Source: Roseinatronobacter ekhonensis (GTDB lineage Bacteria; Pseudomonadota; Alphaproteobacteria; Rhodobacterales; Rhodobacteraceae). Taken from it: 64,000 nucleotides of DNA. Below, in pieces: positions 1 to 64,000 of this stretch (its first letter is position 1; every line of letters begins with the position of its first letter). The DNA lies in NCBI RefSeq assembly GCF_900499075.1, contig NZ_UIHC01000005.1:1-64000 (forward strand), read 5' to 3'. The notes under the pieces are model-generated. The model was given only the letters and a program-made list of their open reading frames with translations. It searched no databases and was not told the DNA's origin. A program made the position numbers and the translations under genes.

Positions 1-1
1 C

Positions 2-91
2 AACGCGCTCTCGCAACGCAAGTGGATGTGGTTTGCCCATCTGTTATCTCCATATCTGCTCAAAGACATGGAATCATGGATCATGAAGTAA
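2..91 (+). CDS. C-terminal end of an unidentified protein (cut by window edge)
   Basis: An open frame enters from the left edge and ends at a TAA at 89-91. It encodes 29 residues rich in Trp, Leu and Met, ending in WIMK. It is the only frame here that looks coding, and it runs convergently into the gene ending at 109, the usual packing in this window. Too little is visible to assign a family. It could be a chance open frame. Confidence 0.4.
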   Translation, partial: NALSQRKWMWFAHLLSPYLLKDMESWIMK

Positions 92-108
92 GGGAATCCT
101 GAATCTGG

Positions 109-1176
109 TCAAACCGGACGCGCTCTAAATGACAGGTCGACCCAGACAGGTTTGTGCCGGGTCTGAGTTTGCGACAGAAGTTGCGCATCGTCGTCTGACG
201 GCAATGGCCACCAGACCCCGGCGCCTGTGACCACGACATCCACCGATGGAAGCACATAGCTGACGCGCAGATTGCCTTGCGGTTCATCCCAGTTGACCGT
301 GTCCAACTGTGGCGGTCCGAGATGTGCAGGATCGCGCTGTGCTGCACCCCCAAGGCTCGAAGGTTGAGGATCTTGCAAGGCGGGGTGATCGAGCAGGTCA
401 CGCATTGCAGTATGTATCCCGTCCCCGTCGAACGGGTCCAGATTGCTTCCGCCGATCAAAACGAAGGGCCGCTTCGGTGGCGGGTATGGCAATTGGCCAT
501 CCAACAACTGCACCCAGAATGCTGTCTCGTCATGGTTGCGGTTCTGGTTTCGATCTGGATGGAAGCCGAAAACCGGCGGACCCGCATGGTATATCAGAAG
601 GCGCAAGACGGTTTGGTCGCTTATGGCAACGGGCAGTTCGACCTGCGCCTTGCTGGGCAATCTGTGTTGTGCAAGAGCCTTGGCCGTTGCGCCGGTGTAG
701 AGCTTGGCATTCGGCAAATCGCGCCATGGAAACCGGGTAAAATCCCGAAGAGTGTCGAGGTCGAACGGGTAGCGCGACAATACCGCCAAGGCGCGCGCAC
801 CGGCAAATTCACCGTAGCCATAGGCATCATCAGGGCCGTGGATGATACCGTCGCCATTCAGATCCATCCCGCTGGGGACGCCTGCGTTCGGGACGGGAGC
901 AAATATATGGCGTAGCTCATGCCCCTGCGCCCCGATAAGGGCGCGCATCGACCCAAGTGTCGCGTTGCCCATATCATAATCCACGCCGGACAGCACAAGG
1001 ATGTCTGGCTTCAGCCGCGCAATGACCTGCGCCATCGCGGTGGTATGGGGGCGCTCTGCACTGATCTGAGCCAGCGCATCGCCCGGACCACGCGCGCCGA
1101 AATCCACCCGCCAAAACGCGATACGAAGGTTTGTGTCCGCGGCGGTATCGGCGGCGACGTTCGCCGCCGCGATCAC
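109..1176 (-). CDS. Exported endonuclease/exonuclease/phosphatase (EEP) family protein
   Basis: Predicted hydrolase of the EEP (DNase I-like) fold. The mature part opens with an LRIAFWRVD strand. It carries a GGSNLDPFDGDG segment matching the metal-site G-D/S-x-N motif and ends with an H-x-P-V-W-V-D-L strand, the usual final His motif. The substrate cannot be read from sequence. The coordinates use the first conventional in-frame start, a GTG at 1176. In-frame codons upstream of it (1177-1212) encode a hydrophobic stretch, ALCLFLISVIAAANVAA, that looks like a signal peptide, so translation probably begins earlier at a rarer codon such as ATT at 1209. An ATG at 1335 would overlap the upstream gene by about 150 bp. 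It follows the membrane-protein gene almost without a gap and is probably co-transcribed with it. Confidence 0.75.
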   Translation of the reverse strand: MIAAANVAADTAADTNLRIAFWRVDFGARGPGDALAQISAERPHTTAMAQVIARLKPDILVLSGVDYDMGNATLGSMRALIGAQGHELRHIFAPVPNAGVPSGMDLNGDGIIHGPDDAYGYGEFAGARALAVLSRYPFDLDTLRDFTRFPWRDLPNAKLYTGATAKALAQHRLPSKAQVELPVAISDQTVLRLLIYHAGPPVFGFHPDRNQNRNHDETAFWVQLLDGQLPYPPPKRPFVLIGGSNLDPFDGDGIHTAMRDLLDHPALQDPQPSSLGGAAQRDPAHLGPPQLDTVNWDEPQGNLRVSYVLPSVDVVVTGAGVWWPLPSDDDAQLLSQTQTRHKPVWVDLSFRARPV

Positions 1177-1181
1177 GCTTA

Positions 1182-2141
1182 TCAGGAATAGGCAGAGCGC
1201 GCGGGCAATGGCACGGCGGCCTCTTCCTCGGCGATGCGGCGGCGCTGCGCGCGGATCAGTTGCGCCACACGGTACATGGCAATGCCGCGCATGATCAGAC
1301 TGATCGGAATGAATGCCCATAACGCAACCCCCCAAACCAGTGTCAAACTTGCTTCGAACGTAATTGGCTGCACAAGCAGGCTGGATAGGCGCAGCAACAC
1401 TGGCAAGGAGAATGGCAGGATTATCCCTAACAAAACGTTAACCTGCGAGTCCCGCTCCAGACGCTGCACCACATCGACCCCTTTGGTCGGGTCAAAATTG
1501 GGCAGGTTGATCCAGACATTGAACGAACTGCCCTTTGCCGGCCAATATCCGGCAAACATGGTCGCAATGAAGACAAGCACACCCATCAGGCACATGATGA
1601 AAGCAAGCGTCGCGCTCGCCATCACGTTGAGCAGATGCTGGACCGGGAGCCCCTGCGGCAAAGAAAGGACTAGCAGCCGCATAGGGCTGAAGCTGAAATC
1701 AAACGCACCTGCCAGCCAGATCGCGGTCGCGGTAAGCGCGTCACTTTCCCCGGTAGCGATGCTTCGTTGCAACAGCGTCAGGGCCAGAACGACCACGACG
1801 ATCATGCCAAAACGCAAACGGTTATAGGGCTTCGCATCGCGGAATTCGATCAGACCGGGATAAGCTGCCGCATATTCGGCCATAACCACGGCTGCCGAAA
1901 TCAACGCGATCAAAGTCGCAGCTTGCGCCACATCCTGCGAGATTCCGGGCAGTAGCATTGCAGGCAGCAGCACGAAGACCGCCACAAGAATGCCGCGCAA
2001 AAAAGTTTGTGCCACGTGTGACATGGACGCTCGACTGCCTCGCCTCGGTGCCTGTTGCGGGGTTGATCCCCGCAGCGTTTTCATTTTGTCGTGCAGCCCG
2101 TTCAAGCCAAGCCGCCTTATTGTTGACACAATGTTGCCCAT
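1182..2141 (-). CDS. Conserved multi-pass membrane protein, function unknown
   Basis: A protein of about 319 residues with at least six hydrophobic segments: one near residues 45-65, one around 75-95, one near 110-125, one near 180-205, and two in the last third. It ends in a basic and then acidic tail (RRRIAEEE). The soluble N-terminus is basic. I recognise no catalytic motif and assign no function. Internal ATGs at 2084 and 2024 are alternative starts; the 2141 start has an AGGA about 9 nt upstream. It is separated from leuD by an intrinsic terminator, so it likely has its own promoter in the 147-bp gap. It leads into the EEP gene on the same strand. Confidence 0.7.
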   Translation of the reverse strand: MGNIVSTIRRLGLNGLHDKMKTLRGSTPQQAPRRGSRASMSHVAQTFLRGILVAVFVLLPAMLLPGISQDVAQAATLIALISAAVVMAEYAAAYPGLIEFRDAKPYNRLRFGMIVVVVLALTLLQRSIATGESDALTATAIWLAGAFDFSFSPMRLLVLSLPQGLPVQHLLNVMASATLAFIMCLMGVLVFIATMFAGYWPAKGSSFNVWINLPNFDPTKGVDVVQRLERDSQVNVLLGIILPFSLPVLLRLSSLLVQPITFEASLTLVWGVALWAFIPISLIMRGIAMYRVAQLIRAQRRRIAEEEAAVPLPARSAYS

Positions 2142-2232
2142 TTCCGGTCATCCTAGCAAGAGCCACGCTTACTATCGGAAGAGGATGAGGCAATTTCGAG
2201 GTCGAACTGTCGCGCCTTTGCATCAAATTTGT

Positions 2233-2270
2233 GGAAAAAAAACGGCACCCGAAGCAGGTGCCGCAAAAAA
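2233..2270 (-). terminator. Intrinsic terminator after leuD
   Basis: A perfect 7-bp stem (cggcacc/ggtgccg) with a 6-nt loop is followed on the minus strand by a run of eight T. The complementary side also carries seven A, so it could act on both strands. Its position just beyond the leuD stop fits the end of the leuCD transcript. Confidence 0.85.
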
Positions 2271-2288
2271 ACGCTGAAAAATCAGGGA

Positions 2289-2894
2289 TCAGACCCAAGG
2301 ACGCGCTTGCGCTGCCTGTGCTTCGAAGCTGTCAATTGACGCGACTTTTTCCAACGAGAGGCCGATATCATCGAGCCCGTTCAGCAGGCAGTGCTTCTTG
2401 AACGGGTCGACCTGAAAGGCGAACACCGCGCCATCGGCCCCGGTTACTGTCTGCGACTCCAGATCGACCGCAATGCGGGCATTCTCGCCTTTGGTGGCGT
2501 CCTGCATCAAGGCATCGACCTGCTCTTGCGGTAGCACGATCGGCAGAATGCCGTTCTTGAAGCAGTTACTGTAGAAGATATCTGCGAAGCTGGTCGAGAT
2601 TACACAGCGAATGCCGAAATCCAGCAGCGCCCATGGCGCATGCTCACGCGACGATCCGCAGCCAAAATTCTCCCCCGCCACAAGAATTTGCGCCGAGCGA
2701 TAGGCAGGCTGGTTGAGCACGAAATCGGGGATTTCCTGGCCGTCATCATCATAGCGCATTTCATCGAACAGGTTCACACCAAGCCCCGATCGCTTGATGG
2801 TTTTCAGGAACTGTTTGGGAATGATCATGTCGGTGTCGATATTGACCAGAGGCATCGGCGCGGCCACGCCCGTCAAAGTGGTAAATTTTTCCAT
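2289..2894 (-). CDS. leuD: 3-isopropylmalate dehydratase small subunit
   Basis: Small subunit of isopropylmalate isomerase, which with LeuC converts 2- to 3-isopropylmalate in leucine synthesis in the cytoplasm. The 201-residue product starts [20 protein letters not shown] and contains the family signature segment [14 protein letters not shown] near residue 20. The swivelling-domain motif [17 protein letters not shown] lies near residue 70. The length is normal for bacterial LeuD. The ATG at 2894 is chosen because the family N-terminus begins there, although the frame stays open upstream. It lies about 100 bp downstream of leuC on the same strand and ends at a strong terminator. Confidence 0.97.
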
Positions 2895-2997
2895 AGGTCT
2901 CTCCGCTTGGGTAGAACCGGGGGCTTTGCCGTCGCCATTGTTGCTTGAACCAATGGCGCATCGACGACGACCCGAGGATATTAAAACAAGGACGAAA

Positions 2998-4407
2998 TCA
3001 GGCGGGTTCGCCAACAAGGTCGCGCACATCGGTCAGGCGGCCCGTGATCGCCGCTGCCGCAGCCATTGCGGGCGACATCAGATGCGTGCGCCCGCCACGG
3101 CCCTGCCGCCCCTCGAAATTGCGGTTCGAGGTCGCGGCACAGCGTTCACCCGGCGCAAGCTGGTCGGGATTCATCGCCAAGCACATGGAACAGCCCGCAA
3201 GACGCCATTCAAAGCCCGCATCCATGAAGATTTGTGCCAGCCCTTCTTCCTCTGCCTGTGCCCGCACAAGCCCGGAACCGGGCACGATCATGGCGCGCTT
3301 GACCGCGATCTTGCGGCCTTTCAGCACTTCGGCCGCGGCGCGCAGGTCTTCGATCCGACCATTGGTGCAAGACCCGATGAAAACTGTGTCGATTTCGATA
3401 TCGGTGAGCTTCTGGCCCGCCTCCAACCCCATATAGGCCAGAGCGCGGCGCGCGGCACCCGTCTTGCCACCGGTGAAGCTGTCGGGCTCGGGAACATGTG
3501 CGGTGATCGGCAGCACATCTTCTGGGGATGTGCCCCATGTGACCACGGGCGCGATATCTTCGGCGCGCAAAGTGATGACCTTGTCCCACTGCGCATCATC
3601 GTCTGAGTAGAGGGTTTTCCACCACGCGAGTGCAGCGTCCCACTGTGCGCCTTTGGGCGCATGGGGACGGCCCATGACATACTGAAACGTCTTTTCATCA
3701 GGCGCGATCAAGCCTGCGCGCGCCCCGCCTTCGATGGCCATGTTGCACACGGTCATTCGCCCTTCCATCGAAAGCTCGCGGATGGCTTGCCCACAATATT
3801 CGATGACATAGCCGGTGCCGCCTGCCGTACCCGTGGCACCGATGACTGACAGGGTGATGTCCTTGGCGGTGACACCCGGCGGCAGCGAGCCGGTGATTTC
3901 CACCTTCATGTTCTTGGATTTTTGCTGGATCAGGGTTTGCGTGGCGAGCACATGCTCCACCTCTGACGTGCCAATGCCATGCGCCAGAGCGCCAAACGCC
4001 CCATGCGTGGCCGTGTGGCTGTCACCACAAACCACGGTCATCCCCGGCAGGGTCCAGCCCTGTTCGGGGCCGACGATATGCACGATCCCCTGGCGCACGT
4101 CGTTGACCGGGTAGTAATGCACCCCGGATTCGCGCGCGTTGCGGTCAAGAGCCTCGACCTGAATGCGCGATTCGGGGTTTTCGATGCCGTGTTCGCGGTC
4201 CGGTGTTGTGGGCACATTGTGGTCCGGCACCGCGATGGTTTTGTCCGGCGCGCGCACCTTGCGACCGGCCATACGCAGCCCTTCGAAGGCTTGCGGGCTG
4301 GTCACTTCATGGACCAGATGGCGGTCGATATACAGCAAGCAGGTGCCGTCGGTGTCCTGATGGACGACATGGGCATCCCAGATCTTGTCATAGAGGGTCT
4401 TTGGCAT
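2998..4407 (-). CDS. leuC: 3-isopropylmalate dehydratase large subunit
   Basis: Aconitase-family [4Fe-4S] subunit of isopropylmalate isomerase (leucine pathway). The 469-residue protein starts [15 protein letters not shown]. It has the [21 protein letters not shown] motif near residue 130. The cluster cysteines are visible in [13 protein letters not shown] and in the later GCSMCLAMN motif. The product is of normal length. The ATG at 4407 matches the family start, and the open frame upstream of it is non-conserved. The gene is first in a leuC-leuD unit. A promoter-like pair lies about 170 bp upstream, leaving a leader with a perfect 8-bp hairpin. Confidence 0.97.
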
Positions 4408-4451
4408 GGCGATATCTCTCGGGAAAAGCGGAATTTGGGTATGGCTTTGGC

Positions 4452-4470
4452 GCGCACCGTTGCGGTGCGC
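4452..4470 (-). other. Hairpin in the leuC leader region
   Basis: A perfect 8-bp inverted repeat (gcgcaccg/cggtgcgc) with a 3-nt loop lies 45-63 nt upstream of the leuC start, inside the predicted leader. There is no T-run after it and I see no leucine-rich leader peptide, so classical attenuation is not supported. The rest of the 4408-4720 gap holds the two divergent promoters and no other gene that I can see. Confidence 0.4.
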
Positions 4471-4575
4471 AGACGCGGTCAGCGCAGTCGGGCCAGAACC
4501 GAACGGTTTTCGCGCGTGAACCGCTGCGGCAGGCGCGCGTGATCTGTGATGTCGAAAAACCTGAACATAGGGTGC

Positions 4576-4604
4576 TAGATACGCCCAATCGGGCAATATG
4601 GCAA
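4576..4604 (-). promoter_or_regulatory. Predicted leuC promoter
   Basis: On the minus strand TTGCCA, 17 bp, TATCTA. This is a good housekeeping sigma match in the leuC/rsfS intergenic region, pointing to leuC and implying a leader of roughly 160 nt. Confidence 0.45.
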
Positions 4605-4660
4605 CGCCTATGAGAATGCGTATTTCTTCACCGATAACGCGATTGCGCCACCCAAGGTGA

Positions 4661-4689
4661 TTGAGATAAGGCCGCGCGAATGTTATCTT
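4661..4689 (+). promoter_or_regulatory. Predicted rsfS-rlmH promoter
   Basis: TTGAGA, 17 bp, TATCTT on the plus strand. Transcription would begin near 4696, only about 12 nt before the Shine-Dalgarno GGAGG at 4708-4712. The very short leader also limits where the rsfS start codon can be. Confidence 0.6.
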
Positions 4690-4720
4690 CGCACTATCGC
4701 AGTTTTTGGAGGATCACCCC

Positions 4721-5113
4721 CTGTCCTATACCGACCCGACCGCTTTGACGGCCCACCGCGCGCCGTCCGTTCCGTTGACCAGCGCTGCAACACTGGAACT
4801 GGTCTTGTCCTCGCTGGATGACGACAAGGCCGAGGATGTGGTCCAGATTGACCTGAAGGGGAAATCTGCGATGGCCGACACGATGGTCGTGGCCTCTGGC
4901 CGGTCAACCCGGCAAGTGGCGGCGATGGCCCAGAAGCTGATGGACCGGCTGAAAGAAACCTTCCGCCTGACCGCACGCGTTGAAGGGAAAGACACGGGCG
5001 ATTGGGTGCTGATCGACACAGGGGATGTGGTCGTTCATCTCTTCCGGCCCGAAGTGCGCGAATTCTACCAGCTTGAAAAGATGTGGCAGGATATCGGGCG
5101 TTCGGGCGTCTGA
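4721..5113 (+). CDS. rsfS: Ribosomal silencing factor RsfS
   Basis: Iojap/RsfS family protein, which binds ribosomal protein uL14 and blocks subunit joining when nutrients are scarce. The core reads LVLSSLDDDKAEDVVQIDL, then MADTMVVASGRSTRQV, then DTGDVVVHLFRPEVREFY, all family hallmarks, with normal length (~130 residues). There is no ATG near the N-terminus. The GGAGG at 4708-4712 sits 8 nt before an in-frame CTG at 4721, while the alternative TTG at 4706 overlaps the Shine-Dalgarno itself. I therefore place the start at the CTG, a rare initiation codon. rlmH follows after 3 nt, the common rsfS-rlmH pair. Confidence 0.92.
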   Translation: MSYTDPTALTAHRAPSVPLTSAATLELVLSSLDDDKAEDVVQIDLKGKSAMADTMVVASGRSTRQVAAMAQKLMDRLKETFRLTARVEGKDTGDWVLIDTGDVVVHLFRPEVREFYQLEKMWQDIGRSGV

Positions 5114-5116
5114 GAC

Positions 5117-5587
5117 ATGCGCCTGCATATCTGCGCAATGGGGCGGGTACGCAAAGGCCCCGAGCGTGCGCTGATCGACGACTATTTGAAGCGGTTCAAC
5201 CGTGCGGGGCGCGCGCTGTCGCTTGGCCCCTGCGAGGAGCATGAGGTTGATGAGCGCAAAGCCACCACCCCGCAGGCACAAGCGCCTTTGCTGGGGCGGG
5301 CTATCCCCGAAGGCGCGTATCTGGTTGCACTGGATGAACGTGGCACGGCGCTAAGCTCGCCCGAATTTGCCCGGTTGCTGGCGCAGACCCGTGACAAAGG
5401 TGCGCGCGACATGGCGTTTCTGATTGGCGGCGCGGATGGTCTGGCTACTGAGCTGCGCACGCGCGCAAATTCGGTGCTGTCGCTGTCAACAATGGTCTGG
5501 CCGCATATGCTGGCGCGGGTGATGCTGGCAGAGCAGATTTACCGCGCGGCGACCATCCTGTCTGGCAGTCCGTACCATCGGGACTGA
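5117..5587 (+). CDS. rlmH: 23S rRNA (pseudouridine1915-N3)-methyltransferase RlmH
   Basis: SPOUT-class SAM-dependent methyltransferase acting on helix 69 of 23S rRNA. The 156-residue product starts MRLHICAMGRVRKGPE and shows the family motifs LDERGTALSSPEFA, the SAM-binding FLIGGADG loop, and the C-terminal LAEQIYRAATILSGSPYHRD with the conserved SPYH end. The length is standard. It is translationally close to rsfS (3-nt gap) and convergent with the LysR gene 51 bp further on. Confidence 0.97.
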   Translation: MRLHICAMGRVRKGPERALIDDYLKRFNRAGRALSLGPCEEHEVDERKATTPQAQAPLLGRAIPEGAYLVALDERGTALSSPEFARLLAQTRDKGARDMAFLIGGADGLATELRTRANSVLSLSTMVWPHMLARVMLAEQIYRAATILSGSPYHRD

Positions 5588-5638
5588 CAGTGCCGCGAAC
5601 CAGAACGCCAAGGATTCGCGCGGCGACAACGGCCCGTG

Positions 5639-6544
5639 TTACCAGCCGTCGGCGTTGCGTGTGCCGAATTTCTCGACCAGAAAATCAATCAGGGCCCGCA
5701 CCTTGGGCTGGGTATACCGGCCAGACGGGTAGACCGCATGCAAGCCTTGCACGTCACGCGGCAGGTCGGGAATGACATCTACCACCTGTCCCGATTTCAT
5801 CGCCTGCGCATACAGAAAGCTGGGCAGGTAAGCGATGCCCAGACCATTGATCGACGCGGTCAATAGCGATTGCCCGTCATTGACCGAGAACCATGTGGCA
5901 GAGCGCACCTGACGCACTTCGCCGGACGGCGCGGTGATCTTCCACATGGAAGATGCGGCATTGTGCGAATAATAGAGCAAGCGGTGCGCGTTCAGATCGT
6001 CCAGCCGTTCCGGGCGACCGTGTTCGGCCAGATAGGCCGGCGAGGCGATCAGCCGTTGCGTGGTTTCGCAGATCTTGCGGGCGCGCAGCGTGCTGTCGTC
6101 CATCTCACCCATACGGATGGCCAGATCGAACCCTTCCGAGATCAGTTCGACATAACGGTTTTTCAGCACCATGTTGACCGACACGTCAGGGTAGCGGTTC
6201 AGGAACTCGCCCAAGATGGGGGACAGATGCGTCGCCCCGAAATCCGTGGGCACCGCCAGTCGCAAGACGCCCGAGGGCGCGGATTGCATGGATGTGACAA
6301 GGCTGTCGGCCTCTCCGGCGTCATTCAGGACACGGCGCGCGCGGTCATAATAGGCAAGCCCGATATCGGTCGGGCTGACGCGGCGGGTCGTGCGGTTCAG
6401 CAGCCGCGCGCCCAGCCGGGCTTCCAAGGACGAAACATGCTTGGAGACGGCGGATTTCGAAATCCCCATCTTGCGGGCCGCGTCGGTGAAGCCGCCTTGG
6501 TCCACAACCGTGGCAAATGCTTCCATCTCTGTCAGTCGGTCCAT
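5639..6544 (-). CDS. LysR-family transcriptional regulator
   Basis: A 301-residue LysR-type regulator. The N-terminal winged helix-turn-helix (about residues 3-62) contains [20 protein letters not shown] and [16 protein letters not shown]. It is followed by a LysR substrate-binding domain from about residue 90. The sequence resembles the large group of LysR proteins whose genes stand alone (PtxR/YafC-like subgroup). The inducer and targets are unknown. The closest divergent gene is clpB, 247 bp away with its own heat-shock promoter, so regulation of clpB is not implied. It is convergent with rlmH. Confidence 0.93.
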
Positions 6545-6682
6545 CGTTACGCCTCAAGAAACCAATTTGTTCAACATGCATCTTTGTCTCCAATTCGGGC
6601 AAGATTGCGGAGCGGGCGGGGCTTTCGCGCGACAAGCCGCCACAGCCTGCCAGAAAAATTGGCCCAACCGCCCTGTGCCAAT

Positions 6683-6713
6683 CTTGCAACAGTGCTGCCC
6701 ACTGCCCATATAT
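6683..6713 (+). promoter_or_regulatory. Predicted RpoH (sigma-32) heat-shock promoter of clpB
   Basis: CTTGCAA, 15 bp, CCCATATAT closely matches the sigma-32 consensus CTTGAAA ... CCCATnT. It lies about 80 bp upstream of the clpB ATG. ClpB is a classic RpoH-dependent chaperone, so promoter and product agree. Confidence 0.8.
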
Positions 6714-6791
6714 AGGCCAAGGCTCGGGATGATCCCTGCGCTGCCTGACAGGCGGGGTCGCAAGACGGGTGCTTTAAGAAAGGACGACACC

Positions 6792-9401
6792 ATGAATATG
6801 GACAAATTCACTGAACGCGCGCGCGGTTTTGTGCAGGCGGCCCAGACCATCGCGTTGCGCGAAGACCACCAGCGGCTGACCCCGGCACATCTGCTGAAAG
6901 CCTTGCTGGATGACAGCGAAGGTATGGCCGCCAACCTGATAACCCGCGCGGGTGGCGCACCGGACCAAGTGGCGCAATCGAACGATCTGGCGCTGGCCAA
7001 GCTGCCGAAGGTGCAGGGCGGTGACGGTCAGATTTACATGGATCCGCAAACCGCCAAGGTGTTGGATCAGGCCGAACAGGTCGCGCAAAAGGCTGGCGAC
7101 AGCTATGTCACTGTCGAACGTCTGCTGACCGCCGTGGCGCTGGTCAAATCAGGCGCGAAAGACGCGCTCGATGCAGGTGCGGTGACCGCGCAGAACCTGA
7201 ATGCCGCGATCAATGATCTGCGCAAGGGGCGCACCGCCGACAGTGCAAGCGCCGAAGACGGCTATGATGCGCTGAAGAAATACGCCCGCGACCTGACAGA
7301 GGCCGCGCGCGACGGCAAGATCGACCCGATCATTGGCCGCGATGATGAGATCCGCCGCGCCATGCAGGTTCTGAGCCGTCGCACCAAGAACAATCCCGTG
7401 CTGATCGGCGAACCGGGTGTGGGCAAAACGGCCATTGCCGAAGGGCTGGCCCTGCGCATCGTGAATGGCGACGTGCCCGAATCCCTGCGCGACAAGAAAC
7501 TGATGGCGCTGGACATGGGCGCGCTGATTGCCGGTGCGAAATACCGCGGAGAGTTTGAGGAACGGCTAAAAGCGATCCTGTCCGAAGTGACCTCTGCCGA
7601 GGGTGAGATCATCCTGTTCATAGATGAGATGCACACGCTGGTCGGCGCCGGCAAATCCGAAGGCGCAATGGATGCCGCGAACCTCATCAAGCCAGCACTG
7701 GCGCGCGGCGAGTTGCACTGCGTTGGCGCGACCACGCTGGATGAATACCGCAAGCATGTGGAAAAGGATGCGGCCCTTGCCCGCCGTTTCCAGCCGGTGC
7801 TGGTAGAGGAACCGACGGTGGAAGACACCATTTCCATCCTGCGCGGGATCAAGGAGAAATACGAACTGCACCACGGTGTGCGCATTTCCGATTCGGCACT
7901 GGTGACGGCCGCGACGCTGTCGCATCGCTACATCACAGATCGCTTCCTGCCAGACAAGGCCATCGACCTGATGGACGAAGCCGCCAGCCGGTTGCGCATG
8001 GAAGTCGACAGCAAGCCAGAAGAGCTGGACGCGCTGGACCGCGACATCCTGCAAAAGCAGATCGAGGCCGAGGCGCTGAAGAAGGAAGACGACGCCGCGT
8101 CGAAAGACCGCCTAGAGGTGCTGGAGCGCGAACTGGCCGAGTTGCAGCAACGCAGCGCCGAGATGACCACCACCTGGCAATCCGAGCGCGACAAGCTGGA
8201 AGCTGCACGCCAGATCAAGGAAAGCCTTGACCGCGCGCGGATTGAGCTGGAAACCGCAAAGCGCAATGGCGATTTCGCCAGCGCCGGACGGCTACAATAC
8301 GGCGACATCCCGGAACTGGAGCGCAAGCTGGCAGAGGCAGAGGCGCGCGAGGCCGAGAAAATGGTGTCAGACGCGGTGCGGCCCGAGCAAATTGCCGAAG
8401 TGGTCGAACGCTGGACAGGTATTCCCACGTCCAAGATGCTGGAAGGCGAACGCGAGAAGCTGCTGCGCATGGAAGACGAACTGCGTAAACGGGTCGTAGG
8501 CCAAGACGCCGCTCTGAAAGCCGTGGCCAATGCCGTGCGCCGTGCCCGCGCCGGCCTGAATGATGAGAACCGGCCGCTTGGCTCGTTCCTGTTTCTTGGC
8601 CCGACCGGCGTGGGCAAGACCGAACTAACCAAGGCGGTCGCATCCTACCTGTTCGACGACGATCAGGCGATGGTGCGGATCGACATGTCCGAATTCATGG
8701 AAAAGCATTCGGTTTCGCGGCTGATTGGTGCCCCTCCGGGCTATGTTGGGTATGACGAAGGGGGTGTTCTGACCGAAGCGGTGCGCCGCCGCCCCTATCA
8801 GGTCTTGTTGTTCGACGAGGTGGAAAAGGCCCATCCCGACGTGTTCAACGTGCTGTTGCAAGTGCTGGATGACGGGGTGCTGACGGATGGTCAGGGCCGC
8901 ACGGTCGATTTCAAGCAAACCCTGATCGTGCTGACATCCAACCTTGACTCTCAGGCTCTGTCACGGCTACCAGACGGGGCGGACCCGGACGCCGCCCGCG
9001 CCGAGGTGATGGAGGCCGTGCGCGCGCATTTCCGTCCCGAATTCCTGAACCGGCTGGATGAGACAGTGATCTTCGACCGGTTGGCACGCGGCGACATGGA
9101 TGCGATTGTCGATATCCAGTTGGCGCGGCTGCTCAAACGGCTTCTGGCGCGCAAAATCACGCTGGAGCTGGATGACAGCGCCCGCGCGTGGCTCGCCGAT
9201 AAGGGCTATGATCCGGTCTATGGCGCGCGCCCGTTGAAACGAGTGATCCAGCGCCACCTGCAAGACCCGCTGGCACAGTTGTTGCTGGGCGGCCAGGTGC
9301 TGGACGGCGCAACCCTGCCTGTCACCGCCGGGGCCGACGGACTGATGGTTGGCGAACACAGCACAGATGCGCCCGACCGGCCAAAAGCGGCATTGCACTG
9401 A
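6792..9401 (+). CDS. clpB: ATP-dependent disaggregase ClpB
   Basis: Hsp100 chaperone that works with DnaK to resolubilise aggregated proteins after heat stress. It is 869 residues long, normal for ClpB. The Clp N-domain repeats occupy about residues 1-145 ([18 protein letters not shown]). The first AAA+ domain has Walker A GEPGVGKT, followed by the ClpB-specific coiled-coil M-domain at about 400-530, rich in Glu, Lys and Leu. The second AAA+ domain has GPTGVGKT and the pore motif GYVGYDEGG. The ATG at 6792 has AAGAAAGGA upstream and is followed two codons later by a second ATG. The frame remains open upstream but lacks homology. The gene is monocistronic, with an RpoH promoter and its own terminator. 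Confidence 0.98.
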
Positions 9402-9419
9402 AGTGCGATCTTTAAAACC

Positions 9420-9461
9420 ACCGTGCCGGTCTGACAGATCGGCACGGGCAGGCTAGTTTTT
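9420..9461 (+). terminator. Intrinsic terminator after clpB
   Basis: An 8-bp stem (ccgtgccg/cggcacgg) 20 nt past the clpB stop is followed by a T-run at 9457-9461. It lies between the convergent clpB and nrdJ and could slow transcripts from both sides. Confidence 0.65.
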
Positions 9462-9484
9462 GAAAACGGTTCGCGCCAAGCTCT

Positions 9485-11740
9485 TTAGCCGCATTTGCTA
9501 TGTCCACAGGCGCGGCAGGTCATGCAGCCTTCGATCATCACCATTTCGAACGCACCGCAAGACGGGCAAGATGCGGGCTGTCCGCCCACGGCCATTTGCA
9601 CGGCCTGCGGGTCTGCTTTCAGCCCCAGCCCGGCCCCGCCGATAAATCCGATCCGCACCAGGTGCTGTTCGATGACACCGCCAATCGCGGCAAGGATCGA
9701 GGGGATATACTGCCCCTGCACCCATGCCCCGCCGCGCGGATCGAACACGGCTTTCAGTTCCTCGACCACGAAAGAGACATCGCCACCCCGCCGGAACACG
9801 GCTGAAATCATCCGCGTCAGCGCAACGGTCCACGCATAATGCTCCATGTTCTTGGAGTTGATGAAGATTTCGAAGGGTCGCCTGTGGCCTGCGATCACCG
9901 TGTCATTAATCGTGACATAAATCGCATGTTCGGACCCCGGCCATTTCAGCTTGTAAGTATGCCCTTCCAGCGCGTCGGGCCGGTCGAACGGATCGGCCAG
10001 GTAGACCACGTCCGCGCCTTGGCTGGCTTGTGGCGCAGGGTCGGCTTCGGACACCGACAGCACGGACCCTGTCACATCATTCGGGCGGTACGTGGTGCAG
10101 CCCTTGCAGCCCATGTCCCACGCGGCCAGATACACGTCCTTGAACGCATCAAAAGAGATGTCTTCAGGGCAGTTGATGGTTTTCGAGATGCTGCTATCGA
10201 CCCATTTCTGCGCCGCCGCCTGCATTTTCACATGGTCCATCGGCGCAAGATTCTGGGCAGTCACGACATGTTCGGGCAAGGGGGTGTCCCCGTGCATCTG
10301 CCGCCAAAGGGCGACGGCATAATCCTCGACCACCTCTTCGGTGCGCGAGCCGTCCTTTTGCAGCACCTTGCGGGTATAGCTGGTGGCGAAAATAGGCTCG
10401 ATGCCCGAACTGACATTTCCCGCATACAGGCTGATCGTGCCGGTGGGCGCAATCGAGGTCAGCAGCGCGTTGCGGATGCCGTGCTCTGATACGGCGGCGC
10501 GGACATCTGCATCCATTGCCTGCATGGTGCCAGAGGCCAGAAATGCGTCGCGCTCGAACAGCGGAAAAGCGCCCTTCTCGCGCGCCAGATCGACGCTGGC
10601 CAGATAGGCCGAGCGCGCCACCGCACGCATCCAAATGTCGGTTTGTGCCACGGCTTCGTCAGAGCCATAGCGCAACCCGGTCAGCACCAGCGCATCGGCG
10701 AGCCCCGTCACACCCAGCCCGATCCGACGCTTGGCCTGCGCTTCCTGCGCTTGTGCATCCAACGGGAAACGGCTGACATCGACCACATTGTCCATCATCC
10801 GCACGGCCACGCGCACCAGATCGTCAAGCGCGCCCTTGTCCAGCGTTGCTTTGCCGGTGAAGGGGTCCGATACCAGCTTGGCTAGGTTGATAGACCCCAG
10901 CAGGCAGGCGCCATAGGGCGGCAGTGGTTGTTCGCCGCAAGGGTTGGTCGCGGCAATGGTCTCTACATAAGACAGGTTGTTGGCGGCATTGATCCGGTCA
11001 ATGAAGATCACGCCCGGTTCGGCATAATCATAGGTCGCGCGCATGATCCGGTTCCAAAGGTCGCGCGCCTGCACCGTGCGGTAAACCTTGCCGTCAAAGA
11101 CCAGATCCCACGCGCCATCGGAATGAACCGCATCCATGAACGGGTCCGTCACCAGAACCGACAGGTTGAACATGCGCAGCCGGGCGGCATCTTGCTTGGC
11201 GGTGATGAAATCTTCGATGTCGGGATGGTCGCAGCGCATGGTGGCCATCATCGCGCCACGACGGCTGCCCGCCGACATTATGGTGCGGCACATCGCATCC
11301 CACACATCCATGAACGAGAGCGGGCCAGAGGCATCGGCCGCCACGCCATGCACCGCCGCGCCCTTGGGGCGGATGGTGCTGAAATCATAGCCAATCCCGC
11401 CGCCTTGCTGCATGGTCAGCGCGGCCTCTTTCAGCATGTCGAAAATACCGCCCATGCTGTCGGGGACGGTGCCCATCACAAAACAATTGAACAAGGTCAC
11501 GCTGCGCCCGGTGCCCGCGCCTGCGGTAATGCGCCCGGCTGGCAGGAATTTGAAATCATCCAAAGCGGTGTAGAACTTGTCTTCCCATGCGACGGGGTCG
11601 GTTTCAGCCTGTGCAAGCGCGCGCGCGATGCGGCGCCAAGTGTCCTCGACCGTCTGTTCCTCGATATGGCCATCAGCGGCTTTCAGGCGATACTTCATAT
11701 CCCAGATCTGTTCCGCAATCGGGGCAGAAAACCGACTCAT
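9485..11740 (-). CDS. nrdJ: Adenosylcobalamin-dependent (class II) ribonucleotide reductase
   Basis: Reduces ribonucleotides to deoxyribonucleotides using adenosylcobalamin, independently of oxygen. The 751-residue protein is the short class II form typical of Rhodobacterales. It contains the N-C-G-E active-site segment ATNPCGEQPLPPYGACLLGS, the SIAPTGTISLYAGNVSSGIEP motif region, and a C-terminal zinc-ribbon-like tail (CPSCG ... CMTCRACGHSKCG) carrying the redox cysteines. The N-terminal FLPAGRI-AGAGTG segment is also typical. The ATG at 11740 has an AAAGGA upstream. A good promoter lies about 35 bp upstream. The 108-bp gap to the divergent MFS gene is too short for a cobalamin riboswitch. 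Confidence 0.97.
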   Translation of the reverse strand: MSRFSAPIAEQIWDMKYRLKAADGHIEEQTVEDTWRRIARALAQAETDPVAWEDKFYTALDDFKFLPAGRITAGAGTGRSVTLFNCFVMGTVPDSMGGIFDMLKEAALTMQQGGGIGYDFSTIRPKGAAVHGVAADASGPLSFMDVWDAMCRTIMSAGSRRGAMMATMRCDHPDIEDFITAKQDAARLRMFNLSVLVTDPFMDAVHSDGAWDLVFDGKVYRTVQARDLWNRIMRATYDYAEPGVIFIDRINAANNLSYVETIAATNPCGEQPLPPYGACLLGSINLAKLVSDPFTGKATLDKGALDDLVRVAVRMMDNVVDVSRFPLDAQAQEAQAKRRIGLGVTGLADALVLTGLRYGSDEAVAQTDIWMRAVARSAYLASVDLAREKGAFPLFERDAFLASGTMQAMDADVRAAVSEHGIRNALLTSIAPTGTISLYAGNVSSGIEPIFATSYTRKVLQKDGSRTEEVVEDYAVALWRQMHGDTPLPEHVVTAQNLAPMDHVKMQAAAQKWVDSSISKTINCPEDISFDAFKDVYLAAWDMGCKGCTTYRPNDVTGSVLSVSEADPAPQASQGADVVYLADPFDRPDALEGHTYKLKWPGSEHAIYVTINDTVIAGHRRPFEIFINSKNMEHYAWTVALTRMISAVFRRGGDVSFVVEELKAVFDPRGGAWVQGQYIPSILAAIGGVIEQHLVRIGFIGGAGLGLKADPQAVQMAVGGQPASCPSCGAFEMVMIEGCMTCRACGHSKCG

Positions 11741-11776
11741 AGTGGCATCCTTTGGGGTTGGCGCAGGGGAACGGAC

Positions 11777-11805
11777 AAAATAGGCCTTGCAATGGCATCG
11801 GTCAA
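11777..11805 (-). promoter_or_regulatory. Predicted nrdJ promoter
   Basis: TTGACC, 17 bp, TATTTT on the minus strand, placing the transcript start near 11770 with a ~30-nt leader. It is one of the best sigma-70 matches in the window. It overlaps the possible upstream ATG (11792) of the divergent MFS gene and so favours the later MFS start. Confidence 0.65.
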
Positions 11806-11848
11806 CGCTGTCATGGCATCGTTACCTGCACCATGGCAAAGGGCATTC

Positions 11849-13045
11849 ATGAAACAGCTTTCGGCAGGTTGGGCGGGTATCGTGGCGGCACTTGGCGTCA
11901 CACAAGTGCTGGGCTACGGCGCTGTATTCTACGCCTTTCCCATACTTGTGCCCTTTGTCGCAGCCGAATACGGCGTGTCTCCGGCGATACTCTTTGGGGT
12001 GTTTTCTATCGGGTTGTTCATCGGCGGCCTGCTGTCCAGCCGGTTTGGCGGATGGCTCGACCGCTTTGGCGCGCCGCGCGTCATGACCTTGGCAAGTGCA
12101 CTGGTGGCCGCACTCTTTGCCGGAATGGCGGTGGCGCCAAATTTCTGGACCTATGCGGCGCTTGTCATCATGCTCGAAGCAATCAGCTTCCTTGTGCTAT
12201 ATGACGCGGCCTTCGCAACGCTGGCACTGAAGGTGCCGCGCGGCACGCGCCAAGCCATCACCCGGCTGACGCTGATCGGGGGCTTTGCCTCGACACTGTT
12301 CTGGCCGCTGACCGGTTGGATGGTCGAAGAAATCGGCTGGCGCGGCTGCTATTTGGCCTTTGCCTTGCTTCATCTGGCCTTGGCCTTGCCACTGCATGGC
12401 TGGATCGCCGCGAAGCGCCGCAATTCCGCCGCCCCTGCCGCCGAAAGCGCCCCGCCTGCGCCCGAATGGCCGCCCGTGCCGCCCGCCCGAAGCACCCGCG
12501 CGTTCTGGCTGTTGGGTATCAGCTTTGCGCTGACCGGCACCGTGATTGCCGCCTTCGGTGTGCACTTGGTCCCGGTGCTGCTGGATCGCGGATTAGGGCA
12601 AACGGCTTATCTGGTCGGCATGGCCATGGGGCCGACGCAAGTGCTGGTGCGCGTGATAGATGCAACGCTCTGGCGCGGATTTCATCCCCTGAGCGTGGCG
12701 CTGATTTCCGGTAGCGCCGTCGCGCTCGCCGTCGCAGCTCTGCTGGTGCCCAGCAGTGAGGTCGCCTTGGCGCTCGGCTTTGCGGTGCTGTTCGGCGCTG
12801 GCCAAGGGCTGGCCAGTATCGTGCGCGGCGCTGTGCCTTTGGCGCTGTTCGGCGCACACGGTCTGGGCCGCCGCTTGGGACAACTCGCAGGCCTGCGCAA
12901 TGTCAGCGCAGCGGCAGCCCCGGTTCTCTTCGCGGTCGCGCAACAGGCCATCGGGTTGGCAGCAACGCTGTGGCTGTCTTTGGCGATCGCGCTGGCGGGG
13001 CTGGCGCTGTTGGCGCCCCTGCGCAAACTGGCACTGGCGCGCTAA
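11849..13045 (+). CDS. Major facilitator superfamily transporter
   Basis: An inner-membrane MFS carrier of about 398 residues with roughly twelve hydrophobic segments, split by a Pro/Ala-rich cytoplasmic loop (AAPAAESAPPAPEWPPVPP). The loop between helices 2 and 3 has the MFS signature-like SSRFGGWLDRFGAPR. The substrate is not evident. The ATG at 11849 has AAAGGG upstream; an ATG at 11792 would add 19 residues but overlaps the nrdJ promoter. The reading frame stays open for nearly 1 kb upstream, antisense to nrdJ, which I consider a high-GC artefact. DUF1489 follows 40 bp later. Confidence 0.9.
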   Translation: MKQLSAGWAGIVAALGVTQVLGYGAVFYAFPILVPFVAAEYGVSPAILFGVFSIGLFIGGLLSSRFGGWLDRFGAPRVMTLASALVAALFAGMAVAPNFWTYAALVIMLEAISFLVLYDAAFATLALKVPRGTRQAITRLTLIGGFASTLFWPLTGWMVEEIGWRGCYLAFALLHLALALPLHGWIAAKRRNSAAPAAESAPPAPEWPPVPPARSTRAFWLLGISFALTGTVIAAFGVHLVPVLLDRGLGQTAYLVGMAMGPTQVLVRVIDATLWRGFHPLSVALISGSAVALAVAALLVPSSEVALALGFAVLFGAGQGLASIVRGAVPLALFGAHGLGRRLGQLAGLRNVSAAAAPVLFAVAQQAIGLAATLWLSLAIALAGLALLAPLRKLALAR

Positions 13046-13085
13046 TCGGGCTTGCTCCTACGTGTCGGCACGTTAATTACCACCT

Positions 13086-13514
13086 ATGGCAAAGCTGAAC
13101 CTCATCAAACTCTGCGTCGGCGCGGAAAAGGTCGACGATCTGCTTGCATGGCAGTGCCAGCCGCGCGCCAAGGGGCCGGACGGGATGCCGCGCCATGTCA
13201 CCCGCATGTGGCCCAAACGGGCGGCGGAGCTATTGGCCGGCGGCTCGCTATACTGGGTATTCAAGGGCGCTGTGCTTGCGCGGCAACGCATTGTGCGGCT
13301 GGACGAAGTGCTGGGCGCAGATGGTATCACCCGCTGCGCTATTGTTCTGGACCCAGAGGTGGTGCGCACCGCCGCCGCCACGCGGCGTCCGTTCCAAGGA
13401 TGGCGCTACCTGAAACCAGAGGACGCGCCTGCCGACCTGCCCAAAGCGCGCAAAGGGGATGACAACCTGCCCCCGGAACTAGATGCGATGCTGGCCGAGA
13501 TCGGGCTGAAGTAA
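13086..13514 (+). CDS. DUF1489 family protein
   Basis: A 142-residue protein of the alphaproteobacterial DUF1489 family, of unknown function. Visible hallmarks are the N-terminal LNLIKLCVGAEKVDDLLAWQ, then HVTRMWPKRAAELLAGGSLYWVFKG and the late RPFQGWRYLKPEDAPADL. The basic/aromatic make-up recalls RNA-binding proteins, but I assign no function. It stands 40 bp after the MFS gene and ends 2 bp from the convergent ccdA. Confidence 0.9.
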   Translation: MAKLNLIKLCVGAEKVDDLLAWQCQPRAKGPDGMPRHVTRMWPKRAAELLAGGSLYWVFKGAVLARQRIVRLDEVLGADGITRCAIVLDPEVVRTAAATRRPFQGWRYLKPEDAPADLPKARKGDDNLPPELDAMLAEIGLK

Positions 13515-13516
13515 CG

Positions 13517-14266
13517 CTATCCTATCTGCGAAAGCGCTGGAAAAGTCTCCAGCAGCCACCAGCTAAACCGGGTGAACGCGCCCGTGACCATGGCCAACCC
13601 GACCAGCAACAAAAGCCCGCCCATAACCTTTTCGATCAGCCCCATATGGCGTTTGATCCGATTCATGATGGTCATGGAGCGTTGCACGAAAATCGCGGCC
13701 AGCAAGAACGGCAACCCAAGGCCAAGGGCATAAATACCCAGCATCAGGGTGCCGCGCGCCGAATTGGACTCTGTCGCGGCCATGGACAGGATCGCGCCCA
13801 GAACGGGGCCGATGCAGGGCGTCCAGCCAAAGGCAAACGCCAGCCCCAACACATAAGCCCCAAAGGCCGACCCGCCCTTGTCGCCCGCATCAATCCGCGC
13901 CTCGCGCATAAGGAAGGGGATGCGGAACACACCCAGAAAATGCAGGCCGAACACAATGACCACTGCGCCCGCGATCTGCCCGAACAATTCGGCGTTGCGC
14001 AAAAACAGGTTGCCCATGGTCGAGGCCGTGAACCCCAACAACAGAAACACCGTGGACAGGCCCATCACGAAAAACAATGCCGGAACGATGGTGCGGCGTC
14101 GCTGCGCCCCCGCGGTCATCTCCTGCATGGAGACGCCACCCATATACGCCAGATAAGGCGGAACAATGGGCAGAACGCAGGGCGACAGGAACGACAGGAC
14201 ACCCCCTGCGAAGGCAATCATCAGCGCGGGCAGAAGGGCTGCATCGAAGAGGTCTATGCCGAACAT
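13517..14266 (-). CDS. ccdA: Cytochrome c biogenesis protein CcdA
   Basis: Membrane thiol transporter that passes reducing equivalents from cytoplasmic thioredoxin to periplasmic partners needed for cytochrome c maturation. It is 249 residues with six predicted transmembrane segments. The two redox cysteines are visible in FLSPCVLPIVPPYLAYMGG (helix 1) and in GWTPCIGPVLGAILS (helix 4). The length is normal for the short DsbD/CcdA type. No other ccm gene is adjacent. The rne stop lies about 115 bp upstream. Confidence 0.95.
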   Translation of the reverse strand: MFGIDLFDAALLPALMIAFAGGVLSFLSPCVLPIVPPYLAYMGGVSMQEMTAGAQRRRTIVPALFFVMGLSTVFLLLGFTASTMGNLFLRNAELFGQIAGAVVIVFGLHFLGVFRIPFLMREARIDAGDKGGSAFGAYVLGLAFAFGWTPCIGPVLGAILSMAATESNSARGTLMLGIYALGLGLPFLLAAIFVQRSMTIMNRIKRHMGLIEKVMGGLLLLVGLAMVTGAFTRFSWWLLETFPALSQIG

Positions 14267-14381
14267 GAGTGGCCTGTCTTGTCAGATTATCCCACAGCCA
14301 TAGCTCAGGCGCGCCCAAAGATCACGCGCCCGCGCCGTCACATTCGCGTGGACCGGGCTTCGAGACGGCGCGGACAAAGGA

Positions 14382-17198
14382 TCAACGCGACCACCAGCCC
14401 CGGCGGCGCGGCTTTTCAGCCACGGGTTCAGGGGTCGCGACAGGCTCGGGCGATGTGTCTGGCGCTGCCTGCTCGGCTGTCACAGGCTCTGGCGTCACAG
14501 GCTCTGATGTTACCGTCTCCGCCGCAGGCTCTCGTTGCTCTTGGGGCGACGGCGCCTCTTCGGTCGCCGCAGTTTCGGGCGCCTCATCCGCATCTGCGGC
14601 CTTCGGCGCAGCCGCGTCGGCGCCGGAATCCGGCACCTCTGTCACCGCGTTCGCAGCCGCAACCTCGGTCCGTTCCTCAACAGCCGCCGTTGCAGGCGTG
14701 GCATCATCGGCCTCAGGCACAGCAGCATCAGCCCCAGGCTTGCGACGGGTACGGCTGCGGCGGGCTGGTTTCTTGGGCGCGTCCTCTGTCGTCTCGGCAG
14801 CAGGCTCTGCCGACGCTGCAGAATCAGCCTCGGACGCCGGTTCTGCAACAGGTTTTTTCGCCCGCGACGCGCGTTTGCGCTTGGGCTTCTCTGCCGGAAC
14901 TTCTGCGGCGGGTTGCTCGGCGTCTACCGGCGTATCGACTGCGGCAGCTTCACTGTCGGATGTTGCCACGGCGTCCTGCGCGCCCTCTGAGGCAGATTCG
15001 GTTTCGGCCGTTTCGTTTTGAGAGCCGTTTTCCGATGCACCGTTGTCCGATGCCCCATCGGCGTCTTTGCCGCCCCGCCGACGCCGACGGCGGCGACGCT
15101 TCTTGCGCGGCTGGTCGTCACTGTCGCCTGCCGGTTCCGCCTCGGTCCGAGATGCCTCGGCAGGCGTTTCATCCGGCTCGTCCTCTGCTTCCAGTTCTGG
15201 CATAAGATTGCCATCCATCGACACGACCGGCGCTTGTGGCACCGGCACGCGCGTTGCTGTCTTGAACTTCTCTATGGTGAAATCGGGGCTAACCATGGAC
15301 GGATCGGCTTCCAGCCGGACCGCCATTCCGAACCGGGCCTCGATCTGCGCCAGATGTTCACGCTTATAGTTGAACAGGAAGTTGATGACAGCGGCAGGTG
15401 CGCGCACCAGAACCTCGCGCGATTTGCCGCGCGTGCCCTCTTCCTCGATCTGGCGCAACACGGTCAGCGCCATGCTGTCATCGGACCGGATCAGACCTGT
15501 CCCGTGGCAATGCGGACAGGGCTGCGTCGTCGCTTCCAACATGCCGGGGCGCAAGCGCTGGCGGCTCATCTCCAGCAGACCGAAGCCCGAGATGCGGCCC
15601 ACTTGAATGCGTGCTCGGTCGGATTTCAGCTTGTCTTTCAGCATCTTCTCGACGGCGGCGTTGTTCTTGCGCTCTTCCATGTCGATGAAGTCGATCACGA
15701 TCAGGCCCGCAAGGTCACGCAGGCGCAACTGGCGCGCGATCTCTGTCGCAGCTTCCAGGTTGGTCTTGACCGCCGTATCTTCGATGGAGCCTTCGCGCGT
15801 CGCGCGGCCAGAGTTGATGTCGATGGCGACCAATGCTTCGGTGATCCCGATCACGATATACCCGCCCGAGGGCAGTTGCACCGTGGGGTTGAACATGCCC
15901 GTCAGCGTGGTTTCAACTTGGTAGCGAGCAAACAACGGCAAGCCTTCGTCATACAGCTTCACGTTCTTGGCGTGGGACGGCATGATCATTTTCATGAAGT
16001 CCTTGGCCACGCGGTAGCCTGCGTCGCCTTCGACCAGCACCTCGTCGATGTTCTTGCTGTAAAGATCGCGGATCGAGCGCTTGATCAGGTTGCCTTCCTC
16101 GTAAATCGGGGTCGGCGCGATGGATTTCAGCGTCAGGTCGCGAATCTGTTCCCACAGGCGCAACAGGTATTCATAGTCGCGTTTGATCTCGGCTTTGGTG
16201 CGGTTCGCGCCGGCGGTGCGGATGATCAGCCCTGCCCCTTCGGGCACAGTGATTTCATTCGCGATGGCCTTCAGCTTCTGGCGGTCGGCGGCGTTGGTAA
16301 TCTTGCGGCTGATTCCGCCCCCGCGCGCGGTGTTGGGCATCAGCACACAGTAGCGGCCCGCCAGCGACAGGTAGGTGGTCAGCGCCGCACCCTTGTTGCC
16401 GCGCTCTTCCTTGACAACCTGCACCAGCATGATCTGGCGCACCTTGATGACTTCCTGAATCTTGTAGCGGCGCATACGCGGCTTGCGGCGCGGGCGCGCC
16501 TCTTCGATCGGATCGCCATCAGAGACGGACTCGATCCGGTCGTCCAGTTCGGTGGCATGTTCGGCAGCGACATAGCCTTCGTCGTCGGAGTCCGCCTCTG
16601 GTGTGTCGACGGCTTCGGCCACGGGCGCGTCTTGCGTCTCGGCCTCCGGCGTTTCCGCGTCTACCTTGTCGGTCACGTCGGCAGTATCCGCATTATCCGT
16701 GGTGTTTTCAGCCTCCGCGACCGGCACCGGCCGCTCATCGCCATCGCCCAAGGGTTCTACGATATCCATGCCGGCAATGTCGCCGGTTTGCACCTGATCC
16801 TCGGCCTCGACCGTTTCGGCCTTGGCAGATTTGCGGCGGTTGCTGGAGCGGCGGGGCTTGCGCGCGGGCTTTTCAGCCTTGGGCGCGTCCTCTTCCTCTG
16901 CCTCATGAGCGAGCGCACGCTCTTCTTCCAGAAGCGCGGCGCGATCAGCTGCCGGAATCTGGTAGTAATCCGGATGAATCTCGTTGAAGGCAAGGAAGCC
17001 GTGGCGATTGCCGCCGTAGTCGACAAAGGCCGCCTGAAGCGACGGCTCGACCCGCGTTACCTTGGCAAGGTAGATGTTCCCGGCAAGCTGTCGGCGGCTT
17101 TCTGTTTCAAAATCGAATTCCTCGACCTTGTTTCCGTCAACCACCACGACGCGGGTTTCTTCCGCGTGGGTGGCATCAATAAGCATTTTCTGTGGCAT
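14382..17198 (-). CDS. rne: Ribonuclease E
   Basis: Endoribonuclease and degradosome scaffold. The 938-residue product starts MPQKMLIDATHAEETRVVV. Its S1 domain is split by a ~150-residue acidic, Ala/Glu/Asp-rich insert typical of alphaproteobacteria. The catalytic core has the magnesium aspartates in VAIDINSGRATREGS and IVIDFIDMEE, and the Zn-link CPHCHGTG near residue 560. The last ~290 residues are a low-complexity tail: an arginine run (KKRRRRRRRR), then Ala/Glu/Pro repeats and a terminal PRRRGWWSR, likely RNA- and partner-binding. The ATG at 17198 matches the family start. There is a long 5' region (see 17199-17649), which in RNase E genes is often used for autoregulation. Confidence 0.97.
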   Translation of the reverse strand: MPQKMLIDATHAEETRVVVVDGNKVEEFDFETESRRQLAGNIYLAKVTRVEPSLQAAFVDYGGNRHGFLAFNEIHPDYYQIPAADRAALLEEERALAHEAEEEDAPKAEKPARKPRRSSNRRKSAKAETVEAEDQVQTGDIAGMDIVEPLGDGDERPVPVAEAENTTDNADTADVTDKVDAETPEAETQDAPVAEAVDTPEADSDDEGYVAAEHATELDDRIESVSDGDPIEEARPRRKPRMRRYKIQEVIKVRQIMLVQVVKEERGNKGAALTTYLSLAGRYCVLMPNTARGGGISRKITNAADRQKLKAIANEITVPEGAGLIIRTAGANRTKAEIKRDYEYLLRLWEQIRDLTLKSIAPTPIYEEGNLIKRSIRDLYSKNIDEVLVEGDAGYRVAKDFMKMIMPSHAKNVKLYDEGLPLFARYQVETTLTGMFNPTVQLPSGGYIVIGITEALVAIDINSGRATREGSIEDTAVKTNLEAATEIARQLRLRDLAGLIVIDFIDMEERKNNAAVEKMLKDKLKSDRARIQVGRISGFGLLEMSRQRLRPGMLEATTQPCPHCHGTGLIRSDDSMALTVLRQIEEEGTRGKSREVLVRAPAAVINFLFNYKREHLAQIEARFGMAVRLEADPSMVSPDFTIEKFKTATRVPVPQAPVVSMDGNLMPELEAEDEPDETPAEASRTEAEPAGDSDDQPRKKRRRRRRRRGGKDADGASDNGASENGSQNETAETESASEGAQDAVATSDSEAAAVDTPVDAEQPAAEVPAEKPKRKRASRAKKPVAEPASEADSAASAEPAAETTEDAPKKPARRSRTRRKPGADAAVPEADDATPATAAVEERTEVAAANAVTEVPDSGADAAAPKAADADEAPETAATEEAPSPQEQREPAAETVTSEPVTPEPVTAEQAAPDTSPEPVATPEPVAEKPRRRGWWSR

Positions 17199-17649
17199 TG
17201 AGTTCCGTTGCATCCGGCACGGCGCCAAAATGGCCTGACAGGCGCGAGGCCTGGCGGCGCAGTTCGCGCGGGAGGATGGCTTGTCTGAGCGCTGAGCAGA
17301 ACCGACGGGGCGCACACTTCTATCGGCGTCGCGGCAGTATATCTGCTGCGGGATAGACGTGAATTGCGCGCCGGTCCGTTCATTGCGGTTCCAAAAGTGC
17401 CACGCAGGCGTGGCTGTTCAGGTTGCGCCCGATCACTCGTGAAAATGAGGCGGGCTGTTCAAGCCTTGCGGCCTATCCATCTGCCAAGGCGGCGCGGCGT
17501 TGTGCGCGACGGTCTGCCAGGGCAGCGAAATCTGTCGGGGTTTGCAGTCTGATTGCACACCTTAACCCGGTCAGCATAGCGGCTAAACGCCACAAATGAC
17601 AATGCTTATTCCATGCACCGCAAAAGATCGGGCCAATACTGCCGCCAGA
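17199..17649. other. 451-bp intergenic region upstream of rne
   Basis: No gene is visible here. Two elements can be noted. A perfect 7-bp palindrome GCCACGCAGGCGTGGC at 17399-17414 is followed on the minus strand by a short T-rich stretch and may be a weak terminator for the upstream regulator gene. A TATACT hexamer lies on the minus strand at 17341-17336 inside a GCAG/CTGC hairpin; it could be the rne -10 box but has no good -35. If so, the rne leader would be about 130 nt. Confidence 0.4.
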
Positions 17650-18984
17650 TCAGACGTAATCAGAGCGCGTCAGCCCGTATTTGGCCATTTTTTCATTGAG
17701 CGTCCGGCGCGGCAGGCGCAATTCTTCCATGACTGCCGCGATAGAACCTTTGTGCCTGCGCATCGTGTTGTCGATCAAGATGCGCTCGAACGCTTCAACA
17801 TGTTCCTTGAGCGGCTTGCCTTCTGTGGTCATAGCCTCGCCCGACGCTTCGTTATCGGCCATGACCAACGACATCAGCGCGCCATCTTCGCGCCGGCTTT
17901 GGAGCACGCTGCGTTCAGCAATCGTCACAAGCTGGCGGACATTTCCCGGCCATGGCGCTTGCAGAAGCTGTGCGGCGTCGGGCATCGACAGCACCGGCAC
18001 TGCGCAGCCGTATTCCTCTGCGAACTGTCCCATATACTCGTTGAACAGCGCCAGAATATCCTCGCCGCGCGCGCGCAGGGGCGGCAAAACAACCTGATGC
18101 GCGCCAAGCCGGAAAAACAGATCAGGGCGCAGCACATCTTCCAGGGTCTGATCGCGCTTGTGGCCATTGCAGACGGCAATAATGCGGGTGTCGGGCGGGG
18201 TGCCCTGTGCATCTATAAAGGCCAAAAGCCGGGCCTGCACAGGTTCGGACAACGCCTCTATGTCTTCCAGAACAAGGGTGCCACCGCGCGCCGCGTCGGC
18301 CAAGGGCCGTTCCGCGCTTTCTGCGGGCGCAGGGCCGAACAGCCGGGCGTTGAGCGTGGCATCATCCAGCCCGGCACAGTTGAGCGACACCAACTTGCGC
18401 GCCGACCGGCTGCCGACAGCATGCAAGGCATGCGCGACAAGCGTCTTTCCGGTGCCGGTTTCCCCGTCTATCAGCACATGACCATCGGCCTGCCCGATAT
18501 CCAGAATATCCTCGCGCAGGCGCTGCATTTGACCCGACTCTCCGATCAGGCGGCGCATCATCGTCGCGCCATCCGCCAGTTCGGTGCGCAGCGCGCGCGA
18601 CTCCATCGCTTGCGCGCGGGCCTTGGCAGCACGGTCGGCAAGCGCCATCATCTTTTCTGGATCGAACGGCTTTTCCAGAAAATCGAACGCGCCAAGCCGC
18701 ATGGCTTCGACGGCCATGGGCACGTCACCATGACCGGTGATCAAGATTACCGGGATTGTCGCATCAATCGCATTCAACCGTTTGAGCAATCCCATACCGT
18801 CCAGCCCTGGCATGCGGATATCGGTGATGACCACGCCCGGAAAATCGCTATCGATCGCAGCGACTGCCTCTGCCCCGTCGGCATAGGTTTCGGCCGTGAA
18901 CCCCGACAGCGCCAGCCACTGGCTGATAGACTGGCGCATATCCTGTTCATCATCGACGATGGCAACATGCATGGCGCGACTCAT
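17650..18984 (-). CDS. NtrC-family response regulator (DctD-like) lacking the GAFTGA loop
   Basis: A 444-residue response regulator with three domains. The receiver (1-120) has phospho-acceptor Asp55 in VVITDIRMPG. The AAA+ domain (about 140-370) has Walker A GETGTGKT at 174-181. A Fis-type helix-turn-helix lies at the C-terminus (RLPRRTLNEKMAKYGL). Where sigma-54 activators carry the GAFTGA loop (after LFG at 215-217), this protein has PAPAESAERPLADAA instead. Its Walker B reads LVLEDIE rather than LFLDEI. It probably cannot remodel sigma-54 polymerase and may act like the sigma-70-type NtrC/HupR proteins of Rhodobacter. The partner is the kinase gene 81 bp upstream. No C4-dicarboxylate transporter gene is nearby. 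Confidence 0.9.
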   Translation of the reverse strand: MSRAMHVAIVDDEQDMRQSISQWLALSGFTAETYADGAEAVAAIDSDFPGVVITDIRMPGLDGMGLLKRLNAIDATIPVILITGHGDVPMAVEAMRLGAFDFLEKPFDPEKMMALADRAAKARAQAMESRALRTELADGATMMRRLIGESGQMQRLREDILDIGQADGHVLIDGETGTGKTLVAHALHAVGSRSARKLVSLNCAGLDDATLNARLFGPAPAESAERPLADAARGGTLVLEDIEALSEPVQARLLAFIDAQGTPPDTRIIAVCNGHKRDQTLEDVLRPDLFFRLGAHQVVLPPLRARGEDILALFNEYMGQFAEEYGCAVPVLSMPDAAQLLQAPWPGNVRQLVTIAERSVLQSRREDGALMSLVMADNEASGEAMTTEGKPLKEHVEAFERILIDNTMRRHKGSIAAVMEELRLPRRTLNEKMAKYGLTRSDYV

Positions 18985-19065
18985 CGGCGCGATCCTTTCG
19001 GCTTTATTGCGGCCAGATGGCCGATATCAGACGACACAGGCAAGCGGTTTCAGATCAGGTTCGCG

Positions 19066-20865
19066 TTATGTGTCCTGCTGGTCAGAGCCCGTATAGCGCG
19101 GGAATTCCACTTCGAATACCGCGCCGCCCTCGCCTGGGTTCAGGGCGGTAAGCCGCCCACCGTGATCTTTCACGATACCCGACGAAATGGCCAGCCCCAG
19201 ACCGACCCCCTGCCCTGCAGGCTTGGTGGTGTAGAACGGCTCGAACAGATTGTCGATATCGGCAATCCCCTCACCATTGTCGCGCACGGTCAGTTTGGCA
19301 GTGTCGCCTTGGCTGAGAATGATGTCGATCTGCGGTGCATTGGTGTTCTTGGTTGCATCCACCGCGTTGCGCACAAGGTTCAGGATCACCTGCTCGACGC
19401 GCACGCTATCACCCAGAATCATGACCGGATCGGGGGGGACCGTGCGAACCAACAGCACGCGACTGTCGCGCAAAAGTGGCTCTGTCATGGTCAATGCGTC
19501 GGCCACGCATGTGCGCAAGTCGATGGGTGCGAACGCCTCACCGCCTTTGCGCGCGAAGGATTTCAGTGTCCGCGCGATGGCCCCCATGCGGTCGATCAGG
19601 TCGTCAATCCGCTGGAACGATGCCAATGCTTCTTCGGGGCGCTTGCGTTTCAACAGCAGGCGCGCGCCAGCCAGATAGGTTTTCATCGCCGCCAAGGGTT
19701 GGTTCAGCTCATGGCTGACAGAGGCCGACATCTCGCCCAATGATGCCAGCTTGGAGGATTGCGCCAAGGTCTGCTCTGCGACGGCAAGATCTTTTTGCAT
19801 CCGCACCCGTGCCGCGATTTCACGTTGCAACCGCGCGTTGAGGCCGCGCAGTTCCTCGGATTCGCGTTTGAACACCTCAGATTGCGTGTAGGCACGTCGG
19901 CTTAGGATGTAGAAGGTCAGCGCCAGCAGCAGCGCAAATCCAGTCAGCACAAGCGCCAGTGCCGCATTGACCCGCTCGCGCACCGAATCGTAGCGGGTGA
20001 AGCTGACCAGCTTCCAGCCCCGAAACGGCACGCGCACCTCTGATCGCAACACCGCCTCGCCACGCAGGAACGCATCCGGCGCCGGTTGGGTCCAATCGGT
20101 TGTGGCCCGAAAGGCGCGCGCAATCGCTGACGGTGCATCGCGAATCGCCAGCGCCTCTTCCAGCGAGCGGCCCCGCCAGCGCGGTTCCGTCGCCAGCACA
20201 ATCCGACCGGATGATTCCATCAGTGCCACTGCATCGGCAAAGCCTGCCCAACTGCGTTCGAATTTGGACAGATCGGCCGACACGATGACCACGCCTAACA
20301 CCTCGCGCCCCGACCGCACCGCGCGCGAGAAAGTGAAACTGAACCCCCCGCTATCCAGCTCTCGGGTCTGGAACACGGTATCGGGGGTGCGCCTGGCGTC
20401 GACAAACACCGCGTCAGAACTACGCATGGTGCCAAGGATGTTGCGGTCTGTCGCCCCGACGGTCCGCCCGTTCTGGTCCAGCAATTCGATAGAGGCCGCG
20501 CCGATCTCGTTTTGCAGGTCGATCAGGCGCTGCGAAATGGTCGCGAAATTGCTGTCGCGCAGCGCATCCGCGATCACCGGGTCACGCGCCAGCAACAACG
20601 GCACCACCGAATTTCGCTGCAATTCCGATTGGATATTGCCGGAGTACAGCACAAGCCGAAGCTCTGCCCGGTTGCGGGTGGCTTCGGTGAAATTGGTGGA
20701 TAGCCAGCCGTTCAGAAACCAAGTGCTGACGGCTGCAACCACCACCAAAGCAAACACTGCCGCCCGCCCCCAGAGCGGAATGCCAAGAATGCTGGCACGA
20801 CGGTTGTCCAGATCGGGCGGGGTGATCATGCGCGCAACGATATTGCGATTGCCCCCGGCGCTCAA
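19066..20865 (-). CDS. Sensor histidine kinase, DctB-like
   Basis: A 599-residue membrane kinase. Transmembrane segments at about 33-54 and 300-322 flank a periplasmic double-Cache/PAS-like sensor domain. A short coiled coil (330-370) leads to the H-box SHELNQPLAAMKTY (His385). The N-box NLVRNAVDATKN, G1 DNGEGI, F-box LFEPFYTTKP and G2 GVGLGLAIS are all present, so it should be active. The architecture is that of DctB (C4-dicarboxylate sensing), but the ligand is not provable. The start is a TTG at 20865 with AGGA 9 nt upstream; an ATG at 20829 is the alternative. It lies only 11 bp after purQ and 81 bp before the regulator. Confidence 0.92.
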   Translation of the reverse strand: MSAGGNRNIVARMITPPDLDNRRASILGIPLWGRAAVFALVVVAAVSTWFLNGWLSTNFTEATRNRAELRLVLYSGNIQSELQRNSVVPLLLARDPVIADALRDSNFATISQRLIDLQNEIGAASIELLDQNGRTVGATDRNILGTMRSSDAVFVDARRTPDTVFQTRELDSGGFSFTFSRAVRSGREVLGVVIVSADLSKFERSWAGFADAVALMESSGRIVLATEPRWRGRSLEEALAIRDAPSAIARAFRATTDWTQPAPDAFLRGEAVLRSEVRVPFRGWKLVSFTRYDSVRERVNAALALVLTGFALLLALTFYILSRRAYTQSEVFKRESEELRGLNARLQREIAARVRMQKDLAVAEQTLAQSSKLASLGEMSASVSHELNQPLAAMKTYLAGARLLLKRKRPEEALASFQRIDDLIDRMGAIARTLKSFARKGGEAFAPIDLRTCVADALTMTEPLLRDSRVLLVRTVPPDPVMILGDSVRVEQVILNLVRNAVDATKNTNAPQIDIILSQGDTAKLTVRDNGEGIADIDNLFEPFYTTKPAGQGVGLGLAISSGIVKDHGGRLTALNPGEGGAVFEVEFPRYTGSDQQDT

Positions 20866-20876
20866 GTCGGGTGTTC

Positions 20877-21545
20877 CTAGCCGGGCACGAAAGCGCCGAT
20901 AAGGCCGGCAAAGAGCGCGCGGCCATCAGCACTACCCTGCGCAGCATCCAGCGCGCGTTCGGGATGTGGCATCATGCCCAGCACGCGACGGTTTTCCGAA
21001 AGGATGCCGGCAATATCACCGTCAGAGCCGTTCGGGTTCTGGGCATAGGTGAACGCCACGCGCCCCTCGCCTCGCAACCGCGCGAGTGTATCGGCATCGG
21101 TGGTATAATTGCCGTCATGGTGCGCCACGGGAATGGTGATCTGCGCATCTGCGCCATATTCAGACGTGAAATCGCTTTCGACAGAGGTCACGTTCAGGGC
21201 AACCGGCTTGCAAACGAATTTCAGCCCGGCATTGCGCAGAAGCGCACCGGGCAAGAGGCCCATTTCCAGAAGCACCTGAAAGCCGTTACAGATACCCAGA
21301 ACGTAGCCACCGGCCTGCGCATGCGCGGCAATTGCACTCCCGATGGGCGAGTGCGCGGCAATCGCGCCGCATCGCAGGTAGTCGCCGTAAGAGAACCCGC
21401 CGGGCAGGCCGACCACATCCACGCCCGCAGGCAGGGCGGTATCCTTGTGCCAGACGCGCACCACCTCTGCGCCAGCCTGTTCGAAGGCGACAGCCAGATC
21501 ACGGTCGCAATTCGACCCGGGAAACGTAATGACAGCGGCTTTCAT
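20877..21545 (-). CDS. purQ: Phosphoribosylformylglycinamidine synthase, glutaminase subunit
   Basis: Class I glutamine amidotransferase subunit of FGAM synthase (purine synthesis step 4), supplying ammonia to PurL with PurS. It is 222 residues, starting [16 protein letters not shown]. The nucleophile is in [18 protein letters not shown] and the His-Glu pair in MMPHPERA. It works with purS, 8 bp upstream. purL is not in the window. It is probably in one transcript with purC and purS, and continues into the sensor kinase. Confidence 0.97.
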
Positions 21546-21553
21546 ATGACGGC

Positions 21554-21799
21554 TTACCCTTGCACCGGTTCCAGCGAGTAGCTCTCGATCGCCGTGTTGG
21601 CGAGCAGCTTTTCACACATCTGGCGTGCCTGTTCCTCTGCGCGGACGGGGTCTGTTTCCGTCAGGTCCAACTCGATCATCTTGCCTTGGCGGACCTTGTT
21701 CACACCTTCGAACCCGAGCGAGCCGAGCGCGTGGCGCACCGCCTCTCCTTGTGGGTCCAGAACGCCGGATTTCAGGGTGACGATGACACGCATTTTCAT
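21554..21799 (-). CDS. purS: Phosphoribosylformylglycinamidine synthase subunit PurS
   Basis: Small structural subunit that bridges PurL and PurQ in the three-part FGAM synthase. It is 81 residues, the normal size, with the characteristic [19 protein letters not shown] and ending in a [16 protein letters not shown] segment. It lies between purC (15 bp upstream) and purQ (8 bp downstream) on the same strand. Confidence 0.97.
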
Positions 21800-21814
21800 G
21801 GAACTGGCTACCTT

Positions 21815-22576
21815 TTAATTCATCAACTTGGGTTTGGTCATGGGGGTCGCGTTGCGCGGCATCACGCCAAGGCGGCGCGCCACTTCGGAATAGGCATCTG
21901 TCAGGCTGCCAAGGTCGCGCCGAAACACGTCCTTGTCGAGTTTCTGGCCGGTCTTGATGTCCCACAGGCGGCACGAATCGGGGCTGATCTCGTCAGCCAC
22001 GACAAGGCGCTGCATATCGCCCTCATACTGCCGCCCGATTTCGATTTTAAAATCGACCAAAGTGATTCCCACGGCCAGCATGATCCCTGACAGGAAATCG
22101 TTCACCCGCACCGCAAGCGAGACCATATCATCCAGATCCTGATGGCTGGCCCAGTTGAAGGCAAGGATCTGGTCCTCGCTGACAAGCGGATCACCCAGCT
22201 TGTCGTCCTTGTAATAGAATTCGATAATGGGGCGTGGCAGGCGGGTGCCTTCCTCTATGCCCAGCCGTTTCGACATGGACCCGGCGGCGATATTGCGCAC
22301 GACCACTTCCAGTGGAATGATCTCTACCGACCGGATAAGCTGCTCGCGCATGTTGATACGCTTGATAAAATGCGTCGGCACCCCGATCTGGTTCAGCCCG
22401 GACATGACGAATTCCGACAGCATGTTGTTCAACACGCCCTTGCCGTCGATCACGTCCCGCTTCTCGGCATTGAAAGCGGTGGCGTCGTCCTTGAAATACT
22501 GCACCAATGTGCCCGGCTCGGGGCCCTCATAGAGAATCTTGGCTTTGCCCTCATAAACTTTCGTGCGGCGTGCCAT
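21815..22576 (-). CDS. purC: SAICAR synthetase
   Basis: Phosphoribosylaminoimidazole-succinocarboxamide synthase, ATP-dependent ligation of aspartate to CAIR in purine synthesis. It is 253 residues, starting [18 protein letters not shown]. Hallmarks are the LPLEVVVRN-like [15 protein letters not shown], the [10 protein letters not shown] motif and [12 protein letters not shown]. The ATG at 22576 matches the family start. A well-spaced promoter lies ~50 bp upstream. It is the first gene of purC-purS-purQ. Confidence 0.97.
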
Positions 22577-22627
22577 CGACATTCTCCAACAGGTGCTGCA
22601 CCGCGATATGCGGTGTGGTCTGGCGTG

Positions 22628-22656
22628 CCTATACTCCAGCGTGGGCGCGGTCGCAA
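22628..22656 (-). promoter_or_regulatory. Predicted purC promoter
   Basis: TTGCGA, 17 bp, TATAGG on the minus strand, giving a transcript start near 22621 and a leader of about 45 nt. It is likely to drive purC-purS-purQ and possibly the kinase that follows. Confidence 0.55.
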
Positions 22657-22691
22657 GCAAAGCCGTTCGCGGTCTCTGCCCCTGTTTAACC

Positions 22692-22720
22692 TTGCAGCAC
22701 GGCGCCCCAGTGGGCATATG
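22692..22720 (+). promoter_or_regulatory. Predicted promoter of the ATPase zeta gene
   Basis: TTGCAG, 17 bp, CATATG on the plus strand, 35 bp before the ATG at 22756. It has a moderate -10 match. Confidence 0.4.
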
Positions 22721-22755
22721 TTACGCAACGCCACACAAACCGATGAGGGCCCGCC

Positions 22756-23067
22756 ATGTCCACCTTCGATAACCGCGAACGCGCGTTCGAAAACAAATAC
22801 GCACATGATGCAGAAATGCAGTTCAAGGCCATCGCGCGCCGCAACAAAAAGCTGGGCCTGTGGGCCGCGGGCGTTTTGGGCAAATCGGGCGATGACGCCG
22901 AATCCTACGCGATGGACGTGATCCGCTCTGATTTCGAGGAAGCTGGCCACGAAGACGTGTTCCGCAAGGTTGCCGCAGATCTGGGCGACAAGGCGGACGA
23001 AGCGATGATCCGCACCAAGATGGCCGAACTGTTGGCAGAGGCCAAAGCAGAACTGGCCGAAGGGTAA
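22756..23067 (+). CDS. DUF1476 protein: F1-ATPase zeta inhibitor subunit homologue
   Basis: A 103-residue, highly charged, helical protein of the DUF1476 family. Members of this family in Paracoccus and relatives were identified as the zeta subunit, a natural inhibitor that binds F1-ATPase and blocks ATP hydrolysis. The N-terminal inhibitory segment (MSTFDNRERAFENKYAHDAE) is well conserved here. It is followed by the four-helix part ARRNKKLGLWAAGVLGKSG and a Glu/Ala-rich end. It is divergent from purC with its own promoter. No atp operon is adjacent, which is usual for this gene. Confidence 0.93.
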   Translation: MSTFDNRERAFENKYAHDAEMQFKAIARRNKKLGLWAAGVLGKSGDDAESYAMDVIRSDFEEAGHEDVFRKVAADLGDKADEAMIRTKMAELLAEAKAELAEG

Positions 23068-23168
23068 ATCACCCACAGAACAGTTTGCGTTTGATCTGCG
23101 CCCCCGCTTTGCGCTAAGCGCGCCCTGATACGGGGCGCGGATGTCCCTGATACGATGGGACCGAACAT

Positions 23169-24191
23169 ATGACTGACGCGCTGACAGAGCTTCTTGCAAC
23201 CCGCGACTGGCTTTTGGCCGATGGCGCGACCGGCACCAACCTGTTCAACATGGGACTGCAATCGGGCGATGCGCCCGAATTGTGGAATGCCGACGAACCC
23301 GAGAAAATCCGCACGCTTTACCGTGGCGCGGTCGATGCCGGCTCTGACCTGTTCCTGACCAACACATTCGGCGGCAATGCCAGCCGTCTGAAACTGCATT
23401 CCGCCGAAGCACGCGTGCACGAATTGAACCGCCTTGGCGCGGAACTTGGGCGCGAGGTGGCCGACGCATCGGGGCGGCGTGTGATCGTCGCCGGGTCCAT
23501 CGGGCCGACGGGCGAGATCATGGCCCCGATGGGCAGCCTGACCCATGCGCTCGCGGTCGAGATGTTCCACGAACAAGCCGAGGGGCTGAAAGCTGGCGGT
23601 GCAGATGTGTTATGGGTGGAAACCATTTCCGCCTCTGAGGAATACAAGGCCGCCGCCGAAGCCGCCGCGCTGGCCGGTATGCCATGGTGCGGCACGATGA
23701 GCTTTGACACCGCCGGGCGCACCATGATGGGCCTGACCTCTGCGGCGATGGCGCAAATGGTCGACAAGCTGGCCCACAAACCGCTGGCCTTTGGCGCGAA
23801 TTGCGGGGTGGGCGCGTCGGACCTGTTGCGCACGGTGCTGGGCTTTGTCGATACAGGCACCAGCATGCCCATCATTGCCAAGGGCAATGCGGGCATTCCG
23901 AAATATGTTGACGGGCACATCCATTATGACGGCACGCCGGACCTGATGGCCGATTACGCCGTGCTGGCGCGCGATTGCGGCGCACGTATCATCGGGGGAT
24001 GCTGTGGCACCATGCCCGACCACTTGCGCGCGATGCGCGAAGCACTGGAAACCCGCGCTGCCGGACCCCGCCCCGATCTGGAGACGATCAAGACACGGAT
24101 CGGCGGGTTTTCGTCTGCCGTGGACGGGACCGAAGCCGATGGCCCCGACACACCCGCCCGTCGTGGCAACCGCCGCCGCCGCGAGAGCTAA
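23169..24191 (+). CDS. bmt: Homocysteine S-methyltransferase (Bmt / MetH N-domain type)
   Basis: A 340-residue zinc-dependent homocysteine methyltransferase equal to the first module of MetH. It has the N-terminal LLADGATGTNLF and the GSIGPTGEIMAPMG segment. The three zinc cysteines are in GANCGVG (near 220) and IIGGCCGTMPDHLRAM. A basic tail follows. It is often annotated as betaine-homocysteine methyltransferase. The adjacent corrinoid-protein gene and the absence of folate- and B12-binding modules here suggest that it uses a methyl-corrinoid partner, as part of a split methionine synthase. Confidence in the chemistry is high and in the methyl donor moderate. Confidence 0.9.
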   Translation: MTDALTELLATRDWLLADGATGTNLFNMGLQSGDAPELWNADEPEKIRTLYRGAVDAGSDLFLTNTFGGNASRLKLHSAEARVHELNRLGAELGREVADASGRRVIVAGSIGPTGEIMAPMGSLTHALAVEMFHEQAEGLKAGGADVLWVETISASEEYKAAAEAAALAGMPWCGTMSFDTAGRTMMGLTSAAMAQMVDKLAHKPLAFGANCGVGASDLLRTVLGFVDTGTSMPIIAKGNAGIPKYVDGHIHYDGTPDLMADYAVLARDCGARIIGGCCGTMPDHLRAMREALETRAAGPRPDLETIKTRIGGFSSAVDGTEADGPDTPARRGNRRRRES

Positions 24192-24348
24192 GATTTCGAG
24201 GCCTTTTGGTGACGATCCGGTCGGTATGGTCGCCAAGCCCCGCGCCTAGGTCGCAAATGGACGTGTCCGGCGCGACAAAATGTCTGAAACCCTGAGCAAC
24301 AGTCCAGCCCGCGCGCCCAAAAGCGCGGCGTTTCAAGAGGTGCCTTCC

Positions 24349-25050
24349 ATGTCTGATGAAGAAGAAATCATTCTGGCCGATCTGTCTGACGACGAACTTG
24401 TCGAACAGATGATGGACGATCTTTACGACGGGTTGCGCGAAGAGATCGAGGAATCGGTTCGCATCTTGCTGGATCGCGGCTGGACGCCCTACGACATTCT
24501 GACCAAGGCGCTGGTCGCGGGCATGACCATCGTCGGTCATGATTTCCGTGATGGGATCCTTTTCGTTCCCGAAGTGCTGCTGGCCGCCAATGCGATGAAG
24601 GGCGGCATGGCAATCCTCAAGCCGCTTCTGGTCGAAACCGGCGCGCCGCGCATGGGCAAGATGGTGATCGGGACCGTCAAGGGCGACATCCATGACATCG
24701 GCAAGAACCTTGTCGCGATGATGATGGAAGGCGCCGGATTCGAGGTCGTCGACATGGGCATCAACAACGCGGTCGAGGCATATCTGGAAATGCTGGAACG
24801 CGAACAGCCCGATATTCTGGGTATGTCGGCGCTGCTGACAACCACGATGCCCTATATGAAGGTCGTGATTGATACGCTGGCCGCAAAGGGTCTGCGCGAC
24901 GAGTATATCGTGCTGGTGGGCGGTGCGCCGCTGAACGAGGAATTTGGCCGCGCCATCGGTGCCGATGCCTATTGCCGCGATGCCGCCGTGGCGGTGGAAA
25001 CGGCAAAGACACTGGTCGCGCGCAAACACAACCAGATGGCCGCGAACTGA
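24349..25050 (+). CDS. Methyltransferase cognate corrinoid (B12-binding) protein
   Basis: A 233-residue protein made of a MetH-like four-helix cap (about residues 20-100) and a Rossmann cobalamin-binding domain. The cobalt-ligand motif is KGDIHDIGKNLVAMM (D-x-H-x-x-G), followed by the conserved SALLTTTMPYM and GGAPLNEEFGRAIGAD. It carries the methyl group between methyltransferases. It lies 157 bp after bmt on the same strand and likely accepts methyl from a pterin-binding protein encoded elsewhere. The ATG at 24349 has AAGAGG 8 nt upstream; an ATG at 24280 would add a non-conserved tail. A strong terminator follows. Confidence 0.93.
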   Translation: MSDEEEIILADLSDDELVEQMMDDLYDGLREEIEESVRILLDRGWTPYDILTKALVAGMTIVGHDFRDGILFVPEVLLAANAMKGGMAILKPLLVETGAPRMGKMVIGTVKGDIHDIGKNLVAMMMEGAGFEVVDMGINNAVEAYLEMLEREQPDILGMSALLTTTMPYMKVVIDTLAAKGLRDEYIVLVGGAPLNEEFGRAIGADAYCRDAAVAVETAKTLVARKHNQMAAN

Positions 25051-25099
25051 GCCAGACCAAGATTTTGCGCCTTGCCCTGCGGGCAAGCGCGCCGCGGGA

Positions 25100-25130
25100 G
25101 CGCGGGGCCGAAACGGCCCCGCGCCCTTTT
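25100..25130 (+). terminator. Intrinsic terminator after the bmt-corrinoid pair
   Basis: A perfect 11-bp GC stem (gcgcggggccg/cggccccgcgc) with an AAA loop is followed by CCTTTT. It ends the transcript 50 nt after the corrinoid-protein stop. Confidence 0.85.
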
Positions 25131-25204
25131 CGCATCCCGTTCAGGCCGGATTTTTGACCGATGGCGCGCCATGAGTATTTGGGGCAAGATGAAGCTGGGA
25201 AGGA

Positions 25205-25855
25205 CTAGAACGGCACCGGCGCGCTGACCGTTAGCCCCCGCCCGCCATCTGGATGGCGCAACCGCAATTCCCGCGAATGGAGCATAAGGCGCGGAAACGC
25301 ACCGGCCTGCCCGCTTGCGTAAAACGGATCGCCCAGGATTGGGTGGCCGATGGCCAGCATATGCACCCGAAGCTGGTGGCTGCGCCCCGTCAGGGGCATA
25401 AGCCGCAAGCGCGATCCATATATGTCATGGCGGATCAGCGCCCAGTCGGTTTGGGCTGCGCGGCCGGTTTCATGGCAAACCATCTGGCGCGGGCGGTTGT
25501 CCCAGTCGACAATAAGGGGCAGATCAACCCGCCCCTGACGTTCCGTGACCTGCCCCCAGACCTGCGCGATGTATTGCTTTCGGGTCTGCCGTTTTTCGAA
25601 TTGTAGTCCAAGATGCCGCTGCGCCACCGGGCTGCGCGCAAAGACAATCACGCCCGATGTGTCGCGGTCCAGCCGATGGACAAGAAGCGCTTCGGGGAAA
25701 ACCGACTGGACCCGCGCGATCAGGCAATCGGCCAGATGCGGACCGCGCCCCGGCACGGATAGCAGGCCCGCCGGTTTGTCGATGAACAGCAGTTCATGAT
25801 CCTCGTGCAGGATGACAAGGTCGTCCTGCGGCGGCTGATACGGGGTGTCAATCAT
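25205..25855 (-). CDS. rluA: RluA-family pseudouridine synthase
   Basis: Pseudouridine synthase of the RluA/RsuA superfamily, 216 residues, the size of E. coli RluA, which modifies 23S rRNA U746 and tRNA U32. The catalytic motif HRLDRDTSGVIVFA (Asp near residue 65) is intact. GRAAQTDW, LTGRSHQLRVHM and HSRELRLRHP are also family motifs. There is no S4 domain, as expected for RluA rather than RluC/D. The ATG at 25855 is preferred because the upstream open frame is non-conserved and runs into the divergent YbjN gene's promoter region. The exact RNA target is inferred only from size. Confidence 0.92.
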   Translation of the reverse strand: MIDTPYQPPQDDLVILHEDHELLFIDKPAGLLSVPGRGPHLADCLIARVQSVFPEALLVHRLDRDTSGVIVFARSPVAQRHLGLQFEKRQTRKQYIAQVWGQVTERQGRVDLPLIVDWDNRPRQMVCHETGRAAQTDWALIRHDIYGSRLRLMPLTGRSHQLRVHMLAIGHPILGDPFYASGQAGAFPRLMLHSRELRLRHPDGGRGLTVSAPVPF

Positions 25856-25959
25856 GTGCCGGGTGTGCCGAAAACAGGCGGACGGCACAAGCCCGCGATC
25901 TTGATCGTTGCCAGAAAGGGCGGATGCGGTATGCTGCCGCAATACCCATGGAGAGACAC

Positions 25960-26424
25960 ATGACCGCCTTCGCAAAGATCTTGACACTTTCGACGCTGGC
26001 GCTGGCGCCCGCAGCATCTGGTGCACAAACCTTGCTCGACGCAAGCGACCCTGAAGCGATTGCCGCCATTGCGCGGGGCTACGGGGCGGTAGAGGTCACA
26101 TCGGACGCCGTGGGTGACCCGATGCTGCGCGGCCGAATGGACGGCACGCAATATCTGGTCCTGTTCTATGGCTGCGAAAACGGTCGGAACTGCACGAATA
26201 TCCAATTCCGCGCGGCTTGGGTGAATACGGGGGCCGTAACGCAGAACACCATACAAGCCTGGAACAACGACAACCGCTTCGGCAAAGCGACGCTGGACGC
26301 AGAAAACGACCCGGTCATCCAGTGGGATGTCAATCTGTTCGGCGGCGTGAGCCGCGCCAATCTGGACGACACGTTCGATTGGTGGCGCGTGGTTCTCGAC
26401 GGCTTCACCGACCACTTGGAATAA
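25960..26424 (+). CDS. Exported YbjN-domain protein
   Basis: A 154-residue protein with a signal peptide (MTAFAKILTLSTLALAPAASGAQ, cleavage after GA-Q or nearby) and a YbjN domain (about 35-150). The domain shows GYGAVEVTSDAVGDPMLRG, the FYGCENGRNCTNIQFRA cysteine pair and the WN-NRFGKATLD segment. Proteins of this type are periplasmic sensory-transduction-like proteins of unknown role in Rhodobacterales. GGAGA 5-9 nt before the ATG supports the start. It is divergent from the RluA gene and convergent with the lipoprotein gene 13 bp away. Confidence 0.88.
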   Translation: MTAFAKILTLSTLALAPAASGAQTLLDASDPEAIAAIARGYGAVEVTSDAVGDPMLRGRMDGTQYLVLFYGCENGRNCTNIQFRAAWVNTGAVTQNTIQAWNNDNRFGKATLDAENDPVIQWDVNLFGGVSRANLDDTFDWWRVVLDGFTDHLE

Positions 26425-26437
26425 GCGCGACTGACGT

Positions 26438-27073
26438 TCAGAGCCGGGCCTGCACCGAATACACCTGCGTGTTGATGTCCGGCGCGTCGTAATGCAATTC
26501 CCGCGTGATAACGCCAGGCTTTGCCGCGATTTGCTCCATCAAACGGTGCGGATAATACCCTGACTGCAGATCTTCAAACCCCGGCAACTCGCGCAAGATG
26601 GCAATTGTGGACACCGCACAATGGGCCGCAGGCACTGGGCCTGCTTCTGTCGCCAATTGCTTGGCGCGCAGCGCAGTTTCCATAGACACGGGTATGCGCT
26701 GCACAACGGTGTAATGAGTTTCGCGGGTGTGGCTCAGATAGAAAGAGGCGCCGACTCGGGGTGTGATCCCGTAATGCAGGTCATTTCGTTCCGGCACATC
26801 GGGGAGCTTCCAGCTTCCGGCCGGATCAAAGAGCACACGTTCATCCGCGTTGATAAACAGGGCTGTATGGTCACCGCGCTTGGAGCGGTAGTTCATGACA
26901 GTGATGATGGTCAGTTCGGGTCGTCCGCCATGCGCATAGCGCGCGGCCTGTACCGCGTCATCCGGGGCCCAGACCCGTTCGCCTGCGCAGGCCGCCAATG
27001 TAAAAACCGCCAGCACCATCAGCGCCAGGGCGCGAAGCTGCGGCACCATCTGCCGCACAACCATTACCTGCAT
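26438..27073 (-). CDS. Conserved lipoprotein of unknown function
   Basis: A 211-residue protein with a lipoprotein signal peptide: a hydrophobic segment LRALALMVLAVFTLAAC with the lipobox Cys near residue 28. The mature part has a WAPDDAVQAARYAHGG segment, a HTALFINADERVLFDPAGSW segment and a Cys in HCAVSTIAILRELPGF. The arrangement resembles a papain-like (NlpC/P60-type) Cys-His pairing, but I cannot assign activity. The ATG at 27073 has AGGAAA at the right distance. It lies 29 bp downstream of the cox subunit IV gene on the same strand. Confidence 0.82.
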   Translation of the reverse strand: MQVMVVRQMVPQLRALALMVLAVFTLAACAGERVWAPDDAVQAARYAHGGRPELTIITVMNYRSKRGDHTALFINADERVLFDPAGSWKLPDVPERNDLHYGITPRVGASFYLSHTRETHYTVVQRIPVSMETALRAKQLATEAGPVPAAHCAVSTIAILRELPGFEDLQSGYYPHRLMEQIAAKPGVITRELHYDAPDINTQVYSVQARL

Positions 27074-27102
27074 GACGTTTCCTGTCTGGTTCCCGCGACG
27101 GG

Positions 27103-27237
27103 TCAGCCGTTGACCAGCGCGATGAAGATCAGAACGCCAATGCTGATACCAGCCCCCCAAGTCACCATGCGCATGAAACCATCAAAGGTCTTTTGCTGGG
27201 TCGTGGTGTCCATTTTACCGTGTTCATGGTCAGCCAT
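27103..27237 (-). CDS. aa3-type cytochrome c oxidase subunit IV
   Basis: A 44-residue single-helix protein, MADHEHGKMDTTTQQKTFDG and so on, ending in a transmembrane segment WGAGISIGVLIFIALVNG. This matches the bacterial aa3 oxidase subunit IV of Paracoccus/Rhodobacter, a structural subunit that is not needed for catalysis. The His/Asp/Glu-rich N-terminus and the QKTF-GF motif before the helix are typical. The short gene is easily missed because the frame stays open upstream. Other cox genes are absent here, as is common for this gene. Confidence 0.9.
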   Translation of the reverse strand: MADHEHGKMDTTTQQKTFDGFMRMVTWGAGISIGVLIFIALVNG

Positions 27238-27295
27238 GTCACATTCTCCATGTTCGCGTATATGAAGTGTCAAATACCCCATCGGTCGGGGGCTG

Positions 27296-28345
27296 TCACC
27301 CCAAACCTGACGCCACCGCAACGCTTTGCCAATGCCATGCGCCATCGTCACCCATATGGCGTGTCACACGGCCCATCCGTTCAAGATAGTTCAGATGCGC
27401 GACAGCCTCGACCAAAGCCAGCCCGTAAGTGCCTTCGCCAATCTGGCGTTTGAACAGCGGCGCGAAGCATTCGCTGGCGCGGCGCGGTTCCGACAAATGC
27501 TCTTCCAGACGCGCCAGTGCGCCGTGGTGGTTGTCTATCTTCTGGCGCAAGCGCATCGGCAGGCCGGTGAAGGGCAGTTTGTGACCGGGCAAGACAAGAT
27601 GATCCGCGCGCGCGAAGGCTTGCAGGCGCGCGCAACTCTCCATCCACTCCGCCACCGGGTCGGCATTCGGTTCGGTCGCGTAAACCCCCAGATTGGGCGA
27701 GATCGACGGGAGAAGCTGATCCGCGCCCAGCACAAGGTTGCAATCCCGGCTCCAGAGCGTGATCTGGTCGGGCGCATGGCCTTGGCCCAGCCGCACATCC
27801 CAGTCACGCCCACCCGCGCGCAGGATATCGCCGTCCGAAAGGCGGTCGAACCCCAGCGGCAATGGCGCGACAACATCGGCAAAGTTGAACGGGCGCTCAT
27901 CGGCACGCTTAGCCAGAATGTCCGGGTCCATCCCTGCCCTATGCCAAAATTCCAGCGTTTCGGGCGGCGGGCGGTCTTGGTCGTCCAGCGTCAGCATCCG
28001 CGCAAACAGCCATGCCGTGCGCGAGGTCGCGAGCGTAGCGCCCCCGGCCTGAAACCAGCCCGCCAGCCCGATATGGTCAGGGTGGTGGTGGCTGGCGATG
28101 ACGCGGGTTACAGGCTTGCCGCAAAGCGGTCCCGCCAGCAGCTTGACCCATGCACCGCGCGTGCGCTTGGTGTCGAACCCGGTGTCAAACACGGTCCAGC
28201 CCGCGCCGTCATCCAGCGCGTAGACATTGACATGGTCCAGCGCCATGGGCAGCGGCATGCGCGCCCAGACTATGCCGGGCGCGATTTCGATTGCCGCGCC
28301 TTCTTCGGGCGGCACCTCGAACGGGTAGCGGATGCCGTCGCTCAC
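27296..28345 (-). CDS. MBL-fold metallo-hydrolase
   Basis: A 349-residue metallo-beta-lactamase-fold hydrolase with the metal motif SHHHPDHIGLAGW near residue 95, a later LGQGHAPDQITLW and LVLPGHKLPFTG. The C-terminal winged-helix-like region ends in MGRV.RH. The start is a GTG at 28345 that overlaps the acyl-CoA dehydrogenase stop as GTGA, so the two are translationally coupled. The substrate is unknown; this subgroup includes hydroxyacylglutathione-hydrolase-like and thioesterase-like enzymes. The coupling to an acyl-CoA dehydrogenase suggests a role in acyl-CoA or thioester metabolism. Confidence 0.9.
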   Translation of the reverse strand: MSDGIRYPFEVPPEEGAAIEIAPGIVWARMPLPMALDHVNVYALDDGAGWTVFDTGFDTKRTRGAWVKLLAGPLCGKPVTRVIASHHHPDHIGLAGWFQAGGATLATSRTAWLFARMLTLDDQDRPPPETLEFWHRAGMDPDILAKRADERPFNFADVVAPLPLGFDRLSDGDILRAGGRDWDVRLGQGHAPDQITLWSRDCNLVLGADQLLPSISPNLGVYATEPNADPVAEWMESCARLQAFARADHLVLPGHKLPFTGLPMRLRQKIDNHHGALARLEEHLSEPRRASECFAPLFKRQIGEGTYGLALVEAVAHLNYLERMGRVTRHMGDDGAWHWQSVAVASGLG

Positions 28346-30030
28346 GCGCCAAGATCCTCTGCCGACAGGGCCATATAGCTGGCAGGGTCTGCCCGCATCG
28401 CTGTCAGGTGCGCGGCGCATTCGGGCAACAAATGGTCGATATAGACACGCGCCAAGCTCACGCGCGCAGCCTCGCCCGACTGTGCTGCACGCAGATGCAT
28501 GTCTGCCCCCAGAACACGGGCAAAGGCGCGTAGGTAAGCGGTCGCGGCGGCGGCGCGTTCTGCCATCCCCTGCCCTAGCATCCAATCGGTTGCCGAACGC
28601 AGGGCTTGCGCGGCGTCGGATACGGGTGCGCCCATATCTGACGCGGCGGCTGTTTCCGCCACCTCGTCCAGCAAAGCAAAGGCGGCGGCCCCGCCGTCAC
28701 CCAGTTTGCGCCCGACAAGGTCGAGCGCCTGAATGGCGTTTGTGCCCTCGTAGATCGCGGTTACACGGACATCGCGCAGGAATTGGGCCGCCCCCGTTTC
28801 CTCTATGAAGCCCATGCCACCATGGATCTGGATGCCCATATCCGACACGGTGATCCCTGTTTCAGTTCCGTAGGTTTTGGTGATCGGTGTCAACCAGCCC
28901 GCGCGCGCCGCCCAATCCGCGGACCCGGTGGCCGTCGCCATGTCGATCGCCACACAGTTGGCCATGGCAATCGCGCGTGCCGCGAATATCTCGGCGCGCA
29001 TGATGGCCAGTTGGCGGCGAATATCGGGGTGGTCGATGATCGCGGTCGCGCCCTTCGGCGTTGGGCCCTGCTTGCGGTCCATCGCATAGGCCAGCGCGTG
29101 CTGATACGCCCCTTCGGCCACGCCAATGCCCTGCACGCCTACACCGACGCGGGCATTGTTCATCATGGTGAACATTGCCGCCAGCCCCTTGTGCGGCGCG
29201 CCGACCAGCCATCCCGTGGCCCCGTCATATTCCATGACGCAGGTGGGCGAGCCGTGGATGCCAAGCTTATGTTCAAGGCTAACCACTCGCAGCGCGTTCG
29301 GCTGGCCAAGGCTGCCATCGGCGTTGGGAATGATCTTGGGCACCAGAAACAGGCTGATCCCCTTGGACCCTGCCGGGGCATCAGGCAAGCGCGCGAGCAC
29401 CAGATGGCAGACATTCTGGGTGAAATCGCAATCGCCCCAAGAGATGTAGATTTTCTGCCCCGACACGCTGTAGGTGCCATCCTCTTGCGGTTCAGCCTTG
29501 GACCGCAGCGCGGCTAGATCGGTGCCAGCCTGCGGTTCGGTCAGGTTCATCGTGCCCGACCATTCGCCCGAAATCAGCTTGGGCAAATAGAGCGCCTTGA
29601 TCTTGTCCGAGGCGTGATGCTCCAGCGCCTCTATTTGCCCCTGCGTCAGCAGCGGGTTCATCTGCAAGGACAAGCAGGCCGATGACATCATCTCGTAAAA
29701 CGCGGTCGACACGGTTTGCGGCATGCCCATGCCGCCATGCTCGGGGTCGGCGGAAATCCCGATCCAGCCACCCTCCGCCAGTGCGCGGAACCCCTCGGCA
29801 TAGCCCGGCGGGCTGACCACCGCGCCGTTGTCCAGCCTTGCCGGGTTTGTGTCGCCTGGACGCCGCAGCGGGGCGATCACTTCGGCGCAAAGCCTCCCGC
29901 CTTCGGACAGGATGGCTTGTACCGTATCGGGCGTGGCATCCCCAAATAGGTCACTGTTGCGAACTTGGTCGAACCCGGCAACATGGTCTAGGATGAAAGC
30001 GAAATCGCGCAAAGGAGGCGTGTAGGGCAT
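28342..30030 (-). CDS. Acyl-CoA dehydrogenase (FadE/DmdC-type, ~560 aa)
   Basis: FAD-dependent acyl-CoA dehydrogenase of 562 residues, the long form with an extra C-terminal helical domain. Visible are the FAD/substrate segments LTEPQAGTDLAALRSKA and GQKIYISWGDCDF, the IHGGMGFIEETGAAQ motif and the catalytic-base region AIYEGTNAIQALDLVGRKL. Long ACADs of this type include 3-methylmercaptopropionyl-CoA dehydrogenase (DmdC) and medium/long-chain FadE paralogues. No dmdB or dmdD is near, so the acyl substrate cannot be fixed. It is coupled to the downstream MBL hydrolase by a 4-bp overlap and is divergent from tsaC. Confidence 0.93.
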   Translation of the reverse strand: MPYTPPLRDFAFILDHVAGFDQVRNSDLFGDATPDTVQAILSEGGRLCAEVIAPLRRPGDTNPARLDNGAVVSPPGYAEGFRALAEGGWIGISADPEHGGMGMPQTVSTAFYEMMSSACLSLQMNPLLTQGQIEALEHHASDKIKALYLPKLISGEWSGTMNLTEPQAGTDLAALRSKAEPQEDGTYSVSGQKIYISWGDCDFTQNVCHLVLARLPDAPAGSKGISLFLVPKIIPNADGSLGQPNALRVVSLEHKLGIHGSPTCVMEYDGATGWLVGAPHKGLAAMFTMMNNARVGVGVQGIGVAEGAYQHALAYAMDRKQGPTPKGATAIIDHPDIRRQLAIMRAEIFAARAIAMANCVAIDMATATGSADWAARAGWLTPITKTYGTETGITVSDMGIQIHGGMGFIEETGAAQFLRDVRVTAIYEGTNAIQALDLVGRKLGDGGAAAFALLDEVAETAAASDMGAPVSDAAQALRSATDWMLGQGMAERAAAATAYLRAFARVLGADMHLRAAQSGEAARVSLARVYIDHLLPECAAHLTAMRADPASYMALSAEDLGA

Positions 30031-30115
30031 GGGCCGCTCCGTCAGGCTGGACAGGGTGTTGCGCTACTGATAGCGGGTTGCAGGCTCTTGCAGAACCCCA
30101 ACGCCACGTCACACC

Positions 30116-31066
30116 ATGGAAAAAACGCCGCAGACCGCGCTTTTAGCCCCCGCAGAGGTCGCATATGCGGCACAACTTTTGCGTGCGGGCCAGCTTGTCG
30201 CGATGCCGACCGAAACGGTCTACGGGTTGGCGGGCGACGCGCGCAACGCAGAGGCGGTCGCGGCAATCTTCAAGGCCAAAGGGCGGCCCGCGCATAACCC
30301 ATTGATCGTGCATCTGGACGGGACAGAGGCGGCGGAAAAGCTCGCACATCTGTCGGATCAAGCGCGCAAGCTGGCCGAAGCTTTCTGGCCCGGTGCGCTG
30401 ACGTTGGTCGCGCCCTTGCGCACAGATCACGGGCTGGCGGATTCCGTTACAGCAGGCCTACCCACGGTTGCGCTGCGTGTCCCCGCGCATCCGCTCGCAC
30501 GCGCGCTTCTGGCGGCATTCGGCGGGCCGGTGGCGGCCCCGTCGGCCAACCCCTCTGGCCGGATCAGCCCAACGACGGCGGCGCATGTCATGGCCGGTCT
30601 TGGCGGGCGGATTGCCGCGGTGCTGGACGGTGGCCCCTGCCCCGTTGGGCTGGAATCGACCATTCTGGGGTTCGAAGGGGGCGACGCCATACTGCTTCGC
30701 GAAGGCGGCATCAGTTCGGAACAACTCGCCGCCGTGCTGGGCCAGCCGCCCCGCGAACGCACCGGCGCCAAGATCACCGCGCCGGGGCAAATGCTGTCAC
30801 ACTATGCGCCGCAAGCAAACCTGCGGCTGAACGTGACCAAGCCAGACGCGGATGAAATCTGGATCGGCTTTGGCCCCGAGTGCGCGGGCGCGGCGCTGAA
30901 CCTGTCGCCCGACGGCGATCTAGACGAAGCCGCAAGCACACTGTTCGCCACATTGCACAAAGCAGACTTGATGGCACAGCCCATCGCTATCGCGCCCGTT
31001 CCCGACCACGGGATCGGCGCGGCCATCAATGACCGCCTGCGCCGCGCCGCCGCACCGCGCGCTTAG
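30116..31066 (+). CDS. tsaC: L-threonylcarbamoyladenylate synthase (Sua5/YwlC type)
   Basis: Makes threonylcarbamoyl-AMP from threonine, bicarbonate and ATP for the t6A37 modification of ANN-reading tRNAs. It is 316 residues, so the long Sua5 form. The YrdC domain spans about 15-200 (MPTETVYGLAGDARN, KGRPAHNPLIVHL, PSANPSGRISPTTAAHV, ESTILGF). A C-terminal Sua5 domain is linked by the PGQMLSHYAP motif. It overlaps the convergent LOG gene by 4 bp. Confidence 0.96.
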   Translation: MEKTPQTALLAPAEVAYAAQLLRAGQLVAMPTETVYGLAGDARNAEAVAAIFKAKGRPAHNPLIVHLDGTEAAEKLAHLSDQARKLAEAFWPGALTLVAPLRTDHGLADSVTAGLPTVALRVPAHPLARALLAAFGGPVAAPSANPSGRISPTTAAHVMAGLGGRIAAVLDGGPCPVGLESTILGFEGGDAILLREGGISSEQLAAVLGQPPRERTGAKITAPGQMLSHYAPQANLRLNVTKPDADEIWIGFGPECAGAALNLSPDGDLDEAASTLFATLHKADLMAQPIAIAPVPDHGIGAAINDRLRRAAAPRA

Positions 31067-31881
31067 TCGGCGTCAAACCCGTCAATAACCGCAATCGCCT
31101 CTTCAGCGGTATCGACCATGTGGAACAGGTTCAGGTCGTCGGCGCTGATCGTCCCGGCATCTGCCAGCATGTCCCAATTCACGACATTGGCCCAGAACTC
31201 ACGCCCGAACAGGATGAAGGGCAGCTTCGCCATGCGCTTGGTCTGGATCAGGGTCAGCGCCTCGAATGTCTCGTCCAGCGTTCCAAAGCCGCCGGGAAAG
31301 ACCGTGATCGCCTTGGCGCGCATCAGGAAATGCATCTTGCGAATGGCGAAATAGTGAAAGTTGAAGCACAGGTCCGGCGTGACGTATTCATTGGGCGCCT
31401 GCTCATGCGGCAGCACGATATTGAGGCCAATCGACACGCCGCCAGCCTCGCTTGCGCCAAGGTTGCCTGCTTCCATCACCCCCGGCCCGCCGCCGGTGAC
31501 GATGACATCCTCGCGGCCATAGGCCTGCACGGACCGCAACGTCATCTCATATGCGAACTTGCGCGCTTCCTCGTAGAAGCGCGACAGACCGGCCAAGGTC
31601 TTGGTGCGGGCTTGCGCTGCATCTTCCGGCCTTGGAATCCGCGCGCCGCCGAACATCACGATGGTGGACTGAATCCCCCGTTCCGCCATCAGCAATTCGG
31701 GCTTGAGAAGTTCCAGTTGCAGCCGCACGGGGCGCAGTTCGTCCCGCACAAGGAAATCCGGGTCGCCAAAGGCCAGCCGATACGCCGGATGGCGGGTCTG
31801 CGCGGTGTCGGGGACATCATCCCACAGGTCGATATCCTGCTTGGCGTCGGGAAAAATACGGTGGCTGTCGCGGTCTTTCAA
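31063..31881 (-). CDS. LOG-family (TIGR00730-like) nucleotide-hydrolase protein
   Basis: A 272-residue Rossmann-fold protein of the LOG / lysine-decarboxylase-like family. It has IVMFGGARIPRPED at the start of the domain, VTGGGPGVMEAGNLGA, and the diagnostic FPGGFGTLDETFEALTLIQTKR. Related enzymes release bases from nucleoside 5'-monophosphates (cytokinin-activating or PpnN-like). The longer N-terminus (about 70 residues) marks the type common in proteobacteria. The true substrate is unknown. It is convergent with tsaC and divergent from dapD. Confidence 0.92.
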   Translation of the reverse strand: MKDRDSHRIFPDAKQDIDLWDDVPDTAQTRHPAYRLAFGDPDFLVRDELRPVRLQLELLKPELLMAERGIQSTIVMFGGARIPRPEDAAQARTKTLAGLSRFYEEARKFAYEMTLRSVQAYGREDVIVTGGGPGVMEAGNLGASEAGGVSIGLNIVLPHEQAPNEYVTPDLCFNFHYFAIRKMHFLMRAKAITVFPGGFGTLDETFEALTLIQTKRMAKLPFILFGREFWANVVNWDMLADAGTISADDLNLFHMVDTAEEAIAVIDGFDAD

Positions 31882-31909
31882 AAGGCTCTCCGGTCAGGTC
31901 TTGCGGGAA

Positions 31910-31938
31910 TTGCGGTTGCACTCTGTTAACGCTATAGC
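31910..31938 (+). promoter_or_regulatory. Predicted dapD promoter
   Basis: TTGCGG, 17 bp, TATAGC, 38 bp upstream of the dapD ATG in the 95-bp divergent gap. Confidence 0.5.
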
Positions 31939-31976
31939 CGTGACACCCCAATGACCAGAGCCATGGAGCGCCCCTG

Positions 31977-32807
31977 ATGACTGACAACGCCGCCCTCGAA
32001 TCCGCGATTGAAGCCGCGTGGGACGTCCGCGACACCATAACCCCCGACACCAAAGGGGAAACGCGCAGCGCGATCGAGGAAACGCTTGATGCGCTCGACA
32101 GCGGCAAGCTGCGCGTGGCCGAACGGCAGGAGAACGGCGACTGGCATGTGAACCAATGGGCCAAGAAAGCCGTGCTGCTGGGCTTTCGCCTGAAAGATAT
32201 GGAAAAACACGAGGGCGGCCCGCAGGGCGGCACATGGTGGGACAAGGTCGACAGCAAGTTCGCCGACTGGAAAAAGAAGGAATGGAAAGACGCGGGCTTT
32301 CGCGCCGTTCCCAACTGCATCGTGCGCAAATCGGCCTATATCGCGCCCGGCGTGGTGTTGATGCCGTCCTTCGTGAACCTTGGCGCCTATGTCGATAGCG
32401 GCACGATGGTCGACACTTGGGCCACCGTCGGAAGCTGCGCTCAGATCGGCAAAAACGTGCATTTGTCGGGCGGCGTGGGCATTGGCGGCGTGCTGGAACC
32501 CATGCAGGCTGGTCCGACCATCATTGAAGACAACTGCTTCATTGGAGCGCGCTCCGAAGTAGTCGAAGGCTGCATCGTGCGCGAAGGGTCCGTTTTGGGG
32601 ATGGGCGTGTTTATCGGCAAATCCACCAAGATCGTGGACCGCGAAACAGGTGACGTCACCTTTGGCGAAGTGCCGCCCTATTCGGTCGTGGTGGCGGGGT
32701 CCATGCCGTCCAAAAACGGGATCAACCTGTATTGCGCGGTGATCGTAAAGCGGGTCGATGCGCAGACCCGGTCGAAAACCGGCATCAACGAATTGCTGCG
32801 CGACTGA
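31977..32807 (+). CDS. dapD: Tetrahydrodipicolinate N-succinyltransferase
   Basis: Transfers succinyl from succinyl-CoA to tetrahydrodipicolinate in the lysine/diaminopimelate pathway. It is 276 residues, with an N-terminal helical domain (1-100) and a left-handed beta-helix of hexapeptide repeats (about 100-250). The repeats contain [40 protein letters not shown] and [17 protein letters not shown]. Length and motifs match the family fully. It is transcribed alone, with a possible short terminator at its end. Confidence 0.97.
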
Positions 32808-32821
32808 TCGCATCTGGTGAT

Positions 32822-32842
32822 GGGGGCTACTGAGCAGCCCCC
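32822..32842. terminator. Hairpin at the dapD / glycosyltransferase convergence
   Basis: A perfect 7-bp stem (gggggct/agccccc) straddles the stop codon of the convergent glycosyltransferase gene, 15 nt past the dapD stop. It lacks a T-run, so terminator function is uncertain. Confidence 0.35.
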
Positions 32843-34023
32843 TCGAACAAGGCTTTCAGCCGTTCGGCACTGGCGCGCAGGTCGTGGCGTTCTTCGACCC
32901 GTTTGCGCGCGGTCGCGCCCATGACTTCCAGACGCTCCGGCGGCGTTTCAAGACATTTGCGCAACGTGTCCGCCAAAGCGGCCACATCGCCTGCAGGCAC
33001 CAGCCAGCCTGCTTCACGGTCAACCAGTTCGGGGATGCCTGCAATATAGGTCGAAATGACCGGCCGCCCCAGCGCGAATGCTTCCATAATGACAATCGGC
33101 AGCCCTTCGGCAAAGCTGGGCAGCACCATCGCGCGCGCGCCCGACAGCGCGGCCTTGACCGCAGCACCATCGGCCCAGCCGCGCAGCTCTACCGCGCTTT
33201 GCAGGCTGTGGCGGGTGATTAGTGCCTCTATCTGGGGCCGCGTATCACCATCCCCGATCAAGACAAGTCGCACGTCGGGATGGGTTTTCACCAGTTCGGC
33301 CATGGCCTGCACCAAAAGCACCTGCGCTTTTTGTGGGCAGAGCCGCCCGACACAGACAAAGGGCGCATTGTCGGGCGGGGGCGGCGCGGGGGTCAGGTCA
33401 TCCAGATCAACCCCGCAATGCACCACGTGCAGCTTGTCCCAGACCTGCGGCCCGCCCGCCAAAGCCAGACGCGTGCGGGCAAATTGGGTAATCGCCACGG
33501 CAAAGCGGGCTTCGGCCAGTTTCAGCGCGAGCGACGAGGCTTTGGGGTCATCGAACTCGTCCGGCCCGTGCGCGGTAAAGGAAAACTCCGGCCCGCCTAG
33601 CCGGTGACACAGCAGCGCCACCGCCGCCGTGTTGGTGGTGAAATGTGCATGGATATGGGCGCACCCTTTGGACGCGCGCTTCAGGTGCACCGCTTCAAGC
33701 AGGTAGGCCAGATGGCGCAGCAACGCCCCCTGCCCTGCGGCGCGCGACATCGCCCACAATGCCACGAAACCGCGCGCACACCCGCGCGGGTTGGTAAGCA
33801 ATTCCAACAGAAAAAACCACAACAACCGCAGCGCACCGGGGGCAAGCAGGTAATGGGTGCGCGCGGCCTCGGCGCGGTCAGCGGCTTCGACCAAATCCTC
33901 GGACCAAGGCCGCACCGCAAAGCGTGCGACATCCATACCGATGGATTCCAGCGCAGCTATCTCACGGCGAATGAAGGTGGCACTCGTCACCGGGTAGGTG
34001 TTCATCAGATACCCGATGCGCAT
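32827..34023 (-). CDS. Glycosyltransferase family 4 protein
   Basis: A 398-residue GT-B-fold glycosyltransferase. The N-terminal acceptor domain starts MRIGYLMNTYPVTSATFIRRE and holds HIHAHFTTNTA. The C-terminal donor domain (GT1/GT4 type) has FVCVGRLCPQKAQ, LVLIGDGDTR and the E-x7-E region MVLPSFAEGLPIVIMEAFALGRP, followed by AGWLVPAGDVAAL. It likely transfers a sugar to a surface glycan or exopolysaccharide; donor and acceptor are unknown. The ATG at 34023 fits the family start. It lies 22 bp after the NDUFS4-like gene. Confidence 0.92.
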   Translation of the reverse strand: MRIGYLMNTYPVTSATFIRREIAALESIGMDVARFAVRPWSEDLVEAADRAEAARTHYLLAPGALRLLWFFLLELLTNPRGCARGFVALWAMSRAAGQGALLRHLAYLLEAVHLKRASKGCAHIHAHFTTNTAAVALLCHRLGGPEFSFTAHGPDEFDDPKASSLALKLAEARFAVAITQFARTRLALAGGPQVWDKLHVVHCGVDLDDLTPAPPPPDNAPFVCVGRLCPQKAQVLLVQAMAELVKTHPDVRLVLIGDGDTRPQIEALITRHSLQSAVELRGWADGAAVKAALSGARAMVLPSFAEGLPIVIMEAFALGRPVISTYIAGIPELVDREAGWLVPAGDVAALADTLRKCLETPPERLEVMGATARKRVEERHDLRASAERLKALFEGAAQ

Positions 34024-34045
34024 TGCATTTACCCCGGTCAGATCG

Positions 34046-34357
34046 TCAGTGGGTCCAGACCTGCCGCCGCGAGGTTGCGAAATTCTCTGCATAGCCCGCC
34101 GGACGAATATTCGGACGGCGCGTCTTGGGTTCAACCACGGTGTAGTCGATGCCATGGGCATTGGCATAGGCTTCGGCGCTCTCTCGGTCTTCAAAGCGCA
34201 GCGTGACCTGACTGTCCATATCGTCGGAACTGGTCCAGCCCATCAATGGATCAATCTTGCGCGCCTGCGACGGCGCAAAGGCCAGAACCCAGTGTTTGCT
34301 CTTGGCCGTGCCAGACTGCATGGCGTTTCGGGCGGGGCGGTAAATTCTTGCGCGCAT
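34046..34357 (-). CDS. NADH dehydrogenase accessory subunit, NDUFS4-like (ETC complex I subunit)
   Basis: A 103-residue protein of the alphaproteobacterial/mitochondrial NDUFS4 (18-kDa, AQDQ) family, an accessory subunit on the matrix arm of complex I. Hallmarks are [34 protein letters not shown], then [21 protein letters not shown] and the final [15 protein letters not shown]. It lies outside any nuo operon, which is usual. It sits downstream of the candidate sRNA at 34430-34514. Confidence 0.95.
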
Positions 34358-34429
34358 AGTGTGACCCTATCTCAAGCTGGCCCTGTTATCGTGGCAATAG
34401 CCCGATTTGGCAAGCCCGCACGACTGCGC

Positions 34430-34514
34430 AAAAACAGGTACAGGCAGGAAGCCCCCGCTGAAAGGAGGGAACGAGGAGTAAGTCTTCCGAGACAGGGTAA
34501 CATCCTGCCTGCAC
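34430..34514 (-). ncRNA. Candidate small RNA with CU-rich anti-Shine-Dalgarno region
   Basis: The predicted ~85-nt transcript begins near 34514, about 6 nt after a -10 box, and ends in a T-run at 34434-34430. A perfect 9-bp stem (34511-34503 with 34449-34441, cores CAGGCAGGA/TCCTGCCTG) closes the whole molecule. Inside are a small GTCT-CGGA-AGAC hairpin and an unpaired CU-rich stretch around 34481-34458 that contains TCCTCG and CCCTCC, complementary to Shine-Dalgarno sequences. No peptide is encoded. The layout resembles the CU-rich/anti-SD regulatory RNAs of alphaproteobacteria, but I do not recognise a named family. It might instead be processed from the end of the ABC-transporter transcript. 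Confidence 0.5.
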
Positions 34515-34519
34515 GGTTC

Positions 34520-34548
34520 AAGCTAGGGGCAGATCGAGGCGCGGGCAA
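34520..34548 (-). promoter_or_regulatory. Predicted promoter of the candidate small RNA
   Basis: TTGCCC, 17 bp, TAGCTT on the minus strand, located between the ABC-ATPase stop (34573) and the RNA candidate. The transcript start fits the first base of the closing stem. Confidence 0.45.
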
Positions 34549-34572
34549 CAAAAATGTAACAAGGATACATGT

Positions 34573-35568
34573 TTAAGCGACCTCGCTGTTTTGCCCCGCA
34601 AAATGGCAGGCCGCCTGCCCGGTTGGCGTAGGCCGCGGGGCGGGGGTCTCGCGCTTGCAGATATCCGCTGCAAGCGGGCAACGCGGGTGGAATGCGCACC
34701 CCGAAGGCGGGTCGATCGGGTTGGGAATTTCGCCCAAGACCGGCTTGCGCCTGCGCCCCGACAGTGCCAGATCCGGCACCGCATCCAGCAGCATACGGGT
34801 GTAGGGGTGCTGGGGTTCGGTGAACAGGCGCTTGGCATCGGCCACCTCGACCAAGCGGCCCAGATAGAGCACGCCGATTCTGGTCGCCATATGCCGCACC
34901 ACGGACAGATCATGCGAAATCAGCAGATAGGTCAGGCCGAATTCATCCTGCAAATCGCGCATCAGGTTCAGAATTTGCGCCTGCACCGACACATCCAGCG
35001 CCGAAGTGGGTTCGTCACAAACGATGAATTCGGGCTTTGACGACAGCGCGCGCGCAATCGCAATCCGCTGGCGCTGCCCGCCGGAGAATTCGTGCGGGAA
35101 TTTCGCAGCATCGGCGGCGGACAGGCCCACCACTTCCAACAGGCGGTCCACTTCGCGCGTGATCTCTGCGCCTTTTAGCAGGCCAAAGGTGACGATGGGT
35201 TCAGCCACGATATCGCGCACTCGCCAGCGCGGGTTCAGACTGGCGAACGGGTCTTGAAAGATCATCTGGAACCGGCGGCGCAGCGCGCGCATATCGGCAC
35301 CGCTGGCAAAATCCATCTCCTGCCCGTCGAACCGGATACTGCCCGCCGACGGGGCCAGCAGCCCAACGATCATCTTGGCGATGGTCGATTTCCCCGACCC
35401 CGATTCGCCCACCAGCGCAAACGTTTCGCCACGGTTGATACTGAACCCAACGTCAGCATTCGCGGTCAGAAACTGGCGGCTTTCGCGCTCGATAACCCGG
35501 TTCAGCCACGGCTTGGATATGTCGAAACGGCGGGTCAGCCCTTCGACCTGCACCAGCGGTTCACTCAT
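34573..35568 (-). CDS. Peptide-type ABC transporter ATP-binding protein (OppF-like)
   Basis: A 331-residue ATPase of a dipeptide/oligopeptide/nickel-type importer. It has Walker A GESGSGKST, the Q-loop FQDPFASLNPRW, the signature FSGGQRQRIAIARAL, Walker B FIVCDEPTSALD and the switch ISHDLSVV. The C-terminal oligopeptide-transporter extension carries cysteines (GCAFHPRCPLAADIC) that in this family bind an Fe-S cluster. Its start overlaps the stop of the preceding OppD-like gene by 4 bp. It is the last gene of the transporter operon; the sRNA candidate lies just downstream. Confidence 0.95.
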   Translation of the reverse strand: MSEPLVQVEGLTRRFDISKPWLNRVIERESRQFLTANADVGFSINRGETFALVGESGSGKSTIAKMIVGLLAPSAGSIRFDGQEMDFASGADMRALRRRFQMIFQDPFASLNPRWRVRDIVAEPIVTFGLLKGAEITREVDRLLEVVGLSAADAAKFPHEFSGGQRQRIAIARALSSKPEFIVCDEPTSALDVSVQAQILNLMRDLQDEFGLTYLLISHDLSVVRHMATRIGVLYLGRLVEVADAKRLFTEPQHPYTRMLLDAVPDLALSGRRRKPVLGEIPNPIDPPSGCAFHPRCPLAADICKRETPAPRPTPTGQAACHFAGQNSEVA

Positions 35569-36554
35569 GCGCCGCCCTCCTCTGTCAGCCAGCAGGCCAC
35601 CTGATGCTTTGGCGCGGCCCGTTGCAGAACAGGGCGCTCTTTGTAACAGCGGTCAAACACATGTTCACAGCGCGGGTTGAACGCGCAGCCTTGCGGGATC
35701 GCGTTCAGGCGCGGCATCGCACCGGGGATCTGCACCAGACGGTCGCTGTCTTGCTCCAGCGTCGGAATCGCGCCCATCAGTCCACGCGTATAGGGGTGGC
35801 GCGCGTGCTGGATCACATCACGCACAGGGCCGATTTCGGCCACGCGCCCCGCGTATAGCACCGCTACACGGTCGGCGGTTTCGGCGATGACGCCCAAGTC
35901 ATGCGTGATCAGCATGACCGAGGCGCCTCGCTCGGCGCAGATTTCCTTCAAAACGTCGATGATCTGGGCCTGCACGGACACGTCCAATGCGGTGGTCGGC
36001 TCGTCCGCTATGACCAATTCAGGTTCGGCGGCCAAGGCCAGCGCGATCACCACGCGCTGCCGCATCCCGCCAGAGAAATGATGCGGATAGTCATCTATCC
36101 GGCGCGCGGCGGCAGGAATGCCCACGCGGTCCAGCAGTGCCACGGCGCGGGCGCGAGCCTCTGATTCGGACACGTCCATATGCGTCCGGATCGTCTGGAT
36201 CAGCTGTTGCGCAACGGTATAGAGCGGGTTCAGGCTGGTCAGCGGGTCTTGAAACACCATCCCGATACGGCGACCGCGAATGCGGCGCATCTGTTCATAG
36301 GGCAGGTTGTCGATCCGCTCGCCCCGCAGGCGGATTTCACCACCTGCAATGCGCCCCGGCGGTTCTATCAGCCCGATGATGGCAGAGCCGGTAATGGATT
36401 TGCCAGCGCCGGATTCGCCGACCATGCCCAAAACCTCGCCGGGAGCGATGTCGAACGACACTTGGTCCAGTGCACGCAGCGTGCCGCGCCGGGTCGGGAA
36501 TTCGACCACCAGATCGCGGACGGAAAGAAGCGGGTCTTGGGTCACAGTGCTCAT
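35565..36554 (-). CDS. Peptide-type ABC transporter ATP-binding protein (OppD-like)
   Basis: A 329-residue ATPase partner of the OppF-like protein, starting MSTVTQDPLLSVRDLVVEF. It has Walker A GESGAGKS, the FQDPLTSLNP Q-loop, the signature FSGGMRQRVVIALAL, Walker B LVIADEPTTALD and a C-terminal GCAFNPRCEHVFDRC cluster motif. The ATG at 36554 overlaps the OppC stop (TGATG), indicating translational coupling. An in-frame ATG at 36659 would overlap the permease by 106 bp and is rejected. Confidence 0.95.
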   Translation of the reverse strand: MSTVTQDPLLSVRDLVVEFPTRRGTLRALDQVSFDIAPGEVLGMVGESGAGKSITGSAIIGLIEPPGRIAGGEIRLRGERIDNLPYEQMRRIRGRRIGMVFQDPLTSLNPLYTVAQQLIQTIRTHMDVSESEARARAVALLDRVGIPAAARRIDDYPHHFSGGMRQRVVIALALAAEPELVIADEPTTALDVSVQAQIIDVLKEICAERGASVMLITHDLGVIAETADRVAVLYAGRVAEIGPVRDVIQHARHPYTRGLMGAIPTLEQDSDRLVQIPGAMPRLNAIPQGCAFNPRCEHVFDRCYKERPVLQRAAPKHQVACWLTEEGGA

Positions 36555-37483
36555 CAGCGCAGCCTCGGGTTCAGGGCGTCGCGCAGCCAGTCGCCCAGCA
36601 GGTTGACCGACAGTGCCAGCGCAAGAAGTGCAATCGACGGGAAGAGCAAAATCCACCATTCGCCCGAAAACAGGTATTGCTGGCCGATCCGGATCAGCGT
36701 CCCAAGCGAGGGCTGCGTGGGCGGCACCCCGACGCCGAGGAAAGACAGTGTCGCTTCCGCGATGATCGCCAGCGCCAGCCCGATCGTACCGATAACCAGC
36801 ACCGGCCCCATGACGTTGGGAAGGATGTGTTTGATCAGAATTTTCACGGGGTGCGCACCGACCACGCGGGCGGCCTGCACATATTCCTTCGATTTCTCGA
36901 CCATGGTCGCGCCGCGCACCACGCGGGCGAATTGCACCCAGTCCGACAGGCCGATGGCCACGATCAACACCCAGATCGCCATGGTTTCGCGGTAGGCGGG
37001 CGGGATAAGCCCACGCGCGACGCCAAAGATCAGCAGCGCGATCAGGATGGACGGGAAAGACAATTGCACATCGGCGATGCGCATCAAAAGCCCATCCACC
37101 CAGCCGCCGCGATAGCCCGCGATCAGCCCCAAGGTGATGCCCAGAACCATCGCGAACAGCACCGCCGACAAGCCCACGAACAAGGAAATCCGCGTGCCAT
37201 AGAGGATTGTTGACAGCACATCGCGGCCCTGGTTGTCGGTGCCAAGGATGTAGCTGTTGCCGGTGAAGGCATTGGGTTCCATCGGCGGGGTGAACCCGTC
37301 CATCAGGTTCAATGCCGCCGGGTCATAGGGGTTGGTGGGCGCGATCCATGGCGCGAACAACGCGGCCAGGGCGATCAGCGCAACCACCAGCCCTGCGACA
37401 ATCGCCACGGGCGAATGCCGGAAGGACCACATGATGTCACTGTCCCAGAAACGGGCAAGGCTGGATTGGGTATCGCTCGTCAT
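36554..37483 (-). CDS. Peptide-type ABC transporter permease (OppC-like)
   Basis: A 309-residue inner-membrane permease. It has a transmembrane segment near residue 28-50, then an OppC-type periplasmic loop (LMDGFTPPMEPNAF) with YILGTDNQGRDVLS. Five further helices follow, with the EAA loop (EYVQAARVVGAHPVKILIKHILPN) contacting the ATPases. It forms the channel with the OppB-like protein encoded 12 bp upstream. Confidence 0.95.
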   Translation of the reverse strand: MTSDTQSSLARFWDSDIMWSFRHSPVAIVAGLVVALIALAALFAPWIAPTNPYDPAALNLMDGFTPPMEPNAFTGNSYILGTDNQGRDVLSTILYGTRISLFVGLSAVLFAMVLGITLGLIAGYRGGWVDGLLMRIADVQLSFPSILIALLIFGVARGLIPPAYRETMAIWVLIVAIGLSDWVQFARVVRGATMVEKSKEYVQAARVVGAHPVKILIKHILPNVMGPVLVIGTIGLALAIIAEATLSFLGVGVPPTQPSLGTLIRIGQQYLFSGEWWILLFPSIALLALALSVNLLGDWLRDALNPRLR

Positions 37484-37495
37484 GCGCAGCCCCCC

Positions 37496-38482
37496 TTAAT
37501 GCCCGGCGCCCGCGCGTTCCACGCGCAAGCGCGGGTCCACCGCGTAATACAGAAGATCCACGATCAGGTTGATGACCACAAAGATGACCGCAATCATCAT
37601 CAGGTAAGCGGCCATGACCGGCACATCGACAAACCGGACCGAGTTGATGAACAACGCGCCCACGCCCGGCCATTGGAACACGGTTTCGGTGATGATCGCA
37701 AAGGCGATGATCGCGCCAAGCTGAAGCCCGGTAATGGTAATCACCGGCACCATGGTGTTTTTCAGCGCATGGCCGAAATGGATGGCGCGGTTCGACAGCC
37801 CGCGCGCACGGGCGAATTTGATGTAATCGGTGCGCAGCACTTCCAGCATCTCGGCGCGGACCAGCCGCATTATGAGCGTCATCTGGTACAGCCCCAGCGT
37901 GATCGCGGGCAGGATAAGCGACGCGCGGCCCGAAGGTGTCAGGAACCCCGTGCGCCACCAGTCGCCTATGTCGACCACCTCTCCGCGGCCGAAACTGGGC
38001 AGCCATTGCAGTTCCACGGCGAACAGCCAGATCAGCAGCACCCCGATCAGGAACGTCGGCAATGACACGCCGATCAGCGAGACGGTCATGATGGCCGTGG
38101 ACAACCAGCCGCGACGGCGCAGTGCGGTGTACACGCCAAAGCCCACGCCAAAGACGAAAGCCAGCACGCCCGACACCAGTGCCAGTTCCAGCGTGGCGGG
38201 CAAGCGCGACAGGATCAGTTCCATCACGGGCTGTTGCAGGCGATATGAAATGCCAAAATCGCCCTGCACGGCGCGGGTCACGAAATCGAAAAACTGCACG
38301 ATGAACGGGTCGTTCAGGCCCAGCCGCTCGCGCAGTGCCTCGCGGTCGGCAATGGTGGCTTCCTGGCCCATCATGGTCGAAATCGGGTCGCCCACATAGC
38401 GAAACAGGGCAAAGGACACCAGCGCCACGACCAGCATGACGACCAGAGATTGCAGCACTCTGCGAAGGATAAAGGCCAGCAT
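37496..38482 (-). CDS. Peptide-type ABC transporter permease (OppB-like)
   Basis: A 328-residue permease with the N-terminal helix typical of OppB/DppB (LAFILRRVLQSLVVMLVVAL), the VGDPISTMMG loop and the EAA-type segment RTDYIKFARARGLSNRAIHF. Six transmembrane segments are predicted. It lies between the substrate-binding protein gene (75 bp upstream, separated by a strong hairpin) and the OppC-like gene. Confidence 0.95.
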   Translation of the reverse strand: MLAFILRRVLQSLVVMLVVALVSFALFRYVGDPISTMMGQEATIADREALRERLGLNDPFIVQFFDFVTRAVQGDFGISYRLQQPVMELILSRLPATLELALVSGVLAFVFGVGFGVYTALRRRGWLSTAIMTVSLIGVSLPTFLIGVLLIWLFAVELQWLPSFGRGEVVDIGDWWRTGFLTPSGRASLILPAITLGLYQMTLIMRLVRAEMLEVLRTDYIKFARARGLSNRAIHFGHALKNTMVPVITITGLQLGAIIAFAIITETVFQWPGVGALFINSVRFVDVPVMAAYLMMIAVIFVVINLIVDLLYYAVDPRLRVERAGAGH

Positions 38483-38499
38483 CGGATGTCCCTATGGGC

Positions 38500-38538
38500 A
38501 AAAAGCAAACGCGCGCGGGGCGATCAGGCTCCGCGCGC
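38500..38538 (-). terminator. Hairpin between binding-protein and permease genes
   Basis: An 8-bp GC stem (gcgcgcgg/ccgcgcgc, extended by three further pairs) is followed on the minus strand by GTTTGCTTTTT. In binding-protein-first ABC operons such a hairpin usually acts as a partial terminator and 3' stabiliser, so that more binding protein than permease is made. Confidence 0.7.
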
Positions 38539-38556
38539 GCAGGGTTCGTTCAAGGA

Positions 38557-40164
38557 TCAGTCAAAGGTGACATCGGCCATCGAAGGCTGGTTCTCCGGGT
38601 GAACCGGCAGGTTGATCCCGTCGCGCATGGCATAGGCCAGCGTCTGGTTGTGGATCGGCAGGAACACGCGGTCTTCCTGCAACTGCGCCCAAACCTCTGC
38701 AATCATGGCGTCACGCGCTTCGAGGTCGGTTTCGGTTGCCATGGCCTGTACCAGCGCATCCACTTCGGCGTTGGAATAGCGCGAGCCGTTCCAGCCGCCG
38801 CGTGCGCCCTCGGTCGAGTGCACAAGGAAATCGAACACATACTGGCTGTCGAAGGTCGGAACGCCCCAGCCCAGCAGGTAGAAATCCGTTTCGCGGTTCT
38901 GGATAAGCGGGAAATGCATGGACCGGGTCTGCGACACCAGATTGGCGTCAATCCCGATCCGGGCCAGCATCCCGACCAGCGCCTGAGAGATCGCTTCGTC
39001 GTTCAGGTAACGGTCATTGGGCGTGTGCAGATCGACCGAGAAGCCATCGGCATAGCCTGCTTCTGCCATCAATTCCTGCGCGCGCGCAATATCTGGTGCA
39101 GCGTAGGCGTCCAGTTCTTCGGTCCAACCGTTGACGAAGGGAGGCATGGTCACACCCGTGGGCAGCGACTGTCCGCGCATCACGACCTGCTGAATGGCAT
39201 CACGGTCGGTCGCCAGATGCATCGCTTCACGCACCATCGGGTTGGCGAAGGGGTTGCCGTCGACGCTGGCGGTCAGAAGGTCTTCGGACCCCATGTCATA
39301 GGCGAAAAAGATTGTCCGGTTCTCGGGGCCGAATTCGACCTTGATACCGTCCGTCTGCTCCAGCCGCTGGATGTCTTGCACCGGCACGTCCTGCACGATG
39401 TCCACTTCGCCCGACAGCAGGGCGGCGACACGCGTCGCGGCTTCGGCAATCGGGGTGTAGATGATTTCGGTCACTTCGGGCGCGTCACCCCAATGCCCGT
39501 CGAACACTTCCAGAACGGTGCGCACTTCTGGGTCACGCTCGACCAGCGTGTAAGGGCCGGTGCCGTTGGCGTTGCGCACGGCAAAGTTTTCTTCCCCGGC
39601 GGCAAAATCCTGCGCAGTCAGCGCGTCATTCGCTTCGGCCCAGGCGCGGGACATGATGAACGTGTTGGTCAGGTTCTGCACATAAAGCGGTGCAGGCCCT
39701 TCGGTCTTGATATGGACGGTCATGTCATCGGGTGCCGTAACCTCGACCACGCCGGCATGAAGACCCTTCATGTCCGACGTTTCGCCCCGCGCACGGTTCA
39801 GCGAAAAGACAACGTCATCTGCGGTCAGCGCGGTGCCGTCATGGAAGGTCACGCCGTCACGCAGGGTAAAGACCCAGACCGTGCTGTCATCGGGGTGGAT
39901 GCCCCATTCGACGGCCAGACGCGGGGTCAGCGAGCCATCGGTGGCGCGGCCTACCAGCGTTTCATAGATATGATGCGCCAAGGTATGCGTGGGGCCTTCG
40001 TTCTGGCTGTGCGGGTCCAGCGTCAGCGCGTCACCGACGCGCGCCCAGCGGATGGTTTCGGCGCTTGCCGCCGCCAGCCCAAGGCCCAGCGCAAGTGCAG
40101 AGACAGAGGCCATACGCAACGCGCCACCAAGGCCCGTGCGGAAAGAAATGGCAGTCATGTTCAT
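38557..40164 (-). CDS. ABC transporter substrate-binding protein, family 5
   Basis: A 535-residue periplasmic solute-binding protein (SBP_bac_5, the dipeptide/oligopeptide/nickel group). The signal peptide ends near ...LGLAAASAETIRWAR. The mature part has GDALTLDPHSQNEGPTH, the SBP5 motif LRDGVTFHDGTALTADDVVFS and a GTGPYTLVERDPE segment. It is the first gene of the transporter operon. Peptide, opine or other amino-acid-like substrates are possible; the neighbouring BKACE enzyme hints at an amino-acid-derived compound, but this is inference. Confidence 0.93.
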   Translation of the reverse strand: MNMTAISFRTGLGGALRMASVSALALGLGLAAASAETIRWARVGDALTLDPHSQNEGPTHTLAHHIYETLVGRATDGSLTPRLAVEWGIHPDDSTVWVFTLRDGVTFHDGTALTADDVVFSLNRARGETSDMKGLHAGVVEVTAPDDMTVHIKTEGPAPLYVQNLTNTFIMSRAWAEANDALTAQDFAAGEENFAVRNANGTGPYTLVERDPEVRTVLEVFDGHWGDAPEVTEIIYTPIAEAATRVAALLSGEVDIVQDVPVQDIQRLEQTDGIKVEFGPENRTIFFAYDMGSEDLLTASVDGNPFANPMVREAMHLATDRDAIQQVVMRGQSLPTGVTMPPFVNGWTEELDAYAAPDIARAQELMAEAGYADGFSVDLHTPNDRYLNDEAISQALVGMLARIGIDANLVSQTRSMHFPLIQNRETDFYLLGWGVPTFDSQYVFDFLVHSTEGARGGWNGSRYSNAEVDALVQAMATETDLEARDAMIAEVWAQLQEDRVFLPIHNQTLAYAMRDGINLPVHPENQPSMADVTFD

Positions 40165-40299
40165 TCTCCCAAGTCGTTTTAGTTATTGGTCCCTGCGCGG
40201 CGGGCCGTGGCCAACGCGCGCGGAATGGTCACAGGTTGCCAGCACAAATCCCTCAAGTCGAGAGGGAAAGGCAATTTCGCCACGTAACGCAGTGGCGGG

Positions 40300-41139
40300 T
40301 CACGCTAGGGGCGTCGGACGCAGCCCAAGAATGCGCCGCGCTTGGGCAGGTGTCGCCACGGGTCGGTCGTATTTTGCGCATAGGTCCACCGTGCGCGCGA
40401 CCAGTGCCGCGTTCGAGGGCGCAAGCGTCGCACGGTCCAGCCGGACATTGTCTTCCAGCCCCGTGCGGGTGTGGCCGCCACGCGCGATAGCCCATTCATT
40501 GACCACGATCTGCCCTGCCCCAATGCCAGCGGCACACCATAGCGCATCGGGGGCGTAGCGGTTCAGGGTCTCTATGTAGAAATCAAGCACCCGCTCGTCC
40601 ACGGGCATCGCGTTCTTCACACCCATCACGAACTGCACATAAAGCGGGCGCGGCAGGCGACCGTCATCGGCCATAAGCGCGGCCTGAATGATGTGCGACA
40701 GGTCGAACGCCTCTATTTCGGGCATCACGTCATGGGCGCGCATTTCCGAGGCCAGCCAACCGACAAGATCGGGCGGGTTTTCATAGACCCGCGTGGGGAA
40801 GTTGTTCGACCCGACCGATAGTGACGCCATATCGGGCCGCAACGGCAACATGCCCCCCCGCGCGGCCCCCGCCCCCGACCGCCCGCCGGTGGAAAGCTGC
40901 ACGATCATGCCGGGGCAATGCTGCGCGATCCCGTCCATCAGTGCCGCGAACCGGTCTGGGTCCGAACTTGGCGTGCCGTCATCATTGCGGACATGGCAAT
41001 GCGCGATGGCCGCGCCCGCCTCGTAGGCGGCATGTGTGCTCTCGACCTGTTCTGCCACCGTAATCGGCACTGCGGGGTTATCGGCCTTTGTCGGGACAGA
41101 CCCGGTGATCGCCACGGCGATGATGCAGGGTTGCGCCAT
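40300..41139 (-). CDS. BKACE family (beta-keto acid cleavage) enzyme
   Basis: Zinc-dependent enzyme of the DUF849/BKACE family, which cleaves beta-keto acids with acetyl-CoA; 3-keto-5-aminohexanoate cleavage enzyme is the founding member. It is about 279 residues, a TIM barrel. The metal-binding His-x-His is in AHCHVRNDDGTPSSD near residue 47, then VQLSTGGRSGAG, then NFPTRVYENPPD, and a late GGHTRTGLEDNV containing the family's conserved GxxRxGxEDN. The ATG at 41139 has AAGAAAG at good distance; the ATG at 41160 is the alternative. It lies 135 bp upstream of the ABC transporter operon on the same strand. Confidence 0.92.
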   Translation of the reverse strand: MAQPCIIAVAITGSVPTKADNPAVPITVAEQVESTHAAYEAGAAIAHCHVRNDDGTPSSDPDRFAALMDGIAQHCPGMIVQLSTGGRSGAGAARGGMLPLRPDMASLSVGSNNFPTRVYENPPDLVGWLASEMRAHDVMPEIEAFDLSHIIQAALMADDGRLPRPLYVQFVMGVKNAMPVDERVLDFYIETLNRYAPDALWCAAGIGAGQIVVNEWAIARGGHTRTGLEDNVRLDRATLAPSNAALVARTVDLCAKYDRPVATPAQARRILGLRPTPLA

Positions 41140-41211
41140 GTCTGCTGCTTTCTTGGTCATTTTGCGCAATTTGGGTCAGAACACAGGCGAGGTTCAAGTC
41201 CTTTCGCCGCG

Positions 41212-42300
41212 TCACGGTGTGATCGCGCGGTAATGCTCATACACCGCCCGCAAGTGCAGATCGCGCAAACGCGCATCGCCCAACAAGGTGCAGACCTCTT
41301 TCGCGCGCGCCACGATGGCTTTGCATTCGGCAGGGTTCGCGCGTGCCCAGTCCAGCTTTTCGTCCAGATCGGTCAGGAAAGGGGCCAGCGGGATGTAATG
41401 CTCCCACGGGCGGATCGCGTTTGAATAGAACAGCTCCCACCCGTCTTCTTCGCGCAGCACAACCGAATTGCTATCGAGTGCGGGAATAAAATTGGACCCG
41501 GTGTCATTGCCACGAATGCTCAGAATATAGCGAAATTGGCGTTGCCATGACATGGGCTGCCGCGGCTTGACCACATGTCCCAGCTTCCTCCGCCGGAACA
41601 GCGCCGTCGTCGTGTCGTCACATGTCAGGCCAACATCGAAATCGGGATGGGCGGCGTAGCGATGCACCAGCCCGAAGCGCGTGTTGCGGCGCAAATAGGC
41701 CACGATGGACGCCACCTCTGCGGGGGTTTTCGCTGCGTCCAGATCGGCCAGCAATTGCCGCGTGTTGCGAGGGCCAGAGGGAAGCGCGCGCGGATTGCCC
41801 GACAGCGCCCCGCGCCAGACAACCGCATCCGACTTGTCATCGAAAGCAATCGTGTCTGGCGGGGTTTTGCCCAGAAAGCGTTGTGTTCCAAGATCATGAT
41901 AGCGCGGCAACGGCAATAGCACGATATTTTCCGCCTCTGGCCTGCGGCAATAGCATAAAACGGGCGCGGGCAACGGGTGTGCGGGCCGACCAAGGGTCCG
42001 GGCATCTTGCAGGTCCATATGCACCCAACCCCGTGCGCCAATCGCCTGCAGCGCACTCAGCGTGCCCAGATTGCGCAAAGGTTTATGGCCCTTCTCCACT
42101 TCGGACCAGCGGCCCCATTTGCGGCGGAACGGTCCCGGCGCGCCATCGCGGTCACGCGTTGTGCCGTGTTTGAAATCTGCGCTGATGAACATGATCGAAC
42201 AGCGCCCGAACCCGTCCTGCCCCAGCGGGCCGCGGCGCCCCTGCGAACCGCTGACCAACTGGTCCAAAAACGCCTGCTCGGTATTGGATAGCCGTGTCAC
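41212..42300 (-). CDS. Glycosyltransferase family 90 (CAP10-like) protein
   Basis: A 362-residue protein with the CAP10/GT90 signature in its C-terminal half: WRGALSGNPR, then FRYILSIRGNDTGSN, then ALDSNSVVLREE and WELFYSNAIRPWEHYIPL. The family includes xylosyl/glucosyl transferases and bacterial proteins modifying lipopolysaccharide cores. There is no signal peptide. It is likely cytoplasmic or peripheral and acts on a surface glycan; donor and acceptor are unknown. It lies 93 bp from the tRNA-Gly gene and upstream of the BKACE gene on the same strand. Confidence 0.85.
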   Translation of the reverse strand: MTRLSNTEQAFLDQLVSGSQGRRGPLGQDGFGRCSIMFISADFKHGTTRDRDGAPGPFRRKWGRWSEVEKGHKPLRNLGTLSALQAIGARGWVHMDLQDARTLGRPAHPLPAPVLCYCRRPEAENIVLLPLPRYHDLGTQRFLGKTPPDTIAFDDKSDAVVWRGALSGNPRALPSGPRNTRQLLADLDAAKTPAEVASIVAYLRRNTRFGLVHRYAAHPDFDVGLTCDDTTTALFRRRKLGHVVKPRQPMSWQRQFRYILSIRGNDTGSNFIPALDSNSVVLREEDGWELFYSNAIRPWEHYIPLAPFLTDLDEKLDWARANPAECKAIVARAKEVCTLLGDARLRDLHLRAVYEHYRAITP

Positions 42301-42393
42301 GCGCGCCTGCTGTCATTGCCCAGATGCACAGTTTGCCCCAAAGCCACGGCAACCGAAAGCCGCCATTTCCACCGCGCATTTTGCTGCAAAAAC

Positions 42394-42467
42394 TGGAGCG
42401 GGTAGCGGGAATCGAACCCGCACTTCAGGCTTGGGAAGCCGGCGCGCTACCACTACACCATACCCGC
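42394..42467 (-). tRNA. tRNA-Gly (anticodon CCC)
   Basis: A 74-nt cloverleaf including an encoded CCA end. The acceptor stem GCGGGTA/TACCCGC is perfect. The D-loop contains AGTGGTAG. The anticodon loop TTCCCAA gives CCC at positions 34-36. The T-arm has GGTTCGATTCC. One mismatch lies in the anticodon stem. It reads GGG codons. A promoter-like element lies just upstream. Confidence 0.95.
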
Positions 42468-42477
42468 TCTGGCACGG

Positions 42478-42507
42478 CGGATAGCATTATTTGCCCAAAG
42501 GCCACAA
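42478..42507 (-). promoter_or_regulatory. Predicted tRNA-Gly promoter
   Basis: TTGTGG, 18 bp, TATCCG on the minus strand, with the -10 ending 11 bp before the mature tRNA 5' end, as expected for a short pre-tRNA leader. Confidence 0.4.
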
Positions 42508-42556
42508 GCCGATTCTAGGTCTGGCCGATGCAAATGCATGCGTTTGCGAATGGCAC

Positions 42557-43516
42557 TCAGGCGGCAAGACCCTTGGTGCCCATATCCAGAAACTTGCGCT
42601 GACGGTCGCGGCGCAGTTTGGCTGGGCTCTTGCCTTCCATCTCTGCCAACATGGCGGAAATCGCGCTGCCCACAGCGCGCACGGTGGCGTCAGGATCGCG
42701 TTGCGCGCCCCCCATGGGTTCGGGGATAACGCGGTCGATCACGGCCAGTTTCAGCAGGTCTTGCGCCGTCAGACGCAAAGCTTCGGCGGCTTCGCGCATC
42801 TTTTCGGCGTCTTTCCACAGGATCGACGCGCACCCCTCGGGGCTGATGACCGAATAGACCGAATGCTCCAACATGGCGATGCGGTTCGCCGTGGATAGCG
42901 CGACCGCGCCACCAGAGCCCCCCTCGCCAATGATGACTGACACCATCGGCACCCCAAGCGACAGGCATTTCTGGGTGCAACGCGCGATGGCTTCGGCCTG
43001 CCCGCGTTCTTCCGCGCCCTTGCCGGGGTAGGCGCCGGGCGTATCCACAAGCGTGACCACAGGCAGCCGGAAACGGTCGGCCATATCCATCAGTCGGATC
43101 GCCTTGCGGTAGCCTTCGGGGCGGGCCATGCCGAAATTGCGGCGCAACCGGCTTTGCGTGTCATGCCCCTTTTCTTGCCCGATCACCATGACAGGGCGGT
43201 CGTTCAGCCGTGCCAGCCCGCCGATGATCGCCTCGTCCTCGGCAAAACCACGGTCGCCCGCGAGCGGCGTGAATTCGTCGAACAGGGCTTCGATATAGCG
43301 TTTGCAATGCGGGCGGTCGGGATGGCGCGCGACTTGGCATTTGCGCCACGGGCTAAGAGATTTATACAAATCCACCAGCATTTTCTGCGCCTTGGCATCA
43401 AGGGCGGCTGCCTCTTTCTCGATCTGCACATCGGGGTTTGCGGCGGCCATGGCGCGCAGCTCTGTCGCCTTGCCTTCAATCTCGGCCAATGGCTTTTCGA
43501 ATTCGAGATAGTTCAT
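42557..43516 (-). CDS. accA: Acetyl-CoA carboxylase carboxyltransferase subunit alpha
   Basis: Alpha subunit of the carboxyltransferase that makes malonyl-CoA for fatty-acid synthesis. It is 319 residues, starting [20 protein letters not shown]. Motifs include [42 protein letters not shown] and [16 protein letters not shown]. The length is normal. The ATG at 43516 matches the family start. It is divergent from imuB across 119 bp that carry the LexA box near the imuB side. Confidence 0.97.
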
Positions 43517-43607
43517 CACCCACTCCAACGCAGTTTGCAGGGATATGCGGTATCGAGACGCAATTTGCAATGCACCTGCTGCTCGACCGTCTTGCGCAAG
43601 TCGTGTA

Positions 43608-43622
43608 GAACATATCAGGAAC
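43608..43622 (+). promoter_or_regulatory. LexA operator (alphaproteobacterial direct-repeat type)
   Basis: GAAC, 7 bp (ATATCAG), GAAC: a perfect match, read on the other strand, to the GTTC-N7-GTTC LexA box described for Rhodobacter sphaeroides. It lies 13-28 bp upstream of the imuB ATG, overlapping the region where the promoter -10 and ribosome-binding site would be. Repression of imuB by LexA and SOS induction follow naturally. Confidence 0.85.
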
Positions 43623-43635
43623 ATCTGGAATCATC

Positions 43636-45114
43636 ATGCCCACCCAACGCCGTATCATCGTGATCTGGCTGCCCCGCCTGCAATCGGACCTTGCCTTGCG
43701 CCGCTTGGCGCTGGACGCGCCTTTCGCCATGATCGAACGGCAGCGCGGGGCGGAACGGCTGGTCTGCCTGAACATGCAAGCCGAAGCGCTGGGGCTGGCG
43801 CGGGGTATGGGGCTGGCCGATGCGCGCGCGCTGTGCCCGGACCTGCTGACCCGGCCCGCAGATACCCACCGCACCGCGCAGGCGCAGGAATCCCTGCGCC
43901 GCTGGGCGTTGCGGTACTGTCCTTGGGCGGCCTGTGACGGGGCGGACGGGCTGGCGCTGGATATCTCTGGCGCGGCGCATCTGCTGGGCGGCGAAGACGC
44001 CTTGCTGGACGATCTGCTGGCGCGGCTGGCGCGCATGGGGTTCACCGCGCGCGCAGGGCTGGCCGATACGCGCGGCGCGGCTTGGGCCATGGCGCATGTC
44101 GGGCCGGGGGGGATTGTCCCGCCCGGTGGCGCGCGCGCCGCCCTTGGGCCGCTGCCACTCGCCGCGTTACGCCTGCCCACCAAAACGCTGGCCGCGCTGG
44201 AACGGCTGGGCCTGCGCCATGTCCGCGATCTGGCACAGATGCCGCGCGCGCCGCTTGCCCGCCGGTTTGGCGCAGAGATGTTGCAACGACTGGATCAGGC
44301 CATGGGCGACCTGCCAGAGCCGGTGGCGCCCCCGCCCCCCGCGCCGGTCTTTGCCGTGCGGATGTCGTTGCCCGACCCGATTGGCCTGTTGGGCGATCTG
44401 CACGCGGGGCTGACGCGGCTGCTGGAACGGCTTTGCCAGCATTTGCACCGGTCAGAGCTGGGCGCGCGGCGGTTGGTGCTGGACCTGTCGCGCGTTGACG
44501 GGCATTCGGTGCGGCTGGAAATCCGTCTTGCCCGGCCCATGCGGGACGCGGACGGTATCGCGCCGCTGTTTGACCGCGCGCTGGACGGGGTGGATGCGGG
44601 CTATGGCATCGACGGCATGCGCCTGAGCGCACCCGAGACAGCCCCCCTGCCCTTGCAGCAGGTCACGACCGGCGGCGCACGCGCGCAAGACGATCTGGCC
44701 GATCTGCTGTCGCGCCTGAGCAACCGTCTGGGGTTCGAGCATGTGCAGCGCCTGCTGCCCGCCGACAGCCATATCCCGGAAAAGGCGTTTACCGTGGCAG
44801 CCGCCGCTTATAGCGACGCCGCAGCCGACTGGCCACGCCCGCGCGCTCCGCGCCCGCTGACGCTGTTTGCACCCGAACCCATCGCGGGTAGCGGGCGCGC
44901 GGTGCCGCGTCGGTTCAAATGGCGGGGGCAGACATGGCAGGTCGTGGCGGCCACGGGGCCAGAGCGCATAACCCCCGAATGGTGGCTGGACGATCCGAAC
45001 TGGCGGTCCGGCCTGCGCGACTATTGGCGGGTGCAGACGGATCGCGGCGCACGGCTGTGGCTGTTTCACACGCCGCAACGCGACGGATGGTGCGTTCAGG
45101 GCGAATTCGCCTGA
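43636..45114 (+). CDS. imuB: ImuB, inactive Y-family polymerase homologue (SOS mutasome)
   Basis: A 492-residue Y-family polymerase-like protein of the ImuB group, which acts as a hub between the beta clamp, ImuA and the error-prone DnaE2 in SOS mutagenesis. The N-terminus MPTQRRIIVIWLPRLQSDLA lacks the catalytic Asp of active Y-polymerases (I-W-L-P-R-L in its place), and the later acidic pair is also missing. A helix-hairpin-helix (about 180-215) and little-finger region follow. imuA and dnaE2, which usually flank imuB, are not adjacent. A LexA box controls it. Its last 19 bp overlap the convergent exporter gene. Confidence 0.93.
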   Translation: MPTQRRIIVIWLPRLQSDLALRRLALDAPFAMIERQRGAERLVCLNMQAEALGLARGMGLADARALCPDLLTRPADTHRTAQAQESLRRWALRYCPWAACDGADGLALDISGAAHLLGGEDALLDDLLARLARMGFTARAGLADTRGAAWAMAHVGPGGIVPPGGARAALGPLPLAALRLPTKTLAALERLGLRHVRDLAQMPRAPLARRFGAEMLQRLDQAMGDLPEPVAPPPPAPVFAVRMSLPDPIGLLGDLHAGLTRLLERLCQHLHRSELGARRLVLDLSRVDGHSVRLEIRLARPMRDADGIAPLFDRALDGVDAGYGIDGMRLSAPETAPLPLQQVTTGGARAQDDLADLLSRLSNRLGFEHVQRLLPADSHIPEKAFTVAAAAYSDAAADWPRPRAPRPLTLFAPEPIAGSGRAVPRRFKWRGQTWQVVAATGPERITPEWWLDDPNWRSGLRDYWRVQTDRGARLWLFHTPQRDGWCVQGEFA

Positions 45115-46907
45115 TCGTGACCGCCCCCGTCATCCTGCCCGAACTGGATGGCATAAAGCCGCGCATAGGCCCCGCCATGGGCCAGCAATTCGTCATGCGT
45201 GCCCTGTTCCACCACGCGGCCCCGGTCCATGACCACGATCTTGTCGGCGCGCCGCACGGTGGATAGGCGGTGCGCGATCACCAAGGTGGTGCGCCCCTGC
45301 GCCAGTCGGTCGAGCGCGGCTTGCACCAACGCCTCGGATTTCGCGTCAAGCGCGCTGGTCGCTTCATCCAGCAACAGGATCGGCGCATTGCGCAACAGCG
45401 CGCGCGCAATCGCAACACGCTGGCGCTGGCCACCCGAAAGTGACGACCCGCGCGGCCCCGCAAGCGTGTCCAGACCCTGCGGCAAGCCGGTCAGAAAATC
45501 GGCCACATGCGCGTCCTGCAACGCGGCCTGAAGCGCCGCATCCGACACCTCGCCCGCACCAAGGGTGACGTTGTCGCGGATCGTTTCGTCAAACAGCGCG
45601 CTGTCCTGACTGACCACGGAAAACAACCCGCGCAGTTCCCCAAGGTCCATGGCCCGCACATCGTGACCCCCGATCAGAACCGCGCCCGATTGCACATCGG
45701 CCAGTCGTGTCAGCAAAGTGAAACTCGTGGTCTTGCCAGCCCCCGACGGCCCGACAATGGCGGTTGTCTGCCCGGCCTCTGCCACAAGCGACAGATCGCG
45801 CAACACCAGCGTTTCGTCATAGCCAAAAGCGACATCGCGCAGCTCTACACGGGCGGCGTCGCGCACGGGCACTGGCGCGTGCGGTGGCGCGGGGCTGACC
45901 ACCTTGGGCGTAATCTGCAACAGCGCATGCGTGCGCTCCAGCGAGGCGAGGATATTCTGCCATTCCGCCGACAAAGCCGACAAGCGGCGCATCGGGTCAA
46001 AAAGCAGGCCCAGCGCGGTAAAGAACGACATGAACTGCCCCACGGTGCGCGTGCCCTCTATGATCTGGAAACCTCCGACCACCAGCACCAGCGCGAACCC
46101 GATCGCGGCGCCGAAATCCATCACCGTGCTGACAGAAGCCTGGCCCACGGCGGCGCGGGTGGCCTTGCGGGCAAAGACCTTCATGATCTGGCGAAAGCGG
46201 CCCAGTTCCTGTGCCTCTGTGCCCGTCAGCTGGATGGTGGCGATGCCATGAAAAGCCTCGTCCAGCCGGTTCGAGCTGTCGGCGGCCGCCAGCCGCGCCT
46301 CGCGCGAGCGGCGACGGATCAGCCGCTGAAGGGCCATAATCGGCAGCACGATCAAGGGAATGGCTATAATCGCGGACAGCGTCCATTGCCACGCGGTCCA
46401 AAGCGCGACCCCCAGCAACACCACCACCGCCGCACCGTCGCGGCCCAGACCAGTAATGAACCCGTTGAAGACCCGGCGCATGGCTTCGGAATCGCCGCGC
46501 ACCCGTTCGATCAGCACGCCGGGCGCGTTCAGCTTGAAAAAGCCCTGATCGAGCGTGGCCAAATGCGCCAGCAAGGTGCCTTGCAATTCCGCCGTGGCCT
46601 TCTCGGACAGCCACGCCATCACGGATTTATGCACCAGCCGCGCCAGTCCGCGCCCAAAGAAAACGCAAGCCATGGCCAGCGCCACAAAGACAACCCGCCC
46701 CCTGTCGCCCTCGACCAGCACATCGTCGAACATGGGCTGCACGAGATAGCTGAACGCCCCCAGCATCGCGGCTTCCAGCACCATGAACGCGACGGCCAGC
46801 CCGATATAGGGCATCCGTTTGGCGATAAACCCATGCCATAGCCAACGCGCAACGATCCGGTCGTTGCGCGATTGGTCTTTGCGGTTGGCTTGGGGTGCGG
46901 CGGGCAA
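45096..46907 (-). CDS. MsbA-like ABC exporter (fused permease and ATPase)
   Basis: A 603-residue half-transporter with six transmembrane segments (about 30-310) and a C-terminal ABC domain. The ABC domain has Walker A GPSGAGKTT, signature SLSGGQRQRVAIARAL, Walker B ILLLDEATSALD and H-loop VIAHRLSTVRRAD. The family includes lipid A flippases and multidrug exporters. It is close to MsbA in length and layout, but the substrate is not provable. It lies 71 bp downstream of the curlin genes on the same strand and overlaps the imuB 3' end by 19 bp. Confidence 0.92.
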   Translation of the reverse strand: MPAAPQANRKDQSRNDRIVARWLWHGFIAKRMPYIGLAVAFMVLEAAMLGAFSYLVQPMFDDVLVEGDRGRVVFVALAMACVFFGRGLARLVHKSVMAWLSEKATAELQGTLLAHLATLDQGFFKLNAPGVLIERVRGDSEAMRRVFNGFITGLGRDGAAVVVLLGVALWTAWQWTLSAIIAIPLIVLPIMALQRLIRRRSREARLAAADSSNRLDEAFHGIATIQLTGTEAQELGRFRQIMKVFARKATRAAVGQASVSTVMDFGAAIGFALVLVVGGFQIIEGTRTVGQFMSFFTALGLLFDPMRRLSALSAEWQNILASLERTHALLQITPKVVSPAPPHAPVPVRDAARVELRDVAFGYDETLVLRDLSLVAEAGQTTAIVGPSGAGKTTSFTLLTRLADVQSGAVLIGGHDVRAMDLGELRGLFSVVSQDSALFDETIRDNVTLGAGEVSDAALQAALQDAHVADFLTGLPQGLDTLAGPRGSSLSGGQRQRVAIARALLRNAPILLLDEATSALDAKSEALVQAALDRLAQGRTTLVIAHRLSTVRRADKIVVMDRGRVVEQGTHDELLAHGGAYARLYAIQFGQDDGGGHDQANSP

Positions 46908-46978
46908 GGCGAACTCTGGTCAGGGGTATATCGCGCGTAGCCATAGCGGCATTGTGCCCATTGGGACAAGCCCGCTTG

Positions 46979-47398
46979 TCACCGGCTGAATTGCAGCAAT
47001 ATCCCGGCCTGACCGCCATGTTGTGCAACATCGGCATGGGCGCCGTCGCCGAATTGCAAGATAACCTGCGAATTGTTGCCACCCTGTTGCGACAGGTTGG
47101 CGCTGTGGTTGCGCCCCTGCTGGTGGATGATTCCGCGATTGTTGCCGCCTGATTGGGCCAGTGCCGCCGCATGGTTGCGCCCGACCTGCCGGATATCGGC
47201 GCCGGAGCGGATATCGCGGTGGATCGAGTAGAGTGTGATCGCGGTATTGAGCGCGCGGGCCTCTTGCGCGTTTTGGGCATTCAGCGACAACGACAGGCTG
47301 CCCGCCTGCGCCGCCCCTATTGGCGCTAGCGCCAGCCCGGCGACCAAGGCGGCCGCCAGCTTGCGGGATGTGCGGGAATGAGTGTGACATAGGGTCAT
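46979..47398 (-). CDS. Curlin-repeat protein (CsgB-like minor curlin)
   Basis: A 139-residue exported protein with a signal peptide ending ...LAPIGAAQA. A non-repetitive segment follows, then three imperfect curlin repeats of the pattern Q-x-G-x-N-x5-Q: IRQVGRNHAAALAQSGGN, HQQGRNHSANLSQQGGN and LQFGDGAHADVAQHGGQ. Three repeats plus the linker suggest a nucleator or minor subunit. It should be secreted and polymerise on the cell surface. The ATG at 47398 has AAAGGAAAAC at ideal distance, making the GTG at 47413 unlikely. It is third in csgA-csgH-curlin. Confidence 0.88.
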   Translation of the reverse strand: MTLCHTHSRTSRKLAAALVAGLALAPIGAAQAGSLSLSLNAQNAQEARALNTAITLYSIHRDIRSGADIRQVGRNHAAALAQSGGNNRGIIHQQGRNHSANLSQQGGNNSQVILQFGDGAHADVAQHGGQAGILLQFSR

Positions 47399-47425
47399 GG
47401 GTTTTCCTTTCACGATGGGTTCGGG

Positions 47426-47806
47426 TTACAGGCTGAGCGTGGTGCAGGTCTTGCGCGCGCCGGCTGCCTCCAGCACCAGTTCGGCGCTGATATCGCGAGG
47501 GCGCGCGGCAAAGGTGGCTTTGCCAAGGACGCTGCGTTGGCCCGGTTCGAGGTGGAACGCGCCGCCCTGTCGAAGTGTCGTGCGCCCGCCCGTGCCCAGC
47601 TGCTCGACCGTCAGCGCGTAAGTGCCATGGGCGCCTTGGCGCGCCTGCGCTTCGGCCAGAAGGGTGACGGTCCGCCCGCTTTGCGACAGGTGCAAGGCGC
47701 AGACCAGCGCCTCTGGCGGCGGAGTGTCATGTGATGTTGCAAGGCTGGCGGTGGACACCGCACCCGCAATCACCACGGCTGCGGCGGTATAGGGAATGAG
47801 GGACAT
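47426..47806 (-). CDS. csgH: Curli assembly inhibitor/chaperone CsgH
   Basis: A 126-residue exported protein with an N-terminal signal (MSLIPYTAAAVVIAGAVSTA...). A beta-sandwich domain follows with the CsgH pattern CALHLSQSGRTVTLLAEA, GTYALTVEQLGTGG, TTLRQGGAF and a second Cys near the C-terminus (ARKTCTTLSL). CsgH of alphaproteobacteria keeps curlin soluble in the periplasm, a role like CsgC in E. coli. Its place between two curlin genes supports the call. Confidence 0.88.
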   Translation of the reverse strand: MSLIPYTAAAVVIAGAVSTASLATSHDTPPPEALVCALHLSQSGRTVTLLAEAQARQGAHGTYALTVEQLGTGGRTTLRQGGAFHLEPGQRSVLGKATFAARPRDISAELVLEAAGARKTCTTLSL

Positions 47807-47834
47807 ATCAATGCCTCCGTTTGGGTCAAAAGCT

Positions 47835-47869
47835 CGCGCGGGCCGGGGGGGGCTTACCCCCCCGGCGCG
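47835..47869 (-). terminator. GC-rich hairpin between csgA and csgH
   Basis: A 9-bp perfect stem (ccggggggg/cccccccgg) with a 5-nt loop lies just after the csgA stop, followed on the minus strand by GAGCTTTTG. It probably acts as a partial terminator or 3' stabiliser that lets csgA mRNA exceed csgH and the second curlin. Confidence 0.6.
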
Positions 47870-47872
47870 ATG

Positions 47873-48307
47873 TCATTCCTGAATAATCAGCACGACATTG
47901 CCGCTGCCCGCCTGTGTGGCATTGGCGGTATTGCCGCGTCCCGTCTGGATGACGCCGACGGCGTTGCGGTTGCCAGACTGGGTGACGGTGGCGTCATTCT
48001 GGCGCCCCATTTGCGCGACACCGACAATGTTGCGCCGCCCGTTTTGGAGCGTGTCGGCCACATTGTCCCGACCGGACTGGCCCACGACCACGCGGTTGCG
48101 TGCGCCGTCCTGCGTATTCAGCGACAGGTTGCCCCGCCCACGCTGGGTGATGCTGACACGTTGGTGGTGGCCGGTTTGCGCAATCGCGCCGGAATTGTCG
48201 CGGCCCCATTGGTCGATCAGCACACGGTTCGACCCCGCGCTTGCGGGCAGCGTGGCAAGGGTCAGGACCATGGCGCAGGCCGTCGTGGTAAATTTCAAAA
48301 AGGTCAT
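47873..48307 (-). CDS. csgA: Major curlin subunit (CsgA-like)
   Basis: A 144-residue secreted amyloid subunit. The signal peptide MTFLKFTTTACAMVLTLATL... ends at PASA. Five tandem curlin repeats of ~22 residues and a half repeat follow, each of the type N-x-V-x3-Q-x-G-x2-N-x-A-x3-Q (for example RVVVGQSGRDNVADTLQNG and NAVGVIQTGRGNTANATQAG). These build the cross-beta fibre for adhesion and biofilm. The ATG at 48307 is preferred over the open frame upstream. A ~150-nt leader separates it from an AT-rich region with inverted repeats. Confidence 0.92.
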   Translation of the reverse strand: MTFLKFTTTACAMVLTLATLPASAGSNRVLIDQWGRDNSGAIAQTGHHQRVSITQRGRGNLSLNTQDGARNRVVVGQSGRDNVADTLQNGRRNIVGVAQMGRQNDATVTQSGNRNAVGVIQTGRGNTANATQAGSGNVVLIIQE

Positions 48308-48439
48308 GTCAGGTGCTCCGTAGCAGATTGATCTGAAAGGCCCGTTCAAGGGCTGCGGGTGATCCGCAAAACCAACCTGGTTCGGAAGCTGCACGCCGCT
48401 CAATATCACAGCGGCGTCAGCCCATGACGGGCCGACGTT

Positions 48440-48478
48440 ATTGGATGACATCGACCCAATACTTTGTTTCTAATAGAA
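48440..48478. promoter_or_regulatory. Two inverted repeats upstream of csgA
   Basis: ATTGG-11 bp-CCAAT at 48440-48460 and TTCTA-A-TAGAA at 48468-48478 lie within an unusually AT-rich patch (48460-48486) in the mfd/csgA gap. They may be regulator sites for the curli genes. No clear -35/-10 pair was found. Confidence 0.35.
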
Positions 48479-48494
48479 ATATATAATGCGCTGC

Positions 48495-51400
48495 CTAGCT
48501 GCCAGCTTTTGCCGCCATATCACGGGCGATGGCAAAGGCCCCGCGCACGCGCTCTTTCTCTGTGTCCCAATCGCGGCGCACGACAATCTTGTTGTCGCGA
48601 ATCTTGGCCAGACCTTTCTGGTCCTGCATGAATTCGACCAAACCGGCAGGATTGGGAAACTTGTCATTGTGGAACTGGATGGTGGCACCCTTCGGACCGC
48701 AATCGAATTTCGCAATACCCGCCCGCTTGCATTCGGCCTTGATGCGCATGACGGCCAACAGCGTGTTCACCTCGCGCGGGAGCTTGCCGAAACGGTCGAT
48801 CAGCTCTGCGGCAAAGCCCTCCAGCTCGACCTTGGTGGTCAGGCCGGACAGGCGACGATACAAGCCCAAGCGGACATCCAGATCGGGCACATAGGGCTCG
48901 GGAATCAGAACCGGCACGCCCAGATTGATCTGCGGCGCCCACTGCCCGTCCAGATCATCGACCGAGGAAATCTCGCCAGACCGGATCTTGGCGATCGTTT
49001 CCTCTAGCATTTGTTGGTAAAGTTCATAGCCCACTTCCTTGATGTGGCCGGACTGCTCTTCGCCCAGAATGTTGCCCGCACCGCGCAAATCCATGTCATG
49101 GCTGGCCAGGTTGAACCCCGCGCCAAGGCTGTCGAGGCTGGCCAAAAGCTTCAGCCGCCGTTCGGCTTGCGGGGTCAGCGGCGCGCGCGGCTTGGTGGTC
49201 AGGAAGCAATAGGCGCGGGTTTTCGACCGGCCCACGCGGCCCCGGATCTGATACAACTGCGCCAGCCCGAACATATCGGCGCGGTGAACGATCATGGTGT
49301 TCGCGCGCGGAATATCTAGGCCCGATTCGACAATACTGGTGGCCAGAAGCACGTCGTATTTGCCGTCATAAAAGGCGTTCATCCGTTCATCCAGATCGCC
49401 CGCCGCCATCTGGCCGTTCGCGGTCACGAAACTGACTTCAGGCACATGAGTGCGCAGGAACTCTTCCAATTCGGGCAGATCGGCAATCCGCGGGGTCACG
49501 AAGAACGTCTGCCCACCGCGATAATGCTCGCGCAGGATCGCCTCTCGCAGCGTCAGCGTATCGAATTCCGACACATATGTGCGGATTGCCAGACGGTCCA
49601 CGGGGGGCGTCTGGATGATCGACAGGTCGCGCACGCCGGTCAGCGACAGTTGCAGCGTGCGCGGGATGGGCGTGGCGGTCAGCGTCAGCACATGCACATC
49701 AGAGCGCAGTTCTTTCAGGCGTTCCTTGTGGCTAACGCCGAAATGTTGTTCCTCATCTATCACCAGCAGGCCCAGATTGGCGAATTTCACCGATGCCGCC
49801 AGCAGCGCATGAGTGCCGATGACAATATCCACCGTGCCCTTGTTGATCCCGTCGCGTGTCGCCGCGGCATCCTTGGCAGAGACGAACCGCGACAGGGGCC
49901 GCACATTGATCGGGAAACCCCGGAACCGGTCCGCAAATGTCTTGAAATGCTGCCGCGCGAGCAGCGTGGTCGGTGCGATAACGGCCACCTGAACGCCGGA
50001 CATGGCGGCGATGAAGGCCGCGCGCATGGCGACTTCGGTTTTGCCGAAGCCCACATCGCCGACGACAAGCCGGTCCATTGGGCAACCGCTTTCGAAATCC
50101 TCAACCACATCCGCGATGGCATTCAACTGGTCGTCGGTTTCGGCATAGGGAAAACGGGCAAGGAATTCATCCCACATCCCGTCGGGCGCGGTGAATTCCG
50201 GCGCTTTGCGCAACTGGCGTTCCGCCGCGATGCGGATCAGCTTGTCGGCAATCTCGCGGATGCGTTGCTTCAGCTTGGCTTTCTTGGCTTGCCACGCGCC
50301 GCCGCCCAGCTTGTCGAGCAATCCCTCTTCATGCCCGTAGCGCGACAGAAGCTCGATGTTTTCCACCGGCAGGAACAACCTGTCGCCACCTGCATATTCC
50401 AGCGCGATACACTCATGCGGCGCGCCCATGGCGGTGATGGTGTCCAGCCCTGTGTAGCGGCCCACGCCATGATCGACATGCACGATCAGATCGCCCGGCG
50501 AGAGGGTCTGCGCTTCGGTCAGGAAGTTCTCGGCCTTTTTGCGGCGGGTCTTGCGGCTGACAAGACGGTCGCCCAGCACATCCTGTTCGGAAACAACCGT
50601 CAGATCGGGTGCCTCGAACCCTGCCTCCAGCGGCCAGATGGCAAGGTATAGCCCATCCTTGCTCGACCCCATGTCGCGCGCGGTGGCGATGTCTTGTGCA
50701 GCCCCCGCGCCATGATCCTCGAGCAACCCGCGCAAGCGTTCGCGCGCACCCTCGGAATGGGTGGCGACAACCACACGGCCCGACTGGCGGCGCGCGGTGA
50801 TATGCTCTGCCAGCGCATCGAACACATTGGCACCCGACTGCCGCTCGGGGGCAAAACTGCGCCCCATGCGCCCGCCCGCGTCCAGCACCCCCGGCCCCGG
50901 TGCGGCGGGCGCGGCTTGCAGGCGGATAACGCGGCGGGGGGCAAGGGCTGCGTCCCATGCGGGCGCGTCCAGATACAGCAGGTCCGGCGGGCAGGGTTTA
51001 TAGACCGTATCCATGCGCCCCTTGGCACTCATCGCTTCGCGGCGCGCATCATACTGGTCGGCAATGCTGTCCCATCGGGCGGCGCGCAATGTGTCGGATT
51101 GCTCGTCCAGCACCAGCGCGGCCTGCGGCAGGTAATCGAACAGCGTCGCCATATCGGCATGGAAGAAGGGCAACCAATGCTCCATCCCCTGATGCTTGCG
51201 CCCCGCACTCACGGCCTCATATAGCGGGTCGTCATTGCCTGCCGCCCCGAATTCGACCCTGTAGTTCTGCCGGAACCGCGTGATCGCAGCCTGATCCAGA
51301 ATGATCTCGGACACTGGCGCGAATTCCACCCTTTGCAGCTTTTCTAGGCTTCGCTGCGTTGCCGGGTCGAACCGGCGCGCACCGTCCAGCACATCGCCGA

Positions 51401-51935
51401 ACAGGTCCAGCCGGACAGGGCCGCTTTCACCCGGTGGGTAGATGTCGAAAATGCCACCCCGAATGGCATAGTCGCCCGGTTCCGAGACTGTGGGCGCTTG
51501 GGCAAATCCCATGCGCACCAACCAGTCGCGCAAGCCACCTTCATCCAGCCGTTTGCCAACCGTGGCCTGAAACGACGCCTCTGCCACAACCGACGGTGTC
51601 GGCACATATTGCGTGGCCGCCGCGAGCGTTGTCAGCACCACGAACCGCCCCGGTACGCCATGCGCCAATGCGGCCAGCGTGGCCATGCGGGCTGCCGATA
51701 TATCGGGATTGGGCGAGACACGGTCGAAGGGCAGACAATCCCACGCAGGAAACCGCAGCACCGTCACCTCTGGCGCGGCAAAGGCCAGCGCCTGCGCCAT
51801 CGCCTCGGCCCGCTTGTCATCGCGCGCCACATGAATCAGGGGGTCCTCGCCGCGCTCCAGCTCGCGCATGAGCAGCGTTGCATCATAACCCTCGGGCGCG
51901 CCGCCCATGATGATCCGGGAAGGAGCGTTGGTCAT
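48495..51935 (-). CDS. mfd: Transcription-repair coupling factor Mfd
   Basis: An 1146-residue DNA translocase that removes RNA polymerase stalled at lesions and recruits UvrA. An N-terminal UvrB-like module (FPAWDCLPFDRVSPNPD, the DxYPPGESGPVRLD segment) is followed by the RNA-polymerase-interaction domain (LSPGDLIVHVDHGVGRYTGL). The RecG-like helicase has Walker A VVGDVGFGKTEVAMRA and DEEQHFGVSHKERLK, then motif VI GRVGRSKTRAYCFL. The C-terminal D7 domain completes a normal-length protein. It is followed by the curli genes on the same strand. Confidence 0.98.
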   Translation of the reverse strand: MTNAPSRIIMGGAPEGYDATLLMRELERGEDPLIHVARDDKRAEAMAQALAFAAPEVTVLRFPAWDCLPFDRVSPNPDISAARMATLAALAHGVPGRFVVLTTLAAATQYVPTPSVVAEASFQATVGKRLDEGGLRDWLVRMGFAQAPTVSEPGDYAIRGGIFDIYPPGESGPVRLDLFGDVLDGARRFDPATQRSLEKLQRVEFAPVSEIILDQAAITRFRQNYRVEFGAAGNDDPLYEAVSAGRKHQGMEHWLPFFHADMATLFDYLPQAALVLDEQSDTLRAARWDSIADQYDARREAMSAKGRMDTVYKPCPPDLLYLDAPAWDAALAPRRVIRLQAAPAAPGPGVLDAGGRMGRSFAPERQSGANVFDALAEHITARRQSGRVVVATHSEGARERLRGLLEDHGAGAAQDIATARDMGSSKDGLYLAIWPLEAGFEAPDLTVVSEQDVLGDRLVSRKTRRKKAENFLTEAQTLSPGDLIVHVDHGVGRYTGLDTITAMGAPHECIALEYAGGDRLFLPVENIELLSRYGHEEGLLDKLGGGAWQAKKAKLKQRIREIADKLIRIAAERQLRKAPEFTAPDGMWDEFLARFPYAETDDQLNAIADVVEDFESGCPMDRLVVGDVGFGKTEVAMRAAFIAAMSGVQVAVIAPTTLLARQHFKTFADRFRGFPINVRPLSRFVSAKDAAATRDGINKGTVDIVIGTHALLAASVKFANLGLLVIDEEQHFGVSHKERLKELRSDVHVLTLTATPIPRTLQLSLTGVRDLSIIQTPPVDRLAIRTYVSEFDTLTLREAILREHYRGGQTFFVTPRIADLPELEEFLRTHVPEVSFVTANGQMAAGDLDERMNAFYDGKYDVLLATSIVESGLDIPRANTMIVHRADMFGLAQLYQIRGRVGRSKTRAYCFLTTKPRAPLTPQAERRLKLLASLDSLGAGFNLASHDMDLRGAGNILGEEQSGHIKEVGYELYQQMLEETIAKIRSGEISSVDDLDGQWAPQINLGVPVLIPEPYVPDLDVRLGLYRRLSGLTTKVELEGFAAELIDRFGKLPREVNTLLAVMRIKAECKRAGIAKFDCGPKGATIQFHNDKFPNPAGLVEFMQDQKGLAKIRDNKIVVRRDWDTEKERVRGAFAIARDMAAKAGS

Positions 51936-51990
51936 CGTTAAAGTTCGTGTCCTTGAAGCATGGCAGTTTTCCGGACCGGGCGCGCGCGCC

Positions 51991-52518
51991 TCACAGGCTT
52001 AACACCGTGGCGCTCATGACATGCAACATGCCCCAAACCGCGGTCACGAAGATCGCGACGACCCCGATCAACTGCACCAAAAGCCGGTGGCGCAGCAATG
52101 CGCGTTGCAGGCGATCATCCCGCATGTTGTCGTGCTCTATCCGAAACGCAAGCCGGACTGCCAAAAATTGCGTCAGCACGAGCGGAAGAAACAAAAGGAA
52201 CAAGGCTTGTGCGAATTCAATCGCTTGCCCGAATGCCATTATACACACCGCCGTCAGCACCATGACCTGAAAGCCCAAGACCCAATGTCCGGCCCGACGT
52301 ACAACGGTCAGACGGCGGCGGACGAAAATGCCGACGATCGTGTTCAGATCCTCTGCCGCCTCGCCACCTTTGCGGCGCGCTTTGACAATCAGGTCATACG
52401 GGGCGCCCATGATGGTCTGAGAGGCGGATGACCACGCCAGCGCCAGCACGATCCAGAACCAGACAGACGAAAACGACCGCATGTCGATCAGATCACGGAT
52501 GTTGTCCAGAAGTGCCAA
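51991..52518 (-). CDS. Small conserved membrane protein
   Basis: A 175-residue protein with about four hydrophobic segments (near 15-35, 78-98, 100-120, 148-170) and a basic cytoplasmic loop (KARRKGGEAAEDL). The N-terminus MALLDNIRDLIDMRSFSSVWF is the conserved part. Homologues in Rhodobacterales are often labelled a component of a SufBCD complex, but nothing in the sequence supports an Fe-S role. It lies 55 bp upstream of mfd on the same strand and is likely co-transcribed. Confidence 0.75.
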   Translation of the reverse strand: MALLDNIRDLIDMRSFSSVWFWIVLALAWSSASQTIMGAPYDLIVKARRKGGEAAEDLNTIVGIFVRRRLTVVRRAGHWVLGFQVMVLTAVCIMAFGQAIEFAQALFLLFLPLVLTQFLAVRLAFRIEHDNMRDDRLQRALLRHRLLVQLIGVVAIFVTAVWGMLHVMSATVLSL

Positions 52519-52734
52519 GGCGCGTTACTTTCAAATCCTGTCGGCAATCCGGTTAGCCGCTGTCTGCTGGTTTTGCAATGCCGCCCCCGTTGCACATGTC
52601 GTGACCGGCCCGTGCCTGTGGTTGCGCTATCACGCCAAGATTGCGCTAACGCCTGACAAACACACGGTTTTCGCCCTTTTTTCGCCCCTACCCCAAAGGT
52701 ATACCGCCCGCAACCAGATTGCGGAGAGATCACA

Positions 52735-53739
52735 ATGACCATCACCATCGGGATTAACGGCTTTGGGCGGATCGGGCGTTGCACCTTGGCTCATATCGCA
52801 GAGAGCGCGCGCAACGATGTCGAGGTGGTCAAGATCAACGCCACCGGCCCAATCGAGACGAATGCACATCTGCTGAAATACGACAGCGTGCATGGCCGCT
52901 TCCCCGGCAATATCCGGGTTGAGGGCGACACGCTCGACCTGGGTCGTGGACCTATCAAGGTGATGTCCACCTACGAACCCGAAGAGCTTGACTGGGGCGG
53001 CGTGGATGTGGTGCTTGAATGCACCGGCAAATTCAATGACCGTGACCGCGCTGCCGTGCATCTGGGCCGTGGCGCCAGCCGTGTGCTGGTGTCGGCGCCC
53101 GCGAAGAATGCCGATGCGACGATCGTTTACGGCGTGAACCACCGCAGCCTGACCTCGGAACAGCTTGTTGTGTCGAACGGGTCGTGCACCACCAACTGCC
53201 TTGCCCCCCTTGCGAAGGTGCTGAACGATGCCATCGGCATCGAGGCAGGCATCATGACCACGGTCCACAGCTATACCGGCGACCAGCCAACGCTGGACCG
53301 CCGCCACAAGGACTTGTATCGCGCGCGTGCCGCAGCGATGGCGATGATCCCGACATCGACCGGCGCTGCCAAAGCCTTGGGCGAGGTGCTGCCGGAACTG
53401 GCGGGCAAGCTGGATGGCACATCCTTGCGCGTGCCGACCCCGAATGTCAGCGCAGTGGACCTGACCTTTCAGGCAGGCCGTGACGTGACGGTCGCAGAGG
53501 TGAACGAGATCATGCGCAAAGCCTCGGAAGGGTCCATGGGCGCAGTTCTGGCCTATGATCCCGAGCCGAAAGTTTCGATCGACTTCAACCATACCCCGCA
53601 TTCGTCCATCTTCGCGCCCGACCAGACCAAGGTCGTGGGCGGGCGCACCGTGCGCGTGCTGGCGTGGTATGACAACGAATGGGGCTTTTCATGCCGCATG
53701 GCCGATGTCGCCGCGGCAATGGGTCGGCTGATCCACTAA
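52735..53739 (+). CDS. gap: Glyceraldehyde-3-phosphate dehydrogenase, probably NADP-preferring
   Basis: A 334-residue type I GAPDH. The Rossmann start is GINGFGRIGR, the catalytic Cys151 lies in SNGSCTTNCLAP and His178 in VHSYTGDQ; the end is WYDNEWGFSCRMADV. Two positions that set cofactor choice are unusual. The Asp normally following the second beta strand (V-x-I-N-D) is Ala36, and the Leu-Pro pair before HKDL is Arg189-Arg190. Loss of that Asp is seen in NADP-using GapB enzymes, so a gluconeogenic or Calvin-cycle role is likely. GAGAG lies before the ATG. No pgk or tkt gene is adjacent. Confidence 0.95.
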   Translation: MTITIGINGFGRIGRCTLAHIAESARNDVEVVKINATGPIETNAHLLKYDSVHGRFPGNIRVEGDTLDLGRGPIKVMSTYEPEELDWGGVDVVLECTGKFNDRDRAAVHLGRGASRVLVSAPAKNADATIVYGVNHRSLTSEQLVVSNGSCTTNCLAPLAKVLNDAIGIEAGIMTTVHSYTGDQPTLDRRHKDLYRARAAAMAMIPTSTGAAKALGEVLPELAGKLDGTSLRVPTPNVSAVDLTFQAGRDVTVAEVNEIMRKASEGSMGAVLAYDPEPKVSIDFNHTPHSSIFAPDQTKVVGGRTVRVLAWYDNEWGFSCRMADVAAAMGRLIH

Positions 53740-53810
53740 GCACCGCAGCGCCCAGCGCTTTATGCGGTGGCCTTGGGCCGCCGCTTTTCGTTTAATGAAG
53801 CGTGTTCTGG

Positions 53811-55472
53811 TCAGGCTTTCGCCAAGGCCCGCGCGCCCTCTATCGTCAGCCCCGGCGATAGCGCATCGGGGTCCAGCACCAGTTCGATCACCGCAGGCAG
53901 GTCTGCCGCCAGCGCACGCTCCAGCGCAGGCGCGAACTCCTCAGTGCGGGTCACGCATTCGCCATGCGCACCGTAGGCCCGCGCCAAAGCGGCGTAATCG
54001 GGGTTGAACAATTGCGTGCCGCTCACGCGCCCCGGATAGGTCTTCTCCTGATGCATCCGGATCGTGCCGTATTGCCCGTTGTTGCAGACGATCACGACCA
54101 CATTCGCGCCGTACTGGCGGGCCGTGGACATCTCGTTCAACGTCATCTGGAAGCACCCGTCACCGGCCACGCAGACGACCGCGCGGTCAGGATGTTCCAG
54201 CTTGGCCGAGATCGCGGCTGGAAAGCCGTAGCCCATCGACCCCGAAGTCGGCGCCAGATGCCCCGGAAAGGCGCGCGCGCGCAGGTAGCGGTGCAGGAAC
54301 GCCGCGTAATTGCCCGCGCCGTTGGTAATGATGGCATCATCCGCCAGCAGGTCGGACAGACTGCAAAATATCTGTTCCAGCTTCACGGCGCCCGGCGTTT
54401 CGCGCGGGGTGATCCAGTCCAGATAGTCGGCGCGTGCCGCCTGCGTCCATGCCGCCCAGTCCGGCCGCGCGGGCGGGTCGCGACGCGCCAGACGCGCAAG
54501 CACATCGACAGCAGGGGCCGCAAGACCCAGATCGGGGCGGAACACGCGGCCCAATTCGTCGGGGTCGGGATGAATATGGATGATCGTCTTGCCGGGAGCT
54601 GCCGGGTCGACATAGTCATAACTGCCGGTCGCAATATCGCCGAGGCGAGAGCCGATCACCAACAGGCAATCCGCCTCGCGCAGGCGCGCGGCCAGTTTGG
54701 GGTTCATCCCGACCGACAGATCGCCCGCATAATTGGGGTGGCGGTTGTCGATACGGTCCATCCGCCGGAAGGTGGCACAAACGGGCAAGCCGAACCCTTC
54801 GGCAAAGCGCGCAAGGTCTTGGGCAGCTTGCGCCGACCAGACCGACCCGCCCGCAATCACCAACGGACGCTTGGCGCGGCAAAGCAATTGCAACACCGCG
54901 TCGATCTGGTCACTACAGACCGACGGCGGCATAGGGGCGACAGCGGGCAGATCCGGCACATCGGCGCGCGCCGACAGCATGTTTTCGGGCAAGGCCAGCA
55001 CAACAGGACCGGGGCGACCAGATTGGGCGACATGGAAAGCGCGGCTGATGTATTCGGGCAGCCGGTCGATCTGGTCGACCTCTGCCGCCCATTTCGCCAG
55101 CGGGCCGAATACGGCGCGATAATCCACCTCTTGGAATGCCTCTCGGTCACGGTGGCGATTGTCGATCTGGCCCACGAACAGAATGAGTGGCGTTGAATCC
55201 TGCTTGGCGACATGGATACCGCTCGACCCGTTCGTCGCACCCGGCCCGCGCGTGACAAAGGCAACGCCGGGTTGGCCCGTCAGCTTGGCGTGGGCTTCGG
55301 CCATCATCACCGCGCCGCCCTCGTGGCGGCAAACGACATTCTCGATCCCGGACTCGTGCAGCCCGTCCAAAGCTGCCAGAAAGCTCTCTCCCGGCACAGA
55401 AAACACGCGGCGCACCCCCTGCGCTTTCAACTGGTCCACAAGGATTTGTCCGCCGTGGCGATCGGTCATCAT
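53811..55472 (-). CDS. Thiamine pyrophosphate enzyme, acetolactate synthase large-subunit-like
   Basis: A 553-residue TPP-dependent enzyme with the three usual domains. The N-terminal Pyr domain carries the catalytic Glu in CRHEGGAVMMAEAHAKLTG and then TRGPGATNGSSGIHVA. The central domain has PLVIAGGSVWSAQA. The C-terminal PP domain has the metal motif GDGCFQMTLNEMSTARQYGANV...N. No regulatory small subunit (ilvN) is adjacent and the sequence diverges from IlvB/IlvI. It may be a catabolic acetolactate synthase, a sulfopyruvate/oxalyl-type decarboxylase or another benzoylformate-like member. The ATG at 55472 is preceded by AAGGACAG. It is divergent from the flavin reductase gene. Confidence 0.88.
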   Translation of the reverse strand: MMTDRHGGQILVDQLKAQGVRRVFSVPGESFLAALDGLHESGIENVVCRHEGGAVMMAEAHAKLTGQPGVAFVTRGPGATNGSSGIHVAKQDSTPLILFVGQIDNRHRDREAFQEVDYRAVFGPLAKWAAEVDQIDRLPEYISRAFHVAQSGRPGPVVLALPENMLSARADVPDLPAVAPMPPSVCSDQIDAVLQLLCRAKRPLVIAGGSVWSAQAAQDLARFAEGFGLPVCATFRRMDRIDNRHPNYAGDLSVGMNPKLAARLREADCLLVIGSRLGDIATGSYDYVDPAAPGKTIIHIHPDPDELGRVFRPDLGLAAPAVDVLARLARRDPPARPDWAAWTQAARADYLDWITPRETPGAVKLEQIFCSLSDLLADDAIITNGAGNYAAFLHRYLRARAFPGHLAPTSGSMGYGFPAAISAKLEHPDRAVVCVAGDGCFQMTLNEMSTARQYGANVVVIVCNNGQYGTIRMHQEKTYPGRVSGTQLFNPDYAALARAYGAHGECVTRTEEFAPALERALAADLPAVIELVLDPDALSPGLTIEGARALAKA

Positions 55473-55582
55473 CTGTCCTTTGTCTTGCTTGGTTCCGAAA
55501 TTGCGCGAAACCCGGCTTGCGCGCAAGCGGTTGCCTTGGTCATGAACACCCTTACCTAAGGGACGCAATGGAAAGGACAACC

Positions 55583-56128
55583 ATGACAGACCTGACACTT
55601 CTCGGCCTATGCGGGTCGCTACGCGCCGACAGCTTCAACCGCAAGCTCATGCATGCCAGCGCGCAAGCTTTCGGCCCGTCAAATTTCATCGAAGGCGACC
55701 TGAACCTGCCTCTATTCAACGAAGATCTGGAAGCGCAGGGCATGCCCGACGCCGTGACCCGGCTGAAAGAGCAGGTAAAAGCTGCGGATGCCGTTGTCAT
55801 TGCTTGCCCCGAATACAACAAGGCCCCGCCGGGCGTGCTGAAAAACGCGCTCGACTGGATAAGCCGGGGCGGGCAACCGTGGACGGGCAAACCGGTCGCG
55901 CTGGTCTCTGCCGCAGCCGGTCGCGCGGGCGGCGAACGCACGCAATTCGCGTTGCGGCTGATGATGGTCCCGTTCCGCCCGCTGATCTTGCAGGGGCCAG
56001 AGATGCTGGTCGCCGGACCCAAGGATCATTTTGACGCAAACGGCGCATTGGTGACAGAAAGCTATCAAACCCTGCTGGCAGATTTGATGGCCGCGTTGCG
56101 CAAGGCCGCCGAAGACGCGAAAGCCTAG
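55583..56128 (+). CDS. NADPH-dependent FMN reductase family protein
   Basis: A 181-residue flavodoxin-fold reductase. It has an LGLCGSLRADSFNRKL nucleotide/FMN loop, CPEYNKAPPGVLKNALDWISRGG (the P-E-Y-N motif of the family) and VSAAAGRAGGERTQFALR. It resembles chromate/quinone reductases (ChrR, ArsH-like relatives). The physiological acceptor is unknown. The ATG at 55583 has GAAAGGA upstream. It ends with a 4-bp convergent overlap with the acyltransferase gene. Confidence 0.92.
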   Translation: MTDLTLLGLCGSLRADSFNRKLMHASAQAFGPSNFIEGDLNLPLFNEDLEAQGMPDAVTRLKEQVKAADAVVIACPEYNKAPPGVLKNALDWISRGGQPWTGKPVALVSAAAGRAGGERTQFALRLMMVPFRPLILQGPEMLVAGPKDHFDANGALVTESYQTLLADLMAALRKAAEDAKA

Positions 56129-56940
56129 CCGGACGCAAACCCCGCGCGCACCAATGCTTCGCATTGGCTGGACAGCGTCTTGCGGGTCTGGCCCGCGCAG
56201 ACAACAGGCGGGTGGCAGGTTACCGTCACCCGCCCCTGCCGACCTTGCCCCAGAATGCGCAGGAAGTGGCTGGCGAAATCCATGCCACCCCACCAGCCAT
56301 AAAACCGCGGGTCGGTGTTTTCGGGGACGTGGTAGCGCAAAGAGACGGGTTGCACCGCCAGCCCCTTGGGCATGTCAGGTGCCAGAAATGCCTGAAACAG
56401 CGTCGCCTTGAACGGCAGCACCAGGGTGCTGTCGGTGCTGGTGCCTTCAGGGAAGAACACCAAGCGATGGCCGCGCCGGAATTCTGCCGCCAGAACGCCG
56501 GTTTGCGCCTGTGCCTCTCGGCGGTCGCGGCGAATGAACACCGTGCCCACCAACCGCGCCAGATGGCCGATGCCGGGCCAGCCCGCGACCTCTGATTTTG
56601 CCACAAACTGCACGGGGGCCGTGGCCCCCAGCACGAAAATGTCGAGCCATGACGCGTGATTGGCAACCAGCGCGCCCCGCCCCATTGGGACCGTCCCGCG
56701 CAATTCCACGCGAACCCCGATGACCGAGAGCAAAAAGCGGCAATAAAGCCGCATGACGCGAGGGGACAATCGGCGCGCGCCCGCATGGGTGACATACTCT
56801 GCCATGCGGGCCAAGACCAAGGCCAACAGCGTCGGCACCAGACCCAAGGCAAGAACCGCAAGCCGCAAAAACGCGCGGCGACGCTCTGCCGTGCTCAAGT
56901 CCGTAGAGGGCGGCGGTATCGACGAATCCCAAGTGCTCAT
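56125..56940 (-). CDS. olsA: Lyso-ornithine lipid O-acyltransferase (PlsC family)
   Basis: A 271-residue membrane-bound 1-acylglycerol-phosphate-acyltransferase-family enzyme. A transmembrane segment lies at about 26-45. Motif I is NHASWLD (H-x4-D), followed by FIRRDRREAQAQ and motif III VFFPEGTSTD. Alone it could be PlsC, but its start overlaps the stop of an OlsB homologue by 4 bp. That strongly suggests OlsA, the second step of ornithine-lipid synthesis. Confidence in the acyltransferase fold is very high and in the OlsA role high. Confidence 0.92.
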   Translation of the reverse strand: MSTWDSSIPPPSTDLSTAERRRAFLRLAVLALGLVPTLLALVLARMAEYVTHAGARRLSPRVMRLYCRFLLSVIGVRVELRGTVPMGRGALVANHASWLDIFVLGATAPVQFVAKSEVAGWPGIGHLARLVGTVFIRRDRREAQAQTGVLAAEFRRGHRLVFFPEGTSTDSTLVLPFKATLFQAFLAPDMPKGLAVQPVSLRYHVPENTDPRFYGWWGGMDFASHFLRILGQGRQGRVTVTCHPPVVCAGQTRKTLSSQCEALVRAGFASG

Positions 56941-57710
56941 CCCGTTCGCCCCACGAAAGCTTGTGCATGACGGCTCAGACGGGCGGCATCCAGAATGATG
57001 CACACATCCGTGGTGTTGAATGCATGGTCGACAAATGCCCCTTCGCCAATGGTCGCACCAAGCCGGAGGTAGCTGCGAATCAATGGCGGGATGCCTTCTC
57101 GCGCGGCGGTCAGGTCAAGCGCGTCGGCGGGCAGGATATGATCCAGATGGCAGGGACGCGCGCGCACCCGCAACTCTGGCGCGGCAAGATGGGTGTGATG
57201 CAACCAACTTAGCGGCTGCGCCAGAGCGGTCAGATCTGTGCCGGGAAAGCTGGCCGCCCCGAACAGAATCTCAATGTGCCGCGCCGTCGCATAGTCCGCC
57301 AGCGCCTGCCACATCAGCAGCATTGCCATCCCGCCGCGATAGGCCGGGGCGACGCAAGAGCGCCCCAGTTCCAGCAAGCGCCGACCGGAATTGCGCAGGG
57401 GCGCTAGGTCGAATTCGCCATCGCTATAAAACCGCCCCTCCGGCCCAAGGCGGTCGCCCGGCAACAGGCGGTATGCGCCGACAATCTGGCCTTCGCACGC
57501 GTTGTCAATCAGCAACAAATGGTCAAAATACGGGTCAAACGCATCCCGCTCCAGTTTTGCGGTATGATCCACCAGCGGGCCGTCGCCGCCCAACTCTTCG
57601 ACGAATACGCGGTAGCGCAGCCCCTGTGCCGCGCGCAGGTCTTCTGCGCTTGCGGCAAGCCGCGTCGACAGGCTGCCCGCCTTCGGCTTTAGGTATGACG
57701 CTGGCCCCAT
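56937..57710 (-). CDS. olsB: L-ornithine N-alpha-acyltransferase
   Basis: A 257-residue GNAT-fold enzyme that transfers a 3-hydroxyacyl group from ACP to ornithine, the first step to ornithine lipids. The sequence has LRYRVFVEELGGDGPLVDH, DHLLLIDN, AYRLLPGDR, the ELGRSCVAPAYRGG acetyl-transferase motif and the late PPLIRSYLRLGATIGEG. These are hallmarks of the OlsB/hemolysin-like group. Ornithine lipids are phosphorus-free membrane lipids often made in phosphate limitation. The promoter region carries a conspicuous inverted repeat. It is coupled to olsA. Confidence 0.95.
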   Translation of the reverse strand: MGPASYLKPKAGSLSTRLAASAEDLRAAQGLRYRVFVEELGGDGPLVDHTAKLERDAFDPYFDHLLLIDNACEGQIVGAYRLLPGDRLGPEGRFYSDGEFDLAPLRNSGRRLLELGRSCVAPAYRGGMAMLLMWQALADYATARHIEILFGAASFPGTDLTALAQPLSWLHHTHLAAPELRVRARPCHLDHILPADALDLTAAREGIPPLIRSYLRLGATIGEGAFVDHAFNTTDVCIILDAARLSRHAQAFVGRTG

Positions 57711-57744
57711 CCCGTTTCAGTCCTGTCCCGATTGCGCCGTCTGC

Positions 57745-57792
57745 GCTTAATCCAAAGCGACCGATGCGTTCAAGCGAAACAGTTTGTTTCGC
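57745..57792 (-). promoter_or_regulatory. Predicted olsB promoter with adjoining inverted repeat
   Basis: TTGAAC, 17 bp, TTAAGC (57773-57745, minus strand) lies 35-63 bp upstream of the olsB ATG. Directly next to the -35, at 57774-57792, is a perfect inverted repeat GCGAAAC-5 bp-GTTTCGC. Its position suggests an activator site; it does not look like a Pho box. Confidence 0.5.
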
Positions 57793-57822
57793 GTTCGATC
57801 ATTGTGCGCACGTCTGGGTTGT

Positions 57823-58011
57823 TTAATGCTCATCATCAACGTTCCAGACAACCTCCAGAGGAACCATGGTCGCGTTAATCACTTGTTTGCCCATCTCTGC
57901 GAAATTCACAGTCACGATATCGCCGACGCGCGATTGCACCTGCCCAAGCCCCCAATCGGGATGGGCGGGGCAGCGCACGAACATTCCCGGTTCAAGTATA
58001 TGATGCGACAC
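57823..58011 (-). CDS. DUF3553 family protein
   Basis: A 62-residue protein matching DUF3553: a LEPGMFVRCPAHPDWGLGQV start, then GDIVTVNFAEMGKQVINA and VPLEVVW. It resembles the short Tudor/CarD-like beta-barrel that binds UvrD-type helicases or RNA polymerase, but its function is unproven. The start is placed at a GTG (58011) with GGGGGAA upstream, because the conserved ILEPGMFV begins before the first ATG (57984). It is divergent from chpT with almost no gap. Confidence 0.85.
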   Translation of the reverse strand: MSHHILEPGMFVRCPAHPDWGLGQVQSRVGDIVTVNFAEMGKQVINATMVPLEVVWNVDDEH

Positions 58012-58047
58012 CGCTTTCCCCCACAAGTTTCCGCAAGCGCGGCGCAG

Positions 58048-58656
58048 ATGCCGCACGAACCCGACCTGCCTGCTCTGGTCGCAGCCCGAATCTGCCATGA
58101 CCTTATCAGCCCGCTGGGGGCCATAGGCAATGGGGTCGAACTGCTGGAGATGGCCAATTCAACCGGCGGTCCGGAACTGGAGCTGGTGCGCGAAAGCGTG
58201 CAACAGGCACAGGCGCGCATCAGGCTGTTCCGCATTGCCTTTGGCAGCGTGCGCGCGGACCAGACCATCGGCGCGGACGAATTGCAGGGCATCTTGCGGG
58301 ACTATTGTGCACAGCTTCGGTTCGATCTGGATTGGACGCCCGCGCCAAGCCAACCCAAACCTCTTGTCAAGCTGGGGCTCTTGGCGCTGCTATGCCTGGA
58401 ATGCGCCCTTCCCTATGGGGGGCATGCGGTCTGTGCATTTTCTGACACGGGTCTTCACATCACGGCACGCGCGGAGAAACCGAAACTGGATAGTGCGCTT
58501 TGGACACCAATAGCAGACGGCGGCCCATGGCCCGACGGCCTGCGCGCAGCGCATGTGCAGTTCCCACTTTTGGCGCAAGAAGCGGCTGCGCAAGGCCTAA
58601 CGCTTGCCGTAACCGTGCGGGCGGACGGGGTGGATTTGCAAATTACCGCCGATTGA
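58048..58656 (+). CDS. chpT: Histidine phosphotransferase ChpT
   Basis: Relays phosphate from the hybrid kinase CckA to CtrA and CpdR in the alphaproteobacterial cell-cycle/motility phosphorelay. It is 202 residues with the dimerisation/phosphotransfer helix ARICHDLISPLGAIGNGVELL (phospho-His in ICHDL) and a degenerate ATPase-like domain behind it. The start at MPHEPDLPALVAARICHDL fits the family best; ATGs at 58000/58003 would overlap the DUF3553 gene start. The divergent spacing leaves under 40 bp, so its promoter must lie inside the DUF3553 coding region. Confidence 0.93.
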   Translation: MPHEPDLPALVAARICHDLISPLGAIGNGVELLEMANSTGGPELELVRESVQQAQARIRLFRIAFGSVRADQTIGADELQGILRDYCAQLRFDLDWTPAPSQPKPLVKLGLLALLCLECALPYGGHAVCAFSDTGLHITARAEKPKLDSALWTPIADGGPWPDGLRAAHVQFPLLAQEAAAQGLTLAVTVRADGVDLQITAD

Positions 58657-58757
58657 CGCAATCGTGCCCAGCCGGTGCGCACGATCCGATGACAGATGCG
58701 CAAAAGCTGATAAACTAAGTGCTTCGGATATCGGGCAAGGCCCGGGAAGGAGAGCAG

Positions 58758-59030
58758 ATGACAAAATTCGCAAGCGTCGCCATTCTGGCGGCAGGACTGG
58801 CCCTTTCGGGCTGCCAGATGACCTCGACCGAGCGTCAGGTCACGGGTGGCGTGCTGGGTGCCGCTGGTGGTTTGGCCGCTGCCAACCTGCTGGGTGCCAA
58901 CACCAACTGGGCCATAATAGGCACGGTCGCAGGGGCCGCCGCAGGCACCTTGCTGGCGCGCAACACGGAAACTGGCACTTGTGCCTATGCGCGCGGCGAC
59001 GGCACCTATTACGAGGCGGCTTGCCCGTAA
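58758..59030 (+). CDS. Small glycine-zipper lipoprotein
   Basis: A 90-residue lipoprotein. The signal peptide MTKFASVAILAAGLALSGC has lipobox LSGC. A Gly/Ala-rich glycine-zipper segment (VTGGVLGAAGGLAAANLLGA and AGAAAGTLLA) and a short C-terminal part with two Cys follow. It resembles small outer-membrane (SmpA/17-kDa-antigen-like) lipoproteins of unknown role. AAGGAGAG precedes the ATG. A possible promoter, ATGACA-16 bp-TAAACT, lies at 58689-58716. A strong terminator follows. Confidence 0.85.
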   Translation: MTKFASVAILAAGLALSGCQMTSTERQVTGGVLGAAGGLAAANLLGANTNWAIIGTVAGAAAGTLLARNTETGTCAYARGDGTYYEAACP

Positions 59031-59060
59031 CAGCCCGGGAGCGATATGACTAGAATGGCA

Positions 59061-59086
59061 AAAGCCCCGCATCTGCGGGGCTTTTT
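59061..59086. terminator. Bidirectional intrinsic terminator
   Basis: A 7-bp stem (gccccgc/gcggggc), loop ATCT, flanked by an A-run on the left and five T on the right, between the convergent lipoprotein and gltB genes. It is suited to both directions. Confidence 0.9.
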
Positions 59087-59158
59087 ATTTTTGGCCAGGT
59101 CTGGGCGCGCAGCCACCGCCGCGCGCCCGAATTTGAGTGGCGAAGACAACCGCCAGAC

Positions 59159-62100
59159 CTATTCGGCTGGCATGGCCGCTTGATCATGGCTGATCGGGTG
59201 CGGCAGATGCACCAGCATTTCTTTCGGGCAAACCTGCACGAAATGCACACGCTCGCGGTCCCAGTTGCGCAAGATATCCTCGGAGCGCGACGACCCCGTT
59301 TCTTCTGCATGACGGGCGATCAGACCACGCAACTCGGCATCCCAATGCTCTACGGTCACGGGACAGGTCACAAGGGTTTCCATGTTGATCAGGTCCTCGG
59401 TTTCGCCCTCCGGGTCATACAGGTAAGCCATGCCCCCAGTCATACCCGCGCCGAAATTGGCACCGATGCTGCCAAGAATGACCGCCACGCCGCCGGTCAT
59501 GTATTCGCACCCGTTGGAACCGCAGCCCTCAATCACGACCTGAGCGCCAGAGTTGCGCACCGCAAACCGCTCGCCCGCACGGCCCGCCGCGAACAAGTAA
59601 CCGTCGGTCGCGCCATACAGCACCGTGTTGCCGATGATCGTATTGTCTTGGGTGACAAGGGGCGAGGACATGCGGGGGCGCACCACGACCGTACCGCCCG
59701 ACAGCCCTTTGCCGACATAGTCATTGGCATCGCCAAAGACCTCGATCTTCAGGCCCGGCGCCGCGAATGCGCCCAGAGATTGCCCTGCGCTGCCGGTCAG
59801 TTTCACCGTCAGGTGGTCGGGTTGCAGGCTGTTGCGCATACCAAAGCGTTTCACGATATGGCTGGACGCGCGCGTTCCCACGGTGCGGTGCGTGTTTTCC
59901 ACCGCATAGGACAGTTGCATCTTTTCGCCTTCTTCGTAGAAGCGCGCGGCATCGCGGATGATCTCGGCATCCAGCGTATCCGGCACCGCGTTGCGCGGCT
60001 TCTCGCGGTCGTAGCGGATCTGGTCCGCGCCATCGACGGTCAGCAGCAGCGGGTTCAGGTCCAGATCATCCAGATGCGCCGCACCCCGGCTGACCTGCGT
60101 CAGCAGGTCGGCGCGCCCGATCACCTCATCAAGGCTCCGCGCCCCGATTTCGGCCAAGATCTCCCGCACTTCCTGCGCGTAGAACGTGATCAGGTTTACC
60201 ACCTTGTCGGCATTGCCGGTGAACTTTTCACGCAGGCTTTCGTCTTGCGTGCAGACGCCCACCGGACAGGTATTCGACTGGCACTGGCGCACCATGATGC
60301 AGCCCATCGCGATCAGCGCGGCGGTGCCGATGCCGTATTCCTCGGCCCCCATCATCGCGGCCATGACAATGTCGCGCCCCGTGCGCAATCCGCCATCGGT
60401 CCGCAGCGTCACCCGCTCGCGCAGCTTGTTCATGGCCAGAACCTGATGCGCTTCGGTCAGCCCCATCTCCCATGGCAGGCCCGCGTATTTGATGGACGTG
60501 CCGGGGCTGGCACCGGTGCCGCCATTATGGCCCGAAATCAGGATCGTGTCCGCCTTGGCCTTGGCCACACCGGCGGCAATCGTGCCCACGCCCGATTGCG
60601 CCACCAGTTTGACCGTGACCTTCACGCGCGGGTTGATCTGCTTGAGGTCATAGATCAGCTGCGCAAGGTCTTCGATCGAGTAAATGTCATGATGCGGCGG
60701 CGGCGAAATCAGCGTCACACCCGGCGTCGAATGCCGCAGCCGTGCGATCAGCTTTGTCACCTTCATGCCCGGAAGCTGGCCACCCTCACCCGGTTTCGCT
60801 CCTTGGGCAACCTTGATTTCCAACTCTTCGCAAGCGTTCAGGTATTCCGCGGTCACGCCAAAGCGGCCAGAGGCCACCTGCTTGATCTTGGCACAGGGGT
60901 TGTCGCCATTGGGCAGCGGGTGCGCGTGGGCCGGATCTTCACCACCTTCACCGCTGTCGGATTTCGCGCCGATGCGGTTCATGGCGATGTTCAGCGTCAT
61001 ATGCGCTTCGGGCGACAGCGCGCCCAAGCTCATACCGGGCGTGACAAACCGCTTGCGGATAGAGGTGATGGATTCCACCTCTTCCAACGGAATGGCACGG
61101 CCCAAGGGCTTGATGTCCAACAGGTCACGCAGATGGATCGGATCGCGCGAGGTCATGGCCTTGGCATATTGCTTCCACAACGCGTAGCTGGAATTGTTGC
61201 AGGCCTGTTGCAGCAGGTGCATGTTGGTGGCTTCCCAAGCGTGCTTTTCGCCAGAGCGGCGCATCTTGTAGAACCCGCCGATGGGCAGCACATCCTGCCC
61301 GCCGCGCCAGCCTTTGGCGTGCACCTCTTCCAGTTTCATCTGGATACCGTGCAGACCGATGCCGGAAATCCGGCTCGGCATTCCGGGGAAGTATTCGGCA
61401 ACCATGGCGCGGCTCAGGCCCACGGCCTCGAAATTCAGCCCGCCACGATAGGACGAGATGACCGAAATCCCCATCTTGGACATGATTTTCAACAGACCAA
61501 GGTCGATAGCCGCGCGGTAGCGGCGCATCGCCTCTATCAGCGGGCCGTCGATCAGGTTTCTGTCGATCCGGTCGGCAATGGTTTCCTGCGCCAGATAGGC
61601 GTTGACCGTGGTCGCACCGGACCCGATCAGCACCGCGAAATAATGCGGGTCGATACATTCGGCAGAGCGCACATTGATGGAGCAGAAGGTCCGCAGCCCC
61701 TTGCGTGTCAGCCAGCTATGCACGGCGCTGGTCGCAAGGATCATCGGCATCGCGACCTTGTCGGCGGATTGGTGTTCATCCGTCAGCACCAGATGGCCTG
61801 CGCCAGAGCGCACGGCATCCTCCGCCTCGGCCCGAATGCGTTCCAGACCGTCGCGCAGCGCATCTTCGCCCGCGCCTGCAGGGAAGGTGCAGTCGATGAA
61901 CGAGACCTGGTCGCCAAATTCACGGACCATCTCGGCAAATTCGCCATTGGCCACAAAGGGGCTTTCCAGCACCAGAATTTCGGTCTGGCTGCTTTCCTCG
62001 TCCAGCACGTTTTTCAGGTTGCCGAAGCGGGTCTTCAGGCTCATGACGCGGTATTCGCGCAAGCTGTCGATTGCGGGGTTCGTCACCTGGCTAAAGTTCT

Positions 62101-63697
62101 GGCGGAAGAAATGCGACAGCGGGCGATAGACCTTGGACAGCACCGCAGAGGGTGTATCGTCGCCCATCGACGCAATCATTTCCTTGCCGTCCTCGGCCAT
62201 CGGGGCCAGAACCTGCTCTATTTCTTCAATAGAATAACCAGCGGCCACCTGACGGCGGCGCAGGTCCGCCTTCTCCATCTGGCGGGATTCGGGTACATCG
62301 TGCAGCTTTTCATTCAGCTCGACGATCTTTTCGTTCCAGTCGCCGAATGGCTGATGCGCTGCCAGTTTATCCTTCAACTCGACATCGTGATACAGTTTGC
62401 CGTCGGTCATATCGACCGCGATCATCTGGCCCGGCCCAAGTGCGCCCTTTTCGCGCACGGACAGTTCATCGACCACGACCATGCCAATTTCCGACCCTGC
62501 AATCAGCATGTTGTCGCCGGTCACGACATAGCGCATCGGGCGCAGGCCGTTGCGGTCCAGACCCGCGCAGACCCAGCGACCATCGGTCATGGCCAAGGCG
62601 GCGGGGCCGTCCCACGGTTCCATCACCGAATTGCAGTAGGAATACATGTCGCGCCACGCTTCGGGCATCTCGACGGCGGTTTTGGACCACGCTTCGGGCA
62701 CCAGCATGGTTTTCGCCATGGGCGCGTTGCGGCCCGCGCGGACCAGAACCTCGAACACCGAATCCAGCGCCGCCGAATCCGATGCGCCGGACGCGACGAT
62801 GGGCTTGATATCTTCGGCCATCTCGCCAAAGGCACCCGATGCCATGCGGATCTCATGGCTTTTCAACCAGTTCAGGTTGCCTTTCAGCGTATTGATCTCG
62901 CCGTTATGGGCCAGCATGCGGAAAGGCTGCGCCAGCCACCATTGCGGGAACGTATTGGTCGAATAGCGCTGATGATAAATCGCAAAGGCGCTTTCGAACC
63001 GCTCGTCTGCCAGATCGGGGTAGAATTCGGCGACCTGCTCGGCCAGCATCATCCCCTTGTAGATGATCGACCGGCAGGACAGCGAACACATGTAAAAACC
63101 GGTGATCCCGGCGGCGCTGATCGCTTTTTCAATCCGGCGGCGGATGACATACAGTTCGCGCTCGAACGTCTCTTCATCGGTGCCCTTGGTGTTACGGATC
63201 AGGATTTGTTCAATCTCTGGCCGCGTCGCATTCGCCTTCTCGCCCAGACAGGACACGCTGACGGGCACATGGCGCCAACCATAGATCGCGTAGCCCATCC
63301 GCAGCACTTCGGTTTCCACGATGGTCCGCGAACGTTCCTGCGCGTTAAAATCCGTGCGCGGCAAAAACACCTGCCCCACGGCCATAAGCTGGTCATGCGC
63401 GGGCTCATGGCCCGTGCGGCGGATCGCGTCGTAGAAAAACGACACGGGGATTTGCACATGGATGCCCGCGCCGTCGCCGGTTTTACCGTCGGCATCGACC
63501 GCACCGCGGTGCCAGATGGCTTTCAGCGCCTCGATCCCGTTTTCCACCACCTTGCGCGACGGCTTGCCGTCCAGCGATACCACAAGCCCCACGCCGCAGG
63601 ACGAATGCTCGTCCTCGTCGCGATACAGGCTGTGTTCGGACATGTAGGCACGGTTGGCTTCTTCGCGGGCGGCCCATGCGTCATCATACTTGGTCAT
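59159..63697 (-). CDS. gltB: Glutamate synthase (NADPH) large subunit
   Basis: A 1512-residue alpha subunit of GOGAT, converting glutamine and 2-oxoglutarate to two glutamates. The N-terminal class II amidotransferase domain begins after a short propeptide at CGVGLVVSLDGKPSRK. The central domain is followed by an FMN-binding synthase barrel (SGHNGGTGASPGTSIKYAGLP) with the [3Fe-4S] motif CIMVRQCQSNTCPVGVCTQ. The C-terminal GXGXG beta-helix (GLSGGTVVVRP, GGVAVILGSIGANFGAGMTGG) completes the normal length. It lies 29 bp downstream of gltD on the same strand, an uncommon gltD-first order. Confidence 0.98.
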   Translation of the reverse strand: MTKYDDAWAAREEANRAYMSEHSLYRDEDEHSSCGVGLVVSLDGKPSRKVVENGIEALKAIWHRGAVDADGKTGDGAGIHVQIPVSFFYDAIRRTGHEPAHDQLMAVGQVFLPRTDFNAQERSRTIVETEVLRMGYAIYGWRHVPVSVSCLGEKANATRPEIEQILIRNTKGTDEETFERELYVIRRRIEKAISAAGITGFYMCSLSCRSIIYKGMMLAEQVAEFYPDLADERFESAFAIYHQRYSTNTFPQWWLAQPFRMLAHNGEINTLKGNLNWLKSHEIRMASGAFGEMAEDIKPIVASGASDSAALDSVFEVLVRAGRNAPMAKTMLVPEAWSKTAVEMPEAWRDMYSYCNSVMEPWDGPAALAMTDGRWVCAGLDRNGLRPMRYVVTGDNMLIAGSEIGMVVVDELSVREKGALGPGQMIAVDMTDGKLYHDVELKDKLAAHQPFGDWNEKIVELNEKLHDVPESRQMEKADLRRRQVAAGYSIEEIEQVLAPMAEDGKEMIASMGDDTPSAVLSKVYRPLSHFFRQNFSQVTNPAIDSLREYRVMSLKTRFGNLKNVLDEESSQTEILVLESPFVANGEFAEMVREFGDQVSFIDCTFPAGAGEDALRDGLERIRAEAEDAVRSGAGHLVLTDEHQSADKVAMPMILATSAVHSWLTRKGLRTFCSINVRSAECIDPHYFAVLIGSGATTVNAYLAQETIADRIDRNLIDGPLIEAMRRYRAAIDLGLLKIMSKMGISVISSYRGGLNFEAVGLSRAMVAEYFPGMPSRISGIGLHGIQMKLEEVHAKGWRGGQDVLPIGGFYKMRRSGEKHAWEATNMHLLQQACNNSSYALWKQYAKAMTSRDPIHLRDLLDIKPLGRAIPLEEVESITSIRKRFVTPGMSLGALSPEAHMTLNIAMNRIGAKSDSGEGGEDPAHAHPLPNGDNPCAKIKQVASGRFGVTAEYLNACEELEIKVAQGAKPGEGGQLPGMKVTKLIARLRHSTPGVTLISPPPHHDIYSIEDLAQLIYDLKQINPRVKVTVKLVAQSGVGTIAAGVAKAKADTILISGHNGGTGASPGTSIKYAGLPWEMGLTEAHQVLAMNKLRERVTLRTDGGLRTGRDIVMAAMMGAEEYGIGTAALIAMGCIMVRQCQSNTCPVGVCTQDESLREKFTGNADKVVNLITFYAQEVREILAEIGARSLDEVIGRADLLTQVSRGAAHLDDLDLNPLLLTVDGADQIRYDREKPRNAVPDTLDAEIIRDAARFYEEGEKMQLSYAVENTHRTVGTRASSHIVKRFGMRNSLQPDHLTVKLTGSAGQSLGAFAAPGLKIEVFGDANDYVGKGLSGGTVVVRPRMSSPLVTQDNTIIGNTVLYGATDGYLFAAGRAGERFAVRNSGAQVVIEGCGSNGCEYMTGGVAVILGSIGANFGAGMTGGMAYLYDPEGETEDLINMETLVTCPVTVEHWDAELRGLIARHAEETGSSRSEDILRNWDRERVHFVQVCPKEMLVHLPHPISHDQAAMPAE

Positions 63698-63726
63698 GTC
63701 GTTTCCCTTTCAGGCAGGAAATTCGG

Positions 63727-64000
63727 TTATTCGGCAGCAACCTGTGCGGGTGCCGAAAGATAAGTCAGGATGGAGTCGGCAGCTTCGCGCCCGTCGCGGA
63801 TAGCCCAGACTACCAAGCTAGCGCCGCGCACGATGTCGCCCACGGCCCAGACGCCCGGCATTTCCGTTTCATGCGTGTTGAAGCGCGCCTTGATCGTGCC
63901 CCAGCGGGTGACGGCCAGTTCGGGCTGGTCGAACAGCGATGGCATGTCTTCCGGCTCGAACCCAAGCGCCATGATCGCCATGTCGGCGTCCTCGGTATAG
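63727..64000 (-). CDS. gltD: Glutamate synthase small subunit, C-terminal part (cut by window edge)
   Basis: The last ~90 residues of the FAD/NADPH-binding beta subunit. It reads ADMAIMALGFEPED, then TRWGTIKARFN, then the FAD-site MPGVWAVGDIVRGASLVVWA and the closing RDGREAADSILTYL. The frame is open through the right edge. It lies directly upstream of gltB in transcription, so the pair forms gltD-gltB. Confidence 0.95.
   Translation of the reverse strand, partial: YTEDADMAIMALGFEPEDMPSLFDQPELAVTRWGTIKARFNTHETEMPGVWAVGDIVRGASLVVWAIRDGREAADSILTYLSAPAQVAAE

Follow-up and report, generated by a model that had tools for sequence, protein, structure and literature searches.

A conserved hairpin RNA upstream of NDUFS4 in Roseinatronobacter and related Rhodobacteraceae, probably a small RNA gene with a pairing loop

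According to the excerpts available of the cited reports, NfeR1/alpha-r14 and the cuckoo RNAs, which include CcsR1-4, display an ultraconserved pyrimidine loop motif resembling an anti-Shine-Dalgarno sequence on variable stems (PMC10746234, PMC10253847). The most conserved part of GsrN from Caulobacter is a C-rich loop that pairs with G-rich mRNA sites, and this RNA is under stress sigma factor control; the excerpt mentions matches in Caulobacteraceae and proposed homologues in Rhizobiaceae, typically near ecfG-nepR-phyR genes (PMC5869019). The interaction region of PmaR from Agrobacterium is described, in the portion of the report available, as consisting mainly of cytosines, with most target sites located away from ribosome-binding sites (PMC6234868). 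The HRC-8-4 motif is presented in its source, also available in part, as a hairpin with a conserved tip found in Rhodobacterales only (PMC8632094). Finally, StsR (RSs0827) of R. sphaeroides is reported, in the accessible parts of two papers, to be a 72-nt orphan sRNA that is controlled by RpoHI/RpoHII and acts on UpsM (PMC8307010, PMC8625941).

We analyzed a stretch of 64,000 nucleotides from Roseinatronobacter ekhonensis (contig NZ_UIHC01000005.1), designated the window. A sequence-only reading had proposed a minus-strand small RNA gene of about 85 nt in this DNA, between an ABC-transporter gene and a complex I subunit gene. The location was correct, the upstream and downstream neighbors being an oligopeptide ABC ATPase gene and NDUFS4, respectively, and the minus strand does carry a hairpin element at this place (approximately 34512-34435), with a size of ca. 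75-85 nt that agrees with the proposal. The fold of the minus strand had an energy of -36.2 kcal/mol (z -3.92), which was equaled by 0/200 dinucleotide shuffles, whereas the plus-strand fold was weaker (z -2.08; equaled by 9/200 shuffles). The closing stem (P1) and the internal hairpin (P2) had been read as 9 and 4 bp; both were recovered, with lengths of 12 bp and 5 bp (GGAAG/CUUUC) in the minimum-energy fold. The CU-rich unpaired stretch is an apical loop of 19 nt containing UCCUCG and CCCUC in the window copy, and the CCCTCC motif previously attributed to it extends one base into the inner stem. Positions of all features are given in Table 1. At the gathering threshold, Rfam provided no match to the element, with only chance-like matches below threshold, in agreement with the initial statement that no named family was recognized. 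The sole Rfam match in the window at this threshold was a tRNA; a tRNA search of the window yielded a single gene, tRNA-Gly (CCC) (42394-42467, minus strand). No repeat-like partners of the element were detected within the window.

Table 1. Positions of the proposed small RNA gene, its parts and neighboring features in the window.
Feature	Position	Strand	Basis
Proposed small RNA gene	34430..34512	-	Putative 5' end G34512, placed from the promoter; conserved to ~34437
Closing stem P1, 5' arm	34503..34514	-	Minimum-energy fold; 12 bp; compensatory changes at 6/12 pairs, 30 genomes
Closing stem P1, 3' arm	34438..34449	-	Minimum-energy fold; covariation
Inner stem P2, 5' arm GGAAG	34484..34488	-	Fold; 5 bp, nested inside P1
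Inner stem P2, 3' arm CUUUC	34460..34464	-	Fold
Apical loop, 19 nt, ACUUACUCCUCGUUCCCUC, proposed pairing region	34465..34483	-	Unpaired in fold; 1.83 bits/column, 30 genomes
T-run 3' of stem	34430..34434	-	This genome only; 1/31 genus copies
-35 element TTGCCC	34543..34548	-	T at -35 in 31/31, C at -32 in 29/31 genus copies
-10 element TAGCTT	34520..34525	-	C-14, T-13 and A-12 each in 25/31, T-9 in 27/31 genus copies
Inverted repeat ATGTA-N7-TACAT, possible operator	34554..34570	-	Read by eye; six Roseibaca-like-clade copies
NDUFS4 gene	34046..34357	-	PF04800, E 2.4e-36; constant downstream neighbor in genus
Separate promoter-like pair of NDUFS4, TTGCCA-N17-GATAAC	34385..34413	-	Read by eye

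The element was found by DNA search at the same place in 30/36 genomes of the genus, that of the window included. An exact 20-nt core was present at 24 loci, including those of Roseibaca domitiana, Roseibaca sp. Y0-43 and Natronohydrobacter thiooxidans, and records from metagenome-assembled genomes labelled Natronohydrobacter, Rhodobacteraceae or Alphaproteobacteria. A covariance model (R1) was built on an alignment of 30 genus copies (A1). R1 matched 31 of the 37 genus genomes, own included, at E <= 4.1e-13 (30 of these 31 are in the model), and one further genome at E 0.19. The window copy, itself part of the model, was matched at 34433-34514 (E 6.8e-14). NDUFS4 was found in 34/37 genus genomes, 31 of which carry the RNA; a targeted look at the three others (L107, L108 and L120) revealed no convincing copy. 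Upstream of NDUFS4 in L120 (G018), a stretch ending in CTTTTCTGCCTGCGCCC resembles by eye a degenerate 3' half of the RNA, a resemblance for which the covariance model gives no support.

Paired cells accounted for 97.5% of A1, and 29 cells were changed on both sides, versus 7.1 +- 2.1 in shuffled alignments (0/500 as high) and at most 12 when the structure was slid. The six pairs carrying compensatory changes, against 3.8 in shuffles (19/500 as high), all belong to P1. In P2, 96.2% of the cells were paired and no pair was changed on both sides among the 30 genomes; support for this stem comes from the fold and from one-sided changes, and RNAalifold favors another inner pairing. The loop was nearly invariant (1.83 bits/column versus 0.52 for the linker inside P1). 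G.U cells outnumbered C.A cells (73 versus 4 in the genus, 66 versus 4 in the wider family described below), indicating the minus strand for the RNA. Comparison of genomes thus supports a conserved structured RNA and the strand assigned to it by the sequence-only reading. Since stem and loop are both conserved, the loss of conservation in relatives that this reading had considered fatal to its proposal was not observed. An RNA from the plus strand was rejected on the basis of the weaker fold and of the large excess of G.U over C.A cells, and a coding gene was rejected since ATG was present in just 11/30 copies and A1 has single-base gaps. A role at the DNA level, as a G-quadruplex or i-motif involving the four C-tracts of the family loop, was set aside since the window genus is devoid of these tracts.

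The minus-strand promoter-like pair indicated by the sequence-only reading was also present, with TTG at 34548-34546 and TAGCTT at 34525-34520 separated by a 17-nt spacer, and was kept in the 31 genus copies compared. Positions were numbered with G34512 as +1. The lower counts of T-36 (23/31) and G-34 (20/31) result from a spacing shift of one base in some copies. TTG at -36 to -34 and A-12 are features of both RpoHI and RpoHII promoters, C-14 and T-13 being described for RpoHII and T-9 for RpoHI, in the part of the source available (PMC3441632). The conserved promoter bases of the element agree with this Rhodobacter description, although recognition by the main sigma factor is also possible; a scan for generic sigma-70 promoters and terminators returned none of either at the element. 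In the wider family, the pattern TTG-N16-19-TANNNT was found in 21/38 copies, versus 0.87 in simple shuffles. By eye, the inverted repeat just upstream of the -35 element is present in the window and in the L002-L005 and L083 upstream regions, the remaining genus members having different, at times palindromic, sequences at this position. A CACAACYTTAAGG-like box, also read by eye, recurs upstream of family promoters (L205, L210, L218, L204, L150 and others), ca. 58 nt before the RNA start. At the other end of the element, the predicted T-run is present at 34434-34430, but its occurrence in 1/31 genus copies and 3/38 family copies indicates that no intrinsic terminator is conserved. The T-run is thus no conserved part of the RNA.

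The RNA has relatives beyond the genus. The region upstream of NDUFS4 was inspected at 28 loci of other genera, and a C-rich loop motif was present in 18 and absent in 10. Alignment A2, comprising 15 of these 18 regions (without L125, L128 and L140), provided a second covariance model (R2), which matched 122/295 Rhodobacteraceae genomes at E <= 0.01, corresponding to about 4 of 10 sampled genera; G000, G028 and G096 are outside these 122 genomes. Run with strict filters on a sample of the class, R2 matched 0/240 genomes, at least three of which are Rhodobacteraceae. The position of NDUFS4 was listed for 71 of the 122 genomes, and the element was upstream and on the same strand in 70/71, within 300 nt at 68/71 listed places (median 102 nt). 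Covariation was assessed on a set of 38, made up of the 15 members of A2 and 23 additional strong matches. All of the 15 pairs displayed compensatory changes in this set, for which the alignment was fitted to the model, and 129 cells were changed on both sides, versus 42.1 +- 4.7 in shuffled alignments and at most 16 when the structure was slid.

The two branches differ in the loop, which reads CUCCUCG, CCCUCCUUUC, in the genus form and is C-rich (CACCACCCACCCCACCCCUCGCUCCC) in the rest of the family. The label of anti-Shine-Dalgarno loop given by the sequence-only reading suits the former and less the latter. Applied without filters to 27 other-genus loci, R1 placed family elements on the right strand at six of its first seven places, the seventh being the antisense of a family element (E 1.5e-4 to 0.3), and recovered 10/15 A2 elements at E <= 5; a rough estimate of the probability of this recovery by chance is 7e-12. 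L091, from another genus (G096), has an intermediate loop and was matched by R1 at E 1e-9; below the Rfam threshold, RF00926 scored 37.9 bits on this locus, versus a cut-off of 90. The only other R1 matches outside the genus, G332 (E 0.028) and G307 (E 0.28), were not near NDUFS4. In the opposite direction, R2 was applied to the window, to five loci of the genus and to L091. One of these seven sources was matched below E 0.01 (L016, 0.006; L091, 0.048; L020, 0.19); with reporting to E 10, there was no match to L001, L002, L083 or the window copy. By comparison of the two models, we take the genus RNA and the C-rich-loop branch to be one family in which the window form is divergent: the window element has a C/U-rich loop-core hairpin upstream of NDUFS4 and matches R1, and the recovery of A2 elements by R1, together with L091, relates it to the R2 branch.

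Comparison with the systems introduced above was limited to their partial sources. Like the cuckoo and alpha-r14 RNAs, the NDUFS4-linked RNA combines a conserved pyrimidine loop with a varying stem. Alpha-r14 is described as having three hairpins with identical CCUCCUCCC, whereas the NDUFS4-linked RNA has one hairpin and no exact CCUCCUCCC. Membership of the cuckoo/alpha-r14 group was rejected on the basis of this single hairpin, of the sequence CUCCUCGUUCCCUCC read in A1 and of the lack of an Rfam match. The CcsR RNAs, four in number, are described behind a DUF1127 gene, in contrast to a single gene by NDUFS4. The window's genome contains no second copy at E 1 or better in the R1 search, and the neighbors of the sole match are NDUFS4 and an ABC ATPase gene; membership of CcsR was also rejected. 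GsrN is similar by description in its conserved C-rich loop and stress sigma factor control, but is typically encoded near general stress regulators, in contrast to NDUFS4 in Rhodobacteraceae. PmaR, again compared by description, has a similar C-rich interaction region and comes from another order. HRC-8-4 shares the hairpin with a conserved tip, but its partial source places it between cco operons and describes its end as an intrinsic terminator. No description of the NDUFS4-linked RNA was found in the literature searched, in which an earlier entry in a supplementary table is possible, and the family is apparently unnamed.

The combination of a freely changing stem, a fixed loop and its own promoter, together with the analogues NfeR1, GsrN and PmaR as far as their sources describe them, makes a pairing sRNA the most likely reading. 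We consider with fair confidence that the element is a single-copy minus-strand small RNA gene, with its own promoter and a loop that pairs with other RNAs, forming the genus branch of the Rhodobacteraceae C-rich-loop family. Transcription, the sigma factor and action in trans by pairing are what we infer from the sequences compared. The RNA, a putative stress-type sRNA, would be transcribed from its own minus-strand promoter, probably by the heat-shock type sigma factors RpoHI/RpoHII, and would fold as one long irregular hairpin holding the 19-nt CU-rich loop open. The loop would most likely base-pair with other RNAs at purine- or G-rich stretches and thereby alter their translation or stability.

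It is quite conceivable, if somewhat short of probable, that the family has already been named, the NDUFS4-linked RNA being this genus's form of StsR, an identity compatible with the pairing sRNA favored above. As reported in the partial sources, StsR is a 72-nt RNA of Rhodobacteraceae encoded by an orphan gene under RpoHI/RpoHII control (PMC8307010, PMC8625941); this description suits the NDUFS4-linked RNA in its size, its orphan gene and its probable promoter type. In seven other genera, the best loop duplex involved GGGACGAGGG, immediately before the UpsM terminator, with p values of 0.02-0.14 each versus dinucleotide shuffles for sites that are homologous and hence not independent. In contrast, this UpsM-leader site is missing in the window genus, G096 and G203. 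The loop-UpsM duplex was no better than shuffled in six window-genus genomes (p 0.54-0.91), the p values were 0.26-0.72 in the remaining five genera tested, and two cruder tests of pairing with the UpsM/dcw leader were negative. The UpsM-like leader (L155, the mraZ leader of the window genome; L153-L171) has a hairpin that likewise carries a C-rich loop, and the G-rich stretch preceding its terminator varies by genus (GGGACGAGGG, GGGACAGGG, GGGACAGTCGG and others).

Anti-Shine-Dalgarno action at gene starts did not gain support from scans of complements. For a 14-mer complement of the loop with at most one mismatch, there were 9 non-self matches in 37 genomes versus 18 for the reversed control, and a 10-mer complement located no more than 9 nt from an ATG gave 11 versus 14; neither is an excess. 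Gene starts shared in the latter scan (one by L228 and L229, another by L232 and L236) were too few to matter. Four of the nine 14-mer matches correspond to one orthologous site (GGAGGGAATGAGGAG; L245-L248 from G023, G008, G025 and G031, respectively) in the 3' UTR of ndk, identified by PF00334 in the three long frames. This site lies 9-22 nt past the stop codon, just before a terminator-like hairpin, and complements the RNA loop over 15 bp with one G.U (-31 to -33 kcal/mol). The RNA is present in three of the four genomes, the incomplete assembly of G023 having a weak R1 match only. The best long complement found was thus a 3' UTR site rather than a ribosome-binding site. For a 12-mer complement of the family loop, 22 perfect non-self matches were obtained in 40 genomes versus 20 for the reversed control, which tells little since it is nearly the same motif. 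Nine of the 22 coincide with the 5' arm of a hairpin, GGGAGCGAGGGG/CCCCTCGCGCTCCC, that resembles a terminator, carries a T-rich tail and recurs in other Rhodobacteraceae genera (L255, L261-L263, L265, L268 and L271-L273); it was not found in the window. We regard the ndk, recurring-hairpin and UpsM sites beside terminators as a lead and not as a result, G-rich sequence being common there. The UpsM terminator in seven genera, the hairpin arm in 9/22 matches and, in four genomes of the genus, the 3' UTR of ndk form the basis of a bolder and doubtful proposal: a Rhodobacteraceae-wide, RpoH-driven sRNA may pair beside or inside terminators and couple stress to termination or 3'-end stability, its loop acquiring new targets from genus to genus while the locus stays the same.

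Loop conservation beyond the needs of short seeds, together with the lack of an excess of complements, would also suit an RNA whose loop binds a protein, with a sponge or scaffold function like that of 6S or Csr-type RNAs. This is unlikely, since the loop shifts from C-rich to CU-rich between genera and no protein partner is known.

The proximity of NDUFS4 raises the possibility that the hairpin belongs to a cis-acting leader of its mRNA, the upstream promoter reading through the hairpin and the loop acting on the NDUFS4 ribosome-binding site. NDUFS4 was present at 31/31 genus loci (one cut by a contig end), a short distance away and in the same orientation, as at the 68/71 family places within 300 nt, and a conserved terminator is absent between the two. 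In contrast, NDUFS4 has a separate promoter-like pair in between, which was also seen by eye where the RNA is absent (L107, L108 and L120). In L238, a TauE/SafE-type gene (PF01925) on the same strand stands between the element and NDUFS4, indicating that the element is a gene independent of NDUFS4. In L237, a weaker family-like hairpin (R2 E 0.003) lies beside a GARS gene, and NDUFS4 was not found in the 3.1 kb around it. We therefore hold the leader to be quite improbable, although read-through into NDUFS4 may occur at loci other than L238. That the hairpin arose by chance, terminates the upstream ABC operon or is a repeat can practically be dismissed: the element does follow a same-strand operon and its window copy carries a T-run, but covariation refutes these readings, the loop is conserved, the T-run occurs in 1/31 copies, the genome contains one match, and NDUFS4 is constant while the upstream gene changes, the orthologous ABC gene adjoining 6/31 genus copies only (L001-L005 and L083).

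To our knowledge, the number of small RNAs described in this abundant marine and soda-lake family is low. A structured RNA with a freely changing stem and a near-fixed loop provides a model for searches and lends itself to a clean loop-swap experiment, and the change of the loop between genera at a single locus would allow target switching by an sRNA to be tested.
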